Source of the DNA: Streptomyces sp. Tu 3180
Lineage (GTDB): Bacteria; Actinomycetota; Actinomycetes; Streptomycetales; Streptomycetaceae
Assembly: GCF_009852415.1 (NCBI RefSeq)
Contig: NZ_WOXS01000002.1
Coordinates: 6,860,001 to 6,924,000 of the forward strand
Length of the DNA stretch: 64,000 nucleotides
Reading direction: 5' to 3'
Shown here: positions 1 to 64,000 of the stretch, one piece after another
How the letters are laid out: the number at the start of each line of letters is the position of its first letter
How positions within the stretch are numbered: position 1 is the first letter of the stretch
Program-made: the position numbers and the translations under genes
The notes under the pieces: generated by a model
What the model was told of the DNA's origin: nothing
What the model saw: the letters and a program-made list of their open reading frames with translations, nothing else
The model's database searches: none

Positions 1-1
1 G

Positions 2-238
2 CAGACCCTGCACGGCAAGGCGCCGGCGGGCGTGGCCGCCGCCGCCCGGGCGGCGGGCAAGGAGGTCGTCGCGGTGTGCGGGCGGCTCGCCCTGCCGCCG
101 GAGGAACTGGGCCGGGCGGGGATCCGGCGGGCCTACGCGCTGACGGACATCGAGCCGGACGTGGCGAAGTGCATCGCGGACGCGGGGCCGGTCCTGGAGC
201 GCACGGCGGAGCGGATCGCCCGCGACTTCCTGAGCTGA
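2..238 (+). CDS. Glycerate kinase, C-terminal fragment
   Basis: Only the last 78 codons lie in the window; the 5' part is off the left edge. The reading frame begins Q-T-L-H-G-K-A-P-A-G-V-A, which matches the conserved C-terminal segment of family 1 glycerate kinases (GarK/GlxK type), where the T-x-x-G-K-x-P-x-G-V motif contributes to substrate binding. These enzymes phosphorylate D-glycerate to 2- or 3-phosphoglycerate in the cytosol. The gene ends at a TGA and is followed by a strong hairpin, so it does not run into the convergent pssA gene. The family call is reliable from the motif, but the length and the rest of the active site cannot be seen. Confidence 0.8.
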   Translation, partial: QTLHGKAPAGVAAAARAAGKEVVAVCGRLALPPEELGRAGIRRAYALTDIEPDVAKCIADAGPVLERTAERIARDFLS

Positions 239-360
239 GGCCCGGGCGGTTCCCGCCCCGCCGCCCCTGCCCTTCCGGACCCTCCGGGGACGGCCCGGAA
301 CGGGCCCGGCGCCGGCACGGGCCGGCCGGGCCCGTGCCCGCGCCGGGCACGGAAAAGGCG

Positions 361-393
361 AAGGGTCCCGGACCGACGAGGTCCGGGACCCTT
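361..393. terminator. Bidirectional hairpin terminator
   Basis: A perfect 14-bp stem (361-374 with 380-393) with a 5-nt loop GACGA lies between two convergent genes, glycerate kinase and pssA. On the minus strand it is followed by a short T-rich run. It would insulate both transcripts. Confidence 0.8.
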
Positions 394-411
394 CCACCCG
401 CTCGAGCACCG

Positions 412-1266
412 CTACGGCAGCTGCGCCGCCCGCGCCTCCCGCCGGTTGTCGCGGAAGTTGTTCACCCGCCGCGCCGTCGCGAACAGCGGGATGACCGCGC
501 CCATCACCAGCTGCAGCGCGCAACCGGTCTGCAGCAGCAGCTGCCCGCTGGGGGCGTCGAACGCCCAGGCCGCCAGCATGCCCATGCTGAGCACGATCCA
601 GGTGAGCATCGCCACCGCGAGGCGGCCCCGCGGCTTGGGGTACTCCACCCGGCTCACCATCAGCCAGGCGGTGCCCAGGATCGCCAGCAGCGTCGCCACG
701 AACGGCAGCTCCAGCAGCACGATCGAGACGACGGTCAGCGCGCCGAACGGCGACGGCATGCCCTGGAAGGTGCCGTCCTTCACCGTGACGCAGGAGAACC
801 TCGCCAGCCTCAGCACCACCGCCAGCAGCACCACGATCGCCCCGACCGCGGCCACTCTCTGGTGCGCGTCGTCCGCGACCATGCCGTAGACGAGGACGAA
901 GTACGCCGGTGCCAGGCCGAAGCTGATCAGGTCCGAGAGGTTGTCCAGCTCGGCGCCCATGGGGGAGGAGCGCAGCTTGCGCGCCACCAGGCCGTCGAAC
1001 AGGTCGAAGACCGCCGCGCACAGCATCAGGATGACCGCGGTGGCCGCGCTGTGGCGGGCCATGCCGGTCTCCTGGCTGCCCGTGAGGTGCGGGATCAGGA
1101 TGCCGGTGGTGGTGAAGTACACCGCCATGAAGCCGCAGGTGGCGTTGCCGAGGGTGAGGGTGTCCGCTATCGACAGGCGGAGCGAGAGGGGCATCTCCTC
1201 CTCGTCGTCCGCCTCGTCGGCCTCGGGCACCCAGCCCGCCTGTGTGTCGGGATCAATCACGGTCAA
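412..1266 (-). CDS. pssA: CDP-diacylglycerol--serine O-phosphatidyltransferase
   Basis: Integral membrane enzyme that joins CDP-diacylglycerol and L-serine to give phosphatidylserine, the precursor of phosphatidylethanolamine. The CDP-alcohol phosphotransferase signature D-G-x2-A-R-x7-G-x3-D-x3-D is visible at residues 91-112 (D91, G92, A95, R96, G104, D108, D112), inside the first of several hydrophobic segments. The 284-aa protein has an acidic, probably cytosolic N-terminus of about 28 residues. The start overlaps the psd stop by 14 bp, so the two genes are translationally coupled and act in sequence: PssA makes the substrate of Psd. The function is firm, as both the motif and the gene pairing agree. 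Confidence 0.93.
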   Translation of the reverse strand: MTVIDPDTQAGWVPEADEADDEEEMPLSLRLSIADTLTLGNATCGFMAVYFTTTGILIPHLTGSQETGMARHSAATAVILMLCAAVFDLFDGLVARKLRSSPMGAELDNLSDLISFGLAPAYFVLVYGMVADDAHQRVAAVGAIVVLLAVVLRLARFSCVTVKDGTFQGMPSPFGALTVVSIVLLELPFVATLLAILGTAWLMVSRVEYPKPRGRLAVAMLTWIVLSMGMLAAWAFDAPSGQLLLQTGCALQLVMGAVIPLFATARRVNNFRDNRREARAAQLP

Positions 1267-1909
1267 TGCGAGTCACCCCAGCCACGGTCTTCTGGCCGAC
1301 CTCGACGGCCACCTCCACGCCCTCGGGCAGGTAGAGGTCGACGCGGGAGCCGAACCGGATGAGACCGATGCGCTCGCCCTGCTCGACCTTGGTGCCCTGC
1401 GGCACGTAGGGGACGATGCGGCGGGCCACCGCACCGGCGATCTGGATCATCTCGATGTCGCCGAGCTCGGTGTCGAAGTGCCAGACGACGCGCTCGTTGT
1501 TCTCGCTCTCCTTGTTGAAGGCGGGAACGAAACCACCGGGGATGTGCTCGACCGACGTCACCGTGCCGGACAGCGGGGCCCGGTTCACGTGGACGTTGAG
1601 CGGGCTCATGAAGATCGCGACGCGGGTACGGCCGTCCTTCCACGGCATGATGCTCTGCACCACACCGTCGGCGGGCGAGATGACCCGGCCCTGGGCGATC
1701 TCGCGCTCGGGGTCGCGGAAGAACCACAGCATCCCCGCCGCCAGGGCGGTGGCGGGGACGGCGACGGCCTTGGCGGCACCCGAGCGGCGGGCGCGCAGAA
1801 GGCTGACGGCTGCGGTGGCGACGGTCGGCAGAAGCCACGGCGATGCTCCGCGCGCGAGGCGTACGCCGGCGAGGCTGTCGCGAGGTGCAGAGGTTTGGCT
1901 GTGGGGCAT
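1253..1909 (-). CDS. psd: Phosphatidylserine decarboxylase proenzyme
   Basis: Pyruvoyl-dependent decarboxylase that turns phosphatidylserine into phosphatidylethanolamine. The protein self-cleaves before a serine to create the pyruvoyl group. That site is visible as R-F-G-S-R at residues 185-189 (G187/S188), so the mature alpha chain would be the last 31 residues. Other family blocks are F-F-R-D-P-E-R (63-69), S-P-A-D-G (78-82, protease-triad Asp) and N-V-H-V-N-R (105-110, triad His). At 218 aa it is the short, archaeal/actinobacterial form. I chose the ATG at 1909 because a GAAGG ribosome site lies 6 bp upstream and the frame further upstream has no family similarity. It is the first gene of a psd-pssA operon. 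Confidence 0.93.
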   Translation of the reverse strand: MPHSQTSAPRDSLAGVRLARGASPWLLPTVATAAVSLLRARRSGAAKAVAVPATALAAGMLWFFRDPEREIAQGRVISPADGVVQSIMPWKDGRTRVAIFMSPLNVHVNRAPLSGTVTSVEHIPGGFVPAFNKESENNERVVWHFDTELGDIEMIQIAGAVARRIVPYVPQGTKVEQGERIGLIRFGSRVDLYLPEGVEVAVEVGQKTVAGVTRIDRD

Positions 1910-2079
1910 GGATGACCTTCGTAGCGGATGATGCCGCGCAGTGACGGGGGACGGCGGCTTTCCGGCGATCGTAGCGGCTTCCGGCCGCAACTGGGTAAGC
2001 CAGGCAACCGAGTCGACGGCCGAAGAGTGCATACGGGGTGTGATCCTCTTCTCCAAGAAAACACCCCGTATCCGGGCAA

Positions 2080-3294
2080 TCAGCCCTGGAATCGATACTC
2101 TTCGAGCAGCCGCCGGCCGATGATCATTTTCTGGATCTCGGCGGTGCCTTCACCGATCAGCAGCATCGGGGCCTCACGGTAGAGGCGCTCGATCTCGTAC
2201 TCCTTGGAGAAGCCGTAGCCGCCGTGGATCCGGAAGGCGTCCTCCACGACCTCCTTGCAGTATTCGGAGGCGAGGTACTTCGCCATCCCTGCTTCAAGGT
2301 CGTTTCGTTCGCCGGAGTCCTTTTTGCGCGCTGCGTTCACCATCATCGCATGCGCGGCCTCCACCTTGGTAGCCATCTCCGCCAGCTTGAACTGGATGGC
2401 CTGGTGCTGGGCGATCGGCTTGCCGAAAGTGTGACGCTGCTGGGCGTACCGGACGCCGAGCTCGAAGGCACGCTGAGCGACGCCGCAGCCACGCGCCGCC
2501 ACGTTGACGCGGCCGACCTCGACACCGTCCATCATTTGGTAAAAACCTCGTCCGGTGACCCCGCCGAGCACCCGATCAGCGGAAACGCGCAGGCCGTCCA
2601 TGATGAGCTCGGTGGTGTCGACGCCCTTGTAGCCCATCTTGTCGATCTTGCCCGGGATGGTGAGGCCGGGGCGCACCTCGCCGAAGCCGGGCTCCTTCTC
2701 CACCAGGAAGGTGGTCATCGACCTGTGCGGCGCCGTGGCCGTTTCCGAAGGGGAGTGACCCTCGTCACTTCGCACCAGAACGGCCACCAGCGACGACGTT
2801 CCGCCGTTCGTGAGCCACATCTTCTGGCCGGTCAGGACGTACTCGTCGCCGTCCTTCACCGCCTTCGACGTGATGGCCGACACATCGGAGCCCAGGCCCG
2901 GCTCCGACATCGAGAACGCGCCGCGGATGTCGCCGGCCGCCATCCTCGGCAGGAAGTGGTCCTTCTGCTCCTGGGTGCCGTGCTGCTTGAGCATGTACGC
3001 CACAATGAAGTGGGTGTTGATGATGCCGGACACCGACATCCACCCGCGGGCGATCTCCTCCACGCAGAGCGCGTAGGTGAGGAGCGACTCGCCCAGACCC
3101 CCGTACTCCTCGGGGATCATCAGGCCGAACAGGCCGAGTTCCTTCAGGCCGTCGACGATCGCTTGCGGGTACTCGTCGCGGTGCTCCAGCTCGGTCGCGA
3201 CCGGGATGATCTCCTTGTCCACGAAGTCCCGGACGGTGGACAGGATCTCCTGCTGGACGTCCGTGAGGCCGTGGGTCTGGGCGAGGCGGCTCAT
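2080..3294 (-). CDS. mcd: Methylsuccinyl-CoA dehydrogenase (acyl-CoA dehydrogenase family)
   Basis: FAD-dependent acyl-CoA dehydrogenase of 404 aa. Visible blocks are the G-A-F-S-M-S-E-P-G-L-G-S-D flavin/substrate segment, the Q-x-M-x-L-T-N-G-G segment, the R-x-H-G-G-Y-G-F segment and a C-terminal E-G-T-A-E-I-Q whose Glu (about residue 382) sits where the catalytic base lies in many family members. Sequence alone would allow an ordinary short-chain acyl-CoA dehydrogenase. Its place as the last gene of the ccr-ecm-mcl-mch cluster argues that it oxidises (2S)-methylsuccinyl-CoA to mesaconyl-CoA. The ATG at 3294 lies 2 bp after the mch stop, pointing to coupled translation. Codon use in the middle (about 2280-2560) is slightly less GC-rich than in its neighbours. 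Confidence 0.85.
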   Translation of the reverse strand: MSRLAQTHGLTDVQQEILSTVRDFVDKEIIPVATELEHRDEYPQAIVDGLKELGLFGLMIPEEYGGLGESLLTYALCVEEIARGWMSVSGIINTHFIVAYMLKQHGTQEQKDHFLPRMAAGDIRGAFSMSEPGLGSDVSAITSKAVKDGDEYVLTGQKMWLTNGGTSSLVAVLVRSDEGHSPSETATAPHRSMTTFLVEKEPGFGEVRPGLTIPGKIDKMGYKGVDTTELIMDGLRVSADRVLGGVTGRGFYQMMDGVEVGRVNVAARGCGVAQRAFELGVRYAQQRHTFGKPIAQHQAIQFKLAEMATKVEAAHAMMVNAARKKDSGERNDLEAGMAKYLASEYCKEVVEDAFRIHGGYGFSKEYEIERLYREAPMLLIGEGTAEIQKMIIGRRLLEEYRFQG

Positions 3295-3296
3295 CT

Positions 3297-3818
3297 CTAC
3301 TTCTCCTGCTGCTTCAGCTCCGGGCGGCCGGGCTGCTCGCCGCCGCGCTCCTTGATGTAGGTCTCGGTCGGCACCATCACCTTGCGGCGGAAGACGCAGA
3401 CCAGGGTGCCGTCCTGCTTGTAGCCCTTGGTCTCGACGTGGACGATGCCGCGGTCGCTCTTCGACTTCGACGGCCACTTGTCGAGGACGGTCGTCTGGCC
3501 GTAGATGGTGTCGCCGTGGAAGGTCGGGGCCACGTGCCTCAGCGACTCGATCTCCAGGTTGGCGATCGCCTTGCCGGAGATGTCCGGCACGCTCATGCCG
3601 AGCAGCAGGGAGTAGACGTAGTTCCCGACCACCACGTTCTTGCCGAAGTCCGTCGTCTTCTCGGCGTAGTTGGTGTCCATGTGGAGCGGGTGGTGGTTCA
3701 TGGTGAGGAGACAGAAGAGGTGGTCGTCGTACTCGGTGACCGTCTTGCCCGGCCAGTGCTTGTACGTCGCCCCGACCTCGAACTCCTCGTAGGTGCGTCC
3801 GAACTGCATGGCCGTCAC
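3297..3818 (-). CDS. mch: Mesaconyl-CoA hydratase (MaoC-like)
   Basis: Single MaoC-type hot-dog hydratase that would add water to mesaconyl-CoA to give beta-methylmalyl-CoA in the ethylmalonyl-CoA pathway. The hydratase segment reads T-M-N-H-H-P-L-H-M-D, followed by the G-x-x-V-V-V-G-N-Y-V-Y helix. The position of the usual MaoC catalytic Asp is an Asn here, which I recall as a subfamily feature but could not check. Two starts are possible: GTG at 3818, overlapping the mcl stop as GTGA, or ATG at 3809 (170 aa). I list the GTG because every other junction in the operon is overlapping or nearly so. Confidence 0.85.
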   Translation of the reverse strand: MTAMQFGRTYEEFEVGATYKHWPGKTVTEYDDHLFCLLTMNHHPLHMDTNYAEKTTDFGKNVVVGNYVYSLLLGMSVPDISGKAIANLEIESLRHVAPTFHGDTIYGQTTVLDKWPSKSKSDRGIVHVETKGYKQDGTLVCVFRRKVMVPTETYIKERGGEQPGRPELKQQEK

Positions 3819-4774
3819 GCCTCCGGGATCTCGAACGTGCTGGTGCGCCGCATGCCGGCGGCGCGTCCCTTGCCCGCGACGACCAGGGCCATCTTGCGGC
3901 TGGCCTCGTCGATCATCTCGTCGCCGAGCATCGCGGAGCCCTTCTTGCCGCCCGCCTCGGACGTGTAGTACGCGTACGCGTCCAGGATCAGCTCGGCGTG
4001 GTCGTAGTCCTCCTGCGACGGCGAGAAGATCTCGTTGGACGCCTCGACCTGGCCCGGGTGCAGCACCCACTTGCCGTCGAAGCCGAGCGCCGCGGCGCGC
4101 CGGGCGACCTCGCGGTAGCCGTCGACGTTGCGGATCTGCAGGTAGGGGCCGTCGATGGCCTGGAGGTCGTTGGCGCGGGCGGCCATCAGGATCTTCATCA
4201 GGATGTAGTGGTAGGCGTCCGCCGGGTAGCCGGGCGGCTGCTCGCCGACCACCAGCGACTTCATGTTGATGGACGCCATGAAGTCGGCCGGGCCGAAGAT
4301 GATCGTCTCCAGGCGCTGGGAGGCCTGGGCGATCTCGTTGACGTTGTTCAGACCCTGCGCGTTCTCGATCTGCGCCTCGATGCCGATCCTGCCGACCTCG
4401 AAGCCCATGGTCTTCTCGATCTGCGTCAGCAGCAGGTCCAGGGCGACGACCTGCCGGGCGTCCTGGACCTTCGGCAGCATGATGCAGTCGAGGTTCTGGC
4501 CGGCGCCCTCGACGACGGTGACGACATCGCGGTACGTCCACTCCGTCGTCCAGTCGTTGACGCGCACGACGCGGGTCTTGCCGGTCCAGTCGCCCTCGTT
4601 GAGGAACTTCACGATGGTGTGCCGCGCCTCGGGCTTGGCGAGCGGGGCGCAGGCGTCCTCCAGGTCCAGGAAGACCTGGTCCGCCGGGAGGCCCTGGGCC
4701 TTCTCCAGGAAGCGCGGGTTCGAGCCCGGTACCGCCAGGCAGGAACGCCGGGGGCGAAGGCGGTTGACCGTCAT
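3815..4774 (-). CDS. mcl: L-malyl-CoA/beta-methylmalyl-CoA lyase
   Basis: HpcH/HpaI (CitE-like) aldolase of 319 aa. It begins with the family's V-P-G-S-N-P-R-F-L-E-K-A block, followed by V-F-L-D-L-E-D-A (metal-binding acidic cluster), R-V-N-D-W, I-M-L-P-K-V (catalytic-site Lys region) and I-E-A-Q-I-E-N-A-Q-G (metal-binding Glu). In this pathway it splits beta-methylmalyl-CoA into glyoxylate and propionyl-CoA, and may also act on malyl-CoA. Its stop overlaps the mch start, and its own ATG overlaps the ecm stop by 4 bp. The context makes the lyase role more likely than a citrate-lyase beta subunit or an isolated CitE paralogue. Confidence 0.88.
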   Translation of the reverse strand: MTVNRLRPRRSCLAVPGSNPRFLEKAQGLPADQVFLDLEDACAPLAKPEARHTIVKFLNEGDWTGKTRVVRVNDWTTEWTYRDVVTVVEGAGQNLDCIMLPKVQDARQVVALDLLLTQIEKTMGFEVGRIGIEAQIENAQGLNNVNEIAQASQRLETIIFGPADFMASINMKSLVVGEQPPGYPADAYHYILMKILMAARANDLQAIDGPYLQIRNVDGYREVARRAAALGFDGKWVLHPGQVEASNEIFSPSQEDYDHAELILDAYAYYTSEAGGKKGSAMLGDEMIDEASRKMALVVAGKGRAAGMRRTSTFEIPEA

Positions 4775-6798
4775 GCGGGGACCTCCAGGGGGTCGAGCTT
4801 GTTCGCGTTGCGGATCTCGTCGACGATGCGGCCGATGATCCCGGTGATGTCGAAGTCCTTCGGGGTGAAGACCGCGGCCACTCCGGCGGCCCGCAGCTCC
4901 TCGGCGTCACCGTTCGGGATGATGCCACCGGCGATCACCGGTATATCTGTGGCACCGGCCACACGGAGCCGTTCGAGTACGTCCGGCACCAGCTGGGCGT
5001 GCGAGCCGGAGAGGATGGACAGGCCCACCGCGTGCACGTCCTCCGCCAGCGCGGCGTCCACGATCTGCTCCGGGGTGAGCCGGATGCCCTGGTAGACCAC
5101 CTCGAACCCGGCGTCGCGGGCCCGTACGGCGATCTGCTCGGCGCCGTTGGAGTGGCCGTCCAGGCCCGGCTTGCCGACCAGGAAGCGCAGCTTGCCCACG
5201 CCCAGGTCCCTGGCCGTCAGGTCCACCTTGCGGCGCACCTCGGACAGGGCCGAGCCCTCCTCGGCGGCCACCGCCACCGGGGCGGAGGAGACACCGGTCG
5301 GTGCCCGGAACTCGCCGAACACCTCGCGCAGCGCCCCGGCCCACTCGCCGGTGGTGACGCCGGCGCGGGCGCACTCCAGGGTGGCCTCCATGAGGTTGTC
5401 GGTGCCGCGCGCGGCCTCCTTCAGCCTCTCCAGCGCCTTGCAGGGGCGCGGGTGGTTGAAGGGCGGCTGGTAGCGGGTGTCGCGCCAGTTCCGGAGCGCC
5501 TCGACGACGCGGGCCTCGACCGCCGGGTCGACCGTCTGGATCGCGGTGTCCAGGTCGGCGGTGAGGGGGTTGGGCTCGGTGCCCTCGAAGATGTTGACGC
5601 CGACGATCTTCTCCTGGCCGGACTCGATCCGCGCCCGGCGCTCGGCGTGCGAGGAGACCAGCTGCGACTTGAGGTAGCCGGACTCGACGGCGGCCATCGC
5701 GCCGCCCATCTCCTGGATCCGCTCCATCTCCGCGAGCGAGTCCCGGACCAGCTGCTCCACCTTCGCCTCGATCACCTTCGAGCCCTCGAAGATGTCGTCG
5801 TACTCCAGCAGGTCGCTCTCGTAGGCGAGCACCTGCTGGATGCGCAGCGACCACTGCTGGTCCCACGGGCGGGGCAGGCCCAGGGCCTCGTTCCAGGCCG
5901 GCAGCTGCACGGCACGCGCGCGGGCGTCCTTGGAGAGGGTCACGGCCAGCATCTCGAGGACGATCCGCTGGACGTTGTTCTCCGGCTGCGCCTCGGTCAG
6001 GCCGAGGGAGTTGACCTGGACGCCGTAGCGGAAGCGGCGGTGCTTGGGGTTCTCGATGCCGTACCGCTCGCGGGTGACGTGGTCCCAGATGCGGCCGAAC
6101 GCCCGCATCTTGCACATCTCCTCGATGAAGCGCACGCCCGCGTTCACGAAGAAGGAGATCCGGCCGACCACGTCGCCCATGCGCTCCTGCGGCACCTGGC
6201 CCGAGTCGCGGACGGCGTCGAGGACGGCGACGGCGGTGGACATCGCGTACGCGATCTCCTGCACCGGTGTGGCCCCGGCCTCCTGCAGGTGGTAGCTGCA
6301 GATGTTGATCGGGTTCCACTTCGGGAGGTGGGAGACCGTGTACGCGATCATGTCCGTCGTGAGGCGGAGCGACGGCCCCGGCGGGAAGACATGGGTCCCC
6401 CGGGACAGGTACTCCTTCACGATGTCGTTCTGGGTCGTCCCCTGGAGCTTGGTGATGTCCGCGCCCTGCTCCTCGGCGACGACCTGGTAGAGCGCCAGCA
6501 GCCACATGGCGGTGGCGTTGATCGTCATCGAGGTGTTCATCTGCTCCAGGGGGATGTCCTGGAACAGCCGGCGCATGTCACCGAGGTGGGCCACCGGCAC
6601 CCCGACCCGGCCGACCTCGCCGCGGGCGAGGACGTGGTCGGAGTCGTACCCGGTCTGGGTCGGCAGGTCGAACGCGACCGACAGCCCGGTCTGGCCCTTG
6701 GCGAGGTTGCGCCGGTACAGCTCGTTGGACGCCTCGGCGGTCGAGTGACCGGCGTAGGTCCGCATGAGCCACGGACGGTCCTTCTGGCGCTCTGTCAT
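4771..6798 (-). CDS. ecm: Ethylmalonyl-CoA mutase (adenosylcobalamin-dependent, MeaA type)
   Basis: Single-polypeptide B12-dependent acyl-CoA mutase of 675 aa. The N-terminal TIM-barrel mutase domain carries R-T-Y-A-G-H-S-T-A and the substrate loop A-F-D-L-P-T-Q-T-G-Y-D-S-D. The C-terminal cobalamin-binding domain has the lower-ligand motif D-x-H-x-x-G at D547, H549 and G552 and the G-x-S-I-L-S-G-S-H segment. It rearranges ethylmalonyl-CoA to methylsuccinyl-CoA between the Ccr and Mcd steps. The alternative, a methylmalonyl-CoA mutase large chain, is less likely because no small subunit is nearby and ccr lies directly upstream. Its start lies 10 bp after the ccr stop. Confidence 0.92.
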   Translation of the reverse strand: MTERQKDRPWLMRTYAGHSTAEASNELYRRNLAKGQTGLSVAFDLPTQTGYDSDHVLARGEVGRVGVPVAHLGDMRRLFQDIPLEQMNTSMTINATAMWLLALYQVVAEEQGADITKLQGTTQNDIVKEYLSRGTHVFPPGPSLRLTTDMIAYTVSHLPKWNPINICSYHLQEAGATPVQEIAYAMSTAVAVLDAVRDSGQVPQERMGDVVGRISFFVNAGVRFIEEMCKMRAFGRIWDHVTRERYGIENPKHRRFRYGVQVNSLGLTEAQPENNVQRIVLEMLAVTLSKDARARAVQLPAWNEALGLPRPWDQQWSLRIQQVLAYESDLLEYDDIFEGSKVIEAKVEQLVRDSLAEMERIQEMGGAMAAVESGYLKSQLVSSHAERRARIESGQEKIVGVNIFEGTEPNPLTADLDTAIQTVDPAVEARVVEALRNWRDTRYQPPFNHPRPCKALERLKEAARGTDNLMEATLECARAGVTTGEWAGALREVFGEFRAPTGVSSAPVAVAAEEGSALSEVRRKVDLTARDLGVGKLRFLVGKPGLDGHSNGAEQIAVRARDAGFEVVYQGIRLTPEQIVDAALAEDVHAVGLSILSGSHAQLVPDVLERLRVAGATDIPVIAGGIIPNGDAEELRAAGVAAVFTPKDFDITGIIGRIVDEIRNANKLDPLEVPA

Positions 6799-6808
6799 CT
6801 GCCGGCCC

Positions 6809-8152
6809 TCAGACGTTCCGGAAGCGGTTGATGGCGTCGATGTGCTTGGCGCGCTTCTCGTGGTCGCGCACGCCCAGGCCCTCCTCGGGCGCCATGCACA
6901 GCACGCCGACCTTGCCCTGGTGCAGGTTGCGGTGCACGTCGTAGGCGGCCTGGCCGGTGTCCTCCAGGGAGTACACCTTCGACAGGGTCGGGTGGATCTT
7001 GCCCTTCGCGATCAGCCGGTTGGCCTCCCAGGCCTCGCGGTAGTTGGCGAAGTGCGAGCCGATGATGCGCTTCAGCGACATCCACAGGTAGCGGTTGTCG
7101 TACTGGTGCATGTAGCCCGAGGTCGAGGCGCAGGTGGTGATGGTGCCGCCCTTGCGGGTGACGTAGACGGAGGCGCCGAAGGTCTCCCGGCCGGGGTGCT
7201 CGAAGACGATGTCGATGTCCTCGCCGCCGGTGAGTTCGCGGATGCGCTTGCCGAAGCGCTTCCACTCCTTCGGGTCCTGGGTGTTCTCGTCCTTCCAGAA
7301 CCTGTAGCCCTCGGCGCTGCGGTCGATGATCGCCTCGGCGCCCATCGACCGGCAGATGTCCGCCTTCTGCTCGCTGGAGACGACGCAGATCGGGTTGGCG
7401 CCGCCGGCCAGCGCGAACTGGGTGGCGTAGGAGCCGAGTCCGCCGCTCGCGCCCCAGATGAGCACGTTGTCGCCCTGCTTCATGCCGGCGCCGTTGCGGG
7501 AGACCAGCTGCCGGTACGCGGTGGAGTTGACCAGGCCCGGTGCGGCGGCCTCCTCCCAGCTGAGGTGGTCCGGCTTCGGCATCAGCTGGTTGGACTTCAC
7601 CAGGGCGATCTCGGCGAGGCCGCCGAAGTTGGTCTCGAAGCCCCAGATGCGCTGCTCGGGGTCGAGCATCGTGTCGTTGTGGCCGTCGCTGGACTCCAGC
7701 TCGACGGAGAGGCAGTGGGCGACGACCTCGTCCCCGGGCCGCCAGGAGTTGACGCCGGGGCCGGTGCGCAGCACGACGCCCGCGAGGTCGGAGCCGATGA
7801 TGTGGTACGGCAGGTCGTGGCGCTTGGCCAGCTCGCTGGTGCGGCCGTAGCGCTCGAGGAACCCGAAGGTGGACAGCGGCTCGAAGATCGAGGTCCACAC
7901 CGAGTTGTAGTTGACCGAGGAGGCCATGACGGCCACCAGGGCCTCGCCCGGGCCGAGTTCGGGCAGCGGCACGTCGTCGAGGTGGATCGACTTGCGGGGG
8001 TCCTTGTCGCGCGTGGCGAGCCCGGCGAACATCTCCGTCTCGTCCTTGTGCACGGTGATCGCGCGGTACGACTCGGGCAGCGGCAGGGCGGCGAAGTCCT
8101 CCGACGTGGAGTCGGGCGACTGGATCGCGGCCAGGATGTCCTTCACGGTCAC
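6809..8152 (-). CDS. ccr: Crotonyl-CoA carboxylase/reductase
   Basis: NADPH-dependent medium-chain dehydrogenase/reductase superfamily enzyme that reductively carboxylates crotonyl-CoA to ethylmalonyl-CoA, the key step of the ethylmalonyl-CoA pathway and a source of polyketide extender units. The 447-aa length and overall sequence match Streptomyces Ccr closely from memory. The GTG at 8152 gives the N-terminus V-T-V-K-D-I-L. The Rossmann nucleotide site is W-G-A-S-G-G-L-G-S-Y-A, and the F-E-H-P-G-R-E-T-F and A-S-T-S-G-Y-M-H segments are typical. It is first in the operon, with a leader of about 195 nt and a promoter near 8354-8382 that holds a candidate operator. Confidence 0.96.
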   Translation of the reverse strand: MTVKDILAAIQSPDSTSEDFAALPLPESYRAITVHKDETEMFAGLATRDKDPRKSIHLDDVPLPELGPGEALVAVMASSVNYNSVWTSIFEPLSTFGFLERYGRTSELAKRHDLPYHIIGSDLAGVVLRTGPGVNSWRPGDEVVAHCLSVELESSDGHNDTMLDPEQRIWGFETNFGGLAEIALVKSNQLMPKPDHLSWEEAAAPGLVNSTAYRQLVSRNGAGMKQGDNVLIWGASGGLGSYATQFALAGGANPICVVSSEQKADICRSMGAEAIIDRSAEGYRFWKDENTQDPKEWKRFGKRIRELTGGEDIDIVFEHPGRETFGASVYVTRKGGTITTCASTSGYMHQYDNRYLWMSLKRIIGSHFANYREAWEANRLIAKGKIHPTLSKVYSLEDTGQAAYDVHRNLHQGKVGVLCMAPEEGLGVRDHEKRAKHIDAINRFRNV

Positions 8153-8353
8153 GGTATTGCCTCCGGCGGTGAGCGCCCTGAGGGAGGGGCGCTGAGGGTT
8201 GCGTCGGTGCTGCTGAGGGTGGGTGAGGGGGTGCCGTCGGTTCGGCGGTGGTGGTGCTTCGGCGGCGCTTTGTGGCGCGGGAGGTTGCCTGTGACGCAGG
8301 CGTCCGGACGTACGGGCCAGTGAGCCCGCCGGGACAGCCGCCCGGACTCCTTC

Positions 8354-8382
8354 AACGTATGGCACCCCGTGTCATCCGGCAA
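8354..8382 (-). promoter_or_regulatory. Candidate ccr promoter with overlapping operator
   Basis: On the minus strand a -35 TTGCCG (8382-8377) and a -10 TACGTT (8359-8354) are separated by exactly 17 bp. The spacer holds an imperfect inverted repeat, ATGGCAC-N3-GTGTCAT (6 of 7 positions), and a second perfect repeat GGCAC-N3-GTGCC lies just upstream at 8383-8395. A repressor bound there would block RNA polymerase. The adjacent TetR protein is the obvious candidate, by inference only. Confidence 0.5.
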
Positions 8383-8493
8383 GGCACTCGGTGCCAGAAA
8401 TTGCTCTCAGATGAAATCTTTACGTAACAGATGAGCGATGATCGATCGAACCGGGTCCGCAAGGAGGTCGAAAAGGGCCTCCGACATGCCAAA

Positions 8494-8517
8494 ACGGCCA
8501 CCCGGTGGGGTGGCCGT
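8494..8517 (-). terminator. Rho-independent terminator of the TetR gene
   Basis: A perfect 10-bp stem (8494-8503 with 8508-8517) and a 4-nt GGTG loop. On the minus strand it is followed directly by a T-run, which is unusual in this GC-rich DNA and makes a textbook intrinsic terminator 46 bp after the TetR stop. Confidence 0.85.
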
Positions 8518-8562
8518 CGTCACAGCGGTGGGGTGCCCGGGGGCACGGTGCCGGTGGCGCGC

Positions 8563-9375
8563 TCAGCGCTCCTTCAGCGCCTGCTCGATGGTCCGCATCA
8601 CCTCGTCCAGCGGGGCGTCGGTGCGGGCCACGGTGACCAGCACCTCGCCGTACGCCGGCACCGAGGCCGCGGGCGGCTGCGGGGCGGCGGTGCGGCGGCC
8701 CGCCATGATGCCGCTCCCGAAGGTCTTGCGGACGATCGCGAAGGCGTGGTCGAGCTGGGTCTCCACGTCCCCCTGGCCGCCGGCCCTCAGCCAGCGCCGC
8801 AGCACGTGGTTGTGGGCGGTGACCACGGCGGACGCGGCGACCTCCGCCAGCAGCGGGTCGTCGTTGGCGTCGTCGTCGTGCGCGTGCTCGTCGAAGTGGC
8901 CGAGCAGGTAGCGGGTGAAGAGGCGCTCGTAGCGCGCCACCGACGCGATCTCCGCCTCGCGCAGGGTGGGCACCTCGCGCGTCAGCTTGTAGCGGGCGAC
9001 CGAGATCTCCGGCCGCGCCGCGTACATCTTCATGACCTCCTTGATGCCGCGGCACACCGTGTCGAGCGGATGCTCGTGGGCGGGCGCGGCGTTGAGCACC
9101 GCCTCCGCGCGGACCAGGGTGTCGTCGTGGTCGGGGAAGATCGCCTCTTCCTTGGACCGGAAGTGGCGGAAGAAGGTGCGGCGGGCGACCCCGGCGGCGG
9201 CCGCGATCTCGTCGACGGTGGTCGCCTCGTACCCCTTGGTCGCGAACAGCTCCATCGCGGCGGCCGCCAGTTCCCGGCGCATCTTCAGCCGCTGGGCGGC
9301 GGCGCGGGAGCCTGCGGAGCTCTCCGGCGGCTCGGTCGTGGCGGGTGTACGTACGGACTTGGCGGGCTGGGACAT
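8563..9375 (-). CDS. TetR family transcriptional regulator
   Basis: DNA-binding repressor-type protein of 270 aa. The N-terminal TetR helix-turn-helix lies at about residues 52-73 (T-T-V-D-E-I-A-A-A-A-G-V-A-R-R-T-F-F-R-H-F), followed by the usual F-R-S-K-E-E segment. The rest is the helical ligand-binding domain, with a low-complexity Ala/Pro stretch near residue 230. The ATG at 9375 is preferred; an in-frame ATG at 9393 is possible. Its site between the beta-oxidation gene and the ccr operon, and the inverted repeats in both control regions, suggest that it senses an acyl-CoA and controls ccr or itself. The ligand and target genes are inference. Confidence 0.85.
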   Translation of the reverse strand: MSQPAKSVRTPATTEPPESSAGSRAAAQRLKMRRELAAAAMELFATKGYEATTVDEIAAAAGVARRTFFRHFRSKEEAIFPDHDDTLVRAEAVLNAAPAHEHPLDTVCRGIKEVMKMYAARPEISVARYKLTREVPTLREAEIASVARYERLFTRYLLGHFDEHAHDDDANDDPLLAEVAASAVVTAHNHVLRRWLRAGGQGDVETQLDHAFAIVRKTFGSGIMAGRRTAAPQPPAASVPAYGEVLVTVARTDAPLDEVMRTIEQALKER

Positions 9376-9390
9376 GCCCCGAACGTACTG

Positions 9391-9413
9391 CATGTGCGCA
9401 GCTCGGTGCGCAT
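9391..9413. promoter_or_regulatory. Inverted repeat upstream of the TetR gene
   Basis: Two TGCGCA hexamers (9395-9400 and 9407-9412) flank a 6-nt spacer, and the repeat is extended by ATG/CAT arms. It lies 16-38 bp before the preferred TetR start. This is a typical place for an autoregulatory operator, though it does not resemble the repeats at ccr. Confidence 0.35.
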
Positions 9414-9424
9414 GACCGGGGGTT

Positions 9425-9447
9425 CCCCCGTCCCCGGGGGACGGGGG
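9425..9447. repeat. GC-rich interspersed palindrome, copy 1 (intergenic)
   Basis: A perfect palindrome of two 11-base arms (CCCCCGTCCCC and its complement) around a single G, followed by AGG. It belongs to the same style of short palindrome as the copies at 11596, 18613, 26701, 29531 and 62244. It lies between the TetR gene and the double dehydrogenase gene and may also act as a terminator. Confidence 0.55.
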
Positions 9448-9538
9448 AGGCCCGGTGCGGGCGGACGGCGGGAGCCGGTCGGGGTCGAGCAGCCCGCCCC
9501 ACTGGGCGCCGTCCTGGAACCGGTCGCCGGAGCGCCGC

Positions 9539-11344
9539 TCAGCGCTTGGCATATTCGCGGAAGCCGCGGCCGGTCTTGCGGCCGAGGCAGCCCGCGGCCA
9601 CCAGGTGCTCCAGCAGCGGCGCCGGGGCGAGACCCGGGTCGCGGAACTCGCGGTGCAGGACCTTCTCGATGGCGAGCGAGACGTCCAGCCCGACGACGTC
9701 CAGCAGCTCGAAGGGACCCATCGGGTAGCCGCCGCCCAGCTTCATCGCGGCGTCGATGTCGTCCAGGGACGCGTAGTGCTCCTGCACCATCTTGATCGCG
9801 TTGTTGAGGTACGGGAACAGCAGCGCGTTCACGATGAAGCCGGCCCGGTCGCCGCAGTCCACGGCGTGCTTGCGGATCTTCCCGCAGACCTCGCGCACCG
9901 TCGCGTGCACGTCGTCGGCGGTCAGCACCGTGCGCACGACCTCGACCAGCTTCATGGCCGGCGCCGGGTTGAAGAAGTGCATGCCGATCACGTCCTGCGG
10001 GCGCGAGGTGGCGCGGGCACAGGCGACGACCGGGAGGGAGGAGGTGGTGGTGGCGAGCACCGCACCCGGCTTGCAGACCTTGTCCAGCGTCGCGAACAGC
10101 TGCCGCTTGACCTCCAGGTCCTCGGCGATCGCCTCGAGGGCGAGGTCGACGTCGGCGAAGTCGTCGTAGGTGCCCGTCGGCCGGATCAGCTCCAGGGTCC
10201 TCGCGGCGGCCTCGGCGGTCATCCGGCCCTTGTCGACGGAGCGCGCCAGGGACTTGCCGACGCGCGCCCTGGCCGCCTGTGCCTTCTCCTCGCTGCGGGC
10301 GGCCAGGACCACCTCGTAACCGGCCTTGGCGAAGACCTCGGCGATGCCGGAGGCCATCGTGCCGGAGCCCGCGACGCCCACCGAGCGCACCGGACGGCCG
10401 GCGACGGGGGAACCGCCCTCCGGCGGGGTCAGCGCGTCCCGCACGACGACGGCGCTGCCCGGCGCCTCGTACGTGTAGAAGCCGCGCCCGGCCTTGCGGC
10501 CCGTCAGGCCCGCCTCGCTGAGCTGCTTGAGGATCGGGGCGGGGGCGTGCAGCCGGTCCCGGGACTCGGCGTACATGGCCTCCAGCACCGTGCGCGCGGT
10601 GTCGACGCCGATCAGGTCGAGCAGTGCCAGCGGGCCCATGGGGAGCCCGCAGCCGAGCCGCATCGCGGCGTCGATGTCCTCGCGGGAGGCGTAGTGCGCC
10701 TCGTACATCGCGGCGGCCTGGTTGAGGTAGCCGAACAGCAGCCCGTCCGCGACGAATCCGGGCCGGTCGCCGACCGCGACCGGCTCCTTGCCGAGTTCCA
10801 GGGCGAGGTCGGTGACCGCGGTGACGGCCGCCGGGGCGGTCAGCACGGAGGAGACGATCTCCACCAGCCTCATCGCCGGGGCGGGGTTGAAGAAGTGCAT
10901 GCCCAGCACCCGCTCGGGGTGGGCCGAGTCGGCGGCGAGCCGGGTGACGGACAGGGCGTTGGTGCCGGTCGCCAGGATGGTCTCCGGCCGCACGATGCGG
11001 TCGAGTTCGCGGAGGATCTGCTGCTTGGTCTCGTACGACTCCGGCGCCACCTCGATCACCAGGTCGGCGCCGGCCGCCGCGGTGAGGTCGGTGGAGGTGC
11101 TCACGCGGGCGAGGGCGTCCGCGCGCTCCTGCTCGGTCAGGCGCCCGCGCTCCACGGCACGGGCGGTCGAGGCCTCCAGCGCGGCGACGCACTTCGCGGC
11201 CTGGGCCTCGCTGACGTCGATGCCGAGGACCTCGCGGCCGGCCTTGGCCAGGACCTCGGCGATGCCGGTGCCCATCGTGCCGAGGCCGACGACGGCGACG
11301 GTCCGCAGCGGGGACGGAGGGGTGGGGGACAGGGGAGTGGCCAT
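9539..11344 (-). CDS. Tandem (double-domain) 3-hydroxyacyl-CoA dehydrogenase
   Basis: NAD-dependent enzyme, probably a 3-hydroxybutyryl-CoA dehydrogenase, built from two complete copies of the family fold in one 601-aa chain. Copy 1 has its Rossmann motif V-V-G-L-G-T-M-G-T-G near residues 18-27. Copy 2 begins near residue 317 with V-A-G-S-G-T-M-A-S-G. Both carry the catalytic-His segment G-M-H-F-F-N-P-A-P-A-M and end with a G-R-G-F motif. Single-domain enzymes are about 285 aa, so this is a fused duplication. The 3-hydroxybutyryl/crotonyl-CoA step sits directly before Ccr, so the location next to the ccr operon makes metabolic sense. A GGAG ribosome site precedes the ATG at 11344. Confidence 0.9.
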   Translation of the reverse strand: MATPLSPTPPSPLRTVAVVGLGTMGTGIAEVLAKAGREVLGIDVSEAQAAKCVAALEASTARAVERGRLTEQERADALARVSTSTDLTAAAGADLVIEVAPESYETKQQILRELDRIVRPETILATGTNALSVTRLAADSAHPERVLGMHFFNPAPAMRLVEIVSSVLTAPAAVTAVTDLALELGKEPVAVGDRPGFVADGLLFGYLNQAAAMYEAHYASREDIDAAMRLGCGLPMGPLALLDLIGVDTARTVLEAMYAESRDRLHAPAPILKQLSEAGLTGRKAGRGFYTYEAPGSAVVVRDALTPPEGGSPVAGRPVRSVGVAGSGTMASGIAEVFAKAGYEVVLAARSEEKAQAARARVGKSLARSVDKGRMTAEAAARTLELIRPTGTYDDFADVDLALEAIAEDLEVKRQLFATLDKVCKPGAVLATTTSSLPVVACARATSRPQDVIGMHFFNPAPAMKLVEVVRTVLTADDVHATVREVCGKIRKHAVDCGDRAGFIVNALLFPYLNNAIKMVQEHYASLDDIDAAMKLGGGYPMGPFELLDVVGLDVSLAIEKVLHREFRDPGLAPAPLLEHLVAAGCLGRKTGRGFREYAKR

Positions 11345-11783
11345 CGCGGGACTCCAGGAATGAGGGTGACGACGGGAAACACGCCCGGGTGCGCCGAAGG
11401 GCGCACCGGGTGCGTGCGGAGGGAGTGCGGGTGTTGCCGGGCAGCGAGCGCACACGCCCGGTGCCGTCGGCCGGGCCCCCGCCCGGACGACCGGGAGCGG
11501 GGGAGGGCGTGCACACGCCCTGGTACGACGGCGGATCCGACCGGCCCTGTCCCGAGGCCGAGCCGTACTGCGGTACACGGGGTACCGAACCGACTGCCTC
11601 CCCCCACTGCCTCGAAGGCGTGGGAGGTGCCCCCGACGGCGGCCGCGTCACCAGACCGCCGTGAGGAGGGTCGCGAGTGGGTGACTCGCTCGTCTGAGCT
11701 TAACTCGCGGGTAACGAGCGCGCCAGCCCCCGGCTTTGTGATGTAGGTCCCGAGCGGCCCACCGCACCCCTAATCTCTGGGAC
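11345..11783. other. Divergent intergenic region (no gene)
   Basis: These 439 bp separate the minus-strand dehydrogenase from the plus-strand HEAT gene. I see one interspersed palindrome (11596-11635), a perfect 6-bp inverted repeat with a 5-nt spacer (GCGAGT and ACTCGC, 11673-11689), and a likely leaderless promoter for the HEAT gene ending at 11776. A 91-codon open frame on the plus strand (11389-11664) runs through the palindrome and has no family-like sequence, so I do not call it. Confidence 0.5.
11596..11635. repeat. GC-rich interspersed palindrome, copy 2 (intergenic)
   Basis: A CCTCCCCCCAC...GTGGGAGGTGCCCCC arrangement with a short TCGAA loop. The core (C-run, CAC, loop, GTG, G-run, GGTGCCCCC) is shared with copy 29531-29570. 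Confidence 0.6.
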
Positions 11784-12389
11784 ATGGACGAAGAGTCGCG
11801 ATCGATCACGGAGCGCTTACGGGCCGAGGCGGGCGGATCGGCGGCGTACGACCGTCTCGTGGCCACGGACGACCTCGACACCCTGGCCGCCGTCCTCACC
11901 GAACCCGGACAGCCGCTGTGGGCCCGGGAACTGGCCGCGTTCCGGCTGGGACTCGCGGGTGACCGGCGGGCCTTCGAGACCCTGGTGCTCCTCCTCAACC
12001 ACCGTGACCCGCCGCGCTGCGCCTCCGCCGCGCACGCCCTCGCCCACCTCGGCGACCCGCGCACCGCCCGGGCGGCCGCCGCCCTCGCCACCAACGAACT
12101 GCGCGTCGCCTACGCGCTGCACCCGGTGCGCCTCCTGGTCCGGCTCCGCGCCCCCGAGGCCGTGCCCGCCCTGATCACCACGCTGGAGCGGCGCCTGCAC
12201 CCGCACGACCCGTACCGGCGGGTGGCGCTCGCCTGCGTGGAGGGCCTGGGCGAACTCGGCGACGCCCGCGCCGGACCGGTGCTGGACCGGGCCCTGGCCC
12301 ACCCGGCGCTGGCCGAGGCGGCGGTGCGCGCGCTGGCGCGGATCCCCCGCCGCAGATCCTCCGGGGGGCGGATCCCGGGACAGCGGTAG
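11784..12389 (+). CDS. HEAT-repeat protein with a TTA codon
   Basis: A 201-aa protein made largely of helical HEAT/PBS-lyase-like repeats. Recurrent A-x-x-A-L-x-x-L-G-D-x-R-A units are seen around residues 75-110 and 140-185. Such proteins are scaffolds or lyases of bilin-type cofactors; no catalytic residue is obvious. Codon 12 is TTA (11817-11819), the codon read by the bldA tRNA in Streptomyces, so translation should depend on development. A -10-like TAATCT ends 7 nt before the ATG and there is no ribosome site, so the mRNA is probably leaderless. It is convergent with the next gene, with 5 bp between the stops. Specific function is unknown. Confidence 0.75.
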   Translation: MDEESRSITERLRAEAGGSAAYDRLVATDDLDTLAAVLTEPGQPLWARELAAFRLGLAGDRRAFETLVLLLNHRDPPRCASAAHALAHLGDPRTARAAAALATNELRVAYALHPVRLLVRLRAPEAVPALITTLERRLHPHDPYRRVALACVEGLGELGDARAGPVLDRALAHPALAEAAVRALARIPRRRSSGGRIPGQR

Positions 12390-12394
12390 CGCCG

Positions 12395-12937
12395 TCAGTC
12401 CGGCGGGGCGGGGAGGTCCTTCGCGTACCGCACCTCGGGCACGGCCACCCCGCCCACCTCGAAGGGCTCCTCGCCGCCGTCCGCGGCGAAGCCGGCCCGC
12501 TCGTAGAAGCGGCGGGCGCGGGTGTTGCCCTTCAGGACCCACAGGTACATGCGGGCGCGGCCGTCGGCGCAGCAGCGGCGGACCGCCTCCGTGAGCAGCG
12601 CCCTGCCCACGCCGCGCCCGATGGACTCGGGCCGCAGGTACAGGGCGTACAGCTCGGCGTCCCCGGTGCGGGTGTCGCCGTCCCGGTACGGGCCGAAGGC
12701 CGCCCAGCCGGCGAGCCCGCCGCCGGCGGTGCCGGCGACCAGGTTCACCACGCTGCCGTCGCCGTGCAGGAGGCGTGCGCGGTGGCGTTCGGCGTCCGCC
12801 GCCACGTCGAGGCCGTCGAGGTACGGCTGCGGGACGAGCCCGCGGTAGGCGTGCTGCCAGCCGCGCACGCGGATCTCGGCCACGCGGTCGCAGTCGTCCG
12901 CGGTCATGGCCCGGATGTCGGGACGGTCGCTGTCCAT
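12395..12937 (-). CDS. GNAT family N-acetyltransferase
   Basis: A 180-aa acetyltransferase-fold protein. The acetyl-CoA pyrophosphate loop is visible as R-P-E-S-I-G-R-G-V-G-R-A-L-L (about residues 102-115), followed by the N-T-R-A-R-R-F-Y-E-R-A-G-F motif B, both characteristic of GNAT enzymes. The acceptor substrate cannot be told from sequence. A TAGGGT -10 box (minus strand, 12949-12944) ends 6 nt before the ATG, so the gene probably has its own leaderless promoter in the 39-bp gap after the RidA gene. Confidence 0.85.
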   Translation of the reverse strand: MDSDRPDIRAMTADDCDRVAEIRVRGWQHAYRGLVPQPYLDGLDVAADAERHRARLLHGDGSVVNLVAGTAGGGLAGWAAFGPYRDGDTRTGDAELYALYLRPESIGRGVGRALLTEAVRRCCADGRARMYLWVLKGNTRARRFYERAGFAADGGEEPFEVGGVAVPEVRYAKDLPAPPD

Positions 12938-12976
12938 GGCGGGACCCTAGGCGACCGCGGCCGCGGCGGCCCGGGA

Positions 12977-13375
12977 TTATCCGGGGACGACCGCGAACGC
13001 CTCGATCTCCATCAGGAACTCGGGGCGGACCAGGGCCGCGACCTGGACGGCGGACGCGGCGGGCAGCCGGTCGTCGGGGATGTGCGCGGCGCGGGCCGCG
13101 CGGATGGCGGGCATGTGCGCCATGTCCGTGACGAAGAAAGTGAGTTTCACGACGTCGTCGAAGGCCGCCCCGGCGGCGGCCAGACAGCGCCTCAGATTCT
13201 CGAAGACCTGGCGGGCCTGGGCTTCGGGATCGCCCTCGCCGACCAGCCTGCCCTCCTCGTCCAGCGGGAGCTGGCCGGAGACGGCGACCACGCGGCCCGC
13301 GCCCGTGACGACGTGGGTGTACTGGGACGCGGGGAACACCCCGGCGGGGGCGGGGATCCTGATCGGTTCGCTCAT
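12977..13375 (-). CDS. RidA family (YjgF/UK114) imine/enamine deaminase-like protein
   Basis: A 132-aa member of the RidA superfamily, which hydrolyses reactive enamine/imine intermediates or serves related detoxifying roles as a trimer. The N-terminal block F-P-A-S-Q-Y-T-H-V-V, the S-G-Q-L-P-L-D segment and the Q-V-F-E-N-L-R-R-C-L-A-A-A-G helix are typical. The conserved Arg of catalytic RidA (R-P-P/C-V-A-V motif) is not obvious here: the end reads R-P-E-F-L-M-E-I-E. This may therefore be one of the non-deaminase subgroups. It follows the secreted peptidase gene by 56 bp on the same strand. The stop is TAA. Confidence 0.85.
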   Translation of the reverse strand: MSEPIRIPAPAGVFPASQYTHVVTGAGRVVAVSGQLPLDEEGRLVGEGDPEAQARQVFENLRRCLAAAGAAFDDVVKLTFFVTDMAHMPAIRAARAAHIPDDRLPAASAVQVAALVRPEFLMEIEAFAVVPG

Positions 13376-13431
13376 GACCCCATGGTGGACCACGGGTCCG
13401 ACGGGGCCGCCCCCGGTGACCGCCCGGTCGC

Positions 13432-15030
13432 TCAGCCGCGGAAGCCGAGCAGGCCGTGCAGCGTCGCGCCGCGTGCGGTCGCCGGTACCGCCCTCGACGT
13501 CAGCGGCTTCGGGTCGGGCAGCGCCGCGCACGACGCGTCGGCCTCGCCGCGACCGCCGCGCGGCACGGTCCCGTCCCTCAGATAGGCCGCCAGATGCCTG
13601 TCCAGGCAGTCGTTCCCGCTCAGCGTGACGCCGTGGTTGCCGCCGCCCTGCTCGACCACCAGGCGCGAGCGCGCCAGCAGGTGGTGGACCGCGACGGCGC
13701 CCCGGTACGGGGTCGCCGCGTCGTGCGTCGCCTGGAACAGCAGCGCCGGCGGCAGTCCGCCGTTGACGACGCGCACCGGCCGCAGGGACCCGGTCGGCCA
13801 GAACGCGCACGGCGCGTTGTACCAGGCGTTGTTCCAGGTCATGAACGGCGCCCGCTCGTACGCCTCCCAGTTGTCCTTGCGCCACTGCTCCCAGTCGCGC
13901 GGCCAGAGGGCGTCCCGGCACTCCACGGCGGTGTAGATGCTGTAGCCGTTGTCGCCGGAGGCGTCGGTGGCGCCGAAGTTCTCGTACGCCTCGATCAGCG
14001 GCTCGGTGTCCCCGTCGTTCGCGTACGCCGCGAACGCCTCCGCGAGATAGGGCCAGTAGCCGTTGTAGTAGCCGCCGGGAAGGTAGGTGTCCTCCAGTTC
14101 GGCGGCGCCCACCGTGCCGCCGGCCGGCTTCTCCTTCAGGGCCGCGCGCATCGCGTACCACTCGGCCTCGACCTTCTCCGGGTCGGTGCCGAGCCGGTAC
14201 CGCGCGTCGTGCCGCGCGACCCAGGCCATGAACGCACGGTGGCGGTCGTTGAAGGCGCGGTCCTGGTTCAGGTTGGCGTCGTACCACACCTCGGTGGGGT
14301 CGACCACCGAGTCCAGCACCAGGCGCCGCACCCGCTCCGGGAACAGCTTGGCGTAGACGGCGCCCAGATAGGTGCCGTAGGAGTAACCGAAGTAGTTGAT
14401 CCTCTTCGCGCCCAGGGCCCGCCGGACCACGTCCAGGTCGCGCGCCGCGCTGACGGTGTCGATGTACGGCAGCAGGTCCGGGTGCTTCCTGCCGCAGGAC
14501 TCGGCGAAGGACTTCGCACGCGCGAGGTTGGCCCGCTCCACCGCGGGCGTGGCCGGCACCGGGTCGGGGCGCACCGGGGCGAAGTGGGCCGGCCGGCAGT
14601 CCAGCGCGGGCCTGCTCGCCCCCGCCCCGCGCGGGTCGAAGCCGATGACGTCGTACTGGGCGGCCACCTCCGCGGGGAGCGAGGCGGCGACGAACCCGGC
14701 GAGCGTCAGGCCGCTGCCGCCGGGGCCGCCCGGGTTCACCAGCAGGGGGCCCTGGTACTTCTTCGCGGTGTGCGGAACGCGGGACAGCGCGAGCGTGATC
14801 TTCCGCCCGCCGGGGTCGGCGTGGTCGAGCGGCACCTCGACGGACGCGCACTGCAGGGTCGGGTAGCCCTTGGTGGGGCACTTCCGCCACGCGGGTTCCG
14901 CGGCGCGCGGGGTGTCCGCCGTGTGCGCGGTGTCCGCGGCCCGCGGTGCGCCGGCCTCGGCGGGCACGGCCGTGAGACCCGCGGCCATGACGACGGCGGC
15001 ACCGCACAGCACGGCTGCGCGTCTTCTCAT
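13432..15030 (-). CDS. Secreted alpha/beta-hydrolase, tripeptidyl aminopeptidase type
   Basis: Exported serine peptidase of 532 aa. An N-terminal signal peptide (M-R-R-R, then a hydrophobic stretch, then A-E-A-G-A near residue 27) is clear. The oxyanion segment N-P-G-G-P-G-G-S-G, the nucleophile elbow G-Y-S-Y-G-T-Y and the late D-A-A-T-P-Y and G-G-G-N-H-G-V segments give the Ser/Asp/His triad. The last 100 residues match the TAP-like C-terminal domain (A-L-L-F-Q-A-T-H-D-A-A-T-P). Streptomyces tripeptidyl aminopeptidases and SlpD/SlpE relatives have this layout and remove tripeptides from protein N-termini outside the cell. The exact specificity is not known. Confidence 0.88.
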   Translation of the reverse strand: MRRRAAVLCGAAVVMAAGLTAVPAEAGAPRAADTAHTADTPRAAEPAWRKCPTKGYPTLQCASVEVPLDHADPGGRKITLALSRVPHTAKKYQGPLLVNPGGPGGSGLTLAGFVAASLPAEVAAQYDVIGFDPRGAGASRPALDCRPAHFAPVRPDPVPATPAVERANLARAKSFAESCGRKHPDLLPYIDTVSAARDLDVVRRALGAKRINYFGYSYGTYLGAVYAKLFPERVRRLVLDSVVDPTEVWYDANLNQDRAFNDRHRAFMAWVARHDARYRLGTDPEKVEAEWYAMRAALKEKPAGGTVGAAELEDTYLPGGYYNGYWPYLAEAFAAYANDGDTEPLIEAYENFGATDASGDNGYSIYTAVECRDALWPRDWEQWRKDNWEAYERAPFMTWNNAWYNAPCAFWPTGSLRPVRVVNGGLPPALLFQATHDAATPYRGAVAVHHLLARSRLVVEQGGGNHGVTLSGNDCLDRHLAAYLRDGTVPRGGRGEADASCAALPDPKPLTSRAVPATARGATLHGLLGFRG

Positions 15031-15114
15031 GGAGTCCTCCCGGGACCGAGGGGCTGCGGACCGCGTGACGCACGGTCCACGCCGCATCGTCCCGGGAGAG
15101 GGCACCGGACGAAC

Positions 15115-15164
15115 GCGTTCGAGCGGTTCTTGACCCGATTGCGCCGCCGGATGCGCTCGAACGC
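15115..15164. repeat. Spaced inverted repeat between peptidase and radical SAM genes
   Basis: Perfect 11-bp arms GCGTTCGAGCG (15115-15125) and CGCTCGAACGC (15154-15164) are separated by 28 bp. It begins 3 bp after the radical SAM stop, so it could be a terminator with a large loop or a binding site upstream of the peptidase gene. Confidence 0.5.
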
Positions 15165-15166
15165 TC

Positions 15167-16204
15167 CTAGGTGAGCGTGAGTTGGACCGGCCCGGACACC
15201 GGGGCCTCGACCGGGCCGGGCGTCCCGGTCCGTCGCGGCATCCCCGCGTGCGCGGGGCCGATGCCGTACTCCCGGGCCAGGTCGTGCACCTGGCGGGTGA
15301 TCCGGCGCTGGTACCACTTCGGGGCGTAGGCGCCGTCCGCGTACAGCCGCGCATAGCGGTTCACCAGGTGCGGGTGGTGCCGCCCGAGCCAGGACAGGAA
15401 CCACTCGCGGGCGCCGGGCCGCAGGTGCAGCACCAGAGGGGTGACGGAGGTGGCGCCGGCGGCGGCGATCGCCCGTACGGTGGCCCGCAGTTGGTCCGGC
15501 CCGTCGCTCAGGAACGGGATCACCGGGGCCATCAGGACCCCGCAGCCGATGCCGTGCGCGGCGAGCGTCCGGACCACCTCCAGCCGGCGCTCCGGCGCGG
15601 GCGTGCCCGGTTCGACCGTGCGCCACAGCCGCTCGTCGGTGAAGCCCACGGAGACCGAGACGCCGACGTCGGTGACCTCGGCGGCCTGTTTCAGCAGCTC
15701 CAGGTCGCGCAGGACCAGCGTGCCCTTGGTGAGGAGCGAGAAGGGGTTCGCCCGGTCGCGCAGGGCGGCCAGGATGCCCGGCATCAGCCGGTAGCGGCCC
15801 TCCGCGCGCTGGTAGCAGTCGACGTTCGTGCCCATCGCTATGTGCTCGCCCCGCCAGTTGCGGGAGGCGAGCTGACGGCGCAGCAGCTCGGGGGCGTTCA
15901 CCTTGACCACGATCTGGCTGTCGAAGCCGAGGCCGGTGTCGAGGTCCAGATAGCTGTGCGTCTTCCTGGCGAAGCAGTAGACGCACGCGTGCGTGCAGCC
16001 CCGGTAGGGGTTGACCGTCCACTCGAACGGCATGCGGGAGGCCCCGGGCACCCGGTTGAGGACCGAGCGGGCCCGGATCTCGTGGAAGGTGATTCCGCGG
16101 AACTCCGGCGTGTCGAAGGTGCGGGTGGTCACCGCCTCCGCGCCGAACAGCGCGGCGTCGGCCCGGCTGTGTTCGGAGCCCGTGGCGAGGTTCTCCCAGC
16201 GCAT
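15167..16204 (-). CDS. Radical SAM protein, Rv2578c / spore-photoproduct-lyase-like family
   Basis: A 345-aa radical S-adenosylmethionine enzyme. The iron-sulphur cluster motif C-T-H-A-C-V-Y-C (CxxxCxxC) follows the family block W-T-V-N-P-Y-R-G, and A-M-G-T-N-V-D-C-Y-Q-R-A-E-G-R-Y-R-L and L-L-T-K-G-T-L are also typical. It resembles mycobacterial Rv2578c from memory; relatives are often annotated as DNA repair photolyase/SplB-like, but no substrate is established. The ATG at 16204 has a GGAGG site upstream. A perfect actinobacterial LexA box lies 34 bp before the start and supports a DNA-damage role. Confidence 0.88.
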   Translation of the reverse strand: MRWENLATGSEHSRADAALFGAEAVTTRTFDTPEFRGITFHEIRARSVLNRVPGASRMPFEWTVNPYRGCTHACVYCFARKTHSYLDLDTGLGFDSQIVVKVNAPELLRRQLASRNWRGEHIAMGTNVDCYQRAEGRYRLMPGILAALRDRANPFSLLTKGTLVLRDLELLKQAAEVTDVGVSVSVGFTDERLWRTVEPGTPAPERRLEVVRTLAAHGIGCGVLMAPVIPFLSDGPDQLRATVRAIAAAGATSVTPLVLHLRPGAREWFLSWLGRHHPHLVNRYARLYADGAYAPKWYQRRITRQVHDLAREYGIGPAHAGMPRRTGTPGPVEAPVSGPVQLTLT

Positions 16205-16237
16205 GACGCCTCCTCGGTAGCACTGGGCCACAGAATA

Positions 16238-16249
16238 GAACAAGTGTTC
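16238..16249. promoter_or_regulatory. LexA (SOS) box
   Basis: GAACAAGTGTTC matches the Gram-positive SOS core GAAC-N4-GTTC exactly. It lies between the divergent radical SAM (minus) and SRPBCC (plus) genes, 34 bp from the radical SAM start and 126 bp from the other. Position favours control of the radical SAM gene. Confidence 0.65.
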
Positions 16250-16374
16250 CTCTGATCGTGCGAGCGACATGTTCGGTCACCCTTCCGATCACAAACGGAC
16301 CCCCGATTTGGGCGGCCGGGCGGGGGGTGGTTGGCTTGCCCCGACCCCGAGAACCCATGCCCTGGAGGAAAGCG

Positions 16375-16818
16375 ATGGCGCAGGTCGAGGCCACTACGGA
16401 GCGGATCGTCGCGGCGGACGCGGAAACGGTGTTCGACGCCCTCGCCGACTACAGCGGCACGCGCGGGAGGCTGCTGCCCGAGCAGTACAGCGAGTACGAG
16501 GTCCGCGAGGGCGGCGACGGCGAGGGCACCCTCGTCCACTGGAAGCTCCAGGCCACCAGCAAGCGCGTCCGCGACTGCCTCCTGGAGGTCACCGAGCCGA
16601 GCGACGGCGAACTGGTCGAGAAGGACCGCAACTCCTCCATGGTCACCACCTGGCGGGTCACCCCGGCCGGCGAGGGCCGGTCCCGGGTCGTCGTGACCAC
16701 CACCTGGCAGGGCGCCGGCGGCATCGGCGGCTTCTTCGAGAGGACCTTCGCACCCAAGGGCCTCGCCCGCATCCACGACGCGGTGCTGGCCAGTCTGGCC
16801 GCCGAGGTCGAGAAGTAG
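16375..16818 (+). CDS. SRPBCC family (START-like) protein
   Basis: A 147-aa protein with the helix-grip fold of the polyketide cyclase/SRPBCC superfamily. It starts A-Q-V-E-A-T-T-E-R-I-V-A-A-D-A-E-T-V-F-D-A-L-A-D-Y and ends with the long C-terminal helix F-F-E-R-T-F-A-P-K-G-L-A-R-I-H. Such domains bind hydrophobic ligands; the particular ligand is unknown. The ATG at 16375 is placed by a GGAGGAAA ribosome site 4 bp upstream. It is transcribed divergently from the radical SAM gene, with the LexA box in the shared region. Confidence 0.8.
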   Translation: MAQVEATTERIVAADAETVFDALADYSGTRGRLLPEQYSEYEVREGGDGEGTLVHWKLQATSKRVRDCLLEVTEPSDGELVEKDRNSSMVTTWRVTPAGEGRSRVVVTTTWQGAGGIGGFFERTFAPKGLARIHDAVLASLAAEVEK

Positions 16819-16972
16819 GGCGTGCGAAACGCCAAGGAACAGGCGGGAGTTGGCCTCTCACCGGTTCGAGTGATCTCTTCTTGACCTTTCCGGGTCCCGT
16901 AACTCGTCGCACTTGCTCGTAGTTGTCGCTTTCGCGCGGGAACTGTGCGCAGTGCGACGAGGGGAGCGGCAC

Positions 16973-19423
16973 GTGGGCGGGATCACTCTGGCGCAGGACG
17001 AACCGGCCGCGGCGGACACGGCGCCGTCGGCCGGGGGGCCGCCACCGGCCCCGGAACCGGTCACGGGACCGGGGCCGAGTCCGCGCCGCGTGCGGTGGGT
17101 CTTCTTCGCGCTGATGCTGGCGCTGCTGCTCGCCGCCCTGGAGCAGATGATCGTCGCCACCGCGCTCCCGGAGATCGTCGGTGAGCTGCACGGGCTGGAC
17201 AGGATGTCCTGGGCGATCACCGCCTACCTGCTCACCGCCACGATCGGCCTGCCGGTCTACGGCAAGCTCGGCGACCTGTTCGGCCGCAAGGGCGTCTTCC
17301 AGTTCGCGATCGTCGTCTTCGTCGTCGGCTCCGCGCTGGCCGGCCGCGCGTCGACCATGGACCAGCTGATCGCCTACCGCGCGGTGCAGGGCGTCGGCGC
17401 GGGCGGCCTGATGATCGGCGTCCAGGCGATCATCGCGGACATCGTGCCGGCACGGGAGCGCGGCCGCTTCATGGGACTGATCGGCGCCGCCTTCGGCCTC
17501 GCGTCGGTCACCGGACCGCTGCTCGGCGGCTACTTCACCGACCACCTCTCCTGGCGCTGGTGCTTCTACGTCAACGTGCCCTTCGGGATCGTCACGCTGG
17601 CCGTCGTCGCCGTGGCGCTCGAGCTCCCGAAGCCGGCCGCGCGGCCCCGTCTCGACGTCCTCGGCTGCCTGCTGCTGGCCGCCGCCTCCACCTGCCTGGT
17701 GCTGCTGACCAGTTGGGGCGGCACCGAGTACGCGTGGGACTCCCGCGTCGTCCTCGGCCTCGGCGCGGGCGCCGCGGCGGCCGGCCTCCTCTTCCTGGTC
17801 GTCGAGCGTTTCGCCGCCGAACCCCTCATCCCGCTCAGGCTGTTCAGGGACTCCGTCTTCAACGTCACCGGTCTGGTGGGCCTGGTGACCGGCGTCGCAC
17901 TGTTCGGCGTGGCCGGCTACCTGCCGACGTACCTGCAGATGGTCGACGGGGCCACCGCCACCGAGTCGGGGCTGCTGATGCTGCCCATGACGGCCGGCAT
18001 CGTCGGCGCCTCGATCGTCTCCGGGCAGCTCATCAGCCGCACCGGCCGCTACCGCCTCCACCCCGTCATCGGCTCCGCCCTCTCCGTCGTCGGCATGTGG
18101 CTGCTGTCCCGCCTCGAGACCGGCACGCCGCGGCTGCACTACGGCATCTGGACGGCGGTGCTCGGCACCGGCATCGGCATGGTGATGCCGGTGCTGATCC
18201 TCGCCGTGCAGAACTCCGTGCGCCCTTCCGACCTCGGCACCGCCACCAGCGCCCACAACTACTTCCGGCAGATCGGCGGCAGCGTCGGCGCCGCCGTCTT
18301 CGGCGCCCTCTTCGCCGGCCGGCTCACCGACGCGCTCGACGAACACCTGCCCGCACACGCGGGCGCCGCGCCGGACGTCGCATCGATCACCCCGCAACTC
18401 GTGCACGCGCTGCCGCCCGAGCTGCGCGACGCCTACATCCGGGCGTACGCCGACGCCATGCCGCGCCTCTTCCTCCACCTGGTGCCGGTGCTCGTCCTCG
18501 GCCTGCTCATCGCCTTCTTCCTCAAGGAGAAACCACTGGTGTCCCACCACGCCCCCACCGCCGACCCGGCACAGGAAGCCCCCCGCCTCACCGCGCACGT
18601 GCCACAGGCCCGCCCCCACTCCCCGGGCGGGGGGACCCCCGCCTCGCCCCGCGCGCCGTACGCGGGCGGCGTGCCCGTCTGCGGCACCGTGCAGCACCCC
18701 GACGGGACCGCCGTACCGCGCGCGGCACTCACCCTCATCGACGTCGCCGGGCAGCAGACCGGGCGGGGCGCCAGCGGCGAGGACGGGCGGTACGCGCTGG
18801 CCACGCCCGGCCCCGGGGCGTACGTCCTGATCGCCGCGGCGGGCGGCCACCAGCCGCAGGCGGTCTCCGTGACCGTCGGCGAGCGGCCCGTCGAGCTCGA
18901 CGTCGTCCTCGGCGGCGCGGGCCGCCTCGCCGGCAGCGTCCTCACCGCCGACGGCACCCCGGTGCGGGACGCCGCCGTCACGCTCACCAACGTCCACGGG
19001 GAGGTCGTCGCCAGCACCCGCAGCGGCCGGGAGGGCGGCTACGTCATCACCGAGCTGGTGGCCGGCGAGTACACCCTCGCCGCGAGCGCGCCCGCCTTCC
19101 GCCCGGCCGCCCTCCCCGTCACCGTCCAGGCGGCCCGCGAGACCCGCCAGGACGTCGAACTCGCCGGCGGCGCGGTGCTGCGCGGCACGGTGCGGGCCGG
19201 CGGCGGACGCCCCGTCGAGGAGGCGCGCGTGACCCTGCTGGACGCGGCGGGCAACGTGGTCGACACCCTCACCACCGGACCCGACGGGACCTTCCGGTTC
19301 GTCGACCTCGCCTCCGGCGAGTACACCGTCATCGCCGCCGGTTACCCCCCGGTCGCCACCGTGCTCCAGGTCGCCGGCGGGGGCCGCACGGAACGTGACC
19401 TCCAACTGGGGCACGAGGACTGA
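16973..19423 (+). CDS. DHA2-type MFS drug exporter with three carboxypeptidase-regulatory-like repeats
   Basis: An 816-aa proton-driven exporter fused to an extra C-terminal module. Residues about 43-525 form an EmrB/QacA-like 14-helix MFS domain, with the motif-A loop [10 protein letters not shown] and the motif-C-type segment G-P-L-L-G-G-Y near residue 184. Residues about 560-816 hold three consecutive beta-sandwich repeats of about 85 residues, each with a G-x-V-x-x-x-D-G-x-P-V-x-x-A-x-V-T-L core and an ending like G-E-Y-T-L/V-x-A, typical of the carboxypeptidase regulatory-like domain. In a 14-helix topology the tail would face the cytosol, which is odd for this domain. The GTG at 16973 follows a GGGGAG site. 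Confidence 0.88.
18613..18642. repeat. GC-rich interspersed palindrome, copy 3 (inside MFS gene)
   Basis: CCCCCACTCCCCGGGCGGGGGGACCCCCG lies in the linker between the MFS domain and the beta-sandwich repeats, read in frame as Pro/Gly-rich residues. It is shorter than copies 2 and 4, but the C-run/CAC/loop/G-run/GACCCCC pattern is the same. Confidence 0.45.
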
Positions 19424-19489
19424 GGGGCCGTCCGGGCGCGGCCGGGGCCGGGCCGCCGCCCGTCCGGTGCGTCGCGGGGCCGGGCCGCT

Positions 19490-19505
19490 ACTGGTCTGGA
19501 CCAGT
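19490..19505. promoter_or_regulatory. DasR-type operator (dre)
   Basis: ACTGGTCTGGACCAGT is a perfect 7-2-7 palindrome. It differs from the dre consensus I know (ACTGGTCTAGACCACT/AGT) only at a central base. It lies 55 bp upstream of the first gene of a five-gene peptidase operon, which suggests control by the GntR-family N-acetylglucosamine regulator DasR. Confidence 0.7.
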
Positions 19506-19522
19506 GGGAGTCGTCCCCGGGC

Positions 19523-19552
19523 TGGCAGGGATTCGGCCGGACCACGTAGCGT
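19523..19552 (+). promoter_or_regulatory. Candidate leaderless promoter of the peptidase operon
   Basis: TGGCAG (19523-19528) and TAGCGT (19547-19552) are 18 bp apart. The -10 ends 7 nt before the ATG at 19560, and no ribosome site is seen. The -35 is weak. The DasR box lies just upstream. Confidence 0.4.
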
Positions 19553-19559
19553 GTGCCGC

Positions 19560-20393
19560 ATGAAGATCCTCATCAGCGCCGACATGGAGGGCGCCACCGG
19601 CGTCACCTGGCCGGCCGACGTGCTGCCGGGGACTCCCCAGTGGGAGCGGTGCCGGTCGATGTTCACCTCGGACGTCAACGCGGCCGTGCAGGGCTTCTTC
19701 GACGGCGGCGCCGACGAGGTGCTGATCAACGAGGCCCACTGGACCATGCGCAACCTGCTGCTGGAGCGGCTGGACGAGCGGGCCCGGATGCTCACCGGGC
19801 GGCACAAGTCGCTGTCCATGGTCGAGGGCGTGCAGCACGGCGACGTCGACGGCATCGCGTTCGTCGGCTACCACGCGGGCGCCGGCATGGAGGGCGTCCT
19901 CGCGCACACCTTCCTCGCCAACTCCATCACCGGGGTGTGGGTCAACGACGTACGGGCCAGCGAGGGGCTGCTCAACGCGCACGTGGTCGCCGAGTACGGG
20001 GTGCCGGTGGTGCTGGTCACCGGCGACGACGTGGCGTGCGAGGACGCGCTCGGTTACGCGCCCGAGGCGCTGAAGGTCGCCGTCAAGGACCACGTGTCGC
20101 GGTACGCGGCCGTGTGCCGCACCCCCGCCCGGACGGCCGCCGACATCCGCGCGGCGGCCAAGGAGGCGGCCGCGCTGGCGGTGCGCCGGGAACCGGTCGA
20201 GGGCGGACCGTTCACCGTCGCGGTGGAGTTCGACGCCGAGCACCTGGCGATGGCCGCGACCGTCGTGCCGGGCGTGGCCCGGACCGGTGAGCGGAAGGTC
20301 GCGTACACCAGCGCGACCATGTACGAGGGGATCCGCACCTTCAAAGCGGTCACCACGATCGCCTCGGCCGCGGTGGAGGAGCAGTATGGCTGA
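19560..20393 (+). CDS. M55 family D-aminopeptidase (DppA-like)
   Basis: Zinc peptidase of 277 aa related to Bacillus DppA, which releases N-terminal D-amino acids such as D-Ala from D-Ala-D-Ala peptides. The family's N-terminal metal motif is visible as I-S-A-D-M-E-G (residues 4-10), with N-E-A-H-W (about 59-63), V-G-Y-H-A-G-A-G-M-E-G (about 102-112) and N-D-V-R-A-S-E-G (about 127-134) supplying the remaining Asp/Glu/His ligands. It is the first gene of an operon whose other members also cleave peptides. The next ATG lies before its stop. Substrate is inferred from the family. Confidence 0.92.
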   Translation: MKILISADMEGATGVTWPADVLPGTPQWERCRSMFTSDVNAAVQGFFDGGADEVLINEAHWTMRNLLLERLDERARMLTGRHKSLSMVEGVQHGDVDGIAFVGYHAGAGMEGVLAHTFLANSITGVWVNDVRASEGLLNAHVVAEYGVPVVLVTGDDVACEDALGYAPEALKVAVKDHVSRYAAVCRTPARTAADIRAAAKEAAALAVRREPVEGGPFTVAVEFDAEHLAMAATVVPGVARTGERKVAYTSATMYEGIRTFKAVTTIASAAVEEQYG

Positions 20394-21690
20394 CGGGCGG
20401 GCCCTGGACGAGGTCGTGGCGTTCACGTCCGACCTGATCCGGATCGACACCACCAACCGGGGCGGGGGCGACTGCCGGGAGCGGCCCGCCGCCGAGTACG
20501 CCGCAGAGCGGCTCGCCGGGGCGGGACTGGAACCGGTGCTCCTCGAACGCACCCCCGGCCGGACCAACGTCGTGGCGCGTCTGGAGGGCACCGACCCGTC
20601 GGCCGACGCGCTGCTCGTCCACGGCCATCTGGACGTGGTGCCGGCCGAGGCCGCCGACTGGAGCGTGCACCCGTTCTCCGGCGAGGTGCGCGACGGGGTC
20701 GTCTGGGGCCGCGGAGCGGTCGACATGAAGAACATGGACGCGATGATCCTGGCCGTGGTGCGGGACTGGGCGCGCAACGGCGTGCGGCCCCGGCGCGACC
20801 TGGTGATCGCCTTCACCGCCGACGAGGAGGACAGCGCCGAGGACGGCTCCGGCTTCCTCGCCGACCGGCACGCCCACCTCTTCGAGGGCTGCACCGAGGG
20901 CGTCAGCGAGTCGGGCGCGTTCACCTTCCACGACGGCGACGGGCGGCAGCTGTACCCGATCGCGGCCGGCGAGCGCGGCACGGCCTGGCTGAAGCTCACC
21001 GCGCGCGGCCGGGCCGGGCACGGGTCCAAGGTCAACCGGGAGAACGCGGTGACCCGCCTCGCCGCGGCGATCACCCGCATCGGCGAGCACGAGTGGCCGC
21101 TGCGGCTCACCCCGACGGTGCGGGCCGCCCTCACCGAACTCGCCGCCGTGTACGGCATCGAGACGGACCTGACCGACGTGGACGCGCTGCTCGACAAGCT
21201 CGGCACGGCCGGGAAGCTCGTCGAGGCCACCGTCCGCAACAGCGCCAACCCGACCATGCTGGACGCCGGCTACAAGATCAACGTGATTCCCGGGGAGGCC
21301 GTGGCGTACGTCGACGGCCGGTACCTGTCCGGCGTCGAGGACGAGTTCCGCGCCACCATGGACCGGCTCACCGGGCCGGACGTCGACTGGGAGTTCAAGC
21401 ACCGCGAGGTGGCCCTCCAGGCGCCGGTGGACTCGCCCACGTTCGCCCGGATGCGGGCCGCGGTCGAGGAGTTCGCGCCCGAGGGGCACGTGGTGCCGTA
21501 CTGCATGTCCGGCGGCACCGACGCCAAGCAGTTCTCGCGGCTCGGCATCACCGGCTACGGGTTCGCGCCGCTGAAGCTGCCGGAGGGCCTCGACTACCAG
21601 GCCCTGTTCCACGGGGTGGACGAGCGCGTCCCGGTCGAGGCGCTCCACTTCGGTGTCCGCGTCCTCGACCGGTTCCTGCGGACGGCCTGA
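20386..21690 (+). CDS. M20 family metallopeptidase (dipeptidase/acylase type)
   Basis: Di-zinc peptidase of 434 aa. The metal motifs are in order: H-G-H-L-D-V-V-P-A (about residues 75-83), G-R-G-A-V-D-M-K (about 106-113), the catalytic Glu pair D-E-E-D-S-A-E-D-G (about 146-154), and a C-terminal G-G-T-D-A-K segment. A lid/dimerisation domain fills the middle (T-A-R-G-R-A-G-H-G-S, about 206-215). Members cleave dipeptides or acylated amino acids in the cytosol. It overlaps the M55 gene by 8 bp, so the two are translated together and may act in sequence on D-amino-acid-containing peptides. Confidence 0.88.
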   Translation: MADGRALDEVVAFTSDLIRIDTTNRGGGDCRERPAAEYAAERLAGAGLEPVLLERTPGRTNVVARLEGTDPSADALLVHGHLDVVPAEAADWSVHPFSGEVRDGVVWGRGAVDMKNMDAMILAVVRDWARNGVRPRRDLVIAFTADEEDSAEDGSGFLADRHAHLFEGCTEGVSESGAFTFHDGDGRQLYPIAAGERGTAWLKLTARGRAGHGSKVNRENAVTRLAAAITRIGEHEWPLRLTPTVRAALTELAAVYGIETDLTDVDALLDKLGTAGKLVEATVRNSANPTMLDAGYKINVIPGEAVAYVDGRYLSGVEDEFRATMDRLTGPDVDWEFKHREVALQAPVDSPTFARMRAAVEEFAPEGHVVPYCMSGGTDAKQFSRLGITGYGFAPLKLPEGLDYQALFHGVDERVPVEALHFGVRVLDRFLRTA

Positions 21691-21693
21691 GCG

Positions 21694-23658
21694 GTGGGGG
21701 AGACGGTGCGGATCCTGGCGTACGGCGAGTGGCCCTCGCCCATCGACGCGGCCACGGCCGCGGCGCACGACGGCGCCCCGGAGTACGCGGGCTTCGTCGG
21801 GGACGAGGTGTGGTGGACCGAGCCCCGGCCCGCCGAGGGCGGCCGGCGCACACTGGTGCGCCGGCACGCCGACGGCACCGAGGAGACGGTGCTGCCCGCG
21901 CCGTGGAACGTGCGCAGCCGGGTCATCGAGTACGGCGGCCGCCCCTGGGCCGGGACCGTGCGGGACGACGGCCCGCTCGTGGTGTTCGCGAACTTCGCCG
22001 ACCAGCGCCTGTACCGGTACGAGCCGGGCGGCGAGCCGCGCCCGCTCACCCCGGTCTCCCCGGTCGGGCAGGGGCTGCGCTGGGCCGAGCCGGTGCTGCT
22101 GCCGGAGCGCGGCGAGGTGTGGTGCGTGCTGGAGGAGTTCACCGGGGACGGCCCCAGTGACGTGCGCCGCGTCCTGGCCGCCGTGCCGCTGGACGGCTCC
22201 GCCGCCGAGGACCGTGGCGCCGTGCGCGAACTGAGCGACGGCCGGCACCGGTTCGTCACCGGGCCGCGCCCGTCGCCGGACGGACGGCGCGCCGCCTGGA
22301 TCGCCTGGGACCACCCGCGCATGCCGTGGGACGGCACCGAACTGCTCGTCGCCGACGTCGCCCCCGACGGCACCCTCCGGGGCGCCCGGACGGTCGCCGG
22401 CGGACCGGAGGAGTCCGTCGCCCAGGCCGACTGGACCCACGACGGCCGGCTGCTGTACGCGAGCGACCGCACCGGCTGGTGGAACCTCTACCGGGACGGG
22501 GAGGCGGTCTGCCCGCGCGAGGAGGAGTTCGGCGGGCCGCTGTGGAAGCTGGGATCGCGCTGGTTCGCCCCGCTGGACGGCGGCCTGATCGCCGTCGTGC
22601 ACGGCCGGGGCGCCGCCGCCCTCGGCGTGCTCGACCCCGAGACCGGCGAGGTCGTCGACGCCGCCGGACCCTGGACCGAGTTCGCGCCCACCCTCGCGGC
22701 GCACGGCGAGCGGGTCGTCGCCGTCGGGGCCGGCCCGCGCAGCGCCCACGAGGTGGTGGAGCTGGACACCAGGACGGGCCGGGCCCGGGTGATCGGCTCC
22801 GCGCACGAGGACGCCGTGGACCCCGCGTACTACCCCGAGCCGCACAGCCGCACGTTCACCGGGCCGGACGGCCGCGAGATCCACGCCCACGTGTACCCGC
22901 CGCACCACCCCGGATGCGCCGGTCCCGCGGACGAACGGCCTCCGTACGTGGTCTGGGCGCACGGCGGTCCCACCAGCCGGGTGCCGCTCGTGCTCGACCT
23001 GGAGATCGCCTACTTCACCTCGCGCGGCATCGGCGTGGTCGAGGTCAACTACGGCGGCTCGACCGGGTACGGGCGCGCGTACCGCAACCGGCTGCGCGAG
23101 CAGTGGGGCGTGGTCGACGTCGAGGACTGCGCCGCCGTCGCGCTGGCCCTCGCCGACGAGGGCACCGCCGACCGCGAGCGGCTCGCCATCCGGGGCGGCA
23201 GCGCCGGCGGCTGGACCACGGCCGCCTCCCTCGCCACGACCGACGTCTACGCCTGCGGCACCGTCATCTACCCGGTGCTCGACCTCACCGGCTGGGGCAC
23301 CGGGGAGACCCACGACTTCGAGTCCCAGTACCTGGAGAGCCTGATCGGCCCGCGCGCGGAGGTCCCCGCGCGGTACGAGGAGCGCTCGCCCGGCGCCCAC
23401 GCCGACCGGCTCACCGTGCCGTTCGTGCTGCTCCAGGGCCTGGACGACGTGATCTGCCCGCCCGTGCAGTGCGAGCGGTTCCTGGCCCGGCTGGCGGGCC
23501 GGCGGGTACCGCACGCCTACCTCACCTTCGAGGGGGAGGGGCACGGATTCCGCCGCGCGGAGACCATGGTGCGCGCCCTCGAGGCGGAACTCTCCCTGTA
23601 CGCCCAGGTGTTCGGGCTGAAGGTGGCCGGCATCCCGACCCTGGAGCTCGCGGGGTGA
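21694..23658 (+). CDS. S9 family peptidase (acylaminoacyl-peptidase / prolyl oligopeptidase fold)
   Basis: A 654-aa serine peptidase with an N-terminal beta-propeller (residues about 30-390, repeated blocks such as D-G-R-L-L-Y-A-S-D-R and W-T-H-D-G) and a C-terminal alpha/beta-hydrolase domain. The nucleophile is in R-G-G-S-A-G-G-W, the acid in Q-G-L-D-D-V-I-C-P and the base in G-E-G-H-G-F-R. The propeller limits substrates to short peptides. The GTG start lies 3 bp after the M20 stop. It is cytosolic, with no signal peptide. Its role in this operon is probably to trim peptides taken up or recycled. Confidence 0.9.
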   Translation: MGETVRILAYGEWPSPIDAATAAAHDGAPEYAGFVGDEVWWTEPRPAEGGRRTLVRRHADGTEETVLPAPWNVRSRVIEYGGRPWAGTVRDDGPLVVFANFADQRLYRYEPGGEPRPLTPVSPVGQGLRWAEPVLLPERGEVWCVLEEFTGDGPSDVRRVLAAVPLDGSAAEDRGAVRELSDGRHRFVTGPRPSPDGRRAAWIAWDHPRMPWDGTELLVADVAPDGTLRGARTVAGGPEESVAQADWTHDGRLLYASDRTGWWNLYRDGEAVCPREEEFGGPLWKLGSRWFAPLDGGLIAVVHGRGAAALGVLDPETGEVVDAAGPWTEFAPTLAAHGERVVAVGAGPRSAHEVVELDTRTGRARVIGSAHEDAVDPAYYPEPHSRTFTGPDGREIHAHVYPPHHPGCAGPADERPPYVVWAHGGPTSRVPLVLDLEIAYFTSRGIGVVEVNYGGSTGYGRAYRNRLREQWGVVDVEDCAAVALALADEGTADRERLAIRGGSAGGWTTAASLATTDVYACGTVIYPVLDLTGWGTGETHDFESQYLESLIGPRAEVPARYEERSPGAHADRLTVPFVLLQGLDDVICPPVQCERFLARLAGRRVPHAYLTFEGEGHGFRRAETMVRALEAELSLYAQVFGLKVAGIPTLELAG

Positions 23659-24587
23659 GCCGGGTGGAACCGCTGCGACGGCCGGCCCGGCTGGCCCCCG
23701 GCGCCCGGGTGGCCGTCGTCGCGCCCAGCGGCCCGGTGCCCGAGGAGCGGCTCCGGGCCGGGCTCGACGTGCTGCGCGGCTGGGGCCTCGACCCGGTGGT
23801 GGCGCCCCATGTCCTGGACCGGCACGGCGCGTTCGGCTACCTGGCGGGCGCCGACGCCGACCGGGCCGCCGACCTGCAGTCCGCCTGGTGCGACCCGGCC
23901 GTCGACGCGGTGATCTGCGCCCGCGGCGGCTACGGCGTGCAGCGCATGGTGGACCTGCTCGACTGGAGCGCGATGCGGGCGGCCGGGCCGAAGGTGTTCG
24001 TCGGCTTCAGCGACATCACCGCGCTGCACGAGGCGTTCGCGGTCCGGCTCGGCCTGGTCACGCTGCACGGCCCGATGGCCGCGGGCGTCGACTTCACCAA
24101 GAACGCGCGGGCGCAGGACCACCTCAGGGCCACCCTCCTCGCCCCCGAGACCGTCCGCACCGTCCGCTCCGACGGGACCGCGCTCGTCCCCGGGCGGGCG
24201 CGCGGCGTCACGCTCGGGGGCTGCCTCTCCCTGCTCGCCGCCGACCTCGGGACCCCGCACGCCAGGGGCTCCGCGCGCGGCGGGCTGCTGTGCCTGGAGG
24301 ACGTGGGGGAGGAGACGTACCGGCTGGACCGCTGCCTCACCCAGCTGCTGCGGGCCGGCTGGCTGGACGGGGTCGCGGGGCTGCTGCTCGGCTCCTGGGC
24401 GCGGTGCGAGCCGTACGACGGGGTGCGGGCGCTGCTAGCCGACCGGCTCGGCGGTCTCGGCGTACCGGTGGCCGAGCAGTTCGGGTTCGGGCACTGCGAC
24501 GACGCGCTCACCGTGCCCTTCGGCGTCGCGGCGGAACTCGACGCGGACGCGGGGACCCTGACGCTGGACGAGCCGGCGCTGGTCTGA
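23655..24587 (+). CDS. LD-carboxypeptidase (S66 family, LdcA/MccF type)
   Basis: Cytosolic serine peptidase of 310 aa. LdcA members remove the terminal D-Ala from murein tetrapeptides during cell-wall recycling, while MccF members cleave microcin-type adducts. The nucleophile segment is V-G-F-S-D-I-T-A-L-H (Ser near residue 117). The Glu follows in L-E-D-V-G-E-E-T-Y-R-L-D-R and the His in G-H-C-D-D-A-L-T-V-P-F-G. The V-A-P-S-G-P-V N-terminal block and the R-G-G-Y-G oxyanion segment are clear. It starts with a GTGA overlap on the S9 gene. Linked to a D-aminopeptidase and behind a DasR box, the murein-recycling role is the better guess. Confidence 0.9.
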   Translation: MSRVEPLRRPARLAPGARVAVVAPSGPVPEERLRAGLDVLRGWGLDPVVAPHVLDRHGAFGYLAGADADRAADLQSAWCDPAVDAVICARGGYGVQRMVDLLDWSAMRAAGPKVFVGFSDITALHEAFAVRLGLVTLHGPMAAGVDFTKNARAQDHLRATLLAPETVRTVRSDGTALVPGRARGVTLGGCLSLLAADLGTPHARGSARGGLLCLEDVGEETYRLDRCLTQLLRAGWLDGVAGLLLGSWARCEPYDGVRALLADRLGGLGVPVAEQFGFGHCDDALTVPFGVAAELDADAGTLTLDEPALV

Positions 24588-24630
24588 GCGGCCCGCGCGG
24601 GGCCCCGGGGGTCCGTCGTAGGGTGGCAGG

Positions 24631-25185
24631 GTGTCGCACACCGCTTCCCGTTACCTCGCCGAAGGTCCCCGCGTGGGCATACGCCACTTCACCCAGGCGG
24701 ACGGCGCCGAGTTCACCGCCCGCGTGCGGGAGAGCAAGGCCCTGCACCACCCCTGGCTCTTCCCGCCGGACAGCGCCGAGACGTACGCCGCGTACGCGGG
24801 GCGGCTGATCGAGGATCCCACCAAGGCGGGGTTCCTGGTCTGCGAGAAGGCGGCGGACGGCGCCCTCGCCGGGTTCATCAACATCAACAACATCGTCGGG
24901 GGCGGCTTCCGGTGCGGGGCGCTGGGCTACGGGGCCTTCGCGCACGCGGCGGGGCGCGGTCTGATGCGCGAGGGGCTGGACCTCGTCGTGCGCCACGCCT
25001 TCGGTCCGATGCGGCTGCACCGGCTGGAGATCAACGTGCAGCCCGGCAACGCGGCGTCCATCGCCCTGGCCCGTGCCTGCGGCTTCCGCCTGGAGGGCTT
25101 CTCGCCGGACATGCTCTTCATCGACGGGGCCTGGCGCGACCACGAACGCTGGGCGATCACCAGCGAGATGACGGCCTCCGGCTGA
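24631..25185 (+). CDS. GNAT acetyltransferase, RimJ/RimL-like
   Basis: A 184-aa N-acetyltransferase of the protein/amino-acid N-acetyl type. It carries the R-V-G-I-R-H-F-T-Q-A-D N-terminal strand, the L-G-Y-G-A-F-A-H-A-A-G-R-G-L-M-R-E-G acetyl-CoA loop, and the R-L-E-I-N-V-Q-P-G-N-A-A-S-I-A-L-A-R-A-C-G-F motif B seen in RimJ/RimL. A TAGGGT -10 (24619-24624) ends 6 nt before the GTG, so it may have its own leaderless promoter as well as reading on from the peptidase operon, whose last stop is 43 bp upstream. Its substrate (protein, peptide or antibiotic) is unknown. Confidence 0.82.
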   Translation: MSHTASRYLAEGPRVGIRHFTQADGAEFTARVRESKALHHPWLFPPDSAETYAAYAGRLIEDPTKAGFLVCEKAADGALAGFININNIVGGGFRCGALGYGAFAHAAGRGLMREGLDLVVRHAFGPMRLHRLEINVQPGNAASIALARACGFRLEGFSPDMLFIDGAWRDHERWAITSEMTASG

Positions 25186-25278
25186 CCGCCCCCCGGGCCC
25201 CCGCCGGCACCGCGGTGTCCGCCCCTGCGCAAACCCGGCCCGTGGCGCCCCTGTTCAGGCGGGCCCGCGGCGGCTTCC

Positions 25279-27279
25279 ATGGAGATCGTGACGACGATCC
25301 GACGTGAGGTACTGACGCTGCCCGCCGCACACCTGGGCCCCGACAACCCGCTGCCCCCGCTGCGGCCCCTCGACGAGGTGCACCGCATCGAGGACCGCGA
25401 CAGGCAGGACCTGCCGCGCGACATGGCCCGGCAGATCGGCTGCGCACCCCTGCGCAGCCTGCTGCCCGTCCGCGTCCGCGACGGCTACGACCGCCGGCGC
25501 GAGCCGCGCCCGGTCGACGCCCTCGTGATCGAGAACGACCGGCTGCGCGCCACCGTGCTGCCCGCCCTCGGCGGCCGCGTCGGCTCCCTCGTCCACAAGC
25601 CCACCGGCCGTGAACTCCTCTACCGCAACCCGGTGTTCCAGCCCGCCAACTTCGCCCTCAACGGCGCCTGGTTCTCCGGCGGCATCGAGTGGAACATCGG
25701 CGCCACCGGCCACACCACCCTGTCCTGCTCACCCGTGCACGCCGCCCGCGTCCCCGCCCCCGACGGCGGGGAGATGCTCCGCCTGTGGGAGTGGGAGCGG
25801 CTGCGCGACCTGCCCTTCCAGGTCGACCTGTGGCTCCCGGAGGGCTCGGACTTCCTGTACGCCGGGGTCCGGATCCGCAATCCGCACGAGAAGCCGGTGC
25901 CGACGTACTGGTGGTCCAACACCGCCGTCCCCGAGGACCGCCGCGTCCTCGCCCCCGCCGAGGAGGCCTGGCACTTCGGCTACGGGCGCCGGCTGCGCCG
26001 GGTGCCCGTCCCGGTGCACGACGGCGTCGACCGCACCTACCCACCCCACAGCACCTACGCGGCCGACTACTTCTACGAGCTGCCCGAGCGGCGCAGGCGG
26101 TGGATCGCCGCCCTGGACGCCGACGGCCACGGTCTCGTGCAGACCTCGACCGACGCGCTGCGCGGCCGGAAGCTGTTCGTGTGGGGGAGGGGACCCGGAG
26201 GGCGGCGCTGGCAGGAGTGGCTCACCGAGCCCGGCACCGGCGGCTACTGCGAGATCCAGGCCGGGCTCGCCCGCACCCAGCTGGAACACGTCCGCCTCGA
26301 GGCCGGGAGCGAGGTGTCCTGGCTGGAGGCGTACGGCCCCCTCGACGCACGGCCGGACGGGGAGTGGACCGGCGTGCTGCGCGAGGCGGAGGACCGGCTC
26401 GAGGCGGTCCTGCCCCGCGCCGGCGTCGACGCCGCGCACGCCGCCTGGCGGCCGTACGCCGACACCGAACCAGGCGAGAGGCTCGCCACCGGTTCCGGCT
26501 GGGGCGCGCTGGAGGTGCTGCGGGCCGGCTGGAAACTGCCCGGCACGCCCTTCGACGAGGCCACCCTGGGCGAGGAGCAGGAGCCCTGGCTGCACCTGCT
26601 GCGCGCCGGATCCCTCCCCGAACCGGCGGACGGCCGGCCGCCGGGCGGGACGCTGGTCGCCCCGCACTGGCGGGACATGCTCGAGACGGCGCCCGCGACC
26701 CCGCCCTCCGGGCGGGGGGACTCCCGTCTCGCCGCGCTCACCGAGTACCACCTCGGCGTCGCCCAGTGGCACGCCGGTGACCTCGCGCAGGCGGTGCGCA
26801 GCTGGGAGCGGGGGCTGCGGCACGCCCCGTCGGCGTGGCCGGTGCTGCGCTGCCTCGCGGTCGCCGACCAGGAGGCCCGCCACCCCGAGCGGGCCGCGGA
26901 GCGCTACGCGCGGGCCTTCGACGAGCTGTGCCGGGAGCGCCGCGAGGCCGGCGACGAGGACGGCTCCTGGACCGCCGCCACCGCCGCGCTCGGGCGGGAG
27001 GCGATCGAGGCGCTGCTCGCCGCGGGACGCACGGCGGACGCGCGGTCCGTGTGGACGCGGCTGGACCCCGGGACCCGGGCGCGCGGACGGTTCCGGCTGG
27101 TCGAGGCGGGGCTGCTGCTCGCCGAGGGACGGCGCGAGGAGGCCCGCGCCGTGTTCGACGCGGGCTTCGAGGTCGCCGACCTGCGGGAGGGGGACGAGGC
27201 CGTCGGGCGGCTGTGGAACGGGCTCACCGGCGAACCGCTGCCGCGGCGCTACGACTTCCGCATGCGGCCCGCGCCCTGA
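25279..27279 (+). CDS. DUF5107-type carbohydrate-related protein with C-terminal TPR-like repeats
   Basis: A 666-aa cytosolic protein. Residues about 45-370 match the DUF5107 family, whose aldose-epimerase-like (galactose-mutarotase) beta-sandwich is suggested by V-L-P-A-L-G-G-R-V-G-S-L, G-G-I-E-W-N-I-G, Y-W-W-S-N-T-A-V-P and Q-A-G-L-A-R-T-Q. Residues about 480-640 are helical, with A-V-R-S-W-E-R-G-L-R and A-E-R-Y-A-R-A-F-D units that look like tetratricopeptide repeats. Members occur with glycoside-degradation genes, but no reaction is proven to my knowledge. The only sugar-linked neighbour is the enolase-superfamily gene, 1 kb away on the other strand. Confidence 0.8.
   Translation: MEIVTTIRREVLTLPAAHLGPDNPLPPLRPLDEVHRIEDRDRQDLPRDMARQIGCAPLRSLLPVRVRDGYDRRREPRPVDALVIENDRLRATVLPALGGRVGSLVHKPTGRELLYRNPVFQPANFALNGAWFSGGIEWNIGATGHTTLSCSPVHAARVPAPDGGEMLRLWEWERLRDLPFQVDLWLPEGSDFLYAGVRIRNPHEKPVPTYWWSNTAVPEDRRVLAPAEEAWHFGYGRRLRRVPVPVHDGVDRTYPPHSTYAADYFYELPERRRRWIAALDADGHGLVQTSTDALRGRKLFVWGRGPGGRRWQEWLTEPGTGGYCEIQAGLARTQLEHVRLEAGSEVSWLEAYGPLDARPDGEWTGVLREAEDRLEAVLPRAGVDAAHAAWRPYADTEPGERLATGSGWGALEVLRAGWKLPGTPFDEATLGEEQEPWLHLLRAGSLPEPADGRPPGGTLVAPHWRDMLETAPATPPSGRGDSRLAALTEYHLGVAQWHAGDLAQAVRSWERGLRHAPSAWPVLRCLAVADQEARHPERAAERYARAFDELCRERREAGDEDGSWTAATAALGREAIEALLAAGRTADARSVWTRLDPGTRARGRFRLVEAGLLLAEGRREEARAVFDAGFEVADLREGDEAVGRLWNGLTGEPLPRRYDFRMRPAP
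26701..26725. repeat. GC-rich interspersed palindrome, weak copy (inside DUF5107 gene)
   Basis: CCGCCC-TCC-GGGCGG followed by GGGGACTCCCG, in frame in a Pro/Gly/Arg-rich loop between the sugar-binding and TPR-like parts. It resembles copy 18613-18642 but is shorter; membership of the family is tentative. Confidence 0.3.
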
Positions 27280-27286
27280 GCGGCCG

Positions 27287-27634
27287 TCAGGCGCGGCGGT
27301 CCGCGTACTCGTAGACCGCCCCGTCGGGGTGGCGCGCGATGAGGTTGCGGCCCACCGGCGTGGGGACCGGGCCCGCGATGATGTCGGCGCCCATCTCCGC
27401 GAGCACCCGGCGGGTCTCCTCCACGTCCTGCACCGCGATGGTCGCCGCGACCCGGCGCAGCACCTCCAGTTCGGCCGCGGGGCCGCTCATCAGCAGGAAG
27501 CAGCCCACCGCGGCCACCTGGACGCCGCCCCGCTCGAACCGCAGGGCCCGGCCGCCCGCCAGACGCTCGTAGAAGGGGATGGCGGTCTCGATGTCGTCGA
27601 CGCAGACGCGCAGTGTGGCACCCAGAATCTCCAT
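27287..27634 (-). CDS. VOC superfamily (glyoxalase/bleomycin-resistance-like) protein
   Basis: A 115-aa single-domain protein with the paired beta-alpha-beta-beta-beta modules of the vicinal oxygen chelate fold. It opens M-E-I-L-G-A-T-L-R-V-C-V-D-D-I-E-T-A-I-P-F-Y-E-R-L and ends I-A-R-H-P-D-G-A-V-Y-E-Y. The late R-H-P-D-G-x-x-x-E-Y/L segment is the usual metal-Glu region. The typical first metal His is absent at the N-terminus, so it may be a binding protein and not a metalloenzyme. Its stop lies 7 bp from the convergent DUF5107 stop. Substrate is unknown. Confidence 0.75.
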   Translation of the reverse strand: MEILGATLRVCVDDIETAIPFYERLAGGRALRFERGGVQVAAVGCFLLMSGPAAELEVLRRVAATIAVQDVEETRRVLAEMGADIIAGPVPTPVGRNLIARHPDGAVYEYADRRA

Positions 27635-27742
27635 GGACACGAGCCTAGTTGGGGCGGACCGGGCCGGGGACCGCTCCCGGACGGTCTCCACACCCCGCCC
27701 CCGGCGGCGTTACGCGTCCCGGCCCCCGGGTACCCGGCGGCC

Positions 27743-28216
27743 ATGCAGCGCTTGGAGCACTTGGAGCATCTGGACAAGCACCTGGTCGACGAGTTGGCCC
27801 AGGTGGCGCGCGAGACCGTCCGCGACGAACTGCGCGAACAGACCCGCAAGCAGCGGCGCAAGGCCGCGCTGTACGCCGCGTCCGGCGCCGTGGCCCTGTA
27901 CGCGGGCGCGGCCGTCGCCCTGGCCGTGGGGCTCGCGCTCGCCCTGGTCCTGCCGGACTGGGCCGCCGCGCTGATCACGGCAGTCCTCCTGGGCGCCCTC
28001 GCCCACGCCCTGCGCGGCGCCGCCCGGCCCTCGGCCCCCCGGCCCGCCCCGGGGCCGGCCGCCGTCCCCGGACAGCGGCACGCGGCCCCCGGTGCCACCG
28101 CGGCCCCGGTTCCGCCGATGCCGTCCTTCCCGCCCGCCACGGGCGCCGCACCGCCGCGACGGCCGGACGCCGGCGCCGGTGACGGCGGTGAGGGCCCCGG
28201 AGCGCCGCGGGCGTGA
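27743..28216 (+). CDS. Small membrane protein, holin-like/coiled N-terminus and Pro/Ala-rich tail
   Basis: A 157-aa protein with three parts. Residues 1-40 form a charged helix (E-H-L-E-H-L-D-K-H-L and R-D-E-L-R-E-Q-T-R-K-Q-R-R-K). Two closely spaced transmembrane helices follow at about residues 43-65 and 70-92 (L-Y-A-G-A-A-V-A-L-A-V-G-L-A-L-A-L and W-A-A-A-L-I-T-A-V-L-L-G). The last 65 residues are a low-complexity Pro/Ala tail. The layout resembles the phage-holin-like DUF1469 (Phage_holin_3_6) proteins common in actinobacteria. No function is established. The upstream gene is divergent, and the shared region holds its promoter. Confidence 0.6.
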   Translation: MQRLEHLEHLDKHLVDELAQVARETVRDELREQTRKQRRKAALYAASGAVALYAGAAVALAVGLALALVLPDWAAALITAVLLGALAHALRGAARPSAPRPAPGPAAVPGQRHAAPGATAAPVPPMPSFPPATGAAPPRRPDAGAGDGGEGPGAPRA

Positions 28217-28283
28217 CGCCCCGTGACCGGGGCGGAGCGGCCGCCGCGCCCGTCGTCGGCCGCCCGCCGGCTGACCCGCCCCG

Positions 28284-28305
28284 CCCGTCCGGTGCACCGG
28301 ACGGG
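28284..28305. terminator. Palindromic bidirectional terminator
   Basis: A 22-bp perfect palindrome (CCCGTCCGGTG and its complement) lies between two convergent genes, 3 bp before the enolase-superfamily stop. It should end both transcripts. Confidence 0.65.
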
Positions 28306-28307
28306 GC

Positions 28308-29399
28308 CTAGCCCACCCGGTACTCCGTCACGTCCTGCGCGCGCAGCGTCAGACCGTGACCGAGGCCCCGGGCGGGCGTGACCGTGCCGCCCGCGGGGTC
28401 CAGTGCGCCGTCGAAGAGCATGTCCTCGACGCGGACGTGGTCGTGGAACCACTCGATGTGCCGCAGGTTCGGGACGGCCGCCGCGACCGCCGCGTGGGCG
28501 TGCGGGGCGCAGTGCGCGGAGACCTCCAGACCGTGGGCCTCGGCCAGGGCCGCCGCGCGCAGGAACCCGGTCACACCGCCGCAGCGCGTCGCGTCCACCA
28601 GGAGGCAGTCCACCGCCCCGGCCGTGATCATGCGCGCGAAGTACGGCAGGTCGAACCCGTACTCCCCGGCGGTCACATCGCTCACCACCGCGTCGCGGAC
28701 CAGCCGCAGCCCGGTCAGGTCGTCCGAGGACACCGGCTCCTCGAACCAGCCCACCCCGTGCTCGGCCAGGACGCGGCCGACCCGCACCGCCTGCTTGCGG
28801 GTGTAGGCCCCGTCGGCGTCGACGTAGAGCTCGGCGTGTTCGCCGATGACGTGCCGGGCGGTCCGCACCCGGTGCAGATCGCGCACCACCTCCCGGCCCC
28901 AGCCCTCACCGACCTTGATCTTCACGCGCGGGATGTGCTGCCCGTGCACCCAGCCGTTGAGCTGCGCGGCCATGTGCGTGTCGTGGTACGTCGTGAACCC
29001 GCCGCTGCCGTACACCGGCACCCGCTCCCTGCGCGCCCCCAGCAGCCGCACCAGGGGAAGCTCCAGCAGGCGCGCCTTGAGGTCCCACAGGGCGATGTCC
29101 AGCGCCGAGATCGCGCAGGACGCGATGCCCGGGCGTCCGATGTCGCGGACCGAGCGGCACATCGCGTCGTGCGCGGCCGGGATGTCCAGCGCGCTCCGGC
29201 CCTCCACCAGCGGGGCGAGGTGCCCCTCGAGGAAGTCGCCGACCGCGGGCGGGCCGTACGTCCAGCCGGTGCCGGTCGCGCCGCCCGCCGACACCTCGGC
29301 GATCACCACCGTCGTGGCCTCCCAGGCCAGCGTGGAGTCCGCCTCCGGGGCGTCGGTCGGCACCGTGTACACGGAGACGCCGGGTCGGTGCAGTTCCAT
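28308..29399 (-). CDS. Enolase superfamily (mandelate racemase / muconate lactonizing type) protein
   Basis: A 363-aa TIM-barrel enzyme that would abstract an alpha-proton from a carboxylate, often a sugar acid. The catalytic Lys motif V-K-I-K-V-G is at about residue 160. Metal ligands appear in order: D-A-D-G-A-Y (about residue 194), W-F-E-E-P-V (about 219) and A-G-E-Y-G-F-D (about 245). A C-terminal A-H-C-A-P-H-A-H segment (about residue 300) may supply the His. The N-terminal capping domain is complete. Substrate cannot be told; acid-sugar dehydratases and racemases are both possible. It starts 2 bp after the decayed oxidoreductase gene, so the two were one operon. Confidence 0.82.
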   Translation of the reverse strand: MELHRPGVSVYTVPTDAPEADSTLAWEATTVVIAEVSAGGATGTGWTYGPPAVGDFLEGHLAPLVEGRSALDIPAAHDAMCRSVRDIGRPGIASCAISALDIALWDLKARLLELPLVRLLGARRERVPVYGSGGFTTYHDTHMAAQLNGWVHGQHIPRVKIKVGEGWGREVVRDLHRVRTARHVIGEHAELYVDADGAYTRKQAVRVGRVLAEHGVGWFEEPVSSDDLTGLRLVRDAVVSDVTAGEYGFDLPYFARMITAGAVDCLLVDATRCGGVTGFLRAAALAEAHGLEVSAHCAPHAHAAVAAAVPNLRHIEWFHDHVRVEDMLFDGALDPAGGTVTPARGLGHGLTLRAQDVTEYRVG

Positions 29400-29401
29400 C
29401 G

Positions 29402-30034
29402 TCAGCCGCTCCTCCGCCTCGTCGTCGGCCCTTCCTCCTGGCGGTGCACGGTGCGCACGCACTCCTCCCGGTCGGTGCCGTGGCAGACCTCGGTGCCGCC
29501 GCTCACCGGATTGCCGCCGCCCCCGCCCGTGGGGGGTGCCCCCACGCCCCTCGGGCCGTGGGGGAGGTACTGCTCCGCCACCGAGGCGTCCGGCATCGTC
29601 GTGACGTAGCCGTCGCCGACCCGGGCCGCGAGCTTGGTCGCCGCCGGGCCGGAACCGGGGATGCCGATCGGCACGGGCTCGTCCGGCAGGGTGCGGAGCC
29701 GGGCGTTCTCCACCGTGCAGTGCGTGCCGTGGTGGTCGGCCTCCTCGCCCGTGAACAGCCGGCGCATCACCTGGATGGCCTCCTCCAGCACCTCCAGCCG
29801 TACGTGCGCGGTCGGGCAGGTCACCGCCGTCTCCACCGGCAGGGACACCGCCTCGGACAGCGCGCCGATCACCGACCGCACGAAGGGACTCTGCCCCTGT
29901 CCGTCGCTCCACGGGTGGGAGTGGTCCGAGATCCACGGACTCCGGAACCCGGCCTGCTCGGCCGTCCGCGCCTGCTCGACCAGCTCGGCGGGGCCGTACT
30001 GCTCGCACGGGAGGAAGCAGCCGTACTCGGGCAT
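29402..30034 (-). pseudogene. Decayed LLM-class F420/flavin-dependent oxidoreductase (TIGR03557-like)
   Basis: The 210-codon frame begins with the clear family start M-P-E-Y-G-C-F-L-P-C-E-Q-Y-G-P-A-E-L and W-I-S-D-H-S-H-P-W. After A-V-T-C-P-T it jumps straight to V-R-L-E-V-L-E-E-A. About 40 residues that normally include the G-x-G-x-G-E-A-L-N-E-H segment are missing, apparently by an in-frame deletion. Near the end an interspersed palindrome (29531-29570) adds a Gly/Pro stretch, and the protein stops about 100 residues early. Family members are about 320 aa and use F420 or FMN. The remaining sequence should not make a working barrel, so I call it a pseudogene although the frame is open. Confidence 0.75.
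29531..29570. repeat. GC-rich interspersed palindrome, copy 4 (inside decayed oxidoreductase)
   Basis: GGGGGGTGCCCCCACG, a short CCCCTCGGGC-type loop, then CGTGGGGGAGGT. The arms CCCCCACG (29539-29546) and CGTGGGGG (29557-29564) pair perfectly. It is read in frame as H-G-P-R-G-V-G-A-P-P-T, interrupting the conserved C-terminal half of the protein. Confidence 0.65.
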
Positions 30035-30176
30035 GGGGGGCGCCTCCGGGACGTGGGAGGTCCGGGTCCGGACCCGGGTACCCGGGGGGCCGGGCGGCAA
30101 CCGGCGGACGTTTGGCGCCCCCGGCCGGGGGGACGCGGAAGTCTCCCGAGGTACGCGACAGCGCCGGAGGCGAACC

Positions 30177-31721
30177 GTGAGTCGACCCCGCATAGTGATC
30201 GTCGGTGCCGGCTTCGCCGGGTACCGCACGGCCCGGGCCCTGTCCCGGCTGGCCCGGGGCCGGGCCGAGATCGTCCTGCTGAACCCGACCGACTACTTCC
30301 TGTACCTGCCCCTGCTGCCCCAGGTCGCCGCCGGCATCCTGGAGCCGCGCCGCGTCACGATCTCCCTGTCCGGCACGCTGCCGCACGTGCGGCTGGTGCT
30401 GGGAGAGGCCGACCGCATCGACCTCGACGGGCGGACCGTGCACTACACGAGCCCCGAGGGCGGGGGCGGCACCCTCGCCTACGACCGGCTGGTGCTCGCG
30501 GCCGGCAGCGTCAACAAGCTGCTGCCCATCCCCGGCGTCGCCGAGCACGCGCACGGCTTCCGCGGCCTGCCCGAGGCGCTGTACCTGCGCGACCACGTGA
30601 CCCGGCAGGTGGAGCTCGCGGCCTCCTCCGACGACCCGAAGAGCTGTGCCGCCCGCTGCACCTTCGTGGTGGTCGGCGCCGGCTACACCGGCACCGAAGT
30701 CGCCGCGCACGGGCAGCTGTTCACCGACGCGCAGGTGAGCAGGCACCCCATGCGCACGGGCATGCGGCCGCGCTGGCTGCTGCTGGACGTCGCCGACCGG
30801 GTCCTGCCCGAACTGGACGAACGGCTCTCGCGCACCGCCGACAAGGTGCTGCGCGAACGGGGCGTGGACGTGCGCATGGGCACCTCCGTGAAGGAGGCCA
30901 CGCACGACGGAGTGCTGCTGACCGACGGCGAGTTCGTCGAGACCCGCACGCTGGTGTGGTGCGTCGGCGTGCGGCCCGACCCGCTCGTCGAGTCCCTGGG
31001 ACTGCCCATGGAACGCGGCCGGCTGCTCGTCGACCCGCACCTGCGGGTGCCGGGCCGGCCGGAGGTGTTCGCCTGCGGCGACGCGGCCGCGGTGCCCGAC
31101 CTGGAGAAGCCCGGGGCGTACACCCCGATGACGGCGCAGCACGCCTGGCGGCAGGGCAAGGTCTGCGCGCACAACGTCGCCGCGTCGTTCGGCGACGGCG
31201 AGCGGCGCGCCTACCGCCACAAGGACATGGGGTTCGTGGTGGACCTGGGCGGCGTCAAGGCCGCCGCCAACCCGCTCGGCGTGCACCTGACCGGGCCGGC
31301 CGCGGGGGCGGTCACCCGCGGCTACCACCTCGCGGCGATGCCGGGCAACCGGGTGCGGGTCGCCGCCGACTGGCTCCTGGACGCCGTACTGCCGCGCCAG
31401 GCGGTGCAGTTGGGGCTCGTACGGTCGTGGTCGGTGCCCCTGGACACGGCGTCCCCGGAACTGGCGCGGGTACCGGGCGGACCGGGGCGGGAACAGGGGG
31501 GCGCGGAGGCGTCCGGCGCCGGGCCCGCGAAGAACCGGGACCGGCCCGGCGGCGAGCCCGCGGGGAGCCGGCCCGGCGGTGAACCGGCGAAGGACCGGCC
31601 CGCGCGGAACCAGCCCGTTCCCGCGCCGCCCGCCGATCAGCCGCCCCCGGGCTCCGGCGCCGCTCCGGGCCCCGTCAAGCGCACCGACACCCCTGCCGAC
31701 CCTGTCGAAGGAGACTCATGA
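30177..31721 (+). CDS. Type II NADH dehydrogenase-like FAD oxidoreductase
   Basis: A 514-aa two-dinucleotide-binding flavoprotein of the NDH-2 family, which passes electrons from NADH to quinone without pumping protons. The FAD motif I-V-I-V-G-A-G-F-A-G is at residues 6-15. The NADH motif V-V-V-G-A-G-Y-T-G-T-E comes near residue 163, and the second FAD segment V-F-A-C-G-D-A-A-A-V near 297. The last 85 residues are a Gly/Pro/Arg-rich disordered tail in place of the usual amphipathic membrane helix. The GTG at 30177 has a GGAGG site 6 bp upstream. Its stop overlaps the transketolase start as ATGA. Confidence 0.88.
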   Translation: MSRPRIVIVGAGFAGYRTARALSRLARGRAEIVLLNPTDYFLYLPLLPQVAAGILEPRRVTISLSGTLPHVRLVLGEADRIDLDGRTVHYTSPEGGGGTLAYDRLVLAAGSVNKLLPIPGVAEHAHGFRGLPEALYLRDHVTRQVELAASSDDPKSCAARCTFVVVGAGYTGTEVAAHGQLFTDAQVSRHPMRTGMRPRWLLLDVADRVLPELDERLSRTADKVLRERGVDVRMGTSVKEATHDGVLLTDGEFVETRTLVWCVGVRPDPLVESLGLPMERGRLLVDPHLRVPGRPEVFACGDAAAVPDLEKPGAYTPMTAQHAWRQGKVCAHNVAASFGDGERRAYRHKDMGFVVDLGGVKAAANPLGVHLTGPAAGAVTRGYHLAAMPGNRVRVAADWLLDAVLPRQAVQLGLVRSWSVPLDTASPELARVPGGPGREQGGAEASGAGPAKNRDRPGGEPAGSRPGGEPAKDRPARNQPVPAPPADQPPPGSGAAPGPVKRTDTPADPVEGDS

Positions 31722-33580
31722 ACACCGGTGAACTCGTCGAGCTCGCACAGCAGCTGCGCGTGGACAGCGTCCGCGCCGCGGCCGCCGCGGGCTCCGGGCA
31801 CCCCACGTCCTCGATGTCGGCGGCGGACCTGACGGCCGTGCTGTTCGCCCGCCACTTCCGCTACGACTTCGACCGGCCCGACCACCCGGGCAACGACCGC
31901 TTCGTCCTCTCCAAGGGGCACGCCTCGCCCCTGATGTACGCGGTCTACAAGGCGGTCGGCGCCATCGACGACGAGGAGCTGCTCACCTTCCGTGAGCACG
32001 GCAGCCGCCTCGAGGGGCACCCCACGCCCCGGCGGCTGCCGTGGATCGAGACGGCCACCGGTTCGCTCGGCCAGGGGCTCCCGGTCGGCGTCGGCATCGC
32101 GCTGGCCGGGATGCGGCTGGAGCGCGCCGACTACCGGGTGTGGGTGCTGTGCGGCGACAGCGAGCTGGCCGAGGGGTCGGTCTGGGAGGCGGCCGAGCAG
32201 GCCGCGTACGAGCACCTGGACAACCTCACGGCGATCGTGGACGTCAACCGGCTCGGCCAGCGCGGCCCCACCCGGCACGGCCACGACCTCGACGCCTACG
32301 CCCGCCGCTTCCAGGCCTTCGGCTGGCACACCGTGGAGGTGGACGGCCACGACGTGGACGCCGTCGACCGCGCCTACGGGGAGGCCCTGTCCACCAGGGG
32401 CCAGCCCACCGCGATCCTCGCCCGCACGCTCAAGGGCAAGGGCGTCGAGGCCGTCCAGGACCGCGAGGGCCTGCACGGCAAGCCGCTGCCGGAGGCCGAG
32501 GACGCGATCGCCGAACTCGGCGGGCCGCGGGACCTGCGGATCCGGGTGCGGGTCCCGTCCGGCTCCGGCACGCCCGCGGCGGGGGCGCCGTCCGCCGGGA
32601 GCACCGCCTCCCTCGAACTCCCCCGCTGGGACAAGGGCGAGGAGGTGGCCACCCGGAACGCCTTCGGCGAGGCGCTCGCCGCCCTCGGCACCGCGCGCGG
32701 CGACGTCGTCGCCCTCGACGGGGAGGTCGGCGACTCCACGCGCGCGGAGTTCTTCGCCAAGGAGCACCCGGAGCGCTACTTCGAGTGCTACATCGCCGAG
32801 CAGCAGATGGTCGCCGCGGCGGTCGGCATGGCCGCGCGCGGCTGGGTGCCCTACGCCTCCACCTTCGCGGCCTTCCTGACCCGCGCCCACGACTTCATCC
32901 GCATGGCGTCGATCAGCGGCTCCCGCCTCAGCCTCGTCGGCTCGCACGCGGGTGTCGCGATCGGCCAGGACGGGCCCAGCCAGATGGGCCTGGAGGACCT
33001 GGCGATGATGCGGGCGGTGCACGGCTCGACCGTGCTGTACCCGTGCGACGCCAACCAGACCGCGCGGCTGGTCGCCCGGATGGCCGACCTCGACGGCATC
33101 CGCTACCTGCGCACCTCGCGCGGCGAGAGCGCGGTGATCTACGGGCCCGACGAGGAGTTCCCCGTCGGCGGCAGCAAGGTGCTGCGCTCCTCCGACCGCG
33201 ACCGGCTCACCCTCGTCGCGGCGGGCGTCACCGTGCCCGAGGCGCTGGCCGCCGCGGACGCCCTGGCGGAGCAGGGCATCGCCGCACGGGTCATCGACCT
33301 GTACTCGGTCAAGCCCGTCGACCGGGAGACCCTGCGCACGGCCGCCGAGGAGACCGGGTGCCTGGTGACCGTGGAGGACCACCACCCCGAGGGCGGCCTC
33401 GGCGACGCGGTCCTCGACGCCTTCGCCGACGGGCGCCCCGTACCGCGGCTGGTGCGGCTCGCCGTGCGGAACATGCCGGGTTCGGCCTCCCCGGACGAGC
33501 AGCTGCACGCCGCCGGCATCGACGCCGAGTCGATCGCGGCGGCCGGCCGGCTGCTGGTGGAGGAGGCGATCGTGCCGTGA
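31718..33580 (+). CDS. Transketolase
   Basis: Thiamine-diphosphate enzyme of the pentose phosphate pathway, transferring two-carbon units between sugar phosphates. The 620-aa chain is on one ORF, shorter than the usual 660-700 aa of plant and E. coli enzymes and closer to the animal-type length. The N-terminal S-G-H-P-T-S-S-M-S, the TPP-binding C-G-D-S-E-L-A-E-G-S-V-W-E-A region (GDS in place of GDG), the central E-Q-Q-M-V-A-A-A-V-G-M-A with the cofactor-activating Glu, and the C-terminal domain from about residue 480 are all present. A low-complexity Ser/Gly/Pro linker sits near residue 290. It is coupled to the NDH-2-like gene before it and to a LigD-type gene after it. Confidence 0.92.
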   Translation: MNTGELVELAQQLRVDSVRAAAAAGSGHPTSSMSAADLTAVLFARHFRYDFDRPDHPGNDRFVLSKGHASPLMYAVYKAVGAIDDEELLTFREHGSRLEGHPTPRRLPWIETATGSLGQGLPVGVGIALAGMRLERADYRVWVLCGDSELAEGSVWEAAEQAAYEHLDNLTAIVDVNRLGQRGPTRHGHDLDAYARRFQAFGWHTVEVDGHDVDAVDRAYGEALSTRGQPTAILARTLKGKGVEAVQDREGLHGKPLPEAEDAIAELGGPRDLRIRVRVPSGSGTPAAGAPSAGSTASLELPRWDKGEEVATRNAFGEALAALGTARGDVVALDGEVGDSTRAEFFAKEHPERYFECYIAEQQMVAAAVGMAARGWVPYASTFAAFLTRAHDFIRMASISGSRLSLVGSHAGVAIGQDGPSQMGLEDLAMMRAVHGSTVLYPCDANQTARLVARMADLDGIRYLRTSRGESAVIYGPDEEFPVGGSKVLRSSDRDRLTLVAAGVTVPEALAAADALAEQGIAARVIDLYSVKPVDRETLRTAAEETGCLVTVEDHHPEGGLGDAVLDAFADGRPVPRLVRLAVRNMPGSASPDEQLHAAGIDAESIAAAGRLLVEEAIVP

Positions 33581-34530
33581 CCGGCGACGGTGCGCGGACG
33601 GTCCGGGCCGGCCGTCGCACGGTGGAGATCCACCGGCCGGACAAGGTGCTCTTCCCCGGCGGCGGGGACGCCGGGGAGTACACCAAGGGCGACCTGGTCG
33701 ACTACCACCGGGCCGTCGCCCCGTTCATGCTGCCGCACCTGAGGGGCCGCCCGCTGATGCTGGACCGGCGCCCGGACGGCATCGACGGTCCCACCTTCAT
33801 GCAGAAGAACACGCCGGACAGCTATCCGGAGTGGATCACCCGCGTCGAGGTCGCCAAGGAGGGCGGCACCGTCCGGCACGCGGTGTGCGACGACACCGCC
33901 ACCCTCCTGTACCTCGTCGACCAGGCGAGCATCACCCTGCACCGCTGGCTGTCCCGCGCCGACGACGTCGGCCGGCCCGACCGGCTGGTGTTCGACCTCG
34001 ACCCCCCGGGTGACGACTTCGCGGCGGTGCGGGAGGCGGCGCGGCTGCTGGGGGAGCTGCTCGACGAGCTGAACCTGCCCTCGGCGCTGATGACCACCGG
34101 CTCCCGCGGCCTGCACGTGATCGTGCCGCTGAACGGCGACCACGACTTCGACGACGTGCGCGCCTTCGCCCGCGAGGTCGCCGACACCCTCGCCGCCGCC
34201 CACCCCGACCGGCTCACCACCGCCGCCCGCAAGAAGGACCGCGGCGACCGGCTCTACCTCGACGTGCAGCGCAACGCCTACGCGCAGACCGCGGTCGTCC
34301 CCTACACCGTCCGCGCCCTGCCCGGCGCCCCCGTCGCCGTCCCCGTCTCCTGGGACCAGCTGGACGACCCGGACCTGCACGCCCGCCGCTGGACCGTCGC
34401 CGACGCCGTCGAGCAGGCGCGCACCGACCCGTGGGCCGGACCGCCGCACCGGGGCCGCTCCCTGGGGCCCGCGCGCCGCCGGCTGCGGGCGCTGCGCGAC
34501 CGGGCGGCACCGCAACCGGCCGGGCGATGA
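33577..34530 (+). CDS. LigD-type polymerase (archaeo-eukaryotic primase fold)
   Basis: Stand-alone 317-aa protein matching the polymerase module of DNA ligase D, which fills gaps in non-homologous end joining. Visible are H-R-P-D-K-V-L-F-P near the N-terminus, the Q-K-N segment, the catalytic acidic motif V-F-D-L-D-P-P (about residues 138-144), M-T-T-G-S-R-G-L-H-V-I-V-P-L (about 169-182), and the late D-V-Q-R-N-A-Y-A-Q-T-A-V-V-P-Y-T-V-R segment. Ligase and nuclease modules are absent, as is common in actinobacteria, where the parts are separate genes. It starts with a GTGA overlap on the transketolase stop, an odd partner. No ku or ligase gene is in the window. Confidence 0.92.
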   Translation: MTGDGARTVRAGRRTVEIHRPDKVLFPGGGDAGEYTKGDLVDYHRAVAPFMLPHLRGRPLMLDRRPDGIDGPTFMQKNTPDSYPEWITRVEVAKEGGTVRHAVCDDTATLLYLVDQASITLHRWLSRADDVGRPDRLVFDLDPPGDDFAAVREAARLLGELLDELNLPSALMTTGSRGLHVIVPLNGDHDFDDVRAFAREVADTLAAAHPDRLTTAARKKDRGDRLYLDVQRNAYAQTAVVPYTVRALPGAPVAVPVSWDQLDDPDLHARRWTVADAVEQARTDPWAGPPHRGRSLGPARRRLRALRDRAAPQPAGR

Positions 34531-34605
34531 GCGGAGTCCGCCGATCGGGTGAGCCTGTGGAGGTTTGACGAACAGACTTGCGGCCACACGGAGGGGGAGG
34601 TGGCC

Positions 34606-34995
34606 ATGTCGAACACAAAAAACTCTGAAGAGTCACACGGTTCACAGAAAACCCAGGAATCTCCCGAGTCCCGCCGAAATCCGAAGGCCGAGGAGGCCGA
34701 GGAGAAGACCACGAGCACCAAACGACCGGGCCCGATGCAGGTGCTGCGCCAGGCGCGCGCACAGCTCGCGGAGCTCACCGGCATGGAGGCCGAGTCCGTG
34801 TCGTCCTTCGAGCAGACGGAGGAGGGCTGGGCGCTGGAGGTCGAGGTGCTCGAACTCGAGCGCGTCCCGGACACGATGAGCCTGATGGCGAGTTACCAGG
34901 TGGAGCTGGATCTCGACGGCGAGCTCACCGGTTACCGGCGTGTCCGCCGCTATGAGCGGGGGCGGGCCGACGCGCGCAGGCCCGGCGGCCGCTAG
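34606..34995 (+). CDS. gvpO: Gas vesicle protein GvpO
   Basis: A 129-aa protein with the GvpO domain at the C-terminal two thirds (V-L-R-Q-A-R-A-Q-L-A-E-L-T-G, then E-G-W-A-L-E-V-E-V-L-E-L-E-R-V-P-D-T and L-A-S-Y-Q-V-E-L-D-like ending). The first 45 residues are a hydrophilic tail whose codons are much less GC-rich than their surroundings, with AAA, TCT, TCA and AAT used. GvpO is needed for gas vesicle formation or regulation in haloarchaea and is the first gene of the Streptomyces gvp cluster. The ATG at 34606 follows a GGGGGAGG site. It has a 46-bp gap to gvpA, the largest in the operon. Confidence 0.9.
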   Translation: MSNTKNSEESHGSQKTQESPESRRNPKAEEAEEKTTSTKRPGPMQVLRQARAQLAELTGMEAESVSSFEQTEEGWALEVEVLELERVPDTMSLMASYQVELDLDGELTGYRRVRRYERGRADARRPGGR

Positions 34996-35041
34996 GCCGC
35001 CCGGCCGGACCCACACCCACAGACAAGGAGGAATCGCCGGC

Positions 35042-35473
35042 ATGACAGTCGTACCGGCACAGCAGACCGGAGGCGGAGGCGGCAGCAGCGGCCTCTACGA
35101 CGTCCTTGAGCTTGTTCTGGACAGGGGGCTCGTCATCGACGCATTCGTGCGCGTGTCCCTGGTCGGCATCGAGATCCTCAAGATCGATGTCCGGGTCGTC
35201 GTCGCCAGCGTCGACACCTATCTGCGCTTCGCCGAGGCGTGCAACCGCCTCGACCTCGAGGCCGGGCCCCGCAAGAGCCCGGGTCTGCCCGAGATCGTCG
35301 GCGAGGTGACCGAGTCCGGCGCCCGCGGCAAGTCCAAGGGAGCCCTCTCGGGTGCCGCCGAAACCATCTCCGACGCGTTCAGGCAGGCGCGTGAGGGCGG
35401 TTCCGAGCGCGAGACCGAGTCCCGTCCGCGTGCTCGCAAGAGCACGTCCGTCCGCCGGAAGGAGGAGGAGTGA
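35042..35473 (+). CDS. gvpA: Gas vesicle structural protein GvpA
   Basis: Main shell protein of gas vesicles, 143 aa. The conserved core spans residues about 16-70: L-Y-D-V-L-E-L-V-L-D-R-G-L-V-I-D-A-F, V-R-V-S-L-V-G-I-E-I-L and a third strand/helix ending A-E-A-C-N-R-L-D-L. Unlike classical 70-aa GvpA, the protein has a Gly-rich N-terminus and a 70-residue hydrophilic C-terminal extension rich in Ser, Arg, Lys and Glu, as in other actinomycetes. An AAGGAGG site lies 8 bp before the ATG. The extension may keep the protein from forming ordinary buoyant shells, but this is inference. Confidence 0.9.
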   Translation: MTVVPAQQTGGGGGSSGLYDVLELVLDRGLVIDAFVRVSLVGIEILKIDVRVVVASVDTYLRFAEACNRLDLEAGPRKSPGLPEIVGEVTESGARGKSKGALSGAAETISDAFRQAREGGSERETESRPRARKSTSVRRKEEE

Positions 35474-36243
35474 GCACGTACGTCTACGGCATCACGGCGG
35501 TTTCCCACCCGTCGCTCCCCGAGGGGATGGGAGGTGTCGGCGACCCGCCGCGCCCGGTGCGCATCCTGCGGGAGGGAGAGCTGGCGGCCGTCGTCAGCGA
35601 CGCCCCCGAGGATCTGCGGCCCAAGCGCAGGGAACTGCTCGCCCACCAGAACGTGCTCAGCGAGGCCGGTGCGGCCGGCTGTGTGCTGCCCATGCGCTTC
35701 GGCAGCGTCGCCCCGGACGACGAGACCGTCACCGGCGTCCTCGCCGAGCGCGCCGAGCACTACCAGGAGCGGCTGCGGGCGCTGGACGGCCGGGTCGAGT
35801 ACAACGTCAAGGCCAACCACGTCGAGGAGGCCGTCCTGCACCACGTCATGGCCGGCAACCCGGAGATCCGGGCCCTCGCGGAGGCCAACCGGCAGTCGGG
35901 CGGCGGCAGCTACGACGACAAGATCCGGCTCGGTGAGATGGTGGCCGCCGCGGTCAAGGACAGGGAGGCCGAGGACGGCGCCGCGCTGGAGCGCGCGCTG
36001 GCACCGGCCGCCGATGCCGTGAGCGTGGGACCCGAGTCCACGGGCTGGCTCGCCAATGTGTCCTACCTGGTCAAGCGCGACGCGGCGGAGGACTTCCTGG
36101 CGGCCGTGGAGCAGGTCCGCAAGGACATGCCCCACCTGGAGGTGCGCCTGAACGGTCCGCTGCCCCCGTACAGCTTCGTCGAGCCCGGTCCGGCCGAGCC
36201 GGCGGGCGCCACGGCCGGTGGGGCGGACACCGGAGCGGGGTGA
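35470..36243 (+). CDS. gvpF: Gas vesicle protein GvpF/GvpL family (GvpF)
   Basis: A 257-aa accessory protein of the GvpL/GvpF family, which sits at the gas-facing side or helps assembly. It begins Y-V-Y-G-I-T-A-V and has the family blocks R-E-L-L-A-H-Q-N-V-L, L-P-M-R-F-G-S-V and V-E-Y-N-V-K-A-N. A segment near residue 190 reads W-L-A-N-V-S-Y-L-V, and the end reads L-N-G-P-L-P-P-Y-S-F. GTG start with a GTGA overlap on gvpA. It is the first of two copies in the operon; the second is at 38644. Confidence 0.92.
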   Translation: MSTYVYGITAVSHPSLPEGMGGVGDPPRPVRILREGELAAVVSDAPEDLRPKRRELLAHQNVLSEAGAAGCVLPMRFGSVAPDDETVTGVLAERAEHYQERLRALDGRVEYNVKANHVEEAVLHHVMAGNPEIRALAEANRQSGGGSYDDKIRLGEMVAAAVKDREAEDGAALERALAPAADAVSVGPESTGWLANVSYLVKRDAAEDFLAAVEQVRKDMPHLEVRLNGPLPPYSFVEPGPAEPAGATAGGADTGAG

Positions 36244-36247
36244 CGAC

Positions 36248-36514
36248 ATGGGCCTGATCTCGGAGGTGCTGCTGCTGCCGTTCGCCCCGGCGCGCGGCAG
36301 CGCCTGGGCCATCAGGCAGGTGATCCAGGAGGCGGAGCGCATCTACTACGACCCCGCCACCATCCGTGCCGAACTGGCACGGCTCGAGGAGCAACTGGAG
36401 GCCGGAGAGATCACCGAGGAGGAGTTCGACCGGCAGGAGGACGAACTCCTCGACCGGCTGGAGACGGCAACGCGCACGGGCGCGGGTACAGGGGATGGGA
36501 CGGCACGACAGTGA
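36248..36514 (+). CDS. gvpG: Gas vesicle protein GvpG
   Basis: An 88-aa helical protein with the short GvpG fold: L-L-L-P-F-A-P-A-R-G-S-A-W-A-I-R-Q-V-I, then two strongly charged amphipathic helices ending G-E-I-T-E-E-E-F-D-R-Q-E-D-E-L-L-D-R-L. The E-E-E-F segment is typical for GvpG. It is an accessory nucleation/assembly protein in vesicle clusters. ATG at 36248, 4 bp after the gvpF stop. Its own stop overlaps the next gene as GTGA. Confidence 0.9.
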   Translation: MGLISEVLLLPFAPARGSAWAIRQVIQEAERIYYDPATIRAELARLEEQLEAGEITEEEFDRQEDELLDRLETATRTGAGTGDGTARQ

Positions 36515-37098
36515 ATCGAACGGGACTGGGCCTCGCGATCGGGGCCGGATACCTTCTCGGTCGCACCAAGAAGCTGAAGGCGGCGCTCGCCGTCGGCGGC
36601 CTGGTGGCCGGGAAGAAGCTCAACCTCAGCCCGCGGATGGTCGCCGACCTGGTCTCCCAGCAGCTGCGGGACAACCCGCAGTTCAAGGAGCTCGGCGACC
36701 AGCTGCGCGGTGACCTGCGCGGCGTCGGCAAGGCGGCCTCCGGCGCCCTGGTCGAGCGGCAGCTCGACGCCTTCGCCGACCGTCTGCACGGCCGCACCGC
36801 CGACGTGCGCGACCGGCTGACGGGTGCGGCCCGGCCGGAGCGCGCCGACGAGGACGCCGAGGAGGAGGAGCGCGAACCGCGGGACGACGAGGAACCGCCG
36901 GCGAAGAAGGCCCCGGCCGGGAAGGCCCCGGCGGAGGCCGCCAAGAAGGCCGCGGGGAAGGTGCCCGGGAAGAAGGCCGCCCCGGCGAAGAAGGCCGCGG
37001 CCAGGAAGACGGCCGCCGGGAAGACGGCCGCCGGGAAGACCGCCGCCGCGTCCCGGGGCGCCCGCTCCCGCACTCGGAAGGGAGGCGGTGAGGGATGA
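36511..37098 (+). CDS. gvpY: Actinobacterial gas vesicle cluster protein GvpY
   Basis: A 195-aa protein of a type found only in actinobacterial gvp clusters to my knowledge. Residues 1-110 are mixed helical, starting with a possible short hydrophobic segment (G-L-A-I-G-A-G-Y-L-L-G), and contain L-V-S-Q-Q-L-R-D-N-P-Q-F. An acidic patch follows (D-E-D-A-E-E-E-E-R-E). The last 65 residues are Lys/Ala/Pro-rich repeats (K-K-A-A-G-K and K-T-A-A-G-K units), like histone H1 tails, with a strong positive charge. The name follows the S. coelicolor cluster order gvpO-A-F-G-Y-Z-J-L-S-K. Its role is unknown. Confidence 0.75.
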   Translation: MNRTGLGLAIGAGYLLGRTKKLKAALAVGGLVAGKKLNLSPRMVADLVSQQLRDNPQFKELGDQLRGDLRGVGKAASGALVERQLDAFADRLHGRTADVRDRLTGAARPERADEDAEEEEREPRDDEEPPAKKAPAGKAPAEAAKKAAGKVPGKKAAPAKKAAARKTAAGKTAAGKTAAASRGARSRTRKGGGEG

Positions 37099-38315
37099 CC
37101 GAGACACTCGGATCGGCCACCTCCGCCGCGCGTGACGGCGCGCGCGGGAAGGGGAGTCCGCTCGCCGACGTGGCCCACAGCGAGGCCGCCGACCGGCTCA
37201 AGGCCGAGCTGCAGGACTACCTCGCGGCCCAGGCCACCCGCCTGCTGACCGGCGTCGGCCGCAAGCTCGGCGAGACCACGAACAAGCTCAACGACATCGC
37301 CGAGGGCAACAGCCCGGGCTTCGCCAAGCTCGCCCTCGAGGGCGGCCGGAAGCTCGCCGAGGGCAAGAGCCCCCTGCGCACCGCCGTCGAGCTCGGCGCC
37401 TCCCGTGCCAAGGACAGCGTGGTGGGCGCGCTGAAGGGGGTGGGCGGGGGCAAGGCCAAGCGCAAGCGCTCCGCGGGCAAGAAGCCCACCGTCATCATCG
37501 AGCACATCGACGTCGGGGTCCCGCTGCGCACGGCCTACGACCAGTGGACCCAGTACCAGGACTTCAGCACCTTCGCCAAGGGCGTCAAGAGCGCCGGCAA
37601 GTCCGACGACACCACCTCGGACTGGCAGCTGAAGGTCTTCTGGTCCAACCGCAGCTGGAAGGCGAAGACCACCGAGCAGGTCCCCGACGACCGGATCGCC
37701 TGGTCCTCCGAGGGCGCCAAGGGCACGACCAAGGGCGTCGTCTCCTTCCACCGTCTCGCCGACAACCTGACCCGGGTCCTGCTGGTCATCGAGTACTACC
37801 CCACGGGTTTCTTCGAGAAGACCGGCAACATCTGGCGCGCCCAGGGCCGCCGGGCCCGGCTCGACCTGAAGAACTTCGCCCGCTTCATCACCCTGAAGGG
37901 CGAGGCCGAGGACAGCTGGCGCGGCGAGATCCGCGACGGCGAGGTGGTCCGCAGCCACGAGGACGCCCTCGCCGAGGAGGAGGACGAGGGCACGGAGCCC
38001 GAGGAGGCGAGCGAGGAGGACACGGAGCCCGAGGCGTCCGAGGAAGCCGAAGAGCCCGAAGAAGCCGAGGAATCCGAGGAATCCGAGGAAGCGGAGGAGG
38101 GCACCGGCGAGGAGCCGGCCGAGGACTCCTACGAGGACGAGGGCGCGGAGGAGGACGAGGAGGAGTACGAGGACGAGTCCGAGCCCGGCGCGGAGGCCGA
38201 GGACGAGGACGAGGACGCGTACGACGAGGGCGAGGAGGCCGACGCGTACGACGAGGGTGACGAGGCCGACGACGCGTACGACGACGAGTCCCCGGAGAGC
38301 GGGAGCCGCCGATGA
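37095..38315 (+). CDS. gvpZ: Actinobacterial gas vesicle cluster protein GvpZ (SRPBCC domain, acidic tail)
   Basis: A 406-aa protein with three zones. The N-terminal helical part (1-130) includes a Lys-rich stretch near residue 120 (G-K-A-K-R-K-R-S). A polyketide-cyclase/SRPBCC domain covers about residues 133-285 (H-I-D-V-G-V-P-L-R-T-A-Y-D-Q-W, then F-S-T-F-A-K-G-V and W-S-S-E-G-A-K-G). A very acidic tail of about 115 residues ends the protein (E-E-A-E-E, E-D-E-D-E-D and Y-D-E-G repeats), with almost no positive charge. Its ATG overlaps the gvpY stop. The acidic tail next to the basic tail of GvpY suggests that the two proteins pair. Confidence 0.75.
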   Translation: MTETLGSATSAARDGARGKGSPLADVAHSEAADRLKAELQDYLAAQATRLLTGVGRKLGETTNKLNDIAEGNSPGFAKLALEGGRKLAEGKSPLRTAVELGASRAKDSVVGALKGVGGGKAKRKRSAGKKPTVIIEHIDVGVPLRTAYDQWTQYQDFSTFAKGVKSAGKSDDTTSDWQLKVFWSNRSWKAKTTEQVPDDRIAWSSEGAKGTTKGVVSFHRLADNLTRVLLVIEYYPTGFFEKTGNIWRAQGRRARLDLKNFARFITLKGEAEDSWRGEIRDGEVVRSHEDALAEEEDEGTEPEEASEEDTEPEASEEAEEPEEAEESEESEEAEEGTGEEPAEDSYEDEGAEEDEEEYEDESEPGAEAEDEDEDAYDEGEEADAYDEGDEADDAYDDESPESGSRR

Positions 38316-38647
38316 CGACGCCCAGCCGGTTGCCCGAGCCCTACGGCCAGGGCGGCGGCGCCAACCTCGCCGACATCCTGGAACGGGTGCTCGACAAGGG
38401 CGTCGTCATCGCGGGCGACATCCGCATCAACCTGCTCGACATCGAACTGCTCACGATCAAGCTGCGGCTCATCGTCGCCTCCGTCGACAAGGCGAAGGAG
38501 ATGGGGATCGACTGGTGGGAGTCCGACCCCGCGCTGTCCTCGCGCGCCCGTCGGGACGAACTGGCCAAGGAGAACGCCGAACTGCGTGAGCGGCTGGCCC
38601 GGCTGGAGGAACTGGAGACCCGCCGCGTGCAGGAGGAGGCACCGTGA
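38312..38647 (+). CDS. gvpJ: Gas vesicle minor structural protein GvpJ (GvpA family)
   Basis: A 111-aa GvpA-fold protein with core N-L-A-D-I-L-E-R-V-L-D-K-G-V-V-I-A-G-D-I-R-I, then L-L-D-I-E-L-L-T-I-K-L-R-L-I-V-A-S-V-D-K-A. In family comparisons the G-D-I-x-I-x-L pattern and the longer C-terminal charged helix (about residues 70-108, E-N-A-E-L-R-E-R-L) separate GvpJ/M from GvpA. It probably caps or links the vesicle ends. ATG start in an ATGA overlap with gvpZ. Confidence 0.88.
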   Translation: MTTPSRLPEPYGQGGGANLADILERVLDKGVVIAGDIRINLLDIELLTIKLRLIVASVDKAKEMGIDWWESDPALSSRARRDELAKENAELRERLARLEELETRRVQEEAP

Positions 38648-39423
38648 CCGGACTGCGGTACGTCTACGCCGTCTGCCGTCCCTTCGGCACGCCGCTCCAG
38701 GCGCAGCTGACGGGGGTGGGCGGCGATCCGCCCCGGCTGCTGCCCCACCACGGCCTGGTGGCCGTGGTCAGCCACGTGCCGGAGGCGGACTTCGCCGAGG
38801 AACCGCTCCGCGCGCATCTGGAGGACCTCGACTGGCTGACCGCGGTCGCCCGTGCCCACCAGGGCGTGATCGACGCGCTCACCACCGTCACCACCCCGCT
38901 GCCGCTGCGGCTCGGCACCGTGTTCCGGGACGACAGCGGCGTACGGACGATGATGGAGGCGCGCGAGGAGAGCTTCCTGCGGACCCTGGACCGGCTGGCG
39001 GGGCGGGTGGAGTGGGGCGTCAAGGTCTACCTCGAGCCGGAACCGGAGTCGGAGACCGCCGAGCCGAAGCGGAAGCCGGCGTCCGGCCGGGACTACCTGC
39101 GGCAGCGGAGCACGCGGACGAAATCGCACGAGGAGATGTGGCAGAAGGCCGAGAGTTTCGCGACCCGGCTGCACGAGACGCTCTCCGAGTGCGCCGAGGA
39201 CTCCCGGCTGCACGCGCCGCAGAATCCCGCGCTCTCCGGCGCCTCCGGGCGGAACGTGCTCAATGCGGCCTATCTCGTGCCGCGTGCCGAATCCGAGGAA
39301 TTCGTGGAAAAAGTGGACCGGACCAAGGACGGAGTCCCCGGAATACGCGTCGAACTCACCGGCCCCTGGGCCGCCTATTCCTTCGCCGGGGAGGAAACGG
39401 CACCCTCGGGGGAGGAGCCGTGA
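38644..39423 (+). CDS. gvpL: Gas vesicle protein GvpF/GvpL family (GvpL)
   Basis: A 259-aa paralogue of the protein at 35470, with the start Y-V-Y-A-V-C-R, the block L-P-L-R-L-G-T-V-F and V-E-W-G-V-K-V-Y. A hydrophilic insert follows near residue 137 (E-P-E-P-E-S-E-T-A-E-P-K-R-K). The end L-T-G-P-W-A-A-Y-S-F matches the other copy. Two non-identical members suggest a two-part complex rather than a simple duplicate. GTG start with a GTGA overlap on gvpJ. Confidence 0.9.
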   Translation: MTGLRYVYAVCRPFGTPLQAQLTGVGGDPPRLLPHHGLVAVVSHVPEADFAEEPLRAHLEDLDWLTAVARAHQGVIDALTTVTTPLPLRLGTVFRDDSGVRTMMEAREESFLRTLDRLAGRVEWGVKVYLEPEPESETAEPKRKPASGRDYLRQRSTRTKSHEEMWQKAESFATRLHETLSECAEDSRLHAPQNPALSGASGRNVLNAAYLVPRAESEEFVEKVDRTKDGVPGIRVELTGPWAAYSFAGEETAPSGEEP

Positions 39424-39608
39424 CCGTCGTCGAACGCCGTGAGATAGCCCTGGTGGACCTGCTCGACCGGCTCCTGGCCGGCGGGGTCGTCATCACGGGT
39501 GACATCACGCTGCGCATCGCGGACGTCGATCTGGTCCGCATCGATCTCAACGCGCTCATCAGCTCGGTGAACGCGCAGGTTCCCTCCCCCTTCGAGGAGT
39601 TGCGTTGA
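39420..39608 (+). CDS. gvpS: Gas vesicle protein GvpS (short GvpA family member)
   Basis: A 62-aa protein that is little more than the GvpA core: R-R-E-I-A-L-V-D-L-L-D-R-L-L-A-G-G-V-V-I-T-G-D-I and D-V-D-L-V-R-I-D-L-N-A-L-I-S-S-V. It is the third GvpA-fold protein in the operon. The start is a GTG in a GTGA overlap with gvpL. GvpS-type proteins are thought to be minor shell components; that role is inferred from the fold. Confidence 0.88.
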   Translation: MTVVERREIALVDLLDRLLAGGVVITGDITLRIADVDLVRIDLNALISSVNAQVPSPFEELR

Positions 39609-40021
39609 CGGCCCACCAGGACGACCGGCACGCCGCGTCGCAGGTCGCCCCGCAGGCCCCGTCGCAGGCCGAGCCGCAGGCCGAACCCCGGGTCGCCCCG
39701 CAGGCCGAGCCCCGGGTCGAGTCGCAGGTCGAGCCGCACGGCAGTCGGCGCCGGCGGCTCGACCTGGAGCCGGACACGGTCGAGCGGGACCTGGTCAAGC
39801 TGGTGCTCACGGTCGTCGAACTGCTGCGCCAGCTCATGGAGCGCCAGGCGCTGCGCCGGTTCGACGAGGGGGACCTGACCGAGGAGCAGGAGGAACGGGT
39901 CGGCCTCACGCTGATGCTGCTCGAGGACCGGATGGCGGAGCTGCGTGACCGCTACGGACTGCGCCCCGAGGACCTCAATCTGGACCTCGGGCCGCTCGGA
40001 CCGCTGCTTCCCCGGGACTGA
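39605..40021 (+). CDS. gvpK: Gas vesicle protein GvpK with rare TTG start
   Basis: A 138-aa protein whose C-terminal 90 residues match GvpK: R-R-L-D-L-E-P-D-T-V-E-R-D-L-V-K-L-V-L-T-V-V-E-L-L-R-Q, then E-R-V-G-L-T-L-M and D-L-N-L-D-L-G-P-L-G-P-L-L. The first 48 residues are a low-complexity tail of A-P-Q-A/E-P-Q/R-V repeats, reflecting imperfect repeats in the DNA at about 39650-39735. The only start that fits is TTG at 39605, which overlaps the gvpS stop as TTGA. No ATG or GTG precedes the conserved domain in this frame, so the start depends on coupling. Confidence 0.88.
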   Translation: MTAHQDDRHAASQVAPQAPSQAEPQAEPRVAPQAEPRVESQVEPHGSRRRRLDLEPDTVERDLVKLVLTVVELLRQLMERQALRRFDEGDLTEEQEERVGLTLMLLEDRMAELRDRYGLRPEDLNLDLGPLGPLLPRD

Positions 40022-40032
40022 GTCCCGGGGAA
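40008..40032 (+). terminator. Terminator overlapping the gvpK stop codon
   Basis: A perfect 12-bp stem (40008-40019 with 40021-40032) around a single base. The stop codon TGA (40019-40021) is in the tip, so a ribosome finishing gvpK would cover the hairpin. It closes the ten-gene gvp operon. Confidence 0.65.
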
Positions 40033-40166
40033 CTCCCCTCACCCCACCACCGGAGCGCCTCCACCGCGCATCCGGCACCGGAAAGGACCAGGGCCAGGAG
40101 CGGAACGGGCAGAACGGGAACCACGGGGCCGGCCTCCCGGCCTTCCGACGGCCCGGAAAACGTGGT

Positions 40167-40988
40167 TCAGGATTCCTTGCGGCAGAGGATCTCCCCGTGC
40201 AGCACGCTGAACCAGCCGTCGTCCCGCGCGCCCCACTCCCGCCAGGCCCCGGCCACCGCCCGCAGTTCCTCCCGGGTGGCGTGGCCCCCCTCGACGGCCC
40301 GTCCGGCGTAGGCCGACGCCACGGTGCGGTCCGCCCACAGGCCGCTCCACCAGGCCCGCTCCCCGGGGGTCGAGAAGGTCCAGGTCGCCGAGGACGCGGT
40401 GACGTCCGTGAGCCCCGCCGCGAGCGCCCAGGACTTCAGCCGCCGCCCGGCGTCCGGCTCGCCGCCGTTGGCCCGGGCCACCCGCCGGTACAGCTCCAGC
40501 CAGTCGTCCAGGCCGGATGACAGGGGGTACCAGGTCATCGCCGCGTAGTCGGAGTCCCGGACGGCGACGAACCCGCCCGGTCTCGTCACCCGCCTCATCT
40601 CCCGCAGCGCCCGCACCGGATCGCCCACGTGCTGCAGCACCTGGTGGGCGTGGACCACGCAGAACGTGTCGTCCGGGAAGTCCAGCGCGTGCACGTCGCC
40701 CACCGCGAAGTCGACGTTCGTCAGCCCCCGCTCGCCGGCCACCGCCCGGGCCCGCTCCAGGACCTCCGGCTCCCGGTCGAGACCGGTGACGTGCCCGTCG
40801 GGGACGAGTCCGGCCAGGTCGGCGGTGATGGTGCCGGGCCCGCACCCGATGTCCAGGATCCGCATGCGGGGCTTCAGCGCCCCCAGAAGGTACGCCGCCG
40901 AGTTGGCGGCGGTCCGCCAGGTGTGCGACCGCAGCACCGACTCGTGGTGCCCGTGCGTGTAGACGGCGGTCTCCCGCGCTTCCGGCAT
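40167..40988 (-). CDS. Class I SAM-dependent methyltransferase
   Basis: A 273-aa Rossmann-fold methyltransferase. Motif I is I-L-D-I-G-C-G-P-G-T-I-T (about residues 44-55), with an acidic end of beta-2 in L-D-R-E-P-E-V-L. The V-G-D-V-H-A-L-D-F-P-D-D-T-F segment and V-V-H-A-H-Q-V-L-Q-H-V follow, giving a UbiE/UbiG-like methyltransferase. The acceptor is not known; the nearest relatives I recall are generic class I enzymes. It is convergent with gvpK and divergent from the ABC-F gene. Confidence 0.85.
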   Translation of the reverse strand: MPEARETAVYTHGHHESVLRSHTWRTAANSAAYLLGALKPRMRILDIGCGPGTITADLAGLVPDGHVTGLDREPEVLERARAVAGERGLTNVDFAVGDVHALDFPDDTFCVVHAHQVLQHVGDPVRALREMRRVTRPGGFVAVRDSDYAAMTWYPLSSGLDDWLELYRRVARANGGEPDAGRRLKSWALAAGLTDVTASSATWTFSTPGERAWWSGLWADRTVASAYAGRAVEGGHATREELRAVAGAWREWGARDDGWFSVLHGEILCRKES

Positions 40989-41130
40989 GGTGAACCCACC
41001 CCTTCTCTCCTCGTAGAGATGACCTTCACCGTACGCAATGCGGCCGAATGATGAGACCCGCGTTCCACATGTTGGTCAACGACCGTGCGGGAGGAGGGCG
41101 GCGGCGGCCGGGAGGGGGCCGGAAAACCGT

Positions 41131-41159
41131 TTGCGACCTGCATCGACGGTCCGCACAAT
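41131..41159 (+). promoter_or_regulatory. Candidate leaderless promoter of the ABC-F gene
   Basis: TTGCGA (41131-41136) and CACAAT (41154-41159) are exactly 17 bp apart. The -10 ends 8 nt before the ATG at 41168, so transcription would start at or near the start codon. No ribosome site is present. Confidence 0.6.
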
Positions 41160-41167
41160 CGGCTGCC

Positions 41168-42787
41168 ATGGGTCACTTGGAAGCCGCACACCTGGAGTAC
41201 CACCTCCCCGACGGGAGGACGCTCCTGGGCGATGTGTCCTTCCGGGTGGGGGAAGGGGCCGTCATGGCCCTGGTCGGCCCGAACGGCGCGGGCAAGACCA
41301 CCCTGCTCCGCCTCCTCGCCGGCGAACTGAAGCCGCACGGCGGGTCCGTCACCGTCACCGGCGGCCTCGGCGTCATGCGCCAGTTCGTCGGCTCCGTACG
41401 GGACGGGACGACCGTGCGCGACCTCCTCGTCTCCGTGGCCACGCCCCGTGTCCGGGAGGCGGCCCGCGCCGTCGACGAGGCCGAGCACGCCCTCATGACG
41501 GTCGACGACGAGGCCGCCCAGCTCCGCTACGCGCAGGCCCTCGCCGACTGGGCCGAGGCCCGCGGCTACGAGGCGGAGACGCTGTGGGACATGTGCACCA
41601 CGGCCGCGCTGGGCGTCCCGTACGAGAAGGCGCAGTGGCGCCAGGTGCGCACCCTCTCCGGCGGCGAGCAGAAGCGCCTGGTCCTCGAGGCACTGCTGCG
41701 CGGCACCGACCAGGTCCTCCTCCTCGACGAGCCCGACAACTACCTCGACGTGCCCGGCAAGCGCTGGCTGGAGGAGCGGCTCGCCCAGACCCGCAAGACC
41801 GTGCTGTTCGTCTCCCACGACCGCGAACTCCTCGCCCGTGCCGCCCGGCGCATCGTCTCCCTCGAGCCCGGTCCCGCGGGCGCCGACGCCTGGGTGCACG
41901 GCGGCGGCTTCGCCACCTACCACGACGCCCGCCGCGAACGCTTCGCCCGCTTCGAGGAACTGCGCAGACGCTGGGACGAGAGGCACGCCCAGCTGAAGAA
42001 GCTGGTCCTGGACCTGCGGCAGGCCGCGTCGAACAGCGACGACATGGCCTCCCGCTACCGGGCCGCCCAGACCCGGCTGCGCAGGTTCGAGGAGGCGGGG
42101 CCCCCGCCGGAGCCGCCGCGCGAGCAGAACATCACGATGCGGCTGAAGGGCGGCCGCACCGGGGTGCGCGCGCTCACCTGCGAGCGGCTCGAACTCACCG
42201 GCCTGATGAGACCCTTCGACCTGGAGGTGTTCTACGGCGAGCGGGTCGCCGTGCTCGGCTCCAACGGCTCCGGCAAGTCGCACTTCCTGCGCCTGCTCGC
42301 CGGCGAGGACGTGGCCCACGCGGGCGAGTGGCGCCTCGGCGCGCGCGTCGTCCCCGGACACTTCGCGCAGACGCACGCGCACCCCGAGCTGGAGGGCCGC
42401 ACGCTCCTGGACATCCTGTGGAAGGAGCACGCCCAGGACCGGGGCGCCGCCATGTCCCGGCTGCGCCGCTACGAGCTGACCGGTCAGGCCGAGCAGACCT
42501 TCGAGCGGCTGTCCGGCGGCCAGCAGGCCCGCTTCCAGATCCTGCTGCTGGAACTCCGGGGCGTCACGGCCCTGCTGCTCGACGAGCCGACGGACAACCT
42601 CGACCTGGAGTCCGCGGAGGCGCTGCAGGAGGGCCTGGAGGCGTTCGAGGGCACGGTCCTCGCGGTGACGCACGACCGCTGGTTCGCCCGCTCCTTCGAC
42701 CGCTTCCTGGTCTTCGGCGCCGACGGCAGGGTCAGGGAGACCCCGGAACCGGTGTGGGACGAACGCCGGGTGGAACGGGCGCGGTAG
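41168..42787 (+). CDS. ABC-F family ATP-binding protein
   Basis: Soluble twin-ATPase of 539 aa that acts on ribosomes; the family includes antibiotic-resistance proteins that displace drugs, and translation factors of the EttA type. ATPase 1 has Walker A G-P-N-G-A-G-K-T-T, signature L-S-G-G-E-Q-K-R and Walker B L-L-L-D-E-P-D-N-Y-L-D. The linker (about residues 240-320) is rich in charged helix, consistent with the P-site tRNA-interacting arm. ATPase 2 has G-S-N-G-S-G-K-S, L-S-G-G-Q-Q-A-R and L-L-L-D-E-P-T-D-N-L-D-L. No membrane segment is present. Resistance versus housekeeping cannot be decided from sequence. Confidence 0.9.
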   Translation: MGHLEAAHLEYHLPDGRTLLGDVSFRVGEGAVMALVGPNGAGKTTLLRLLAGELKPHGGSVTVTGGLGVMRQFVGSVRDGTTVRDLLVSVATPRVREAARAVDEAEHALMTVDDEAAQLRYAQALADWAEARGYEAETLWDMCTTAALGVPYEKAQWRQVRTLSGGEQKRLVLEALLRGTDQVLLLDEPDNYLDVPGKRWLEERLAQTRKTVLFVSHDRELLARAARRIVSLEPGPAGADAWVHGGGFATYHDARRERFARFEELRRRWDERHAQLKKLVLDLRQAASNSDDMASRYRAAQTRLRRFEEAGPPPEPPREQNITMRLKGGRTGVRALTCERLELTGLMRPFDLEVFYGERVAVLGSNGSGKSHFLRLLAGEDVAHAGEWRLGARVVPGHFAQTHAHPELEGRTLLDILWKEHAQDRGAAMSRLRRYELTGQAEQTFERLSGGQQARFQILLLELRGVTALLLDEPTDNLDLESAEALQEGLEAFEGTVLAVTHDRWFARSFDRFLVFGADGRVRETPEPVWDERRVERAR

Positions 42788-42822
42788 ACCGCCGCGGCCG
42801 GCCGGGCGGTCCCGACGGGCGA

Positions 42823-42852
42823 AAGCCCCCGGTGCCCCGCACCGGGAGGCTT
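42823..42852. terminator. Bidirectional terminator
   Basis: A 13-bp stem with one bulged A and a CCC loop between the convergent ABC-F and baeRF2 genes. It lies 35 bp after the ABC-F stop. Confidence 0.7.
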
Positions 42853-42871
42853 CCCCGCGGGCCGACGCGGC

Positions 42872-43987
42872 TCACTTCCAGCGCAGCAGCGCCCCCAGCC
42901 CGCCCACCGGTGCGTCCTCCGGCGCCTCGGGCGCCGCCGCCGTCACCGACAGCGCGGCCGCGTCCGTAGCGACCGCCGAACGGATCAGCGCGTCGTCCGC
43001 GCGGGCCGACCACGACTGCTGCTCACCGAGGATCTTCAGATCGGTGCGCCGCACCGCCAGCTGGTCCGGGTCCTCCCCGATCCACACCTCGCGGTGCGCG
43101 TCCGGCCCGTCCGGCCGGATCAGCAGCTCGTCGATCCGGTGCTCGCGCGCCGCCTCCACCAGCGCCGGCACACCCTCCACCGCGCCCGCGCGGCCCTCGT
43201 CGTCGGGGGTGCGGGCGGCCAGGAACCGCTCCAGCTCCGCCGCGGCCCGGGCGCGGACGTGCTCCGCCCTGGCCCGCTCCACGTCCTCGTCGAGCAGCCT
43301 GCTGCCGGCGCCGCGCGAGGCCTCGACCACCAGGTCGTGCAACCGCTGCGGGAGCCGCTCGTGCACGGCCCGCTGCTCGCGGTTGTCACCGACGAGGATC
43401 AGCAGGTCGGCCCCGGTCTCCTCCTGGCACACGGCGAGCGCGTCGGCGATCTCCGCGGCGTTGTGCTCCCAGGTGTTCTCCACCCGCAGCTGGAAGTGGC
43501 GCTCCGACCAGTCGACGGAACTGGTCCGGTGCACCGGCCACTGACGCCCGGTGACACCGCCGGCGTCGTCCCGGCCGAGCGCGCTGCGCAGCTCGAAGTC
43601 CGCACCCTTGCGGTCGACGTAGGCCACCACGCACACGGGGTCCTCACCGGCCAGCTCCAGCAGCGGCGCGACCCTGGGCAGCGGCGCCCACTGCGCCCAG
43701 TCGGTCTGCGGGGGCCGGGCCAGCGGCGGGTCGAGGACCACCTCGCCGCCCTGGGCGAACAGGGCGCGGCCGTGCGGTTCGGAGGAGTGCCGCAGCTCCT
43801 CGAGCGCGCGGCGCACCGCGTCGCAGGTGGCCTCGTCCGCGCCCTGGTCGGCCAGCTCCTGGGCCATCGCCCGGGCCGTCAGATGCCGCTCGTGGGGGGT
43901 GTTCTCCGTGTGCCGGGAGGTGTCGACGTAGACGGAGGCCCAGGGGCCGGGACGTTCGTAGAGTGGATGCAGGAAAGCGAGTTCCAT
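42872..43987 (-). CDS. baeRF family 2 protein (Rv2629-like, eRF1/Vms1-type fold)
   Basis: A 371-aa protein related to Mycobacterium Rv2629, from the bacterial branch of the archaeo-eukaryotic release-factor superfamily. It begins with the family start F-L-H-P-L-Y-E-R-P-G-P-W-A-S-V-Y-V-D-T-S-R. The middle has V-V-A-Y-V-D-R-K-G-A-D-F and W-E-H-N-A-A-E-I, and the C-terminal domain L-L-I-R-P-D-G-P-D-A. Eukaryotic relatives cleave peptidyl-tRNA on stalled ribosomes, so a ribosome-rescue or hypoxia/stress role is plausible but unproven. A GGGAGGG site precedes the ATG. A SigB-type promoter lies upstream on this strand. Confidence 0.85.
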   Translation of the reverse strand: MELAFLHPLYERPGPWASVYVDTSRHTENTPHERHLTARAMAQELADQGADEATCDAVRRALEELRHSSEPHGRALFAQGGEVVLDPPLARPPQTDWAQWAPLPRVAPLLELAGEDPVCVVAYVDRKGADFELRSALGRDDAGGVTGRQWPVHRTSSVDWSERHFQLRVENTWEHNAAEIADALAVCQEETGADLLILVGDNREQRAVHERLPQRLHDLVVEASRGAGSRLLDEDVERARAEHVRARAAAELERFLAARTPDDEGRAGAVEGVPALVEAAREHRIDELLIRPDGPDAHREVWIGEDPDQLAVRRTDLKILGEQQSWSARADDALIRSAVATDAAALSVTAAAPEAPEDAPVGGLGALLRWK

Positions 43988-44032
43988 GGCTCCCTCCCGG
44001 TTGCCGTTCGGTAGTGCTTGTGCGGACCGGGC

Positions 44033-44059
44033 GGGTACCCGTACCGCATGAACGCACAC
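44033..44059. promoter_or_regulatory. Bidirectional SigB-type promoter
   Basis: The palindrome GGGTACCC gives a GGGTAC -10 on both strands. Minus strand: GTGT (44059-44056), N15, GGGTAC (44040-44035), for the baeRF2 gene. Plus strand: GCTT (44016-44019), N13, GGGTAC (44033-44038), for the DUF6158 gene. Both fit the Streptomyces SigB consensus GNNT-N14-16-GGGTAC/T, the plus-strand one with a spacer 1 base short. Confidence 0.65.
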
Positions 44060-44335
44060 GACGAGCGGGGCACCACGATGACCGGAGTCGAGCCGAACCG
44101 CCTGGACGACCAGCAGCTCATGAAGGAGCTGGAGACCATCCACCGCACGCGTCACGACACGCTGCTGTACGGCTCCAACGACGCGCTGCGGGCCCACAAC
44201 GAGCGGATGGCGCAGCTGGAGGGCGAGTACCTGCGCCGCAACCCGCGCCGCCCGGTGGCCGCCGGCCGCACCCGTGAAGGGGCCCGGGAACGCGGTGGCG
44301 CGGACACGGCGACCCCCACGACCCCGGGCACCTGA
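44048..44335 (+). CDS. DUF6158 family small protein
   Basis: A 95-aa hydrophilic helical protein common in Streptomyces. The core reads N-R-L-D-D-Q-Q-L-M-K-E-L-E-T-I-H-R-T-R-H-D, then L-Y-G-S-N-D-A-L-R-A-H-N-E-R-M and E-G-E-Y-L-R-R-N-P, so I assign DUF6158 from memory. The tail is low complexity. Two ATGs are possible: 44048, about 9 nt after the -10 and therefore leaderless, or 44078, with a weak GCGGGG ribosome site and a leader of about 30 nt. Function is unknown; the SigB-type promoter points to stress. Confidence 0.78.
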   Translation: MNAHDERGTTMTGVEPNRLDDQQLMKELETIHRTRHDTLLYGSNDALRAHNERMAQLEGEYLRRNPRRPVAAGRTREGARERGGADTATPTTPGT

Positions 44336-44504
44336 ACGCGCCCGGCTCCGACTGCCCGGACGCACCCGGACGGCCGGCGTGCCCTCCCGCCCGCCGATGT
44401 GCGCAGGCGCCCCCGCGGGGCACGACCGGACGCGCCCGCACCCTCGCCCGGTCATGCGCCCGCCCGGACGGGACGCGTGACCGGACCCGTCCGGACGCGC
44501 GAGA

Positions 44505-44528
44505 GGGGCCCGCGCGAAGGCGGGCCCC
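44505..44528 (+). terminator. Hairpin terminator after the DUF6158 gene
   Basis: A perfect 9-bp stem (GGGGCCCGC, 44505-44513, with 44520-44528) and 6-nt loop GCGAAG, 170 bp after the DUF6158 stop. Confidence 0.5.
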
Positions 44529-44534
44529 GGAAGC

Positions 44535-44556
44535 GGGCGGGCGGATCCGCCCGCCC
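44535..44556 (-). terminator. Palindromic terminator after the PfpI gene
   Basis: A 22-bp perfect palindrome (GGGCGGGCGGA and its complement), 9 bp after the PfpI stop on the minus strand. Confidence 0.55.
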
Positions 44557-44564
44557 GGACCTCC

Positions 44565-45107
44565 TCAGTCCCCTTCCGACCCGAACACCTCCAGGTACGC
44601 CTCGCAGAACGCCTTGAGGTCGTCCGGCTTGCGGCTGGTGACCAGCTTGTTGGGCCCGTGGTCGCAGATCTTCACCTGCTCGTCGACCCACGTCGCGCCG
44701 GCGTTGCGCAGGTCGGTCCGCAGGCTCGGCCAGCTGGTCAGCACCCGGCCCCGGACCACGTCCGCCTCGACGAGGGTCCAGGGGGCGTGACAGATCGCGG
44801 CGACCGGACGGCCCTGCTCGAAGAAGTCCCGCACGAACGCCACGGCCTTCTCGTCCATGCGCAGGAAGTCCGGGTTGGCCACCCCGCCCGGCAGCACCAG
44901 CCCGCCGAAGGTGTCGGCCGACGTCTCGCCGACGACCTCCTGCACGGGGAAGGTGTCCGCCTTGTCGAGGTGGTCGAACGCCTGGATCTCGCCCGACCGC
45001 GTCGAGACGAGCACGGGTTCGTGACCGGCGTCCACGGCCGCCTGCCACGGCTCGGTCAGCTCGACCTGCTCGACGCCCTCGGGCGCGGTCAGAAACGCGA
45101 TTCGCAT
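44565..45107 (-). CDS. DJ-1/PfpI family protein (type 1 glutamine amidotransferase-like)
   Basis: A 180-aa protein of the PfpI/YhbO branch, linked to stress survival, protein repair or proteolysis. The catalytic elbow A-I-C-H-A-P-W places the nucleophilic Cys near residue 106, followed by His as in PfpI. The conserved F-G-G-L-V-L-P-G-G segment (about residues 66-74), the Glu at the elbow approach (P-E-G-V-E-Q-V-E-L) and L-V-T-S-R-K-P-D-D-L complete the fold. It follows the CBS-domain gene by 21 bp, so the two are one operon. The biochemical substrate is unclear for the family. Confidence 0.9.
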   Translation of the reverse strand: MRIAFLTAPEGVEQVELTEPWQAAVDAGHEPVLVSTRSGEIQAFDHLDKADTFPVQEVVGETSADTFGGLVLPGGVANPDFLRMDEKAVAFVRDFFEQGRPVAAICHAPWTLVEADVVRGRVLTSWPSLRTDLRNAGATWVDEQVKICDHGPNKLVTSRKPDDLKAFCEAYLEVFGSEGD

Positions 45108-45128
45108 GAGGGTCCCACGTCCTTTCGT

Positions 45129-45554
45129 TCAGTTGTTCTCGTCCGGCTCCGCGCGGCTGATGTCGGCCAGCGCCGACTCCGGATCCCGTGCCCGGGCCAG
45201 ATCGCCGAGGCTCACCAGCCCGACGGGCAGACCGTTCTCGACGACCGGGATCCGGCGTACGGCGTGCTCACGCATCAGCGCGACGGCCGAGGACACCGGA
45301 TCGTCCGGGGCGAGCGTCAACGGATCCGGGCTGCACACCGACCCGGCGCTCACGCCGAGCGGGTCCGCGCCCTCCGCGACCGACCGGATCACGATGTCGC
45401 GGTCGGTGAGCACACCGACCACCCGCTGCCCGTCGGCCACCACCACGTCGCCGATGTTCTGGGTGCGCATCAGCTGCGCCGCCTCGACGAGCGAGGCGTC
45501 CGGACGCACGGCGACCACGCCCGGAGTCATCACGTCCTTGACGAACTCGGCCAT
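45129..45554 (-). CDS. CBS domain-pair protein
   Basis: A 141-aa protein built of two CBS motifs: residues about 6-60 (V-M-T-P-G-V-V-A-V-R-P-D-A-S-L and L-T-D-R-D-I-V-I-R) and about 70-128 (C-S-P-D-P-L-T-L-A-P-D-D-P-V and P-V-V-E-N-G-L-P-V-G-L-V-S-L-G-D-L). Such pairs bind adenosine nucleotides; in Mycobacterium the HRP1-like versions are hypoxia-induced. No other domain is attached. It is first in an operon with PfpI, though a strong hairpin separates it from the DUF2795 gene upstream. Confidence 0.9.
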   Translation of the reverse strand: MAEFVKDVMTPGVVAVRPDASLVEAAQLMRTQNIGDVVVADGQRVVGVLTDRDIVIRSVAEGADPLGVSAGSVCSPDPLTLAPDDPVSSAVALMREHAVRRIPVVENGLPVGLVSLGDLARARDPESALADISRAEPDENN

Positions 45555-45586
45555 GACTGAGGCCTTCCCTCCGCTCCCCGGCCGCA

Positions 45587-45629
45587 GGGGCGCCGCGGCC
45601 GGCCCGGGGCGGGCCGGCCGCGGCGCCCC
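45587..45629 (-). terminator. Very strong 19-bp hairpin
   Basis: A perfect 19-bp stem (45587-45605 with 45611-45629) and a 5-nt GGGGC loop, 11 bp after the DUF2795 stop and 32 bp before the CBS start. It should end or strongly attenuate transcription between two same-strand genes. Confidence 0.75.
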
Positions 45630-45640
45630 GGACGGGCCGA

Positions 45641-46033
45641 CTAGGCGTTCTCCGTCTCCGGGGACCGGGTCAGCGCCTCGGCCAGCTCCTGCACGTTGTT
45701 GTAGCGGGCCTGCTGAGGCAGCCGCTCCAGCGCCTCGACGAGCGCGTCGGGCGCGTACCGCCGGTTCAGTGTGCGCATCAGTTCGCGCGGACCCGCGGGG
45801 AACGCCCCGCGGCCCAGGATCCGGGCCAGTTCCAGTCGCAACGACTCCAGCGACGTCGGTCCGCGGCCCGGCGTCACCGGACCGTACACGACCGCCGGGT
45901 CGTCGTCGGCGAACGGCTCCGGGTCGTGCCACTCCTCGGTGCGGGTGGGGTGCCCGGACCTGAGCAGGCCCTGCAGTTCGTGCTTCATCTCGTCGTCACG
46001 GTGGACGCTCAGCCGGTCACTGCCTCGCTGCAT
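45641..46033 (-). CDS. DUF2795 domain protein
   Basis: A 130-aa protein with the DUF2795 helical domain at the C-terminus: F-P-A-G-P-R-E-L-M-R-T, then L-E-R-L-P-Q-Q-A-R-Y-N-N-V-Q-E-L-A-E-A-L. The first 60 residues are hydrophilic. I recall DUF2795 proteins near stress and redox genes in actinobacteria, but none with a known function. The ATG at 46033 has a GGAGGGAGA site. A GTGT-N15-GGGTAC promoter matching the baeRF2 one lies just upstream. Confidence 0.8.
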   Translation of the reverse strand: MQRGSDRLSVHRDDEMKHELQGLLRSGHPTRTEEWHDPEPFADDDPAVVYGPVTPGRGPTSLESLRLELARILGRGAFPAGPRELMRTLNRRYAPDALVEALERLPQQARYNNVQELAEALTRSPETENA

Positions 46034-46065
46034 GTCTCCCTCCAGACCTTCGGGGTCCGCACCGC

Positions 46066-46090
46066 GTACCCGGCCAGCGGACACCGACAC
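46066..46090 (-). promoter_or_regulatory. SigB-type promoter of the DUF2795 gene
   Basis: GTGT (46090-46087), 15-bp spacer, GGGTAC (46071-46066) on the minus strand. The -35, spacer length and -10 are the same as those of the baeRF2 promoter 2 kb away. It lies 33 bp before the ATG. Confidence 0.6.
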
Positions 46091-46121
46091 GGGGTTCGGG
46101 CGGCGGATCGGCGCCGCCCCG

Positions 46122-46145
46122 GTTTGACCGCCCGCCGGCGGGTGA
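46122..46145 (+). promoter_or_regulatory. Weak SigB-like promoter of the 44-aa membrane gene
   Basis: GTTT (46122-46125), N14, GGGTGA (46140-46145). The -10 differs from GGGTAC/T in its last two bases. It lies 44 bp before the ATG at 46189. Confidence 0.3.
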
Positions 46146-46188
46146 CCCGGGTCGTCCGCCCCCCACATGGCTCCTGAAAGGTCAGGCC

Positions 46189-46323
46189 ATGGTGGTGTTC
46201 GCTGTGCTCCTCCCCCTGCTCATGCTCGGTGTGGTCCTGGTGCTGGGCCGCTACGAGGAAGTGGTGCTGCCGTCCCGGCGGCCCGACGCCGGCGATCCCG
46301 CCGGCCGCACGCCGACGGTCTGA
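46189..46323 (+). CDS. Small 44-aa membrane protein
   Basis: A 44-codon gene: one hydrophobic helix (residues 2-20, V-V-F-A-V-L-L-P-L-L-M-L-G-V-V-L-V-L-G), a charged R-Y-E-E, then a short Pro/Arg-rich tail. An AAAGG ribosome site lies 7 bp before the ATG. The third-position GC is very high through the frame, which supports real coding. It is convergent with the thioesterase gene, 11 bp from its stop. It would be a single-pass membrane microprotein of unknown role. Confidence 0.6.
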   Translation: MVVFAVLLPLLMLGVVLVLGRYEEVVLPSRRPDAGDPAGRTPTV

Positions 46324-46334
46324 TCGGGGCCGGC

Positions 46335-47174
46335 TCAGCGGCGTCCCGGCTGCGGACGGACCGTGAGGATCTGCTGGGCGGTTCCCACCGGGCCGTCGAG
46401 GTCGTGCAGGACGGTGCTGGTGAGGCCCTGGCCGGTGGGGCCGAAGGCGACGGTGGTGTCCAGGCCCGTCCAGCCGCCCCCGGGCCGGCGGTGCAGGTGG
46501 ACGGTGAGGTCCACGTTCGGGAACATCCACTCGGTGGGCGGCCGGCGCACCGCGATGCCGTTGGCCGTGTCCACGAGGGCCAGGTACGAGGCGAGCGGGC
46601 TGCTCGCCTCGCCGGCGACCAGAGCGAGACGGGTGGAGACCCACGCGGTCGTGCGGCCGGGCGCGGGCGGCCCGACCGGGCGGACGTCCAGCGAGGCGAT
46701 GTAGCCGCCGGGCCACTGCTCGGACATCGCCCACGGCGCGAGGGTCTCGGGACGGGGCAGCCGCTCCCCGGCGCCGCCCGCGACGGCGGACGTGTCGAGG
46801 GCGGCGAGCAGCCACGCCCGGGCGCGGACCACCGGGCGGCCGGCCGTCCGCACGACGGCCTCCAGCAGCTCGATGGTGCGGCCGGGGCGGACGGTCTCCA
46901 CCAGGATCTCGCACTCGTCGAGCGCGAGCCGCCCCAGGATGTCATAGCTGATCCGGGACAGCAGGAGACCCTCGTCGGCGCGTTCGGCCAGGTGGCGGTC
47001 GAGGGCGTGGACGACGAGCCCGCCGAGCGGGCTGAAGTGCTGCTCGTCCTGGTGCCAGGCACCGCCCGCGTGGGCCGTCGGCTTGAAACGGTGCTCGTCG
47101 ATGCGCTCGTAGTAGCTGCCGGGGGCCGGGGTGCGGGGGTTCAACGGACGTCTCTCCTCGGGCACGTGGGTCAC
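46335..47174 (-). CDS. Double hot-dog acyl-CoA thioesterase-like protein
   Basis: A 279-aa protein with two hot-dog halves like the TesB-like/4HBT_3 thioesterase family. The N-terminal half has F-S-P-L-G-G-L-V-V-H-A-L-D-R and S-R-I-S-Y-D-I-L-G. The second half has W-M-F-P-N-V-D-L-T-V-H-L-H-R-R-P and L-D-T-T-V-A-F-G-P-T-G-Q-G. Members cleave acyl-CoA thioesters; the specificity is unknown. The start shown is GTG at 47174; another in-frame GTG at 47165 is possible. No clear ribosome site is seen. Confidence 0.8.
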   Translation of the reverse strand: MTHVPEERRPLNPRTPAPGSYYERIDEHRFKPTAHAGGAWHQDEQHFSPLGGLVVHALDRHLAERADEGLLLSRISYDILGRLALDECEILVETVRPGRTIELLEAVVRTAGRPVVRARAWLLAALDTSAVAGGAGERLPRPETLAPWAMSEQWPGGYIASLDVRPVGPPAPGRTTAWVSTRLALVAGEASSPLASYLALVDTANGIAVRRPPTEWMFPNVDLTVHLHRRPGGGWTGLDTTVAFGPTGQGLTSTVLHDLDGPVGTAQQILTVRPQPGRR

Positions 47175-47230
47175 GGGATGCCGAGCAGGATGATGTACAC
47201 GGCATCTATCCGGTCATCATGCCCGAGCCG

Positions 47231-47256
47231 GTGGCCGCGGAGTGATCCGCGGCCAC
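47231..47256 (-). terminator. Hairpin between octamer array and thioesterase gene
   Basis: A perfect 11-bp stem (GTGGCCGCGGA, 47231-47241, with 47246-47256) and 4-nt GTGA loop. On the minus strand it lies after the UvrA-like gene and the repeat array, and is the likely terminator. Confidence 0.6.
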
Positions 47257-47260
47257 CGCA

Positions 47261-47370
47261 CCCGGATCCCCGGATCCCCGGATCCCCGGATCCCCGGATC
47301 CCCGGATCCCCGGATCCCCGGATCCCCGGATCCCCGGATCCCCGGATCCCCGGATCCCCGGATCCCCGGG
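47261..47370. repeat. Octamer tandem array (CGGATCCC, 13 GGATCC copies)
   Basis: An 8-bp unit runs without a single mismatch for about 110 bp. GGATCC occurs 13 times at 8-bp intervals (47264 to 47360). The plus strand is C-rich, so the minus strand, which is the coding sense of the UvrA-like gene just upstream, reads (GGGGATCC)n with 13 G4 tracts and 4-nt loops. It lies between that gene's stop (47414) and its terminator hairpin. Confidence 0.95.
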
Positions 47371-47413
47371 CTCCTGTGGACCGGTCCGTCCGCGGGACGT
47401 GGAGCGCCCCGCC

Positions 47414-49807
<2,394 letters not shown>

Positions 49808-49957
49808 CGTCTCCCCATCCGTCCCGAGTGGAACCGTCTTCGCCGGGCGTTCCGTCGCGGTCACGCTAGCCGCCGCCCGGTGATCCGCGCTTCTCGATTC
49901 CTGATCCGTCCGGGCGCGGGCGTCCCCCGGGCGCGGGCCCCGTGGGAGACTGACGGG

Positions 49958-50386
49958 ATGAGACGGCCGGACCTCGACGACCTGGTACGCCTGCGGCGGG
50001 CCCGCGACCGGATGGACCGCGACTACGCCGAGCCGCTGGACGTCCCGGCACTGGCGCGCGACGCCCTGATGTCGCCGGGCCACTTCTCCCGGAGCTTCCG
50101 CGCCGCCTTCGGCGAGACGCCCTACAGCTACCTGATGACCCGCCGCATCGAGCGGGCCAAGGCGCTGCTGCGGTGCGGCGACCTCACGGTGACCGAGGTC
50201 TGCGTCGCGGTCGGCTGCACGTCCCTGGGGTCGTTCAGCTCGCGCTTCACCGAGCTCGTCGGGGAGAGCCCGAGCGCCTACCGGGCCCGCAACCACGACG
50301 ACGGCGCCGCCCTCCCGGCATGCATGGCCAAGATCCACACGCGCCCGGTCAGGAACGGAGAAGCAGACCGCGCCGCGCGGTCCTAG
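49958..50386 (+). CDS. AraC family transcriptional regulator (DNA-binding domain only)
   Basis: A 142-aa regulator consisting of little more than the two AraC helix-turn-helix motifs: L-A-R-D-A-L-M-S-P-G-H-F-S-R-S-F-R-A (about residues 32-49), then L-T-V-T-E-V-C-V-A-V-G-C-T-S-L-G-S-F-S-S-R-F (about 77-98) and the ending G-E-S-P-S-A-Y-R-A. No ligand-binding domain is attached. It is divergent from the UvrA-like gene, with a 150-bp shared control region, so that gene is the likely target. ATG at 49958; no clear ribosome site is seen and the mRNA may be leaderless. Confidence 0.85.
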   Translation: MRRPDLDDLVRLRRARDRMDRDYAEPLDVPALARDALMSPGHFSRSFRAAFGETPYSYLMTRRIERAKALLRCGDLTVTEVCVAVGCTSLGSFSSRFTELVGESPSAYRARNHDDGAALPACMAKIHTRPVRNGEADRAARS

Positions 50387-50759
50387 GGCCTTCCTCGCCC
50401 CGCCTGCGACTTGCGGCGCTTCCCCCGCCTGCGACCTGCGGCGCTTCACCTCGTCCGCGACCTGCGGCGCTTCACCCGGCCCCCGTGGCGAACACCGGCC
50501 CGACCGGGTGCGGGGACGCGCCGGGCGGTCGAGGCGGGCAGGGGACGCGGCGGCCGGACGGGCCGGCCAGGGGCGCCGGCGGAAAGCCCGCGCCGGGGGG
50601 TTTGCGGGCGGAGAGTGCGGGCAGGCGCACCCTCAGTGCTTCGGACAGCAGGCACGCCCGTGGGTAGTGGCACCACTCCGGGACCCCTGTCCCGAACGCA
50701 GGTGCGCTCTCCACGGTGACCGTCCGTCCCCGAGCACTCCGAGGGAGTTGCGACGCACC
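50387..50759. other. Intergenic region with triple repeat upstream of the sigma gene
   Basis: These 373 bp hold three imperfect copies of a 22-bp sequence (50401-50422, 50426-50447, 50452-50473; core CGACCTGCGGCGCTTC), the last two with 25-26 bp periodicity. Beyond them I see a GGGTAG at 50662 but no matching -35 at the right distance, and a GAGGGAG ribosome site for the sigma gene. No ORF worth calling. Confidence 0.55.
50401..50473. repeat. Three-copy 22-bp tandem repeat
   Basis: Copies CGCCTGCGACTTGCGGCGCTTC, then CGCCTGCGACCTGCGGCGCTTC and CGTCCGCGACCTGCGGCGCTTC, spaced 25 and 26 bp. One turn is about 10.5 bp, so the copies would lie near the same helix face only roughly. They could be protein-binding sites upstream of the sigma factor gene. 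Confidence 0.75.
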
Positions 50760-51557
50760 ATGCCGACCCGAGCGAGCGCGAAGCACCACCCGCACGACGA
50801 CGCCCCCGACACCGCGGACGCCTTCCGCAGGCTGGCCGCACTGCCCCCGGGCGCGGAGCGCGACACGCTCCGCGACGAGATCGTCGAGGCGTGGCTGCCC
50901 ATGGCCGACCGTCTCGCCGGACGGTTCCGCAGCCGCGGCGAGAGCTTCGAGGACCTGCGCCAGGTCGCCGCACTCGGCCTGGTCAAGGCCGTCGACCGGT
51001 ACGACCCCGGGCTCGGCAACGCCTTCGAGAGCTACGCCGTGCCCACCATCACCGGGGAGATCAAGCGGCACTTCCGCGACCACATGTGGACCCTGCACGT
51101 GCCGCGCCGGGTGCAGGACCTGCGCAACCGTGTCCGGTTCGCCTCGCAGGACCTGTCCCAGACCATCTCCGGCCGCCGGCCGACCGTCGCCGAGATCGCC
51201 GAGCACACCGACCTGAGCGAGGAGGACGTCCGCACGGGACAGGAGGCGCTGGAGAGCTTCACCGCGCTGTCCCTGGACGCCGAACTGCCCGGCAGCGACG
51301 ACGGCTACTCGCTCGGCGACGCCCTCGGCGGGCCCGATCCGGCGCTGGACACGGTGGTCGACCGCGAGGCCGTCAAGGAGCGCCTGGCCGCGCTGCCCGA
51401 ACGGGAGCGGACCATCCTCTACATGCGGTTCTTCGGCGACATGACGCAGAGCAGCATCGCCGAGGAGCTGGGCATCTCCCAGATGCACGTCTCCCGCCTG
51501 ATCAGCCGCTGCTGCGGCCGGGTCCGGGAGCAGGTCATGCAGGACGACGGCGGGTAG
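50760..51557 (+). CDS. SigB/SigF-family RNA polymerase sigma factor
   Basis: A 265-aa group 3 sigma factor with region 2 (E-A-W-L-P-M-A-D-R-L-A-G-R-F, then F-E-D-L-R-Q-V-A-A-L-G-L-V-K-A-V-D-R-Y-D-P), region 3 (V-P-R-R-V-Q-D-L-R-N-R-V) and region 4 (M-R-F-F-G-D-M-T-Q-S-S-I-A-E-E-L-G-I-S-Q-M-H-V-S-R). These match the stress/development sigma factors of Streptomyces (SigB, F, G, H, I, K, L, M, N), which read GNNT-N15-GGGTAC-type promoters. Such promoters occur in the island at 43-46 kb. No anti-sigma (RsbW) or antagonist gene is adjacent. A GAGGGAG site precedes the ATG. Confidence 0.92.
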   Translation: MPTRASAKHHPHDDAPDTADAFRRLAALPPGAERDTLRDEIVEAWLPMADRLAGRFRSRGESFEDLRQVAALGLVKAVDRYDPGLGNAFESYAVPTITGEIKRHFRDHMWTLHVPRRVQDLRNRVRFASQDLSQTISGRRPTVAEIAEHTDLSEEDVRTGQEALESFTALSLDAELPGSDDGYSLGDALGGPDPALDTVVDREAVKERLAALPERERTILYMRFFGDMTQSSIAEELGISQMHVSRLISRCCGRVREQVMQDDGG

Positions 51558-51776
51558 GGAGCGGCCGAGCGGGACGCGGGGCGCGGTCCGGCGGGGTCCT
51601 TCACCCGCTCGGGCGTGCCCGTCCCGCGAATGGTGCCCGGCCGCGAGCGGTGCGGCGGCCGGCGGGCTGTGATGGCTGTGGGGCGCCACCCCCGTGCCCC
51701 GCCGACGTGGGTCACACCCGCGCGGCCGTCGGGCGCGATCGCCGTGCCCCCGCCGTCGCCCGAAGGAGCCCGCACC

Positions 51777-52760
51777 ATGCGCCGCACCGCCCGTGCCCTG
51801 TCCCTCGCCGCCGTCACCGGCACCGTCCTCGGCGTGCTCGCGCCGGTCGCGTCCGCGGAGGCCGGCCCGGGCGGCGGAGCCGCCGGGGGGACCGTCGCCC
51901 CGGGGACCTTCTCCCGGTCCGGCCCGGGCGCCGCCGCCTCCTCCTCCTCGCCGTGCCCGGAACCGGAGGGGTACCGGTGGGAGGAGCGTGAGTCACAGGG
52001 CTTCGTGCCGGACACCTCCGGCCCGGACGCCTCCGGCCCGGACGCCTCCGGCCCGGACGCCTCCGGCCCGGACGCCTCCGGCCCGGACGCCTCCGGCCCG
52101 GACGCCTCCGGCCCGGACGCCTCCGGCCCGGACGGCTCCGTGCCGCACGCCTCGCTACCGGAGGACACGGTGCCGGGCGGCACCGAGCCGGACGCCTTCG
52201 CACCCCAGGGCGCGGAGGGGGACGCCTTCGCTTCGGAGGGAACCGGACCGGACACCTTCGGGACCGCGGGCAGCCGGCCCGGGGGGACCGGGTCCGAGGA
52301 GACCGAACCCGAGGGGACCGAACCCGGGGAAAGCGAGCCCGGGGGGCCCGGGTTCGAGGAGGCCGAGCCCGGGGTGACCGGGTTCGAGGAGACCGGGCCC
52401 GGAGGGAACGGGTTCGAGGGGACCGGGCCCGGGGTGACCGGATTCGAGGAGACCGGGCTTGGGGTGACCGAACCCGGGGGGACCGGGTTCGAAGGGACCG
52501 AACCCGGAGGCACCGCGTTCGAGGAGACCGAGCCGGACGAGGCCGGGGCCGGGGACGACGCGCCGGGGGACACCGGACCGCGGGAGGAGGACGCCCGCTG
52601 CGCGGGTGCGGCCGTGCAGCGGGGCGTCCACGCCGGCGGGGGAGGGGCCTTCACCGACTCCGTGCCCGCCCTGGCCGCCGGCGGGCTGCTGATCGCGGGG
52701 GCGTTCGCCGCCGCCGCGCACCGGCTGTACCGCGGCCGGAGCGCCCGCACGGGCGGCTGA
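51777..52760 (+). CDS. Exported repeat-rich surface protein with C-terminal membrane anchor
   Basis: A 327-aa protein with a signal peptide (M-R-R-T-A-R-A-L, hydrophobic, then V-A-S-A near residue 27). A first repeat block of eight G-P-D-A-S pentads follows (about residues 82-120), then a second block of imperfect T-G-F-E-E-T-G-P-G-V-type decads (about 165-260). A C-terminal hydrophobic helix (A-L-A-A-G-G-L-L-I-A-G-A-F-A-A-A-A) and a basic tail R-L-Y-R-G-R-S-A-R end it. It has no LPxTG/LAxTG signal. It is very acidic overall and would span from membrane into the wall. Function is unknown. A GAAGGAG site precedes the ATG. Confidence 0.75.
   Translation: MRRTARALSLAAVTGTVLGVLAPVASAEAGPGGGAAGGTVAPGTFSRSGPGAAASSSSPCPEPEGYRWEERESQGFVPDTSGPDASGPDASGPDASGPDASGPDASGPDASGPDASGPDGSVPHASLPEDTVPGGTEPDAFAPQGAEGDAFASEGTGPDTFGTAGSRPGGTGSEETEPEGTEPGESEPGGPGFEEAEPGVTGFEETGPGGNGFEGTGPGVTGFEETGLGVTEPGGTGFEGTEPGGTAFEETEPDEAGAGDDAPGDTGPREEDARCAGAAVQRGVHAGGGGAFTDSVPALAAGGLLIAGAFAAAAHRLYRGRSARTGG
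52016..52138. repeat. 15-bp tandem repeat encoding GPDAS pentads
   Basis: The unit TCCGGCCCGGACGCC is repeated about eight times with almost no variation. Perfect in-frame repeats of this kind can gain or lose copies by slippage and change the length of the surface protein. Confidence 0.9.
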
Positions 52761-52922
52761 CGTCCGTACCGCCCCTTCCCCCGGGCGCCGCCGCCCATGC
52801 TGTGAGCTGCACGACCCGGCCCGGCGGCCATGTCCGGCGGTGCGCTGGGTACTCACACGCCGAGGGCACGAGCGGGCACCGGCACACGGCATCAGGGCAC
52901 CACGGACTGCGCGGAGGTACGG

Positions 52923-54170
52923 ATGCGGCGGACGGACCCGGAAGGCCACGGCCCCGTCCGCTTCGGGCCGCCGGTCCCCGAGGACGGGCTTCCCGTCCTG
53001 CCCGAGCTGTCCGCCGTCCTCGCCGCGGCGGCGTCCCGGGCCGGCGCCGAACCGGTGGGCGGCGGCCCCGCCCTGCTGGACGCCGCCTGCGGCTACGGCG
53101 ACCGGCGCGGCCTGCCCGCCGCCCCCGACCGGGTGGCCGTCGCCCCAGGGGCGCCCGCCCTGCTGGTGGCCCTGACCGCCGCCGTCGGCGGTGACGTGCT
53201 GGTGCCCAGGCCCTGTGCCGCCTGGTGGGCCCCCTACGCCCGTCTGCTCGGCAGACCCGCCTTCCACGTGCCGACCCCGGCCGAGAGCGGCGGCGTACCC
53301 GACCCGTACGCCCTGCTGGAGACCGTGCGCCGGGTCCGCGCCGAGGGCGGCGACCCGCGCCTGCTGGTGCTCTCCGTCGCCGACGACCCCACCGCCACCG
53401 TCGCCCCGCCCGAGCTGCTGCACGAGACCCTCGAGGCCGCCGTCGGCCAGGGGCTGCACCTGGTCAGTGACGAGACCTGGCGGGACACCCTGCACGACCC
53501 GCACGACACGGTGCTGCTCAGTCCCGCCGAGATGCTGCCCGAGCGGGTCACCGTCGTCACCGACCTGGCGGGCGCCCTGCTCCCGCCGGGCTGGCCGGCC
53601 GCCGTCGCCCGCTTCCCGGCGGGCGAGGAGGGGAACGCCCTCCACGCGCGCGTGCTGGACGTGCTCACCGCCCTCGACGCGCGCGTGGCCGCCCCCGTGG
53701 CCGCCGCGGCGGGGTACGCGCTGTCCGAGCCGGAACCGGTCGCCACGCGCGTCGCCGCCGCCGTGCGCCTGCACGCGCGCGCGGCCGCCGCCGCCCACCA
53801 CGCCGTCGTCGCCGCCGGGGCCGTGGCCCGGCCCCCGCAGTGCGGACGGCACCTGTACGTCGACCTCACCCCCCTGGCCCCCGCGCTCGCCGCGCACGGC
53901 GTCGACGACGCCCAGGAGCTCGAGGACTTCCTCACCGACCGGCTCGGCATGCCCGCGCCGGGCGGCCACCGGTTCGGCGACGACCTCGAGGCCCCCCGCG
54001 TGCGGCTGTCCACCGCGCCCCTGCTCGGTGACACCGCCGAACGGCGCGCGGAATGCCTCCTCGCCCCCGAGCCGCTGGAACTGCCGCACGTGCACCGTGC
54101 GTTGATCCACCTGAAGTCGGTCTTCGACGATCTCCGCGACGACGTTCAGCGATGGGAGCCTCCTCGATGA
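52923..54170 (+). CDS. Aminotransferase-like protein lacking the PLP lysine
   Basis: A 415-aa protein with the overall layout of fold-type I aminotransferases. V-L-S-V-A-D-D-P-T-A-T-V-A-P precedes L-V-S-D-E-T-W-R-D (cofactor ring Asp and the usual Tyr/Trp place), and A-P-R-V-R-L-S-T-A-P supplies the substrate carboxylate Arg. Where a Ser-Leu-Ser-Lys motif should bind PLP, the sequence reads V-V-T-D-L-A-G-A-L-L-P-P-G-W (about residue 216). The only lysine in the whole protein is near the C-terminus (about residue 398). It cannot form the normal Schiff base, so it is probably a non-catalytic or regulatory relative. It is coupled by ATGA to the MBL hydrolase that follows. Confidence 0.8.
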   Translation: MRRTDPEGHGPVRFGPPVPEDGLPVLPELSAVLAAAASRAGAEPVGGGPALLDAACGYGDRRGLPAAPDRVAVAPGAPALLVALTAAVGGDVLVPRPCAAWWAPYARLLGRPAFHVPTPAESGGVPDPYALLETVRRVRAEGGDPRLLVLSVADDPTATVAPPELLHETLEAAVGQGLHLVSDETWRDTLHDPHDTVLLSPAEMLPERVTVVTDLAGALLPPGWPAAVARFPAGEEGNALHARVLDVLTALDARVAAPVAAAAGYALSEPEPVATRVAAAVRLHARAAAAAHHAVVAAGAVARPPQCGRHLYVDLTPLAPALAAHGVDDAQELEDFLTDRLGMPAPGGHRFGDDLEAPRVRLSTAPLLGDTAERRAECLLAPEPLELPHVHRALIHLKSVFDDLRDDVQRWEPPR

Positions 54171-55312
54171 CGCAGCAGTCCGAGTCGACCGCGAGCACCA
54201 CCGGGAGACCGACCGCGAACACGACCGGGGGACCGGCCACCGGCGCGGCCGGCAGACCGGCGGCGGGCGCGGCCGCCGGCACGACCGCTCCGGAAGCCGA
54301 CGACCGCGACCCGGCCGTCCTCTCCCCTCCCGCGCCCCCCTGCCCCCCGCTGGCCGAACCCCGTCCGCTCGCCGAACGCCGGGTGTGGCCGCGCACCTTC
54401 CACGACCGGCTGACCGCCCCGCTGCCCGGGCTGAAGGCCCTGGCCCGCTTCGCCCGCGAGGGCGCCGTACGGCCGGGCCCCGAGGGCCTCGCCGACGCCC
54501 CCGGGCTGCCGTACGCCCCCGGTCCGCTGCCCCGCGTCGACGCCCGCACGGTCGCCGTCACCTGGGCGGGACACGCCAGCTGGGTCGTGCGGATCGGCGG
54601 CCTGACCGTGCTCACCGACCCGGTCTGGTCCCGCCGGATCCTCGGCACCCCGGCCCGCCTCACCCCCGTCGGCGTCGCCTGGGAGGAACTGCCGCGCGTC
54701 GACGCGGTCGTCATCAGCCACAACCACTACGACCACCTCGACGCCCCCACCCTGCGCCGGCTCCCGCGCGACACCCCGGTGTTCGTACCGGCCGGGCTCG
54801 CCCGCTGGTTCCACCGCCGCAGGTTCACCCGCGTCACCGAGCTGGACTGGTGGGAGGCGGCCGAACTGGACGGAGTCCGCTTCGACTTCGTGCCGGCCCA
54901 CCACTGGTCCAAGCGCACCCTCACCGACACCTGCCGCTCCCTGTGGGGCGGCTGGGTGCTCACCGACCGCGACGGGCGGCGCGTGTACTTCGCCGGCGAC
55001 ACCGGCTACGGCCACTGGTTCTCCCGGATCGGCCGCCGCTACCCCGGCATCGACCTCGCCCTGCTGCCCATCGGCGCCTACGACCCCCGCTGGTGGCTCA
55101 GGGACGTCCACTGCGACCCCGAGGAGGCGGTGTACGCCGCACAGGACCTGGGCGCGCGCCACATGGCCCCCATGCACTGGGCGACCTTCGTCCTCTCCGC
55201 GGAACCGGTCCTGGAGCCCCTCACCCGCGTCCGCGCCGCCTGGGAGAAGGCGGGACTGCCCCGCGAGCGCCTGTGGGACCTCCCGGTGGGCGGGTCCCGG
55301 ATCCTTCGGTGA
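54167..55312 (+). CDS. MBL-fold metallo-hydrolase, NAPE-PLD-like
   Basis: A 381-aa metallo-beta-lactamase-fold hydrolase. The first 110 residues are low-complexity Thr/Ala/Gly/Pro. The catalytic domain starts with V-T-W-A-G-H-A-S-W and V-L-T-D-P-V-W, then the metal motif S-H-N-H-Y-D-H-L-D (HxHxDH, about residue 186). It continues with F-V-P-A-H-H-W-S and Y-F-A-G-D-T-G-Y-G, and P-M-H-W-A-T-F near the end. The set matches the N-acyl-phosphatidylethanolamine phospholipase D/UlaG-like group, so phospholipid or cyclic ester hydrolysis is likely. No signal peptide. It is translated together with the lysine-less aminotransferase-like protein. Confidence 0.85.
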   Translation: MTQQSESTASTTGRPTANTTGGPATGAAGRPAAGAAAGTTAPEADDRDPAVLSPPAPPCPPLAEPRPLAERRVWPRTFHDRLTAPLPGLKALARFAREGAVRPGPEGLADAPGLPYAPGPLPRVDARTVAVTWAGHASWVVRIGGLTVLTDPVWSRRILGTPARLTPVGVAWEELPRVDAVVISHNHYDHLDAPTLRRLPRDTPVFVPAGLARWFHRRRFTRVTELDWWEAAELDGVRFDFVPAHHWSKRTLTDTCRSLWGGWVLTDRDGRRVYFAGDTGYGHWFSRIGRRYPGIDLALLPIGAYDPRWWLRDVHCDPEEAVYAAQDLGARHMAPMHWATFVLSAEPVLEPLTRVRAAWEKAGLPRERLWDLPVGGSRILR

Positions 55313-55347
55313 CGGGGACGCGACCCCTCGGCGACCGCGGCGGCGCG

Positions 55348-56025
55348 CTACCGCCCCGCCGCCCCCCGCAGCCGCCGCCACACCCCCGGCACCGCGCTGA
55401 TCAGCACGGTCAGCACGATCGCCGCGACCACGCCCTCCCACGGCTCGTCGAACAGCGAGCCGCCCAGGACGCCGATCAGCTGGTACGTCACCGCCCAGGC
55501 CAGGCAGGCCGGCAGATTGCCGCGGACGAAGCGGCGCATCGGCCACTTCGCGACCAGGCAGGCCAGCATCACCGGCAGCCGCCCGGCCGGCATCAGCCGG
55601 GACAGCACCAGCACCGCCACCCCGTGGTCGGCGAGCTTCTGCTGCGCCTGCGCCAGCCGGTCCTCCGGCGCGCGCGCCCGGATCGCCTCCAGCCAGCGGG
55701 AGCCGTTCCTCGACTTCATCCCGCGCCGCCCCAGCCAGTACAGCGCCACGTCCCCGAGGAACGCGGCCAGCGACGCCGTCACGAACACCAGCGCCAGCGA
55801 GATCGGCGCCGCCCGGTGGAGGGCCACCACGGCCGCCGAGCTGACCAGCGCCCCCGTCGGCACCACCGGCACCAGCGCCCCGATCAGCACCAGCAGGAAC
55901 AGCGACGGATACCCGACCGCCTGCTGGGTGGAGTCCGACACCACGGTCACCGGGACGGTCGCCGGTACGGCCGCCGCGGACAGGTGCGCCCCGGCCGCCC
56001 CGACCGGGGCGGTGGACAGGATCAC
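55348..56025 (-). CDS. DedA family membrane protein
   Basis: A 225-aa integral membrane protein of the DedA/VTT family, members of which act in lipid flipping and envelope homeostasis. The blocks F-L-G-D-V-A-L-Y-W-L-G-R-R-G, R-L-M-P-A-G-R-L-P-V-M-L-A and W-A-V-T-Y-Q-L-I-G-V-L-G-G (the last with the G-x-x-x-G pattern) are typical. The start is a GTG at 56025 that overlaps the stop of the upstream MBL gene as GTGA, so the two are one transcript. It lies convergent with the NAPE-PLD-like gene, and all three may belong to lipid metabolism. Confidence 0.88.
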   Translation of the reverse strand: MILSTAPVGAAGAHLSAAAVPATVPVTVVSDSTQQAVGYPSLFLLVLIGALVPVVPTGALVSSAAVVALHRAAPISLALVFVTASLAAFLGDVALYWLGRRGMKSRNGSRWLEAIRARAPEDRLAQAQQKLADHGVAVLVLSRLMPAGRLPVMLACLVAKWPMRRFVRGNLPACLAWAVTYQLIGVLGGSLFDEPWEGVVAAIVLTVLISAVPGVWRRLRGAAGR

Positions 56026-56795
56026 CGCGCGACCTCCGGACGCACGCTCTCCCCGTGCCCGAGCCGGTGCACCGCCACCCCGGGCGCCCGCACGGCGGCC
56101 AGCCGCACGAACTCGTCGCCCGGCGCGTGGAACTCGTGCGGACGCACGGCGTCCATCCCGATCGGCCAGTACGTGCCGTAGTGCACCGGCACCGCGCTGC
56201 GCGCCCCCAGCCGGGCCAGCGCCTCGGCCGCGCGCCCCGCGTCCAGGTGCCCCTCGCCGAGGTGGGGTCCCCAGCCGCCCACCGGGAGCAGCGCCACGTC
56301 GACCGGCCCGACCTCCTTGGCCATCGCGTCGAACAGTCCGGTGTCCCCGGCGAAGTAGGTGCGCGCCTCGCCCTCCAGGACGTAGCCGAGGGCGGGGGAG
56401 CGGTGCGGCCCGACCGGCAGCCGCCGCCCGTCGTGCCGCGCGGGGACGGCGCGTACGACCAGGGAGCCGACCGTCGTCACGTCGCCCGGCGCCACCTCGC
56501 TCACGTCGAGATGAGTGAGCCGGCGCAGCCCCGGTACGGCACGTCGTGCGCCCCGGGGCACGAGCAGGCGCGTGCCCGGGGCGAGCCGCGCGAGCGAGGG
56601 CACGTGCAGATGGTCGGCGTGCAGGTGGGAGACCAGGGCCACGTCCGCGTGCCGGGCCTCGGCCGGCGGCACCGCGCCGCGCCGGCGCCGCAGGTGCGCG
56701 AGCCGGCGGGCGAACAGGGGGTCGGTGAGCACGCGGGTGTGCGAGTCCTCGACCGTGCACGTGGCGTGACCCCACCAGGTGACCTCCACCGGCAC
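56022..56795 (-). CDS. MBL-fold metallo-hydrolase (UlaG-like)
   Basis: A 257-aa metallo-beta-lactamase-fold protein with T-W-W-G-H-A-T-C, V-L-T-D-P-L-F-A, the metal motif S-H-L-H-A-D-H-L (HxHxDH, about residue 63), and T-Y-F-A-G-D-T-G and V-P-V-H-Y-G-T-Y. It is half of the size of the other MBL protein (the 54167 gene) and lacks its long N-terminal tail. The GTG at 56795 is chosen for a strong AAGGAGG...GGAGGA site. It is coupled to the dedA gene. Substrate is unknown; UlaG itself hydrolyses ascorbate-6-phosphate lactone. Confidence 0.85.
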   Translation of the reverse strand: MPVEVTWWGHATCTVEDSHTRVLTDPLFARRLAHLRRRRGAVPPAEARHADVALVSHLHADHLHVPSLARLAPGTRLLVPRGARRAVPGLRRLTHLDVSEVAPGDVTTVGSLVVRAVPARHDGRRLPVGPHRSPALGYVLEGEARTYFAGDTGLFDAMAKEVGPVDVALLPVGGWGPHLGEGHLDAGRAAEALARLGARSAVPVHYGTYWPIGMDAVRPHEFHAPGDEFVRLAAVRAPGVAVHRLGHGESVRPEVAR

Positions 56796-56877
56796 TCCTC
56801 CGCCTCCTTCGCGCGACTCCCCGAAGCCTACGTGCAGGAGTAGGGTCGGCGGCGAAGACCGGAGATGAGGGGGCGTC

Positions 56878-57279
56878 ATGGGGCCGGTCCGGGTGACGGC
56901 GATCGCGAGTCTGACGCCGCTGGAGGAACTGGACGCCGATCCCTTCCTGGTGGACTCCCGCAGCCAGCACGCCATGTGCGCCCGCTGGGCCGCCGAACGC
57001 GGCTACGTGGTGGCCCGGGAACTGCTCGTGCGGGGACTGCGCCCCGACCACGGCGCCCTGTGGGAGGGCGTACGGCCCGGCGCCGACGTGTTCGTGGCGC
57101 CCAGCCGGCGGGTCCTGGAGCGCGCCCTGTCCTCCGTCGAGGAGTTCACCGCGGAGTGCGCGCGGCGCGGGGTGCGCGTGGAGACGGTGGGCCGCGCCGA
57201 ACCGTCGTACGACGCGGCGATGAAGGCCCGTGTGCACCGCCGGCTGTCCCTGCCGACCGCCGGCTACGACGGCCGCTGA
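56878..57279 (+). CDS. Degenerate serine-recombinase-like (resolvase fold) protein
   Basis: A 133-aa protein resembling the N-terminal catalytic domain of resolvases: V-D-S-R-S-Q-H-A-M-C-A-R-W-A-A-E-R-G-Y, then A-D-V-F-V-A-P-S-R-R-V-L-E-R-A, and F-T-A-E-C-A-R-R-G-V-R-V-E-T-V. These fit the spacing of the Q-x-x-x-C, ldRl-R and g-v-x-v-x-s segments of that family. The Y-x-R-V-S catalytic start is replaced by T-A-I-A-S-L-T, so the Arg and its Ser arrangement are gone and recombination is unlikely. No DNA-binding tail follows. It may be a domesticated resolvase-fold protein. This relationship is by eye and tentative. Confidence 0.5.
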   Translation: MGPVRVTAIASLTPLEELDADPFLVDSRSQHAMCARWAAERGYVVARELLVRGLRPDHGALWEGVRPGADVFVAPSRRVLERALSSVEEFTAECARRGVRVETVGRAEPSYDAAMKARVHRRLSLPTAGYDGR

Positions 57280-57367
57280 GCCGCCGGCGGCCCGGGCGAC
57301 CGGGGACGAAGCACCCCTTCCGGCCGTTGTGACAGGGTGGACGAGGGCTAGGGCCGGAACGTGAGGT

Positions 57368-59452
57368 GTGCTGGGCGTGGTGGGTGGCGGGCGGTGGCGG
57401 CGGATCGCCAGTCAGATCGGGCGGAGCATCGCCGTGTGGGTGGTCTCCACGCTCACCATGCTGCTGCTCGCCGGGATCCTGCCGGACTTCCGGCTGCGCT
57501 CGGCCGACGGCGACAGCGCCACCGACATCGCGGTCACCGCCGTGCTCGGCGCCGGCGCCTTCGGCCTGCTGTCCGCCCTCGTCTGGCCGCTGCTGGTGCG
57601 GCTGCTGCTGCTCGTACCGGCGCTCGTCCTCGGCCTGCTGGTGTTCTTCCTCAACGGCGCGCTGCTGTGGCTGGCCCTGCGCCTGAACCCCGTCGAACGC
57701 GGCGACGCCGCCCCGGAGACGGCGGTGGTGGTGGCCGCCGTGATGTCCGCCGTCGCCTCCGCCACCGGCGCCGCCCTCGCCGTACGCGACGACGACGCCT
57801 ACCGCCGCCGCCTCTACCGCCTGGCCGACCGCCGGCGCCGCACCGACCCGCCCTGCCCGGACACGCCCGGCACCGTCTTCCTGCAACTCGACGGCGTCGG
57901 CCACGACGTCCTGCTGGACGCCGTCGGCAAGGACCTGATGCCCACCGTCGCCCGCTGGCTCGGCACCGGCACCGGCGACCGGCCCACCCACCGGCTCATC
58001 CCCTGGCGCACCGACTGGTCCAGCCAGACCGGCGCCAGCCAGCTCGGCATCCTGCACGGCAGCAACCACGACGTGCCCGCCTTCCGCTGGTACGAGAAGG
58101 CCCGCCGCGAGGTGATGGTCTGCAACCGCCCCACCAGCGCCGCCGAACTCCAGGCCCGCGCCATCGAGCACTCCGGGCACGCCGGCCTGCTCGCCGAGGA
58201 CGGCGCCAGCCGCGGCAACCTCTTCGGCGGCGGCGCCGACGAGCAGGCCCTGGTGCTGTCCATCGCCACCCGCCGCCGCGGCCCGGGGGCCCGCTCCCGC
58301 GCGGGCTACTTCGCGTACTTCTCCGACCCCGCCAACGCCGTGCGCACCGCCCTGTCCTTCGTCGCCGAGGTCGGCCGCGAGATAGGCCAGTCCACCCGGG
58401 CCCGGCTCGCGAAGCAGCGCCCGCGCGTCTCCCGCGGCGGGCTGTACCCGTTCGTCCGGGCGTTCGCCACGGTCGTCGAGCGGGACGTCGTCGTCGCCGC
58501 CGTCATGGGCGACCTGCTCGCCGGCCGCACCGCCGTCTACGCCGACCTGGTCGCCTACGACGAGGTGGCCCACCACTCCGGACCGTCGAGCAGGGACGCC
58601 GAGAAGGTCCTCCAGCGCCTCGACCGCGCCCTCGCCCTGATCGAGAAGGTCGCCGAGCACGCCCCGCGCCCGTACCGGATCGTCGTCCTGTCCGACCACG
58701 GGCAGAGCCCCGGTGAGACCTTCCGCGCCCGCTACGGCCTCACCCTCGGCGACCTGGTGCGGGCCGGCTGCGGACTGCCCGTGCCGCGCAGGGCGCGCCG
58801 CACCCACAGCGGCGCGGAGGCCCGCGCGGCCGTCCGGGCGGCGCTGCGCCGGCCGGTCGAGGAGGGGGCCGAGCACTACCGGCCCACCCGCGGCTCGGAG
58901 CCCGTCGTGCTCGCCTCCGGCAACCTCGGCCTGGTCTCCTTCCCGGACGTGCCGCACCGGATGACCAAGGAGGAGATCGACGCCCGCCACCCCGCGCTGC
59001 TGCCGACCCTCGCCAACCACCCCGGCATCGGCTTCCTGCTGGTGCGCAGCGAGGTCCACGGCGGGGTCGTGCTCGGCGCGTACGGAGCGCAGATCCCGCT
59101 GGCGGAGCTGGACGACGACCCGGGGCCGCTCGCGGCCTTCGGCCCCGGCGCCGCGGACGTCGTGCGCCGCACCCACACCTTCCCGCACACCGCCGACATC
59201 ATGGTCAACTCCTTCCACGACCCGGCCGACGGCGAGGTCCTCGCCTTCGAGGAGCAGATCGGTTCCCACGGCGGTCTCGGCGGCGCCCAGTCCCGCCCGT
59301 TCCTGCTGTCCCCGCTCGCGCTGTCCCCACCGGTCCCCGACGGAGCGGAACTCGCCGGCGCCGAGCAGGTCCACCACGTACTGCGGCGCTGGCTGAAGGA
59401 GTCGGGGGACGCGCGCCGGCCCGAGGAACCGCGCCGGGAACGCGCGGCCTGA
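57368..59452 (+). CDS. Membrane-anchored phosphodiesterase (holin-like TM domain + alkaline phosphatase superfamily)
   Basis: A 694-aa fusion. Residues about 20-135 form three to four hydrophobic helices (A-V-W-V-V-S-T-L-T-M-L-L-L-A-G, then L-L-L-L-V-P-A-L-V-L-G-L-L-V-F) like mycobacterial phage-holin family proteins. Residues about 170-660 form an alkaline-phosphatase-superfamily phosphodiesterase domain: metal and nucleophile segments include Q-L-D-G-V-G, W-S-S-Q-T-G-A, A-Y-D-E-V-A-H-H-S, L-S-D-H-G-Q-S and G-S-H-G-G-L-G-G. It would hydrolyse phosphodiester or phosphate groups, perhaps in the envelope. The GTG at 57368 is the likely start; another GTG 9 codons on is possible. Confidence 0.8.
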   Translation: MLGVVGGGRWRRIASQIGRSIAVWVVSTLTMLLLAGILPDFRLRSADGDSATDIAVTAVLGAGAFGLLSALVWPLLVRLLLLVPALVLGLLVFFLNGALLWLALRLNPVERGDAAPETAVVVAAVMSAVASATGAALAVRDDDAYRRRLYRLADRRRRTDPPCPDTPGTVFLQLDGVGHDVLLDAVGKDLMPTVARWLGTGTGDRPTHRLIPWRTDWSSQTGASQLGILHGSNHDVPAFRWYEKARREVMVCNRPTSAAELQARAIEHSGHAGLLAEDGASRGNLFGGGADEQALVLSIATRRRGPGARSRAGYFAYFSDPANAVRTALSFVAEVGREIGQSTRARLAKQRPRVSRGGLYPFVRAFATVVERDVVVAAVMGDLLAGRTAVYADLVAYDEVAHHSGPSSRDAEKVLQRLDRALALIEKVAEHAPRPYRIVVLSDHGQSPGETFRARYGLTLGDLVRAGCGLPVPRRARRTHSGAEARAAVRAALRRPVEEGAEHYRPTRGSEPVVLASGNLGLVSFPDVPHRMTKEEIDARHPALLPTLANHPGIGFLLVRSEVHGGVVLGAYGAQIPLAELDDDPGPLAAFGPGAADVVRRTHTFPHTADIMVNSFHDPADGEVLAFEEQIGSHGGLGGAQSRPFLLSPLALSPPVPDGAELAGAEQVHHVLRRWLKESGDARRPEEPRRERAA

Positions 59453-59601
59453 GCCCTCCCCGGTGCCCCGGCGGGCGCCGTTCGCCCCCGGGGTGCCGGA
59501 AATTCGGCTGCGCGCGTGATCGCCGCGGCCCAGACTGTCCGTACCGGACGCCGCACCGCCGCGCGTCCCGCCCCCCTTCCCGGACCCCCAGGAGCCGCTG
59601 C

Positions 59602-60663
59602 GTGCAGGCAGCCGTCACCGTCACCCCCGCCCGCGTCCCGGAGCTGCTGCTCGGTCTCGCGACCGTGCGGCCGGTCTTCCTCTGGGGCGCACCCGGCATC
59701 GGGAAGTCCTCCCTGGTGAGGGAGTTCGCCCAGTCCCTGGGGCTGGAGTGCGTGAGTCTGCTGGGCACCCAGCTCGCCCCCGAGGACCTCATCGGCGTGC
59801 CGCAGATCCGTGACGGCCGCTCGGTGTTCTGCCCGCCGGAGGCGATCGCCCGCGACGAGCCGTACTGCCTGTTCCTGGACGAGCTCAACGCGGCCACCCC
59901 GGACGTGCAGAAGGCGTTCTACTCGCTGATCCTGGACCGCCGCATCGGCGACTACGAGCTGCCCGAGGGCTCCGTCGTCATCGGCGCCGGCAACCGCGCC
60001 ACCGACAACGCGCTCGCCCGCCCCCTCGCCTCCGCGCTGGTCAACCGCCTCACCCACGTCCACCTGGAGGCCTCGCCGAAGGACTGGCTGGTCTGGGCGG
60101 CGGACAACGGCATCCACCCCTGGATCACCGACCACCTCACCGACCGGCCCGACCACCTGTGGTCCAAGCCGCCGAAGACCGAGGAGCCGTTCTCCACCCC
60201 CCGCTCCTGGCACATGCTCTCCGACGCGCTGCACTCCTTCGGCCGCGACCTCGACGAGGACACCCTGAGGGTCCTCGCCCACGGCACGCTCACCCCCGCG
60301 CACGCCACCGCCTTCTGCGGCTACGTCAAGATCGTGCGCAGCCGCTTCGGGATCGACGCCGTCATCAAGGGCGAAGCCCGCTGGCCGCACCGGCCGGAGG
60401 ACCGCGACCTGCTGTACTACCTCGCCGAGTCCTTCCGTGGCCGGCTGGTCAAGGAACTGCCGGCGAGCAGGGAGCACATGTCGGCGAACGGCCGCCAGAC
60501 CGCGTACCGCGCCAAGTCGCTGCTGGTGCAGCTCGCCGAGATCTCCGTCGAGGTGGCCCAGAGCGTCATCGCCTCCGACGCCGACGGCAACCCGGTCCTG
60601 CCGTCCTGGTTCCTGGTCGAGGCGGCCCGCGACATGCCCCGGCTGGTGGAGGCGCGGCGATGA
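59602..60663 (+). CDS. MoxR-type AAA ATPase
   Basis: A 353-aa AAA+ ATPase with Walker A W-G-A-P-G-I-G-K-S-S (about residues 29-38), Walker B Y-C-L-F-L-D-E-L-N-A-A (about 91-101), a sensor-like G-A-G-N-R-A-T-D, and an Arg-rich C-terminal lid. MoxR ATPases act as chaperones that load or activate partner proteins, usually VWA-domain proteins encoded next door. Here the next gene, joined by an ATGA overlap, is exactly such a protein. The GTG at 59602 begins the V-Q-A-A-V-T-V-T N-terminus. Confidence 0.9.
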   Translation: MQAAVTVTPARVPELLLGLATVRPVFLWGAPGIGKSSLVREFAQSLGLECVSLLGTQLAPEDLIGVPQIRDGRSVFCPPEAIARDEPYCLFLDELNAATPDVQKAFYSLILDRRIGDYELPEGSVVIGAGNRATDNALARPLASALVNRLTHVHLEASPKDWLVWAADNGIHPWITDHLTDRPDHLWSKPPKTEEPFSTPRSWHMLSDALHSFGRDLDEDTLRVLAHGTLTPAHATAFCGYVKIVRSRFGIDAVIKGEARWPHRPEDRDLLYYLAESFRGRLVKELPASREHMSANGRQTAYRAKSLLVQLAEISVEVAQSVIASDADGNPVLPSWFLVEAARDMPRLVEARR

Positions 60664-62492
60664 CCCGGCCCCGGACGAAGGGGCGGAAGAAGCGGGACCT
60701 CGCGGGGGAGGCGTTCGACGCCGGGCTCCGCCTGGTGCGGGCCAACCCCGCGCTGGCCGCCGTCGACTTCGACGTCTGCCGCCGGGAGAACTGCGAGCTC
60801 GCCCCCCGGGAGGGGCTGGTCCGCGTGGACTCCGAGGCCGTCCTGCACGCCCACCCGGACCGCACGGCCGACCCGGACACCTGGGCGTGGGCCCTCGCCC
60901 ACGCCGTCCTCCACCTCGGCTTCGGCCATGTCCCGGCCGCCAAGGGCACGCGCGAGCAGCCGGACCGCTGCGAGCTCGCCGCCCGCTGCGTGGTCGTCAA
61001 CCGCTTCCTGCTCGGCTTCCCCGTCGGCAGGACGCCCGACCACCTGCCCGCCGCCTACCCCGACGGGGACGAGGAGCAGCTCGCCGCGCGCTGGCGACGG
61101 GACGGGGTCCCGGCCGTGTACGAGCGCTGCGGCACGGCGGGCGGCGAGGCGGACCTGTTCCTCCAGGAGTGGTACGGCTGGTACGGGCAGCCGCCGGACC
61201 ACCAGCTGGCGTTCGCCACCGCGCTCACCCGCACCGTGTCCGCCGCGATGGACATGGCGGGCGGCCGCCTCGACAGCCTGGACGGCAAGAGGGTCCCACG
61301 GCGTCCCTGGGAGCGGGCGCTCGGCTGGTTCGTCTCCTCCTACCCCCTGCTCGGCGGCATCGCGGCCGGCATCACCCTCGTCGCCGACGCCGAACTCGCC
61401 CGCGCCCACGGCATCTCCGTCGCCGCCGTCGACGCCGGGGCGGGCGAGATCTACGTCAACCCGCTGCGGCAGTTCGACGACGAGGAATGGCGGTTCGTCC
61501 TCGCCCACGAGATGCTGCACGCCGCCCTGCGCCACGGCGACCGCTGCGGCGCCCGCGACCCCTACCTGTTCAACGTCGCCTGCGACTACGTCGTCAACGG
61601 CTGGCTCGTCGAGATGCAGGTCGGCACCATGCCCGAGGGCCTGCTGTACGACAGGGAGCTCGCCGGGCTGTCCGCCGAGGAGGTCCACGACCGGATCGCC
61701 GGCGACCTCAGGCGCATGCGGCGCCTGGCCACCCCGCGCGGCAAGGGCGTCGGCGACGTCCTCGGCGGTCCGCTCGGCCCGCCCCGCGACCACGTCGACC
61801 TCGACGGTTTCTACCGCCGCGGCCTCGCCCAGGGCCTGGACCTGCACGAGCGGCAGGAGCGCGGCTTCCTGCCCGGCGGACTGGTCGAGGAGATCCGCGC
61901 GCTCAGCCACCCGCCGCTGCCCTGGGACGCGCGGCTCGCCCGCTGGTTCGACGAGTTCGTGCCCCGCCCCGAGCCGGTGCGCTCCTACGCCCGCCCCTCG
62001 CGCCGCCAGGCGTCCACCCCGGACATCCCCCGCGCCGGGCGGTACTTCCCGCCCGAGGAGACGGCGCGCTGCACCTTCGGCGTCGTCCTGGACACCTCCG
62101 GTTCCATGGACCGGGTCCTGCTCGGCAAGGCCCTCGGCGCCATCGCCTCCTACGCCGAGGCCCGCGACGTGCCGGCCGCCCGCGTGGTGTTCTGCGACGC
62201 GGCGCCGCACGACGCCGGCTACCTGCCGGTCACCGGGATCGCCGTGGGGGCACCTCCCAGGCCTTTTGGGCTCTGGGGGAGCGTGCGGGTGCACGGCCGG
62301 GGCGGCACCGTCCTGCAGCCCGGCGTCGACCTGCTGCAGCGCGCGGACGACTTCCCGCCCACCGCGCCGGTCCTCGTCATCACCGACGGCCGGTGCGACG
62401 TGCTGCGGGTCCGGCGCGAGCACGCCTACCTCCTCCCGCGGGGCGCGCGGCTGCCGTTCACCGCGAGGGGGCCCGTCTTCCGGGTGAGTTGA
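60660..62492 (+). CDS. DUF2201-type metallopeptidase/VWA protein, MoxR partner
   Basis: A 610-aa protein with two halves. The N-terminal half contains an HExxH zinc-protease helix (A-H-E-M-L-H-A-A-L-R-H, His near residue 283) and, earlier, a similar A-H-A-V-L-H-L-G-F-G-H (about residue 80) without the Glu. The C-terminal half is a VWA-like domain with the metal site D-T-S-G-S-M (about residue 478). The layout matches putative metallopeptidases annotated DUF2201. With its AAA partner it would form a chaperone/protease unit. An interspersed palindrome (62244-62282) is inserted in frame just before the VWA domain's end. Substrate is unknown. Confidence 0.85.
   Translation: MTRPRTKGRKKRDLAGEAFDAGLRLVRANPALAAVDFDVCRRENCELAPREGLVRVDSEAVLHAHPDRTADPDTWAWALAHAVLHLGFGHVPAAKGTREQPDRCELAARCVVVNRFLLGFPVGRTPDHLPAAYPDGDEEQLAARWRRDGVPAVYERCGTAGGEADLFLQEWYGWYGQPPDHQLAFATALTRTVSAAMDMAGGRLDSLDGKRVPRRPWERALGWFVSSYPLLGGIAAGITLVADAELARAHGISVAAVDAGAGEIYVNPLRQFDDEEWRFVLAHEMLHAALRHGDRCGARDPYLFNVACDYVVNGWLVEMQVGTMPEGLLYDRELAGLSAEEVHDRIAGDLRRMRRLATPRGKGVGDVLGGPLGPPRDHVDLDGFYRRGLAQGLDLHERQERGFLPGGLVEEIRALSHPPLPWDARLARWFDEFVPRPEPVRSYARPSRRQASTPDIPRAGRYFPPEETARCTFGVVLDTSGSMDRVLLGKALGAIASYAEARDVPAARVVFCDAAPHDAGYLPVTGIAVGAPPRPFGLWGSVRVHGRGGTVLQPGVDLLQRADDFPPTAPVLVITDGRCDVLRVRREHAYLLPRGARLPFTARGPVFRVS
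62244..62282. repeat. GC-rich interspersed palindrome, copy 5 (inside VWA gene)
   Basis: GTGGGGGCACCTCCCAGGCC, then TTTTGGGCTCTGGGGGAGCG. It reads in frame as V-G-A-P-P-R-P-F-G-L-W-G in the middle of the VWA domain, where a shorter loop would be expected. The lower-GC TTTT is unlike the rest of the gene. Confidence 0.6.
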
Positions 62493-62514
62493 GCCGTAGT
62501 GTGATCGGATGGAG

Positions 62515-62542
62515 CCGGGAGCCCGGTGGCCCGGGCTCCCGG
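62515..62542 (+). terminator. Terminator of the MoxR/VWA operon
   Basis: A perfect 12-bp stem (CCGGGAGCCCGG, 62515-62526, with 62531-62542) with a 4-nt TGGC loop, 23 bp after the VWA gene stop. Confidence 0.65.
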
Positions 62543-62590
62543 ACCGAGCACAGCCGGACACAGGGCCGGACATTTTCGAAAGGATGCGTC

Positions 62591-63019
62591 ATGGCAGCCA
62601 CGCGCTCCGCACACACCGTTTGGGAAGGCAACCTGTTCAAGGGCAGCGGGGTCGTCACCTTCGACTCCTCCGGCAGCATCGGCGAGCAGCCGGTCACCTG
62701 GGCGTCGCGCGCCGAGGAGGCCAACGGGAAGACCAGCCCGGAGGAGCTGATCGCCGCCGCGCACTCCAGCTGCTTCTCGATGGCCCTCTCCAACGGCCTC
62801 GACAAGGCCGGCACCCCGCCGACCCGTCTGACGACCTCCGCCGACGTCACCTTCGTGCCCGGTGAGGGCATCACCGGCATCCACCTCACCGTCGAGGGCG
62901 CCGTGCCCGGCCTGGACGAGGCCGGCTTCGTCGCCGCCGCCGAGGACGCCAAGGTCAACTGCCCGGTCAGCCAGGCGCTGAAGGGCACGAACATCACCCT
63001 GACGGCGAAGCTCGCCTGA
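62591..63019 (+). CDS. OsmC/Ohr family peroxiredoxin-like protein
   Basis: A 142-aa protein of the OsmC family, which reduces organic hydroperoxides. The two redox cysteines are present: A-A-H-S-S-C-F-S-M-A-L (Cys near residue 59) and K-V-N-C-P-V-S-Q-A-L (Cys near residue 124). The G-K-T-S-P-E-E-L-I-A-A-A N-terminal block matches OsmC more than Ohr. ATG with a GAAAGGA site. Stress-inducible in many bacteria; the palindromic terminator after it separates it from the next gene. Confidence 0.93.
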   Translation: MAATRSAHTVWEGNLFKGSGVVTFDSSGSIGEQPVTWASRAEEANGKTSPEELIAAAHSSCFSMALSNGLDKAGTPPTRLTTSADVTFVPGEGITGIHLTVEGAVPGLDEAGFVAAAEDAKVNCPVSQALKGTNITLTAKLA

Positions 63020-63040
63020 CCCGCTCGCCGCGTCGAACCA

Positions 63041-63072
63041 CCGCGGGCCGCCCCGGCCGGGGCGGCCCGCGG
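63041..63072 (+). terminator. Palindromic terminator after the OsmC gene
   Basis: A 32-bp perfect palindrome (63041-63056 with 63057-63072) 21 bp after the OsmC stop; as RNA it would fold into a stem of about 14 bp with a 4-nt tip. Confidence 0.65.
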
Positions 63073-63099
63073 CACGTCCCCCTCCGGGAGCCGACCACC

Positions 63100-63870
63100 A
63101 TGACGCCACGCCCCGCCGTCTCCGCCCACCAGGGGGGCTCCGAACGCGCCGCCCCGGCCACCCGTGAGGCGTACGAGGACGCGCTCGCGTCCGGCGCCGA
63201 GTACGCCGAGTTCGACGTCCGGCGCACCGCGGACGGCGTCTTCGTCGTCCACCACGACGCCCGGGTGCGCCGCACCGGGCCCCTGCTGTCCACGCTCACC
63301 CACGCCGAACTGGACGAGCGCGCCGGCTATCCCGTGCCCGTCGTGGACGACGTCATGGCGCTGGTCGCCGGGAAGCTCGTCGGGCACCTGGACCTGAAGG
63401 AGACGGGCCACGAGAAGGAGCTGGTCGACCGCGCGACCGCCCTGCTCGGCGAGGACGGCTTCGTGGTCACCACGCTGGAGGACCGGTCCCTCGCGGCCGT
63501 CACCCGCGCCTTCCCCCGGGTGCGCACCGCGCTGTCCCTCGGCCGGGACGGCAAGGACGTCGGCCGCGGCCGGCTGGTGTCCACCCGGCTGAGCGAGCTG
63601 CTGCCGATGCGCCGCGTCCGCGCCTGCGGGGCCCACGGGGTCGCCGTGCACCAGCGCCTGGCCCGTGCCACGGTGCTGCGCGAGGCGGCCCGCAACGGGC
63701 TGTTCACCATGGTGTGGACGGTCAACGAGGACACGGCGCTGCGCGCGTTCCTCACCGACCCGCGGGTGGACGTGCTGGTCACCGACCGCCCGCGGCGCGC
63801 CGTGGAACTGCGCGCCGCCTCTTCCACCGCGCCCGTCCGCACCCGCCGCTTCCGCCGGCCGGCCGGTTGA
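63100..63870 (+). CDS. Glycerophosphodiester phosphodiesterase
   Basis: A 256-aa TIM-barrel GDPD that hydrolyses glycerophosphodiesters to glycerol-3-phosphate and an alcohol. The N-terminal catalytic motif is A-H-Q-G-G-S-E-R-A-A-P, where E. coli GlpQ has H-R-G, so the first Arg is replaced by Gln. The metal-site E-F-D-V-R-R-T-A-D-G and V-V-H-H-D segments follow, with G-H-L-D-L-K and M-V-W-T-V-N near the end. No signal peptide, so it is cytosolic. It is the last gene before dnaK. Confidence 0.88.
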   Translation: MTPRPAVSAHQGGSERAAPATREAYEDALASGAEYAEFDVRRTADGVFVVHHDARVRRTGPLLSTLTHAELDERAGYPVPVVDDVMALVAGKLVGHLDLKETGHEKELVDRATALLGEDGFVVTTLEDRSLAAVTRAFPRVRTALSLGRDGKDVGRGRLVSTRLSELLPMRRVRACGAHGVAVHQRLARATVLREAARNGLFTMVWTVNEDTALRAFLTDPRVDVLVTDRPRRAVELRAASSTAPVRTRRFRRPAG

Positions 63871-63886
63871 CAAGGACCCACTCAAG
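63866..63886. promoter_or_regulatory. HAIR element 1 (HspR operator)
   Basis: A 21-bp element with 7-nt halves, 7-nt spacer: right half ACTCAAG is perfect, left half GTTGACA keeps the TTGA core of CTTGAGT. It fits the HAIR consensus CTTGAGT-N7-ACTCAAG of actinomycete dnaK operons. Confidence 0.65.
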
Positions 63887-63888
63887 CT

Positions 63889-63909
63889 ATTGACAACGGG
63901 CCGCTCAAG
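63889..63909. promoter_or_regulatory. HAIR element 2 (HspR operator)
   Basis: ATTGACA, 7-nt spacer, GCTCAAG, again 21 bp and starting 23 bp after element 1. It overlaps the dnaK -35. Confidence 0.65.
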
Positions 63910-63918
63910 TTTTGTGCT
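63890..63918 (+). promoter_or_regulatory. dnaK promoter
   Basis: TTGACA (63890-63895) and TGTGCT (63913-63918) are 17 bp apart, with HAIR element 2 over the -35. Heat shock would relieve HspR repression here. Confidence 0.7.
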
Positions 63919-63964
63919 GGAAGTCCGGAGAGGTGCCCCGGCGGAACGGCGGAAGGGGACGGCG

Positions 63965-64000
63965 ATGGGACGTGCGGTCGGAATCGACCTGGGGACCACG
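63965..64000 (+). CDS. dnaK: DnaK (Hsp70), N-terminal fragment
   Basis: Twelve codons are visible, M-G-R-A-V-G-I-D-L-G-T-T, the invariant start of the Hsp70 nucleotide-binding domain. The rest lies beyond the right edge. The GGAAGGGGA ribosome site is 5 bp upstream. The two HAIR elements and the promoter immediately before it support the identification. Confidence 0.95.
   Translation, partial: MGRAVGIDLGTT

Follow-up and report, generated by a model that had tools for sequence, protein, structure and literature searches.

The window is a stretch of 64,000 nucleotides from Streptomyces sp. Tu 3180, and the locus studied in it consists of two genes joined by an ATGA overlap (60660-60663) together with the motifs and repeat copies collected in Table 1. 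An earlier note on this DNA had described a MoxR gene coupled by ATGA to a protein with both an HExxH and a VWA site, and the frames, the overlap and the motifs were all recovered.

Table 1. Features of the two-gene locus and of the repeat copies, in positions of the window
Feature	Position	Strand	Basis
Gene A (353 aa, from GTG), AAA ATPase of MoxR type	59602..60663	+	Pfam, motifs in sequence
Gene B, encoding 610 aa: N-terminal half degenerate and peptidase-like, then DUF2201_N metallopeptidase, then VWA	60660..62492	+	Pfam, alignment, AF2 model
HAVLH, residues 81-85, degenerate N-terminal copy	60900..60914	+	Alignment
HEMLH, residues 283-287, predicted zinc-peptidase site	61506..61520	+	Alignment
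DTSGSM, residues 478-483, first MIDAS motif of VWA domain	62091..62108	+	Alignment
Net in-frame insertion of 33 nt, residues 529-539 (VGAPPRPFGLW)	62244..62276	+	Protein-level alignment; ends ambiguous by few bases
Core of dispersed palindromic repeat, GGGGGCAC tag and bulged hairpin	62246..62281	+	Pattern/family match
GRGGT, residues 546-550, with MIDAS Thr550	62295..62309	+	Alignment
Second copy of the repeat family	11598..11634	-	Pattern match

The GTG of gene A lies 7 nt downstream of an AGGAG sequence (59590-59594). Its product scored 45.2 bits against Pfam AAA_5 (cut-off 22) and by sequence reading contains the Walker A motif GAPGIGKS and the Walker B motif LFLDE; the AAA domain, both Walker motifs and the adjoining VWA partner (60660-62492) are the features of a MoxR AAA ATPase. 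The Pfam model customarily applied to MoxR is AAA_3 (PF07726), against which gene A reached 24.6 bits at a cut-off of 27.

By its score against Pfam DUF2201_N (PF13203; 84.0 bits over residues 243-451, cut-off 23.2) and its conserved HExxH, gene B is a member of this family, and peptidase activity is predicted for it; the HEMLH motif is identical in 109 of 110 aligned rows, the remaining row being a gap. In the N-terminal HAVLH both histidines are present in 110/110 sequences and the Glu position is A, G or C. Residues 58-130 aligned with residues 260-329 at 31% identity over 70 columns (hhalign probability 76%, E 2e-5, one comparison), and in the AF2 model the order strand-strand-helix-helix is common to both halves. 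Judged from this alignment and the predicted fold, the peptidase core has been duplicated, and the HAVLH region is its degenerate but conserved copy. Its earlier reading as an inactive copy was right in substance, and since both histidines are invariant it is a fixed feature and not a local decay. One locus, L188, was considered as a bearer of the same two-copy architecture and this was unsupported.

The VWA part carries the MIDAS-type residues D478-T-S-G-S, T550 and D576. No Pfam model matched this part at E 0.1; the top structural matches of its AF2 model were VWA and integrin I-domains (best Z 7.8, 107 residues, 3.5 A). The Foldseek search of the gene B model against PDB returned nothing at E <=0.001, with VWA domains as the top rows, and the VIA-align comparison covered chiefly residues 432-588, to which the structural assignment of the fold is therefore confined. 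Among solved structures none of weight was related to gene B by sequence (best E 0.085), and no account of the function of DUF2201 was found in the open-access literature searched.

A MoxR-like gene was present at 27 of the 29 DUF2201_N loci tested, which supports the compact MoxR and peptidase-VWA unit that had been proposed, and the DUF2201_N domain was found in 19 of 246 genomes sampled across the phylum; on these two counts the description of the pair as an undescribed system is not borne out. In the available text of PMC9976466 and PMC3893208, NorQ/NorD and RavA/ViaA likewise have a MoxR ATPase adjoining a MIDAS-type VWA protein, and gene B differs from them by adding the DUF2201 metallopeptidase and its degenerate duplicate. 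We infer the partnership of genes A and B from this analogy and regard them as a putative chaperone-protease unit of a widespread kind. As in NorQ/NorD, the VWA domain of gene B would plug the MoxR ring and its MIDAS metal would hold the client; ATP hydrolysis by MoxR would remodel the client and the HEMLH site would cleave it.

The pair could also serve in an undescribed form of conflict or phage defence, with the protease being switched on by MoxR upon infection. The HExxH of gene B is intact, the pair is patchily spread in the genus (42/121 genomes above 900 bits, own genome counted), and MoxR-vWA couples are included among the predicted conflict systems of multicellular bacteria, as far as described in the available text of PMC7159879. 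The ternary systems of that source share the MoxR and VWA partners with our pair and are marked by a third partner, whereas no VMAP, iSTAND, FtsH or beta-propeller component occurs among the Pfam-typed neighbours between 54053 and 63870, which are two MBL-fold genes, a VTT-domain (DedA-type) gene, a resolvase-like gene (under cut-off), a phosphodiesterase, OsmC and GDPD. PADLOC gave no match of weight for the pair or its neighbours: gene B matched nothing there or in NCBIfam, five neighbouring genes matched nothing in PADLOC, and gene A gave weak P-loop matches only (E 0.011-0.057 in PADLOC; weak ones at most in NCBIfam), with a score against the bpMoxR model of 22.9 bits, under its cut-off of 27. 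All typed neighbours save GDPD (32/80) are retained at 72-80 of 80 loci, the MBL-fold, VTT, phosphodiesterase and OsmC genes at 73-80, and by this synteny the surroundings of the pair in Streptomyces are a stable chromosomal block and not a defence island. The search for a conserved third gene that the earlier note had suggested returned this general block alone and no specific partner; its conflict or defence setting found no support, and we hold such a function to be quite improbable.

The palindrome in the VWA domain, which had been thought odd, is real and coincides with a 33-nt insertion that is missing from 109/109 aligned orthologous loci (29 from genus genomes and 80 from genome contigs, two sets which may overlap in strains), the empty sites being visible also in the DNA of orthologous loci. 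The 11 inserted residues sit before the MIDAS Thr, GRGGT beginning 7 residues past the last of them, and the alignments show an insertion by which the predicted frame and the conserved residues of gene B were left undisturbed. Codon changes in gene B (10 amino-acid-changing against 33 silent in the window lineage; 13 against 22 in L073; rough dN/dS 0.19-0.25) indicate that it is still under constraint in the window lineage. In both AF2 models, the one that includes the insert and the one that lacks it, the loop has pLDDT <50, which precludes any conclusion on a structural effect. The folding energy of the palindrome is ordinary in its context (z -1.35; 17/200 shuffles equally stable), and it stands out from chance in being inserted DNA that belongs to a repeat family.

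This repeat is composed of the 5' tag GGGGGCAC and a bulged hairpin (CTCCC..GG-GGGAG) ending in GGGGGAG, and both the tag and this end were built into the search pattern. The pattern matched 609 times, in 78 of the 121 genomes examined from the genus, a total in which the nested hairpins of genome G089 are counted more than once, and the reversed-pattern control matched once; a relaxed pattern gave 12 matches in the window genome (control 0). In the phylum outside the genus, matches were found in 1 of 238 genomes, and the family is largely genus-bound. Its presumed mobility is read from presence and absence between strains. A scan of 1.36 Mb, made up of the 80 orthologous loci and 12 kb of the window, gave two copies; as one of these is the copy in the window itself, the loci offer no extra empty sites.

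The stem of the repeat covaries and carries the GG bulge and the GGGAG end. Across 17 aligned copies 98.2% of cells are paired and both sides have changed in 7 cells, and none of 500 shuffles matched the paired-cell share, the double changes or the covariation score; the two remaining measures were attained by 201 and 142 of the 500. Slid registers gave at most 59.4% pairing and no double changes, a comparison biased towards the tested structure, since this was derived from similar copies. Sixty-five distinct sequences were used (cores 30-43 nt), and in 42 of them the inner part is no less stably folded than 95% of its shuffles, the GG bulge being omitted. No description of the repeat itself was found in the open-access literature searched, where occurrences of its letter strings concern axolotl and human.

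Outside the window copy, 13 of 41 copies lie in frame within coding genes by a stricter test that still admits loose matches such as L154 (17/42 by an earlier looser test, window copy included). This share is below that of random nearby positions under the same test (295/480), and the rarity in coding sequence fits an extragenic element that only occasionally lands in genes. A cyclase of the window genome carries a copy where 28 of 29 relatives show a gap of at least 7 residues, and the HPPD of genome G022 carries one where all 29 relatives show a 9-residue gap, the insert being evident also against the solved 1T47. In a loop of the PNKP ligase two further copies, of different subfamilies, were seen in 30 loci, with a gap of 10-11 residues in 18 and other, non-repeat filler in 8. 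The net inserted length equals the core minus 4 at five of six filled sites and minus 3 in gene B. The alignments show the repeat to have entered four genes (B, cyclase, HPPD and PNKP) in lengths predicted to keep the frame; those copies that disrupted a gene have presumably disappeared.

Hairpins rich in GC are common and the energy of this one is not unusual, as would suit a palindrome formed in situ in gene B by slippage or template switching and unrelated to the family; the excess of the full pattern over its reversed control across the 121 genomes and a similar copy (inner part AGGCC...GGCTCT) at C2:5748277 of the window genome make this origin barely credible. REP hairpins are believed to act on transcripts (available text of PMC3733652), and the hairpin might likewise be a regulatory RNA, such as a terminator, attenuator or mRNA stabiliser, selected within the gene B transcript. 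This is very improbable: the hairpin is lacking at every other orthologous locus, it is not trailed by a T-run, and in 12 loci Rfam left the repeat unmatched, its sole match being a trypanosome snoRNA family outside the repeat (27.2 bits, cut-off 50). The locus is probably best explained as a MoxR/DUF2201-VWA chaperone-protease unit into whose gene B a Streptomyces palindromic repeat was inserted in frame.

As to how the repeat moves, our leading guess is that some enzyme may insert it as a single-strand hairpin. IS200/IS605 (Y1) elements and REP-associated Y1 transposases have a hairpin, no evident target duplication and a tetranucleotide at the junction. The repeat resembles them in its hairpin and in a possible junction tetranucleotide (CTCC on the other strand). 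A target-site duplication, as expected of a MITE with terminal inverted repeats, is likewise not evident in gene B, cyclase or HPPD, where the junction bases are ambiguous. A strict rule of insertion before GGAG was dropped and kept as a lead, since it suits only part of the sites: it fits gene B and the cyclase, HPPD requires a base change, PNKP gives no neat fit, and GGAG is carried by only 9 of the 109 empty sites of gene B. The repeat differs from IS200/IS605 in this partial target rule and in its relation to the Y1 transposase, which was rejected as the mover: the window genome has zero PF01797 matches, and pattern matches per genome are not clearly associated with PF01797 (median 3.0 with it against 1.0 without, P 0.096), five of the six top-match genomes (G089, G096, G069, G018, G120) being without it and G054 having a partial one. 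Short hairpins could also spread by recombining between homologous sites or by gene conversion, with no insertion enzyme, which would agree with the unclear transposase association and with the one PNKP site that holds different hairpin subfamilies, as expected from conversion at an old insertion. The short insertions at unrelated sites (B, cyclase, HPPD), where relatives are without a homologous repeat, and the empty PNKP site of L279 and L289, seemingly close to G012 by sequence, speak against it, and we think conversion rather unlikely.

The repeat resembles both REP elements and Rickettsia palindromic elements (RPEs), without the REP tags. With the REPs described in the available text of PMC3733652 it shares a dispersed hairpin of 20-40 nt whose one end bears a fixed tag, a covarying stem, and a chiefly extragenic position that is at times within genes; unlike the GTAG- and CGTC-tagged REPs its tag is GGGGGCAC, and it has no clear tie to a Y1 (RAYT) transposase. 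The name Streptomyces is missing from the main text of that paper, in the part available, which also states that short intragenic CGTC repeats of R. conorii correspond to RPE-4 and RPE-6. Like RPEs (available text of PMC10969869 and PMC3733652), the repeat enters unrelated protein genes in frame, by predicted translation in gene B, cyclase, HPPD and PNKP; compared by description, it differs from RPEs, first reported at about 150 bp (PMC10969869), in its shorter core and in belonging to another phylum. We tentatively propose, as a possibility that we rate somewhat short of even, a Streptomyces-specific tiny mobile hairpin distinct from the GTAG/CGTC REPs and moved by some enzyme that is not a Y1 transposase, which would lengthen loops of conserved enzymes across the genus by in-frame inserts of about 9-12 residues at preferred sites.

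Streptomyces genomes are heavily used sources of enzymes and natural products, and certain strain-specific extra loops in their conserved proteins may be repeat and not adaptive sequence, a point that matters to annotators and protein engineers. Beyond Rickettsia and the REP-bearing species, another bacterial group would tolerate a palindromic repeat inside proteins, and this poses the simple question by what means a 33-nt hairpin moves where no Y1 transposase is encoded. The PNKP ligase loop, which different subfamilies would have entered on separate occasions, is a candidate preferred entry site; since this loop also varies in length where the repeat is missing, tolerant loops may account for the hot spot.

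The novelty of this region lies, in our judgement, in the palindrome embedded in gene B, the metallopeptidase-VWA gene, which is a variant akin to known palindromic elements; the gene pair itself is ordinary. Compared with its orthologues, gene B has 11 additional residues, VGAPPRPFGLW, at 529-539, a net gain of 33 nt of DNA, and these are missing in 109/109 aligned loci (29 from genus genomes and 80 from the contig database genome_contigs, two sets which may overlap). Judged from these alignments, the palindrome is an insertion. Gene B looks normal apart from it, with a rough dN/dS of 0.19-0.25 against five relatives. The window branch had 10 amino-acid changes against 33 silent ones and the relative L073 had 13 against 22; in the four other comparisons the window branch had 10-16 against 29-37 and the relatives 14-21 against 23-37. 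Across the five pairwise comparisons the window branch shows no surplus of amino-acid changes.

Coordinates of the features in the window
Feature	Position	Strand	Remark
Phosphodiesterase gene	57368-59452	+	upstream of the pair
Gene A, 353-residue AAA ATPase	59602-60663	+	GTG start
Gene B, 610 residues	60660-62492	+	ATGA overlap with gene A
Palindrome in gene B (core)	62246-62281		
Second palindrome copy	11598-11634	-	near 5' end of coding-like frame 9542-11647 (-)

The palindrome belongs to a dispersed repeat family. In genome coordinates the window spans G000:C2:6860001-6924000 of 8.63 Mb. The strict pattern GGGGGCACCTCCC-N4..30-GGGGGAG gave 609 matches in 78/121 genus genomes, a total which counts the nested hairpins of G089 more than once, and a reversed-pattern control gave 1. 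The highest number among the 121 was 118 strict matches in G089 (5.7 Mb, locus L061), some being nested double hairpins. The window genome has 3 copies by the strict pattern, all inside 84 kb (C2:6839049-6922281), and 12 matches by a relaxed pattern (control 0), which are spread wider and some of which may be due to chance. Outside the genus the pattern was found in 1/238 genomes, G267, from a different genus of the same class (L162 and elsewhere), where the 8 matches take a form particular to that genome, mostly with a short GCTTGC loop.

The inner parts of the repeat vary among subfamilies yet fold. Among the copies listed, and with the GG bulge omitted, 42 of 65 distinct inner sequences equalled or exceeded 95% of their own shuffles in stability (mean z -2.2). 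Seventeen aligned 36-nt copies had 98.2% of cells paired and both sides changed in 7 cells, against at most 59.4% and zero double changes in slid registers; three of five stem measures lay beyond all 500 shuffles and two did not. The constancy of the tag and 3' end is not independent evidence because both are set by the search pattern.

Among the 41 further copies with recovered loci, 13 lie within coding frames (frame and GC3 test), a smaller share than among random nearby positions (295/480). Insertion into genes is common, though selection probably works against it. Comparison of filled and empty sites, i.e. those with and without the repeat, gave three more host genes besides gene B. The cyclase-family gene of the window genome has 12 additional residues, where the alignment with 29 relatives, distant ones included, shows a gap of at least 7 in 28 and a gap of 6 in one (L202). 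The HPPD of G022 has 9 additional residues against 29/29 relatives and likewise against the solved structure 1T47. An apparent hot spot is the loop of the PNKP ligase domain, where copies of differing subfamilies occupy the same position in different strains (L047, L261, L266, L267, L268); G081, G022 and G012 each have a different subfamily there. Among 30 loci compared at this position, 18 have a 10-11 residue gap, 2 have the repeat, 8 have other filler and 2 resemble repeat remnants by eye.

At five of the six filled sites the net gain is the core length less 4 nt, and in gene B it is 3 nt short of the core. No target duplication was evident in gene B, the cyclase or HPPD, whose junction bases are ambiguous. 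Gene B and the cyclase would most simply be read as insertions immediately 5' of GGAG, or, on the opposite strand, immediately 3' of CTCC. Inserting just 3' of such a tetranucleotide is the manner of IS200/IS605 elements. Under the GGAG reading HPPD requires a base change and PNKP gives no neat fit, and GGAG is present in only 9/109 empty sites of gene B. Spread by gene conversion is still a serious rival, because the Y1 transposase family PF01797 was not found in the window genome and the 121 genomes gave no clear difference in repeat matches with and without it (medians 3.0 and 1.0, P 0.096); the four genomes richest in matches are without it.

As far as the excerpts of PMC3733652 and PMC10969869 describe them, REP elements and the Rickettsia palindromic element behave like this repeat. 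REP elements carry a GTAG/CGTC tag (excerpts of PMC3733652), whereas the Streptomyces repeat does not, and the REP-type transposase link fails for it too; it is therefore filed under neither. No published description was found in the open-access literature searched.

Gene A matches Pfam AAA_5 (45.2 bits, cut-off 22) and stays under the cut-off for AAA_3 (24.6 bits, cut-off 27); gene B matches DUF2201_N (84.0 bits, cut-off 23.2). HEMLH and the MIDAS residues D478, S480, S482, T550 and D576 of gene B are each conserved in 109/110 aligned rows, the other being a gap. The AF2 model of gene B reaches only middling quality, with a mean pLDDT of 72.3 and a pTM of 0.44; its C-terminal part resembles VWA / I domains, the best match having Z 7.8 over 107 residues at 3.5 A.

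DUF2201_N was found in 19/246 genomes sampled across the phylum, and a MoxR-like frame in 27 of 29 loci (1.8-3.8 kb) around its matches, which include the window's own, several from one genome or fragments of one gene, and one weak match (L184, E 4e-4). Gene B was matched in 49/121 genus genomes at E 0.001, 42 above 900 bits with its own genome counted. The window genome has a second DUF2201 gene (L175, G000:C2:6176917-6177669), which outscores gene B on the Pfam model and adjoins a MoxR-like frame. In the best 80 of 252 genome_contigs loci, of which 73 extend 3.5 kb upstream, MoxR and OsmC occur in 80/80, a phosphodiesterase in 78/80, two MBL-fold genes and a VTT-domain gene in 73/80 each, a small resolvase-like gene in 72/80 and GDPD in 32/80, with MoxR ending within 200 nt of gene B in 79/80 (by alignment ends); synteny is overstated because these are the most similar loci. 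The phosphodiesterase, of type I, is fused to a four-TM 'mycobacterial phage holin superfamily IV' domain. The earlier note had counted the pair among the best candidates for an undescribed system and had suggested a conflict or defence setting, which was not borne out: PADLOC gave no substantial match to defence families for the pair and five neighbours, and units of this type are widespread. It is filed as an ordinary MoxR-VWA-type unit, which by analogy may work as NorQ/NorD do in the excerpts of PMC9976466.

The suggestion of an inactive copy of the HExxH helix held. Residues 58-130 and 260-329 of gene B align over 70 columns at 31% identity; a single hhalign comparison gave a probability of 76% and E 2e-5. 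The model places strands E54-57 and E61-64 and helices H72-88 and H103-117 in the N-terminal copy as counterpart of strands E255-258 and E263-266 and helices H274-290 and H301-319 in the peptidase region. Gene B thus appears to contain the peptidase core twice, the second time without its Glu, that position being A, G or C in 110/110 sequences with both His invariant. Being conserved, the degenerate copy is probably useful.
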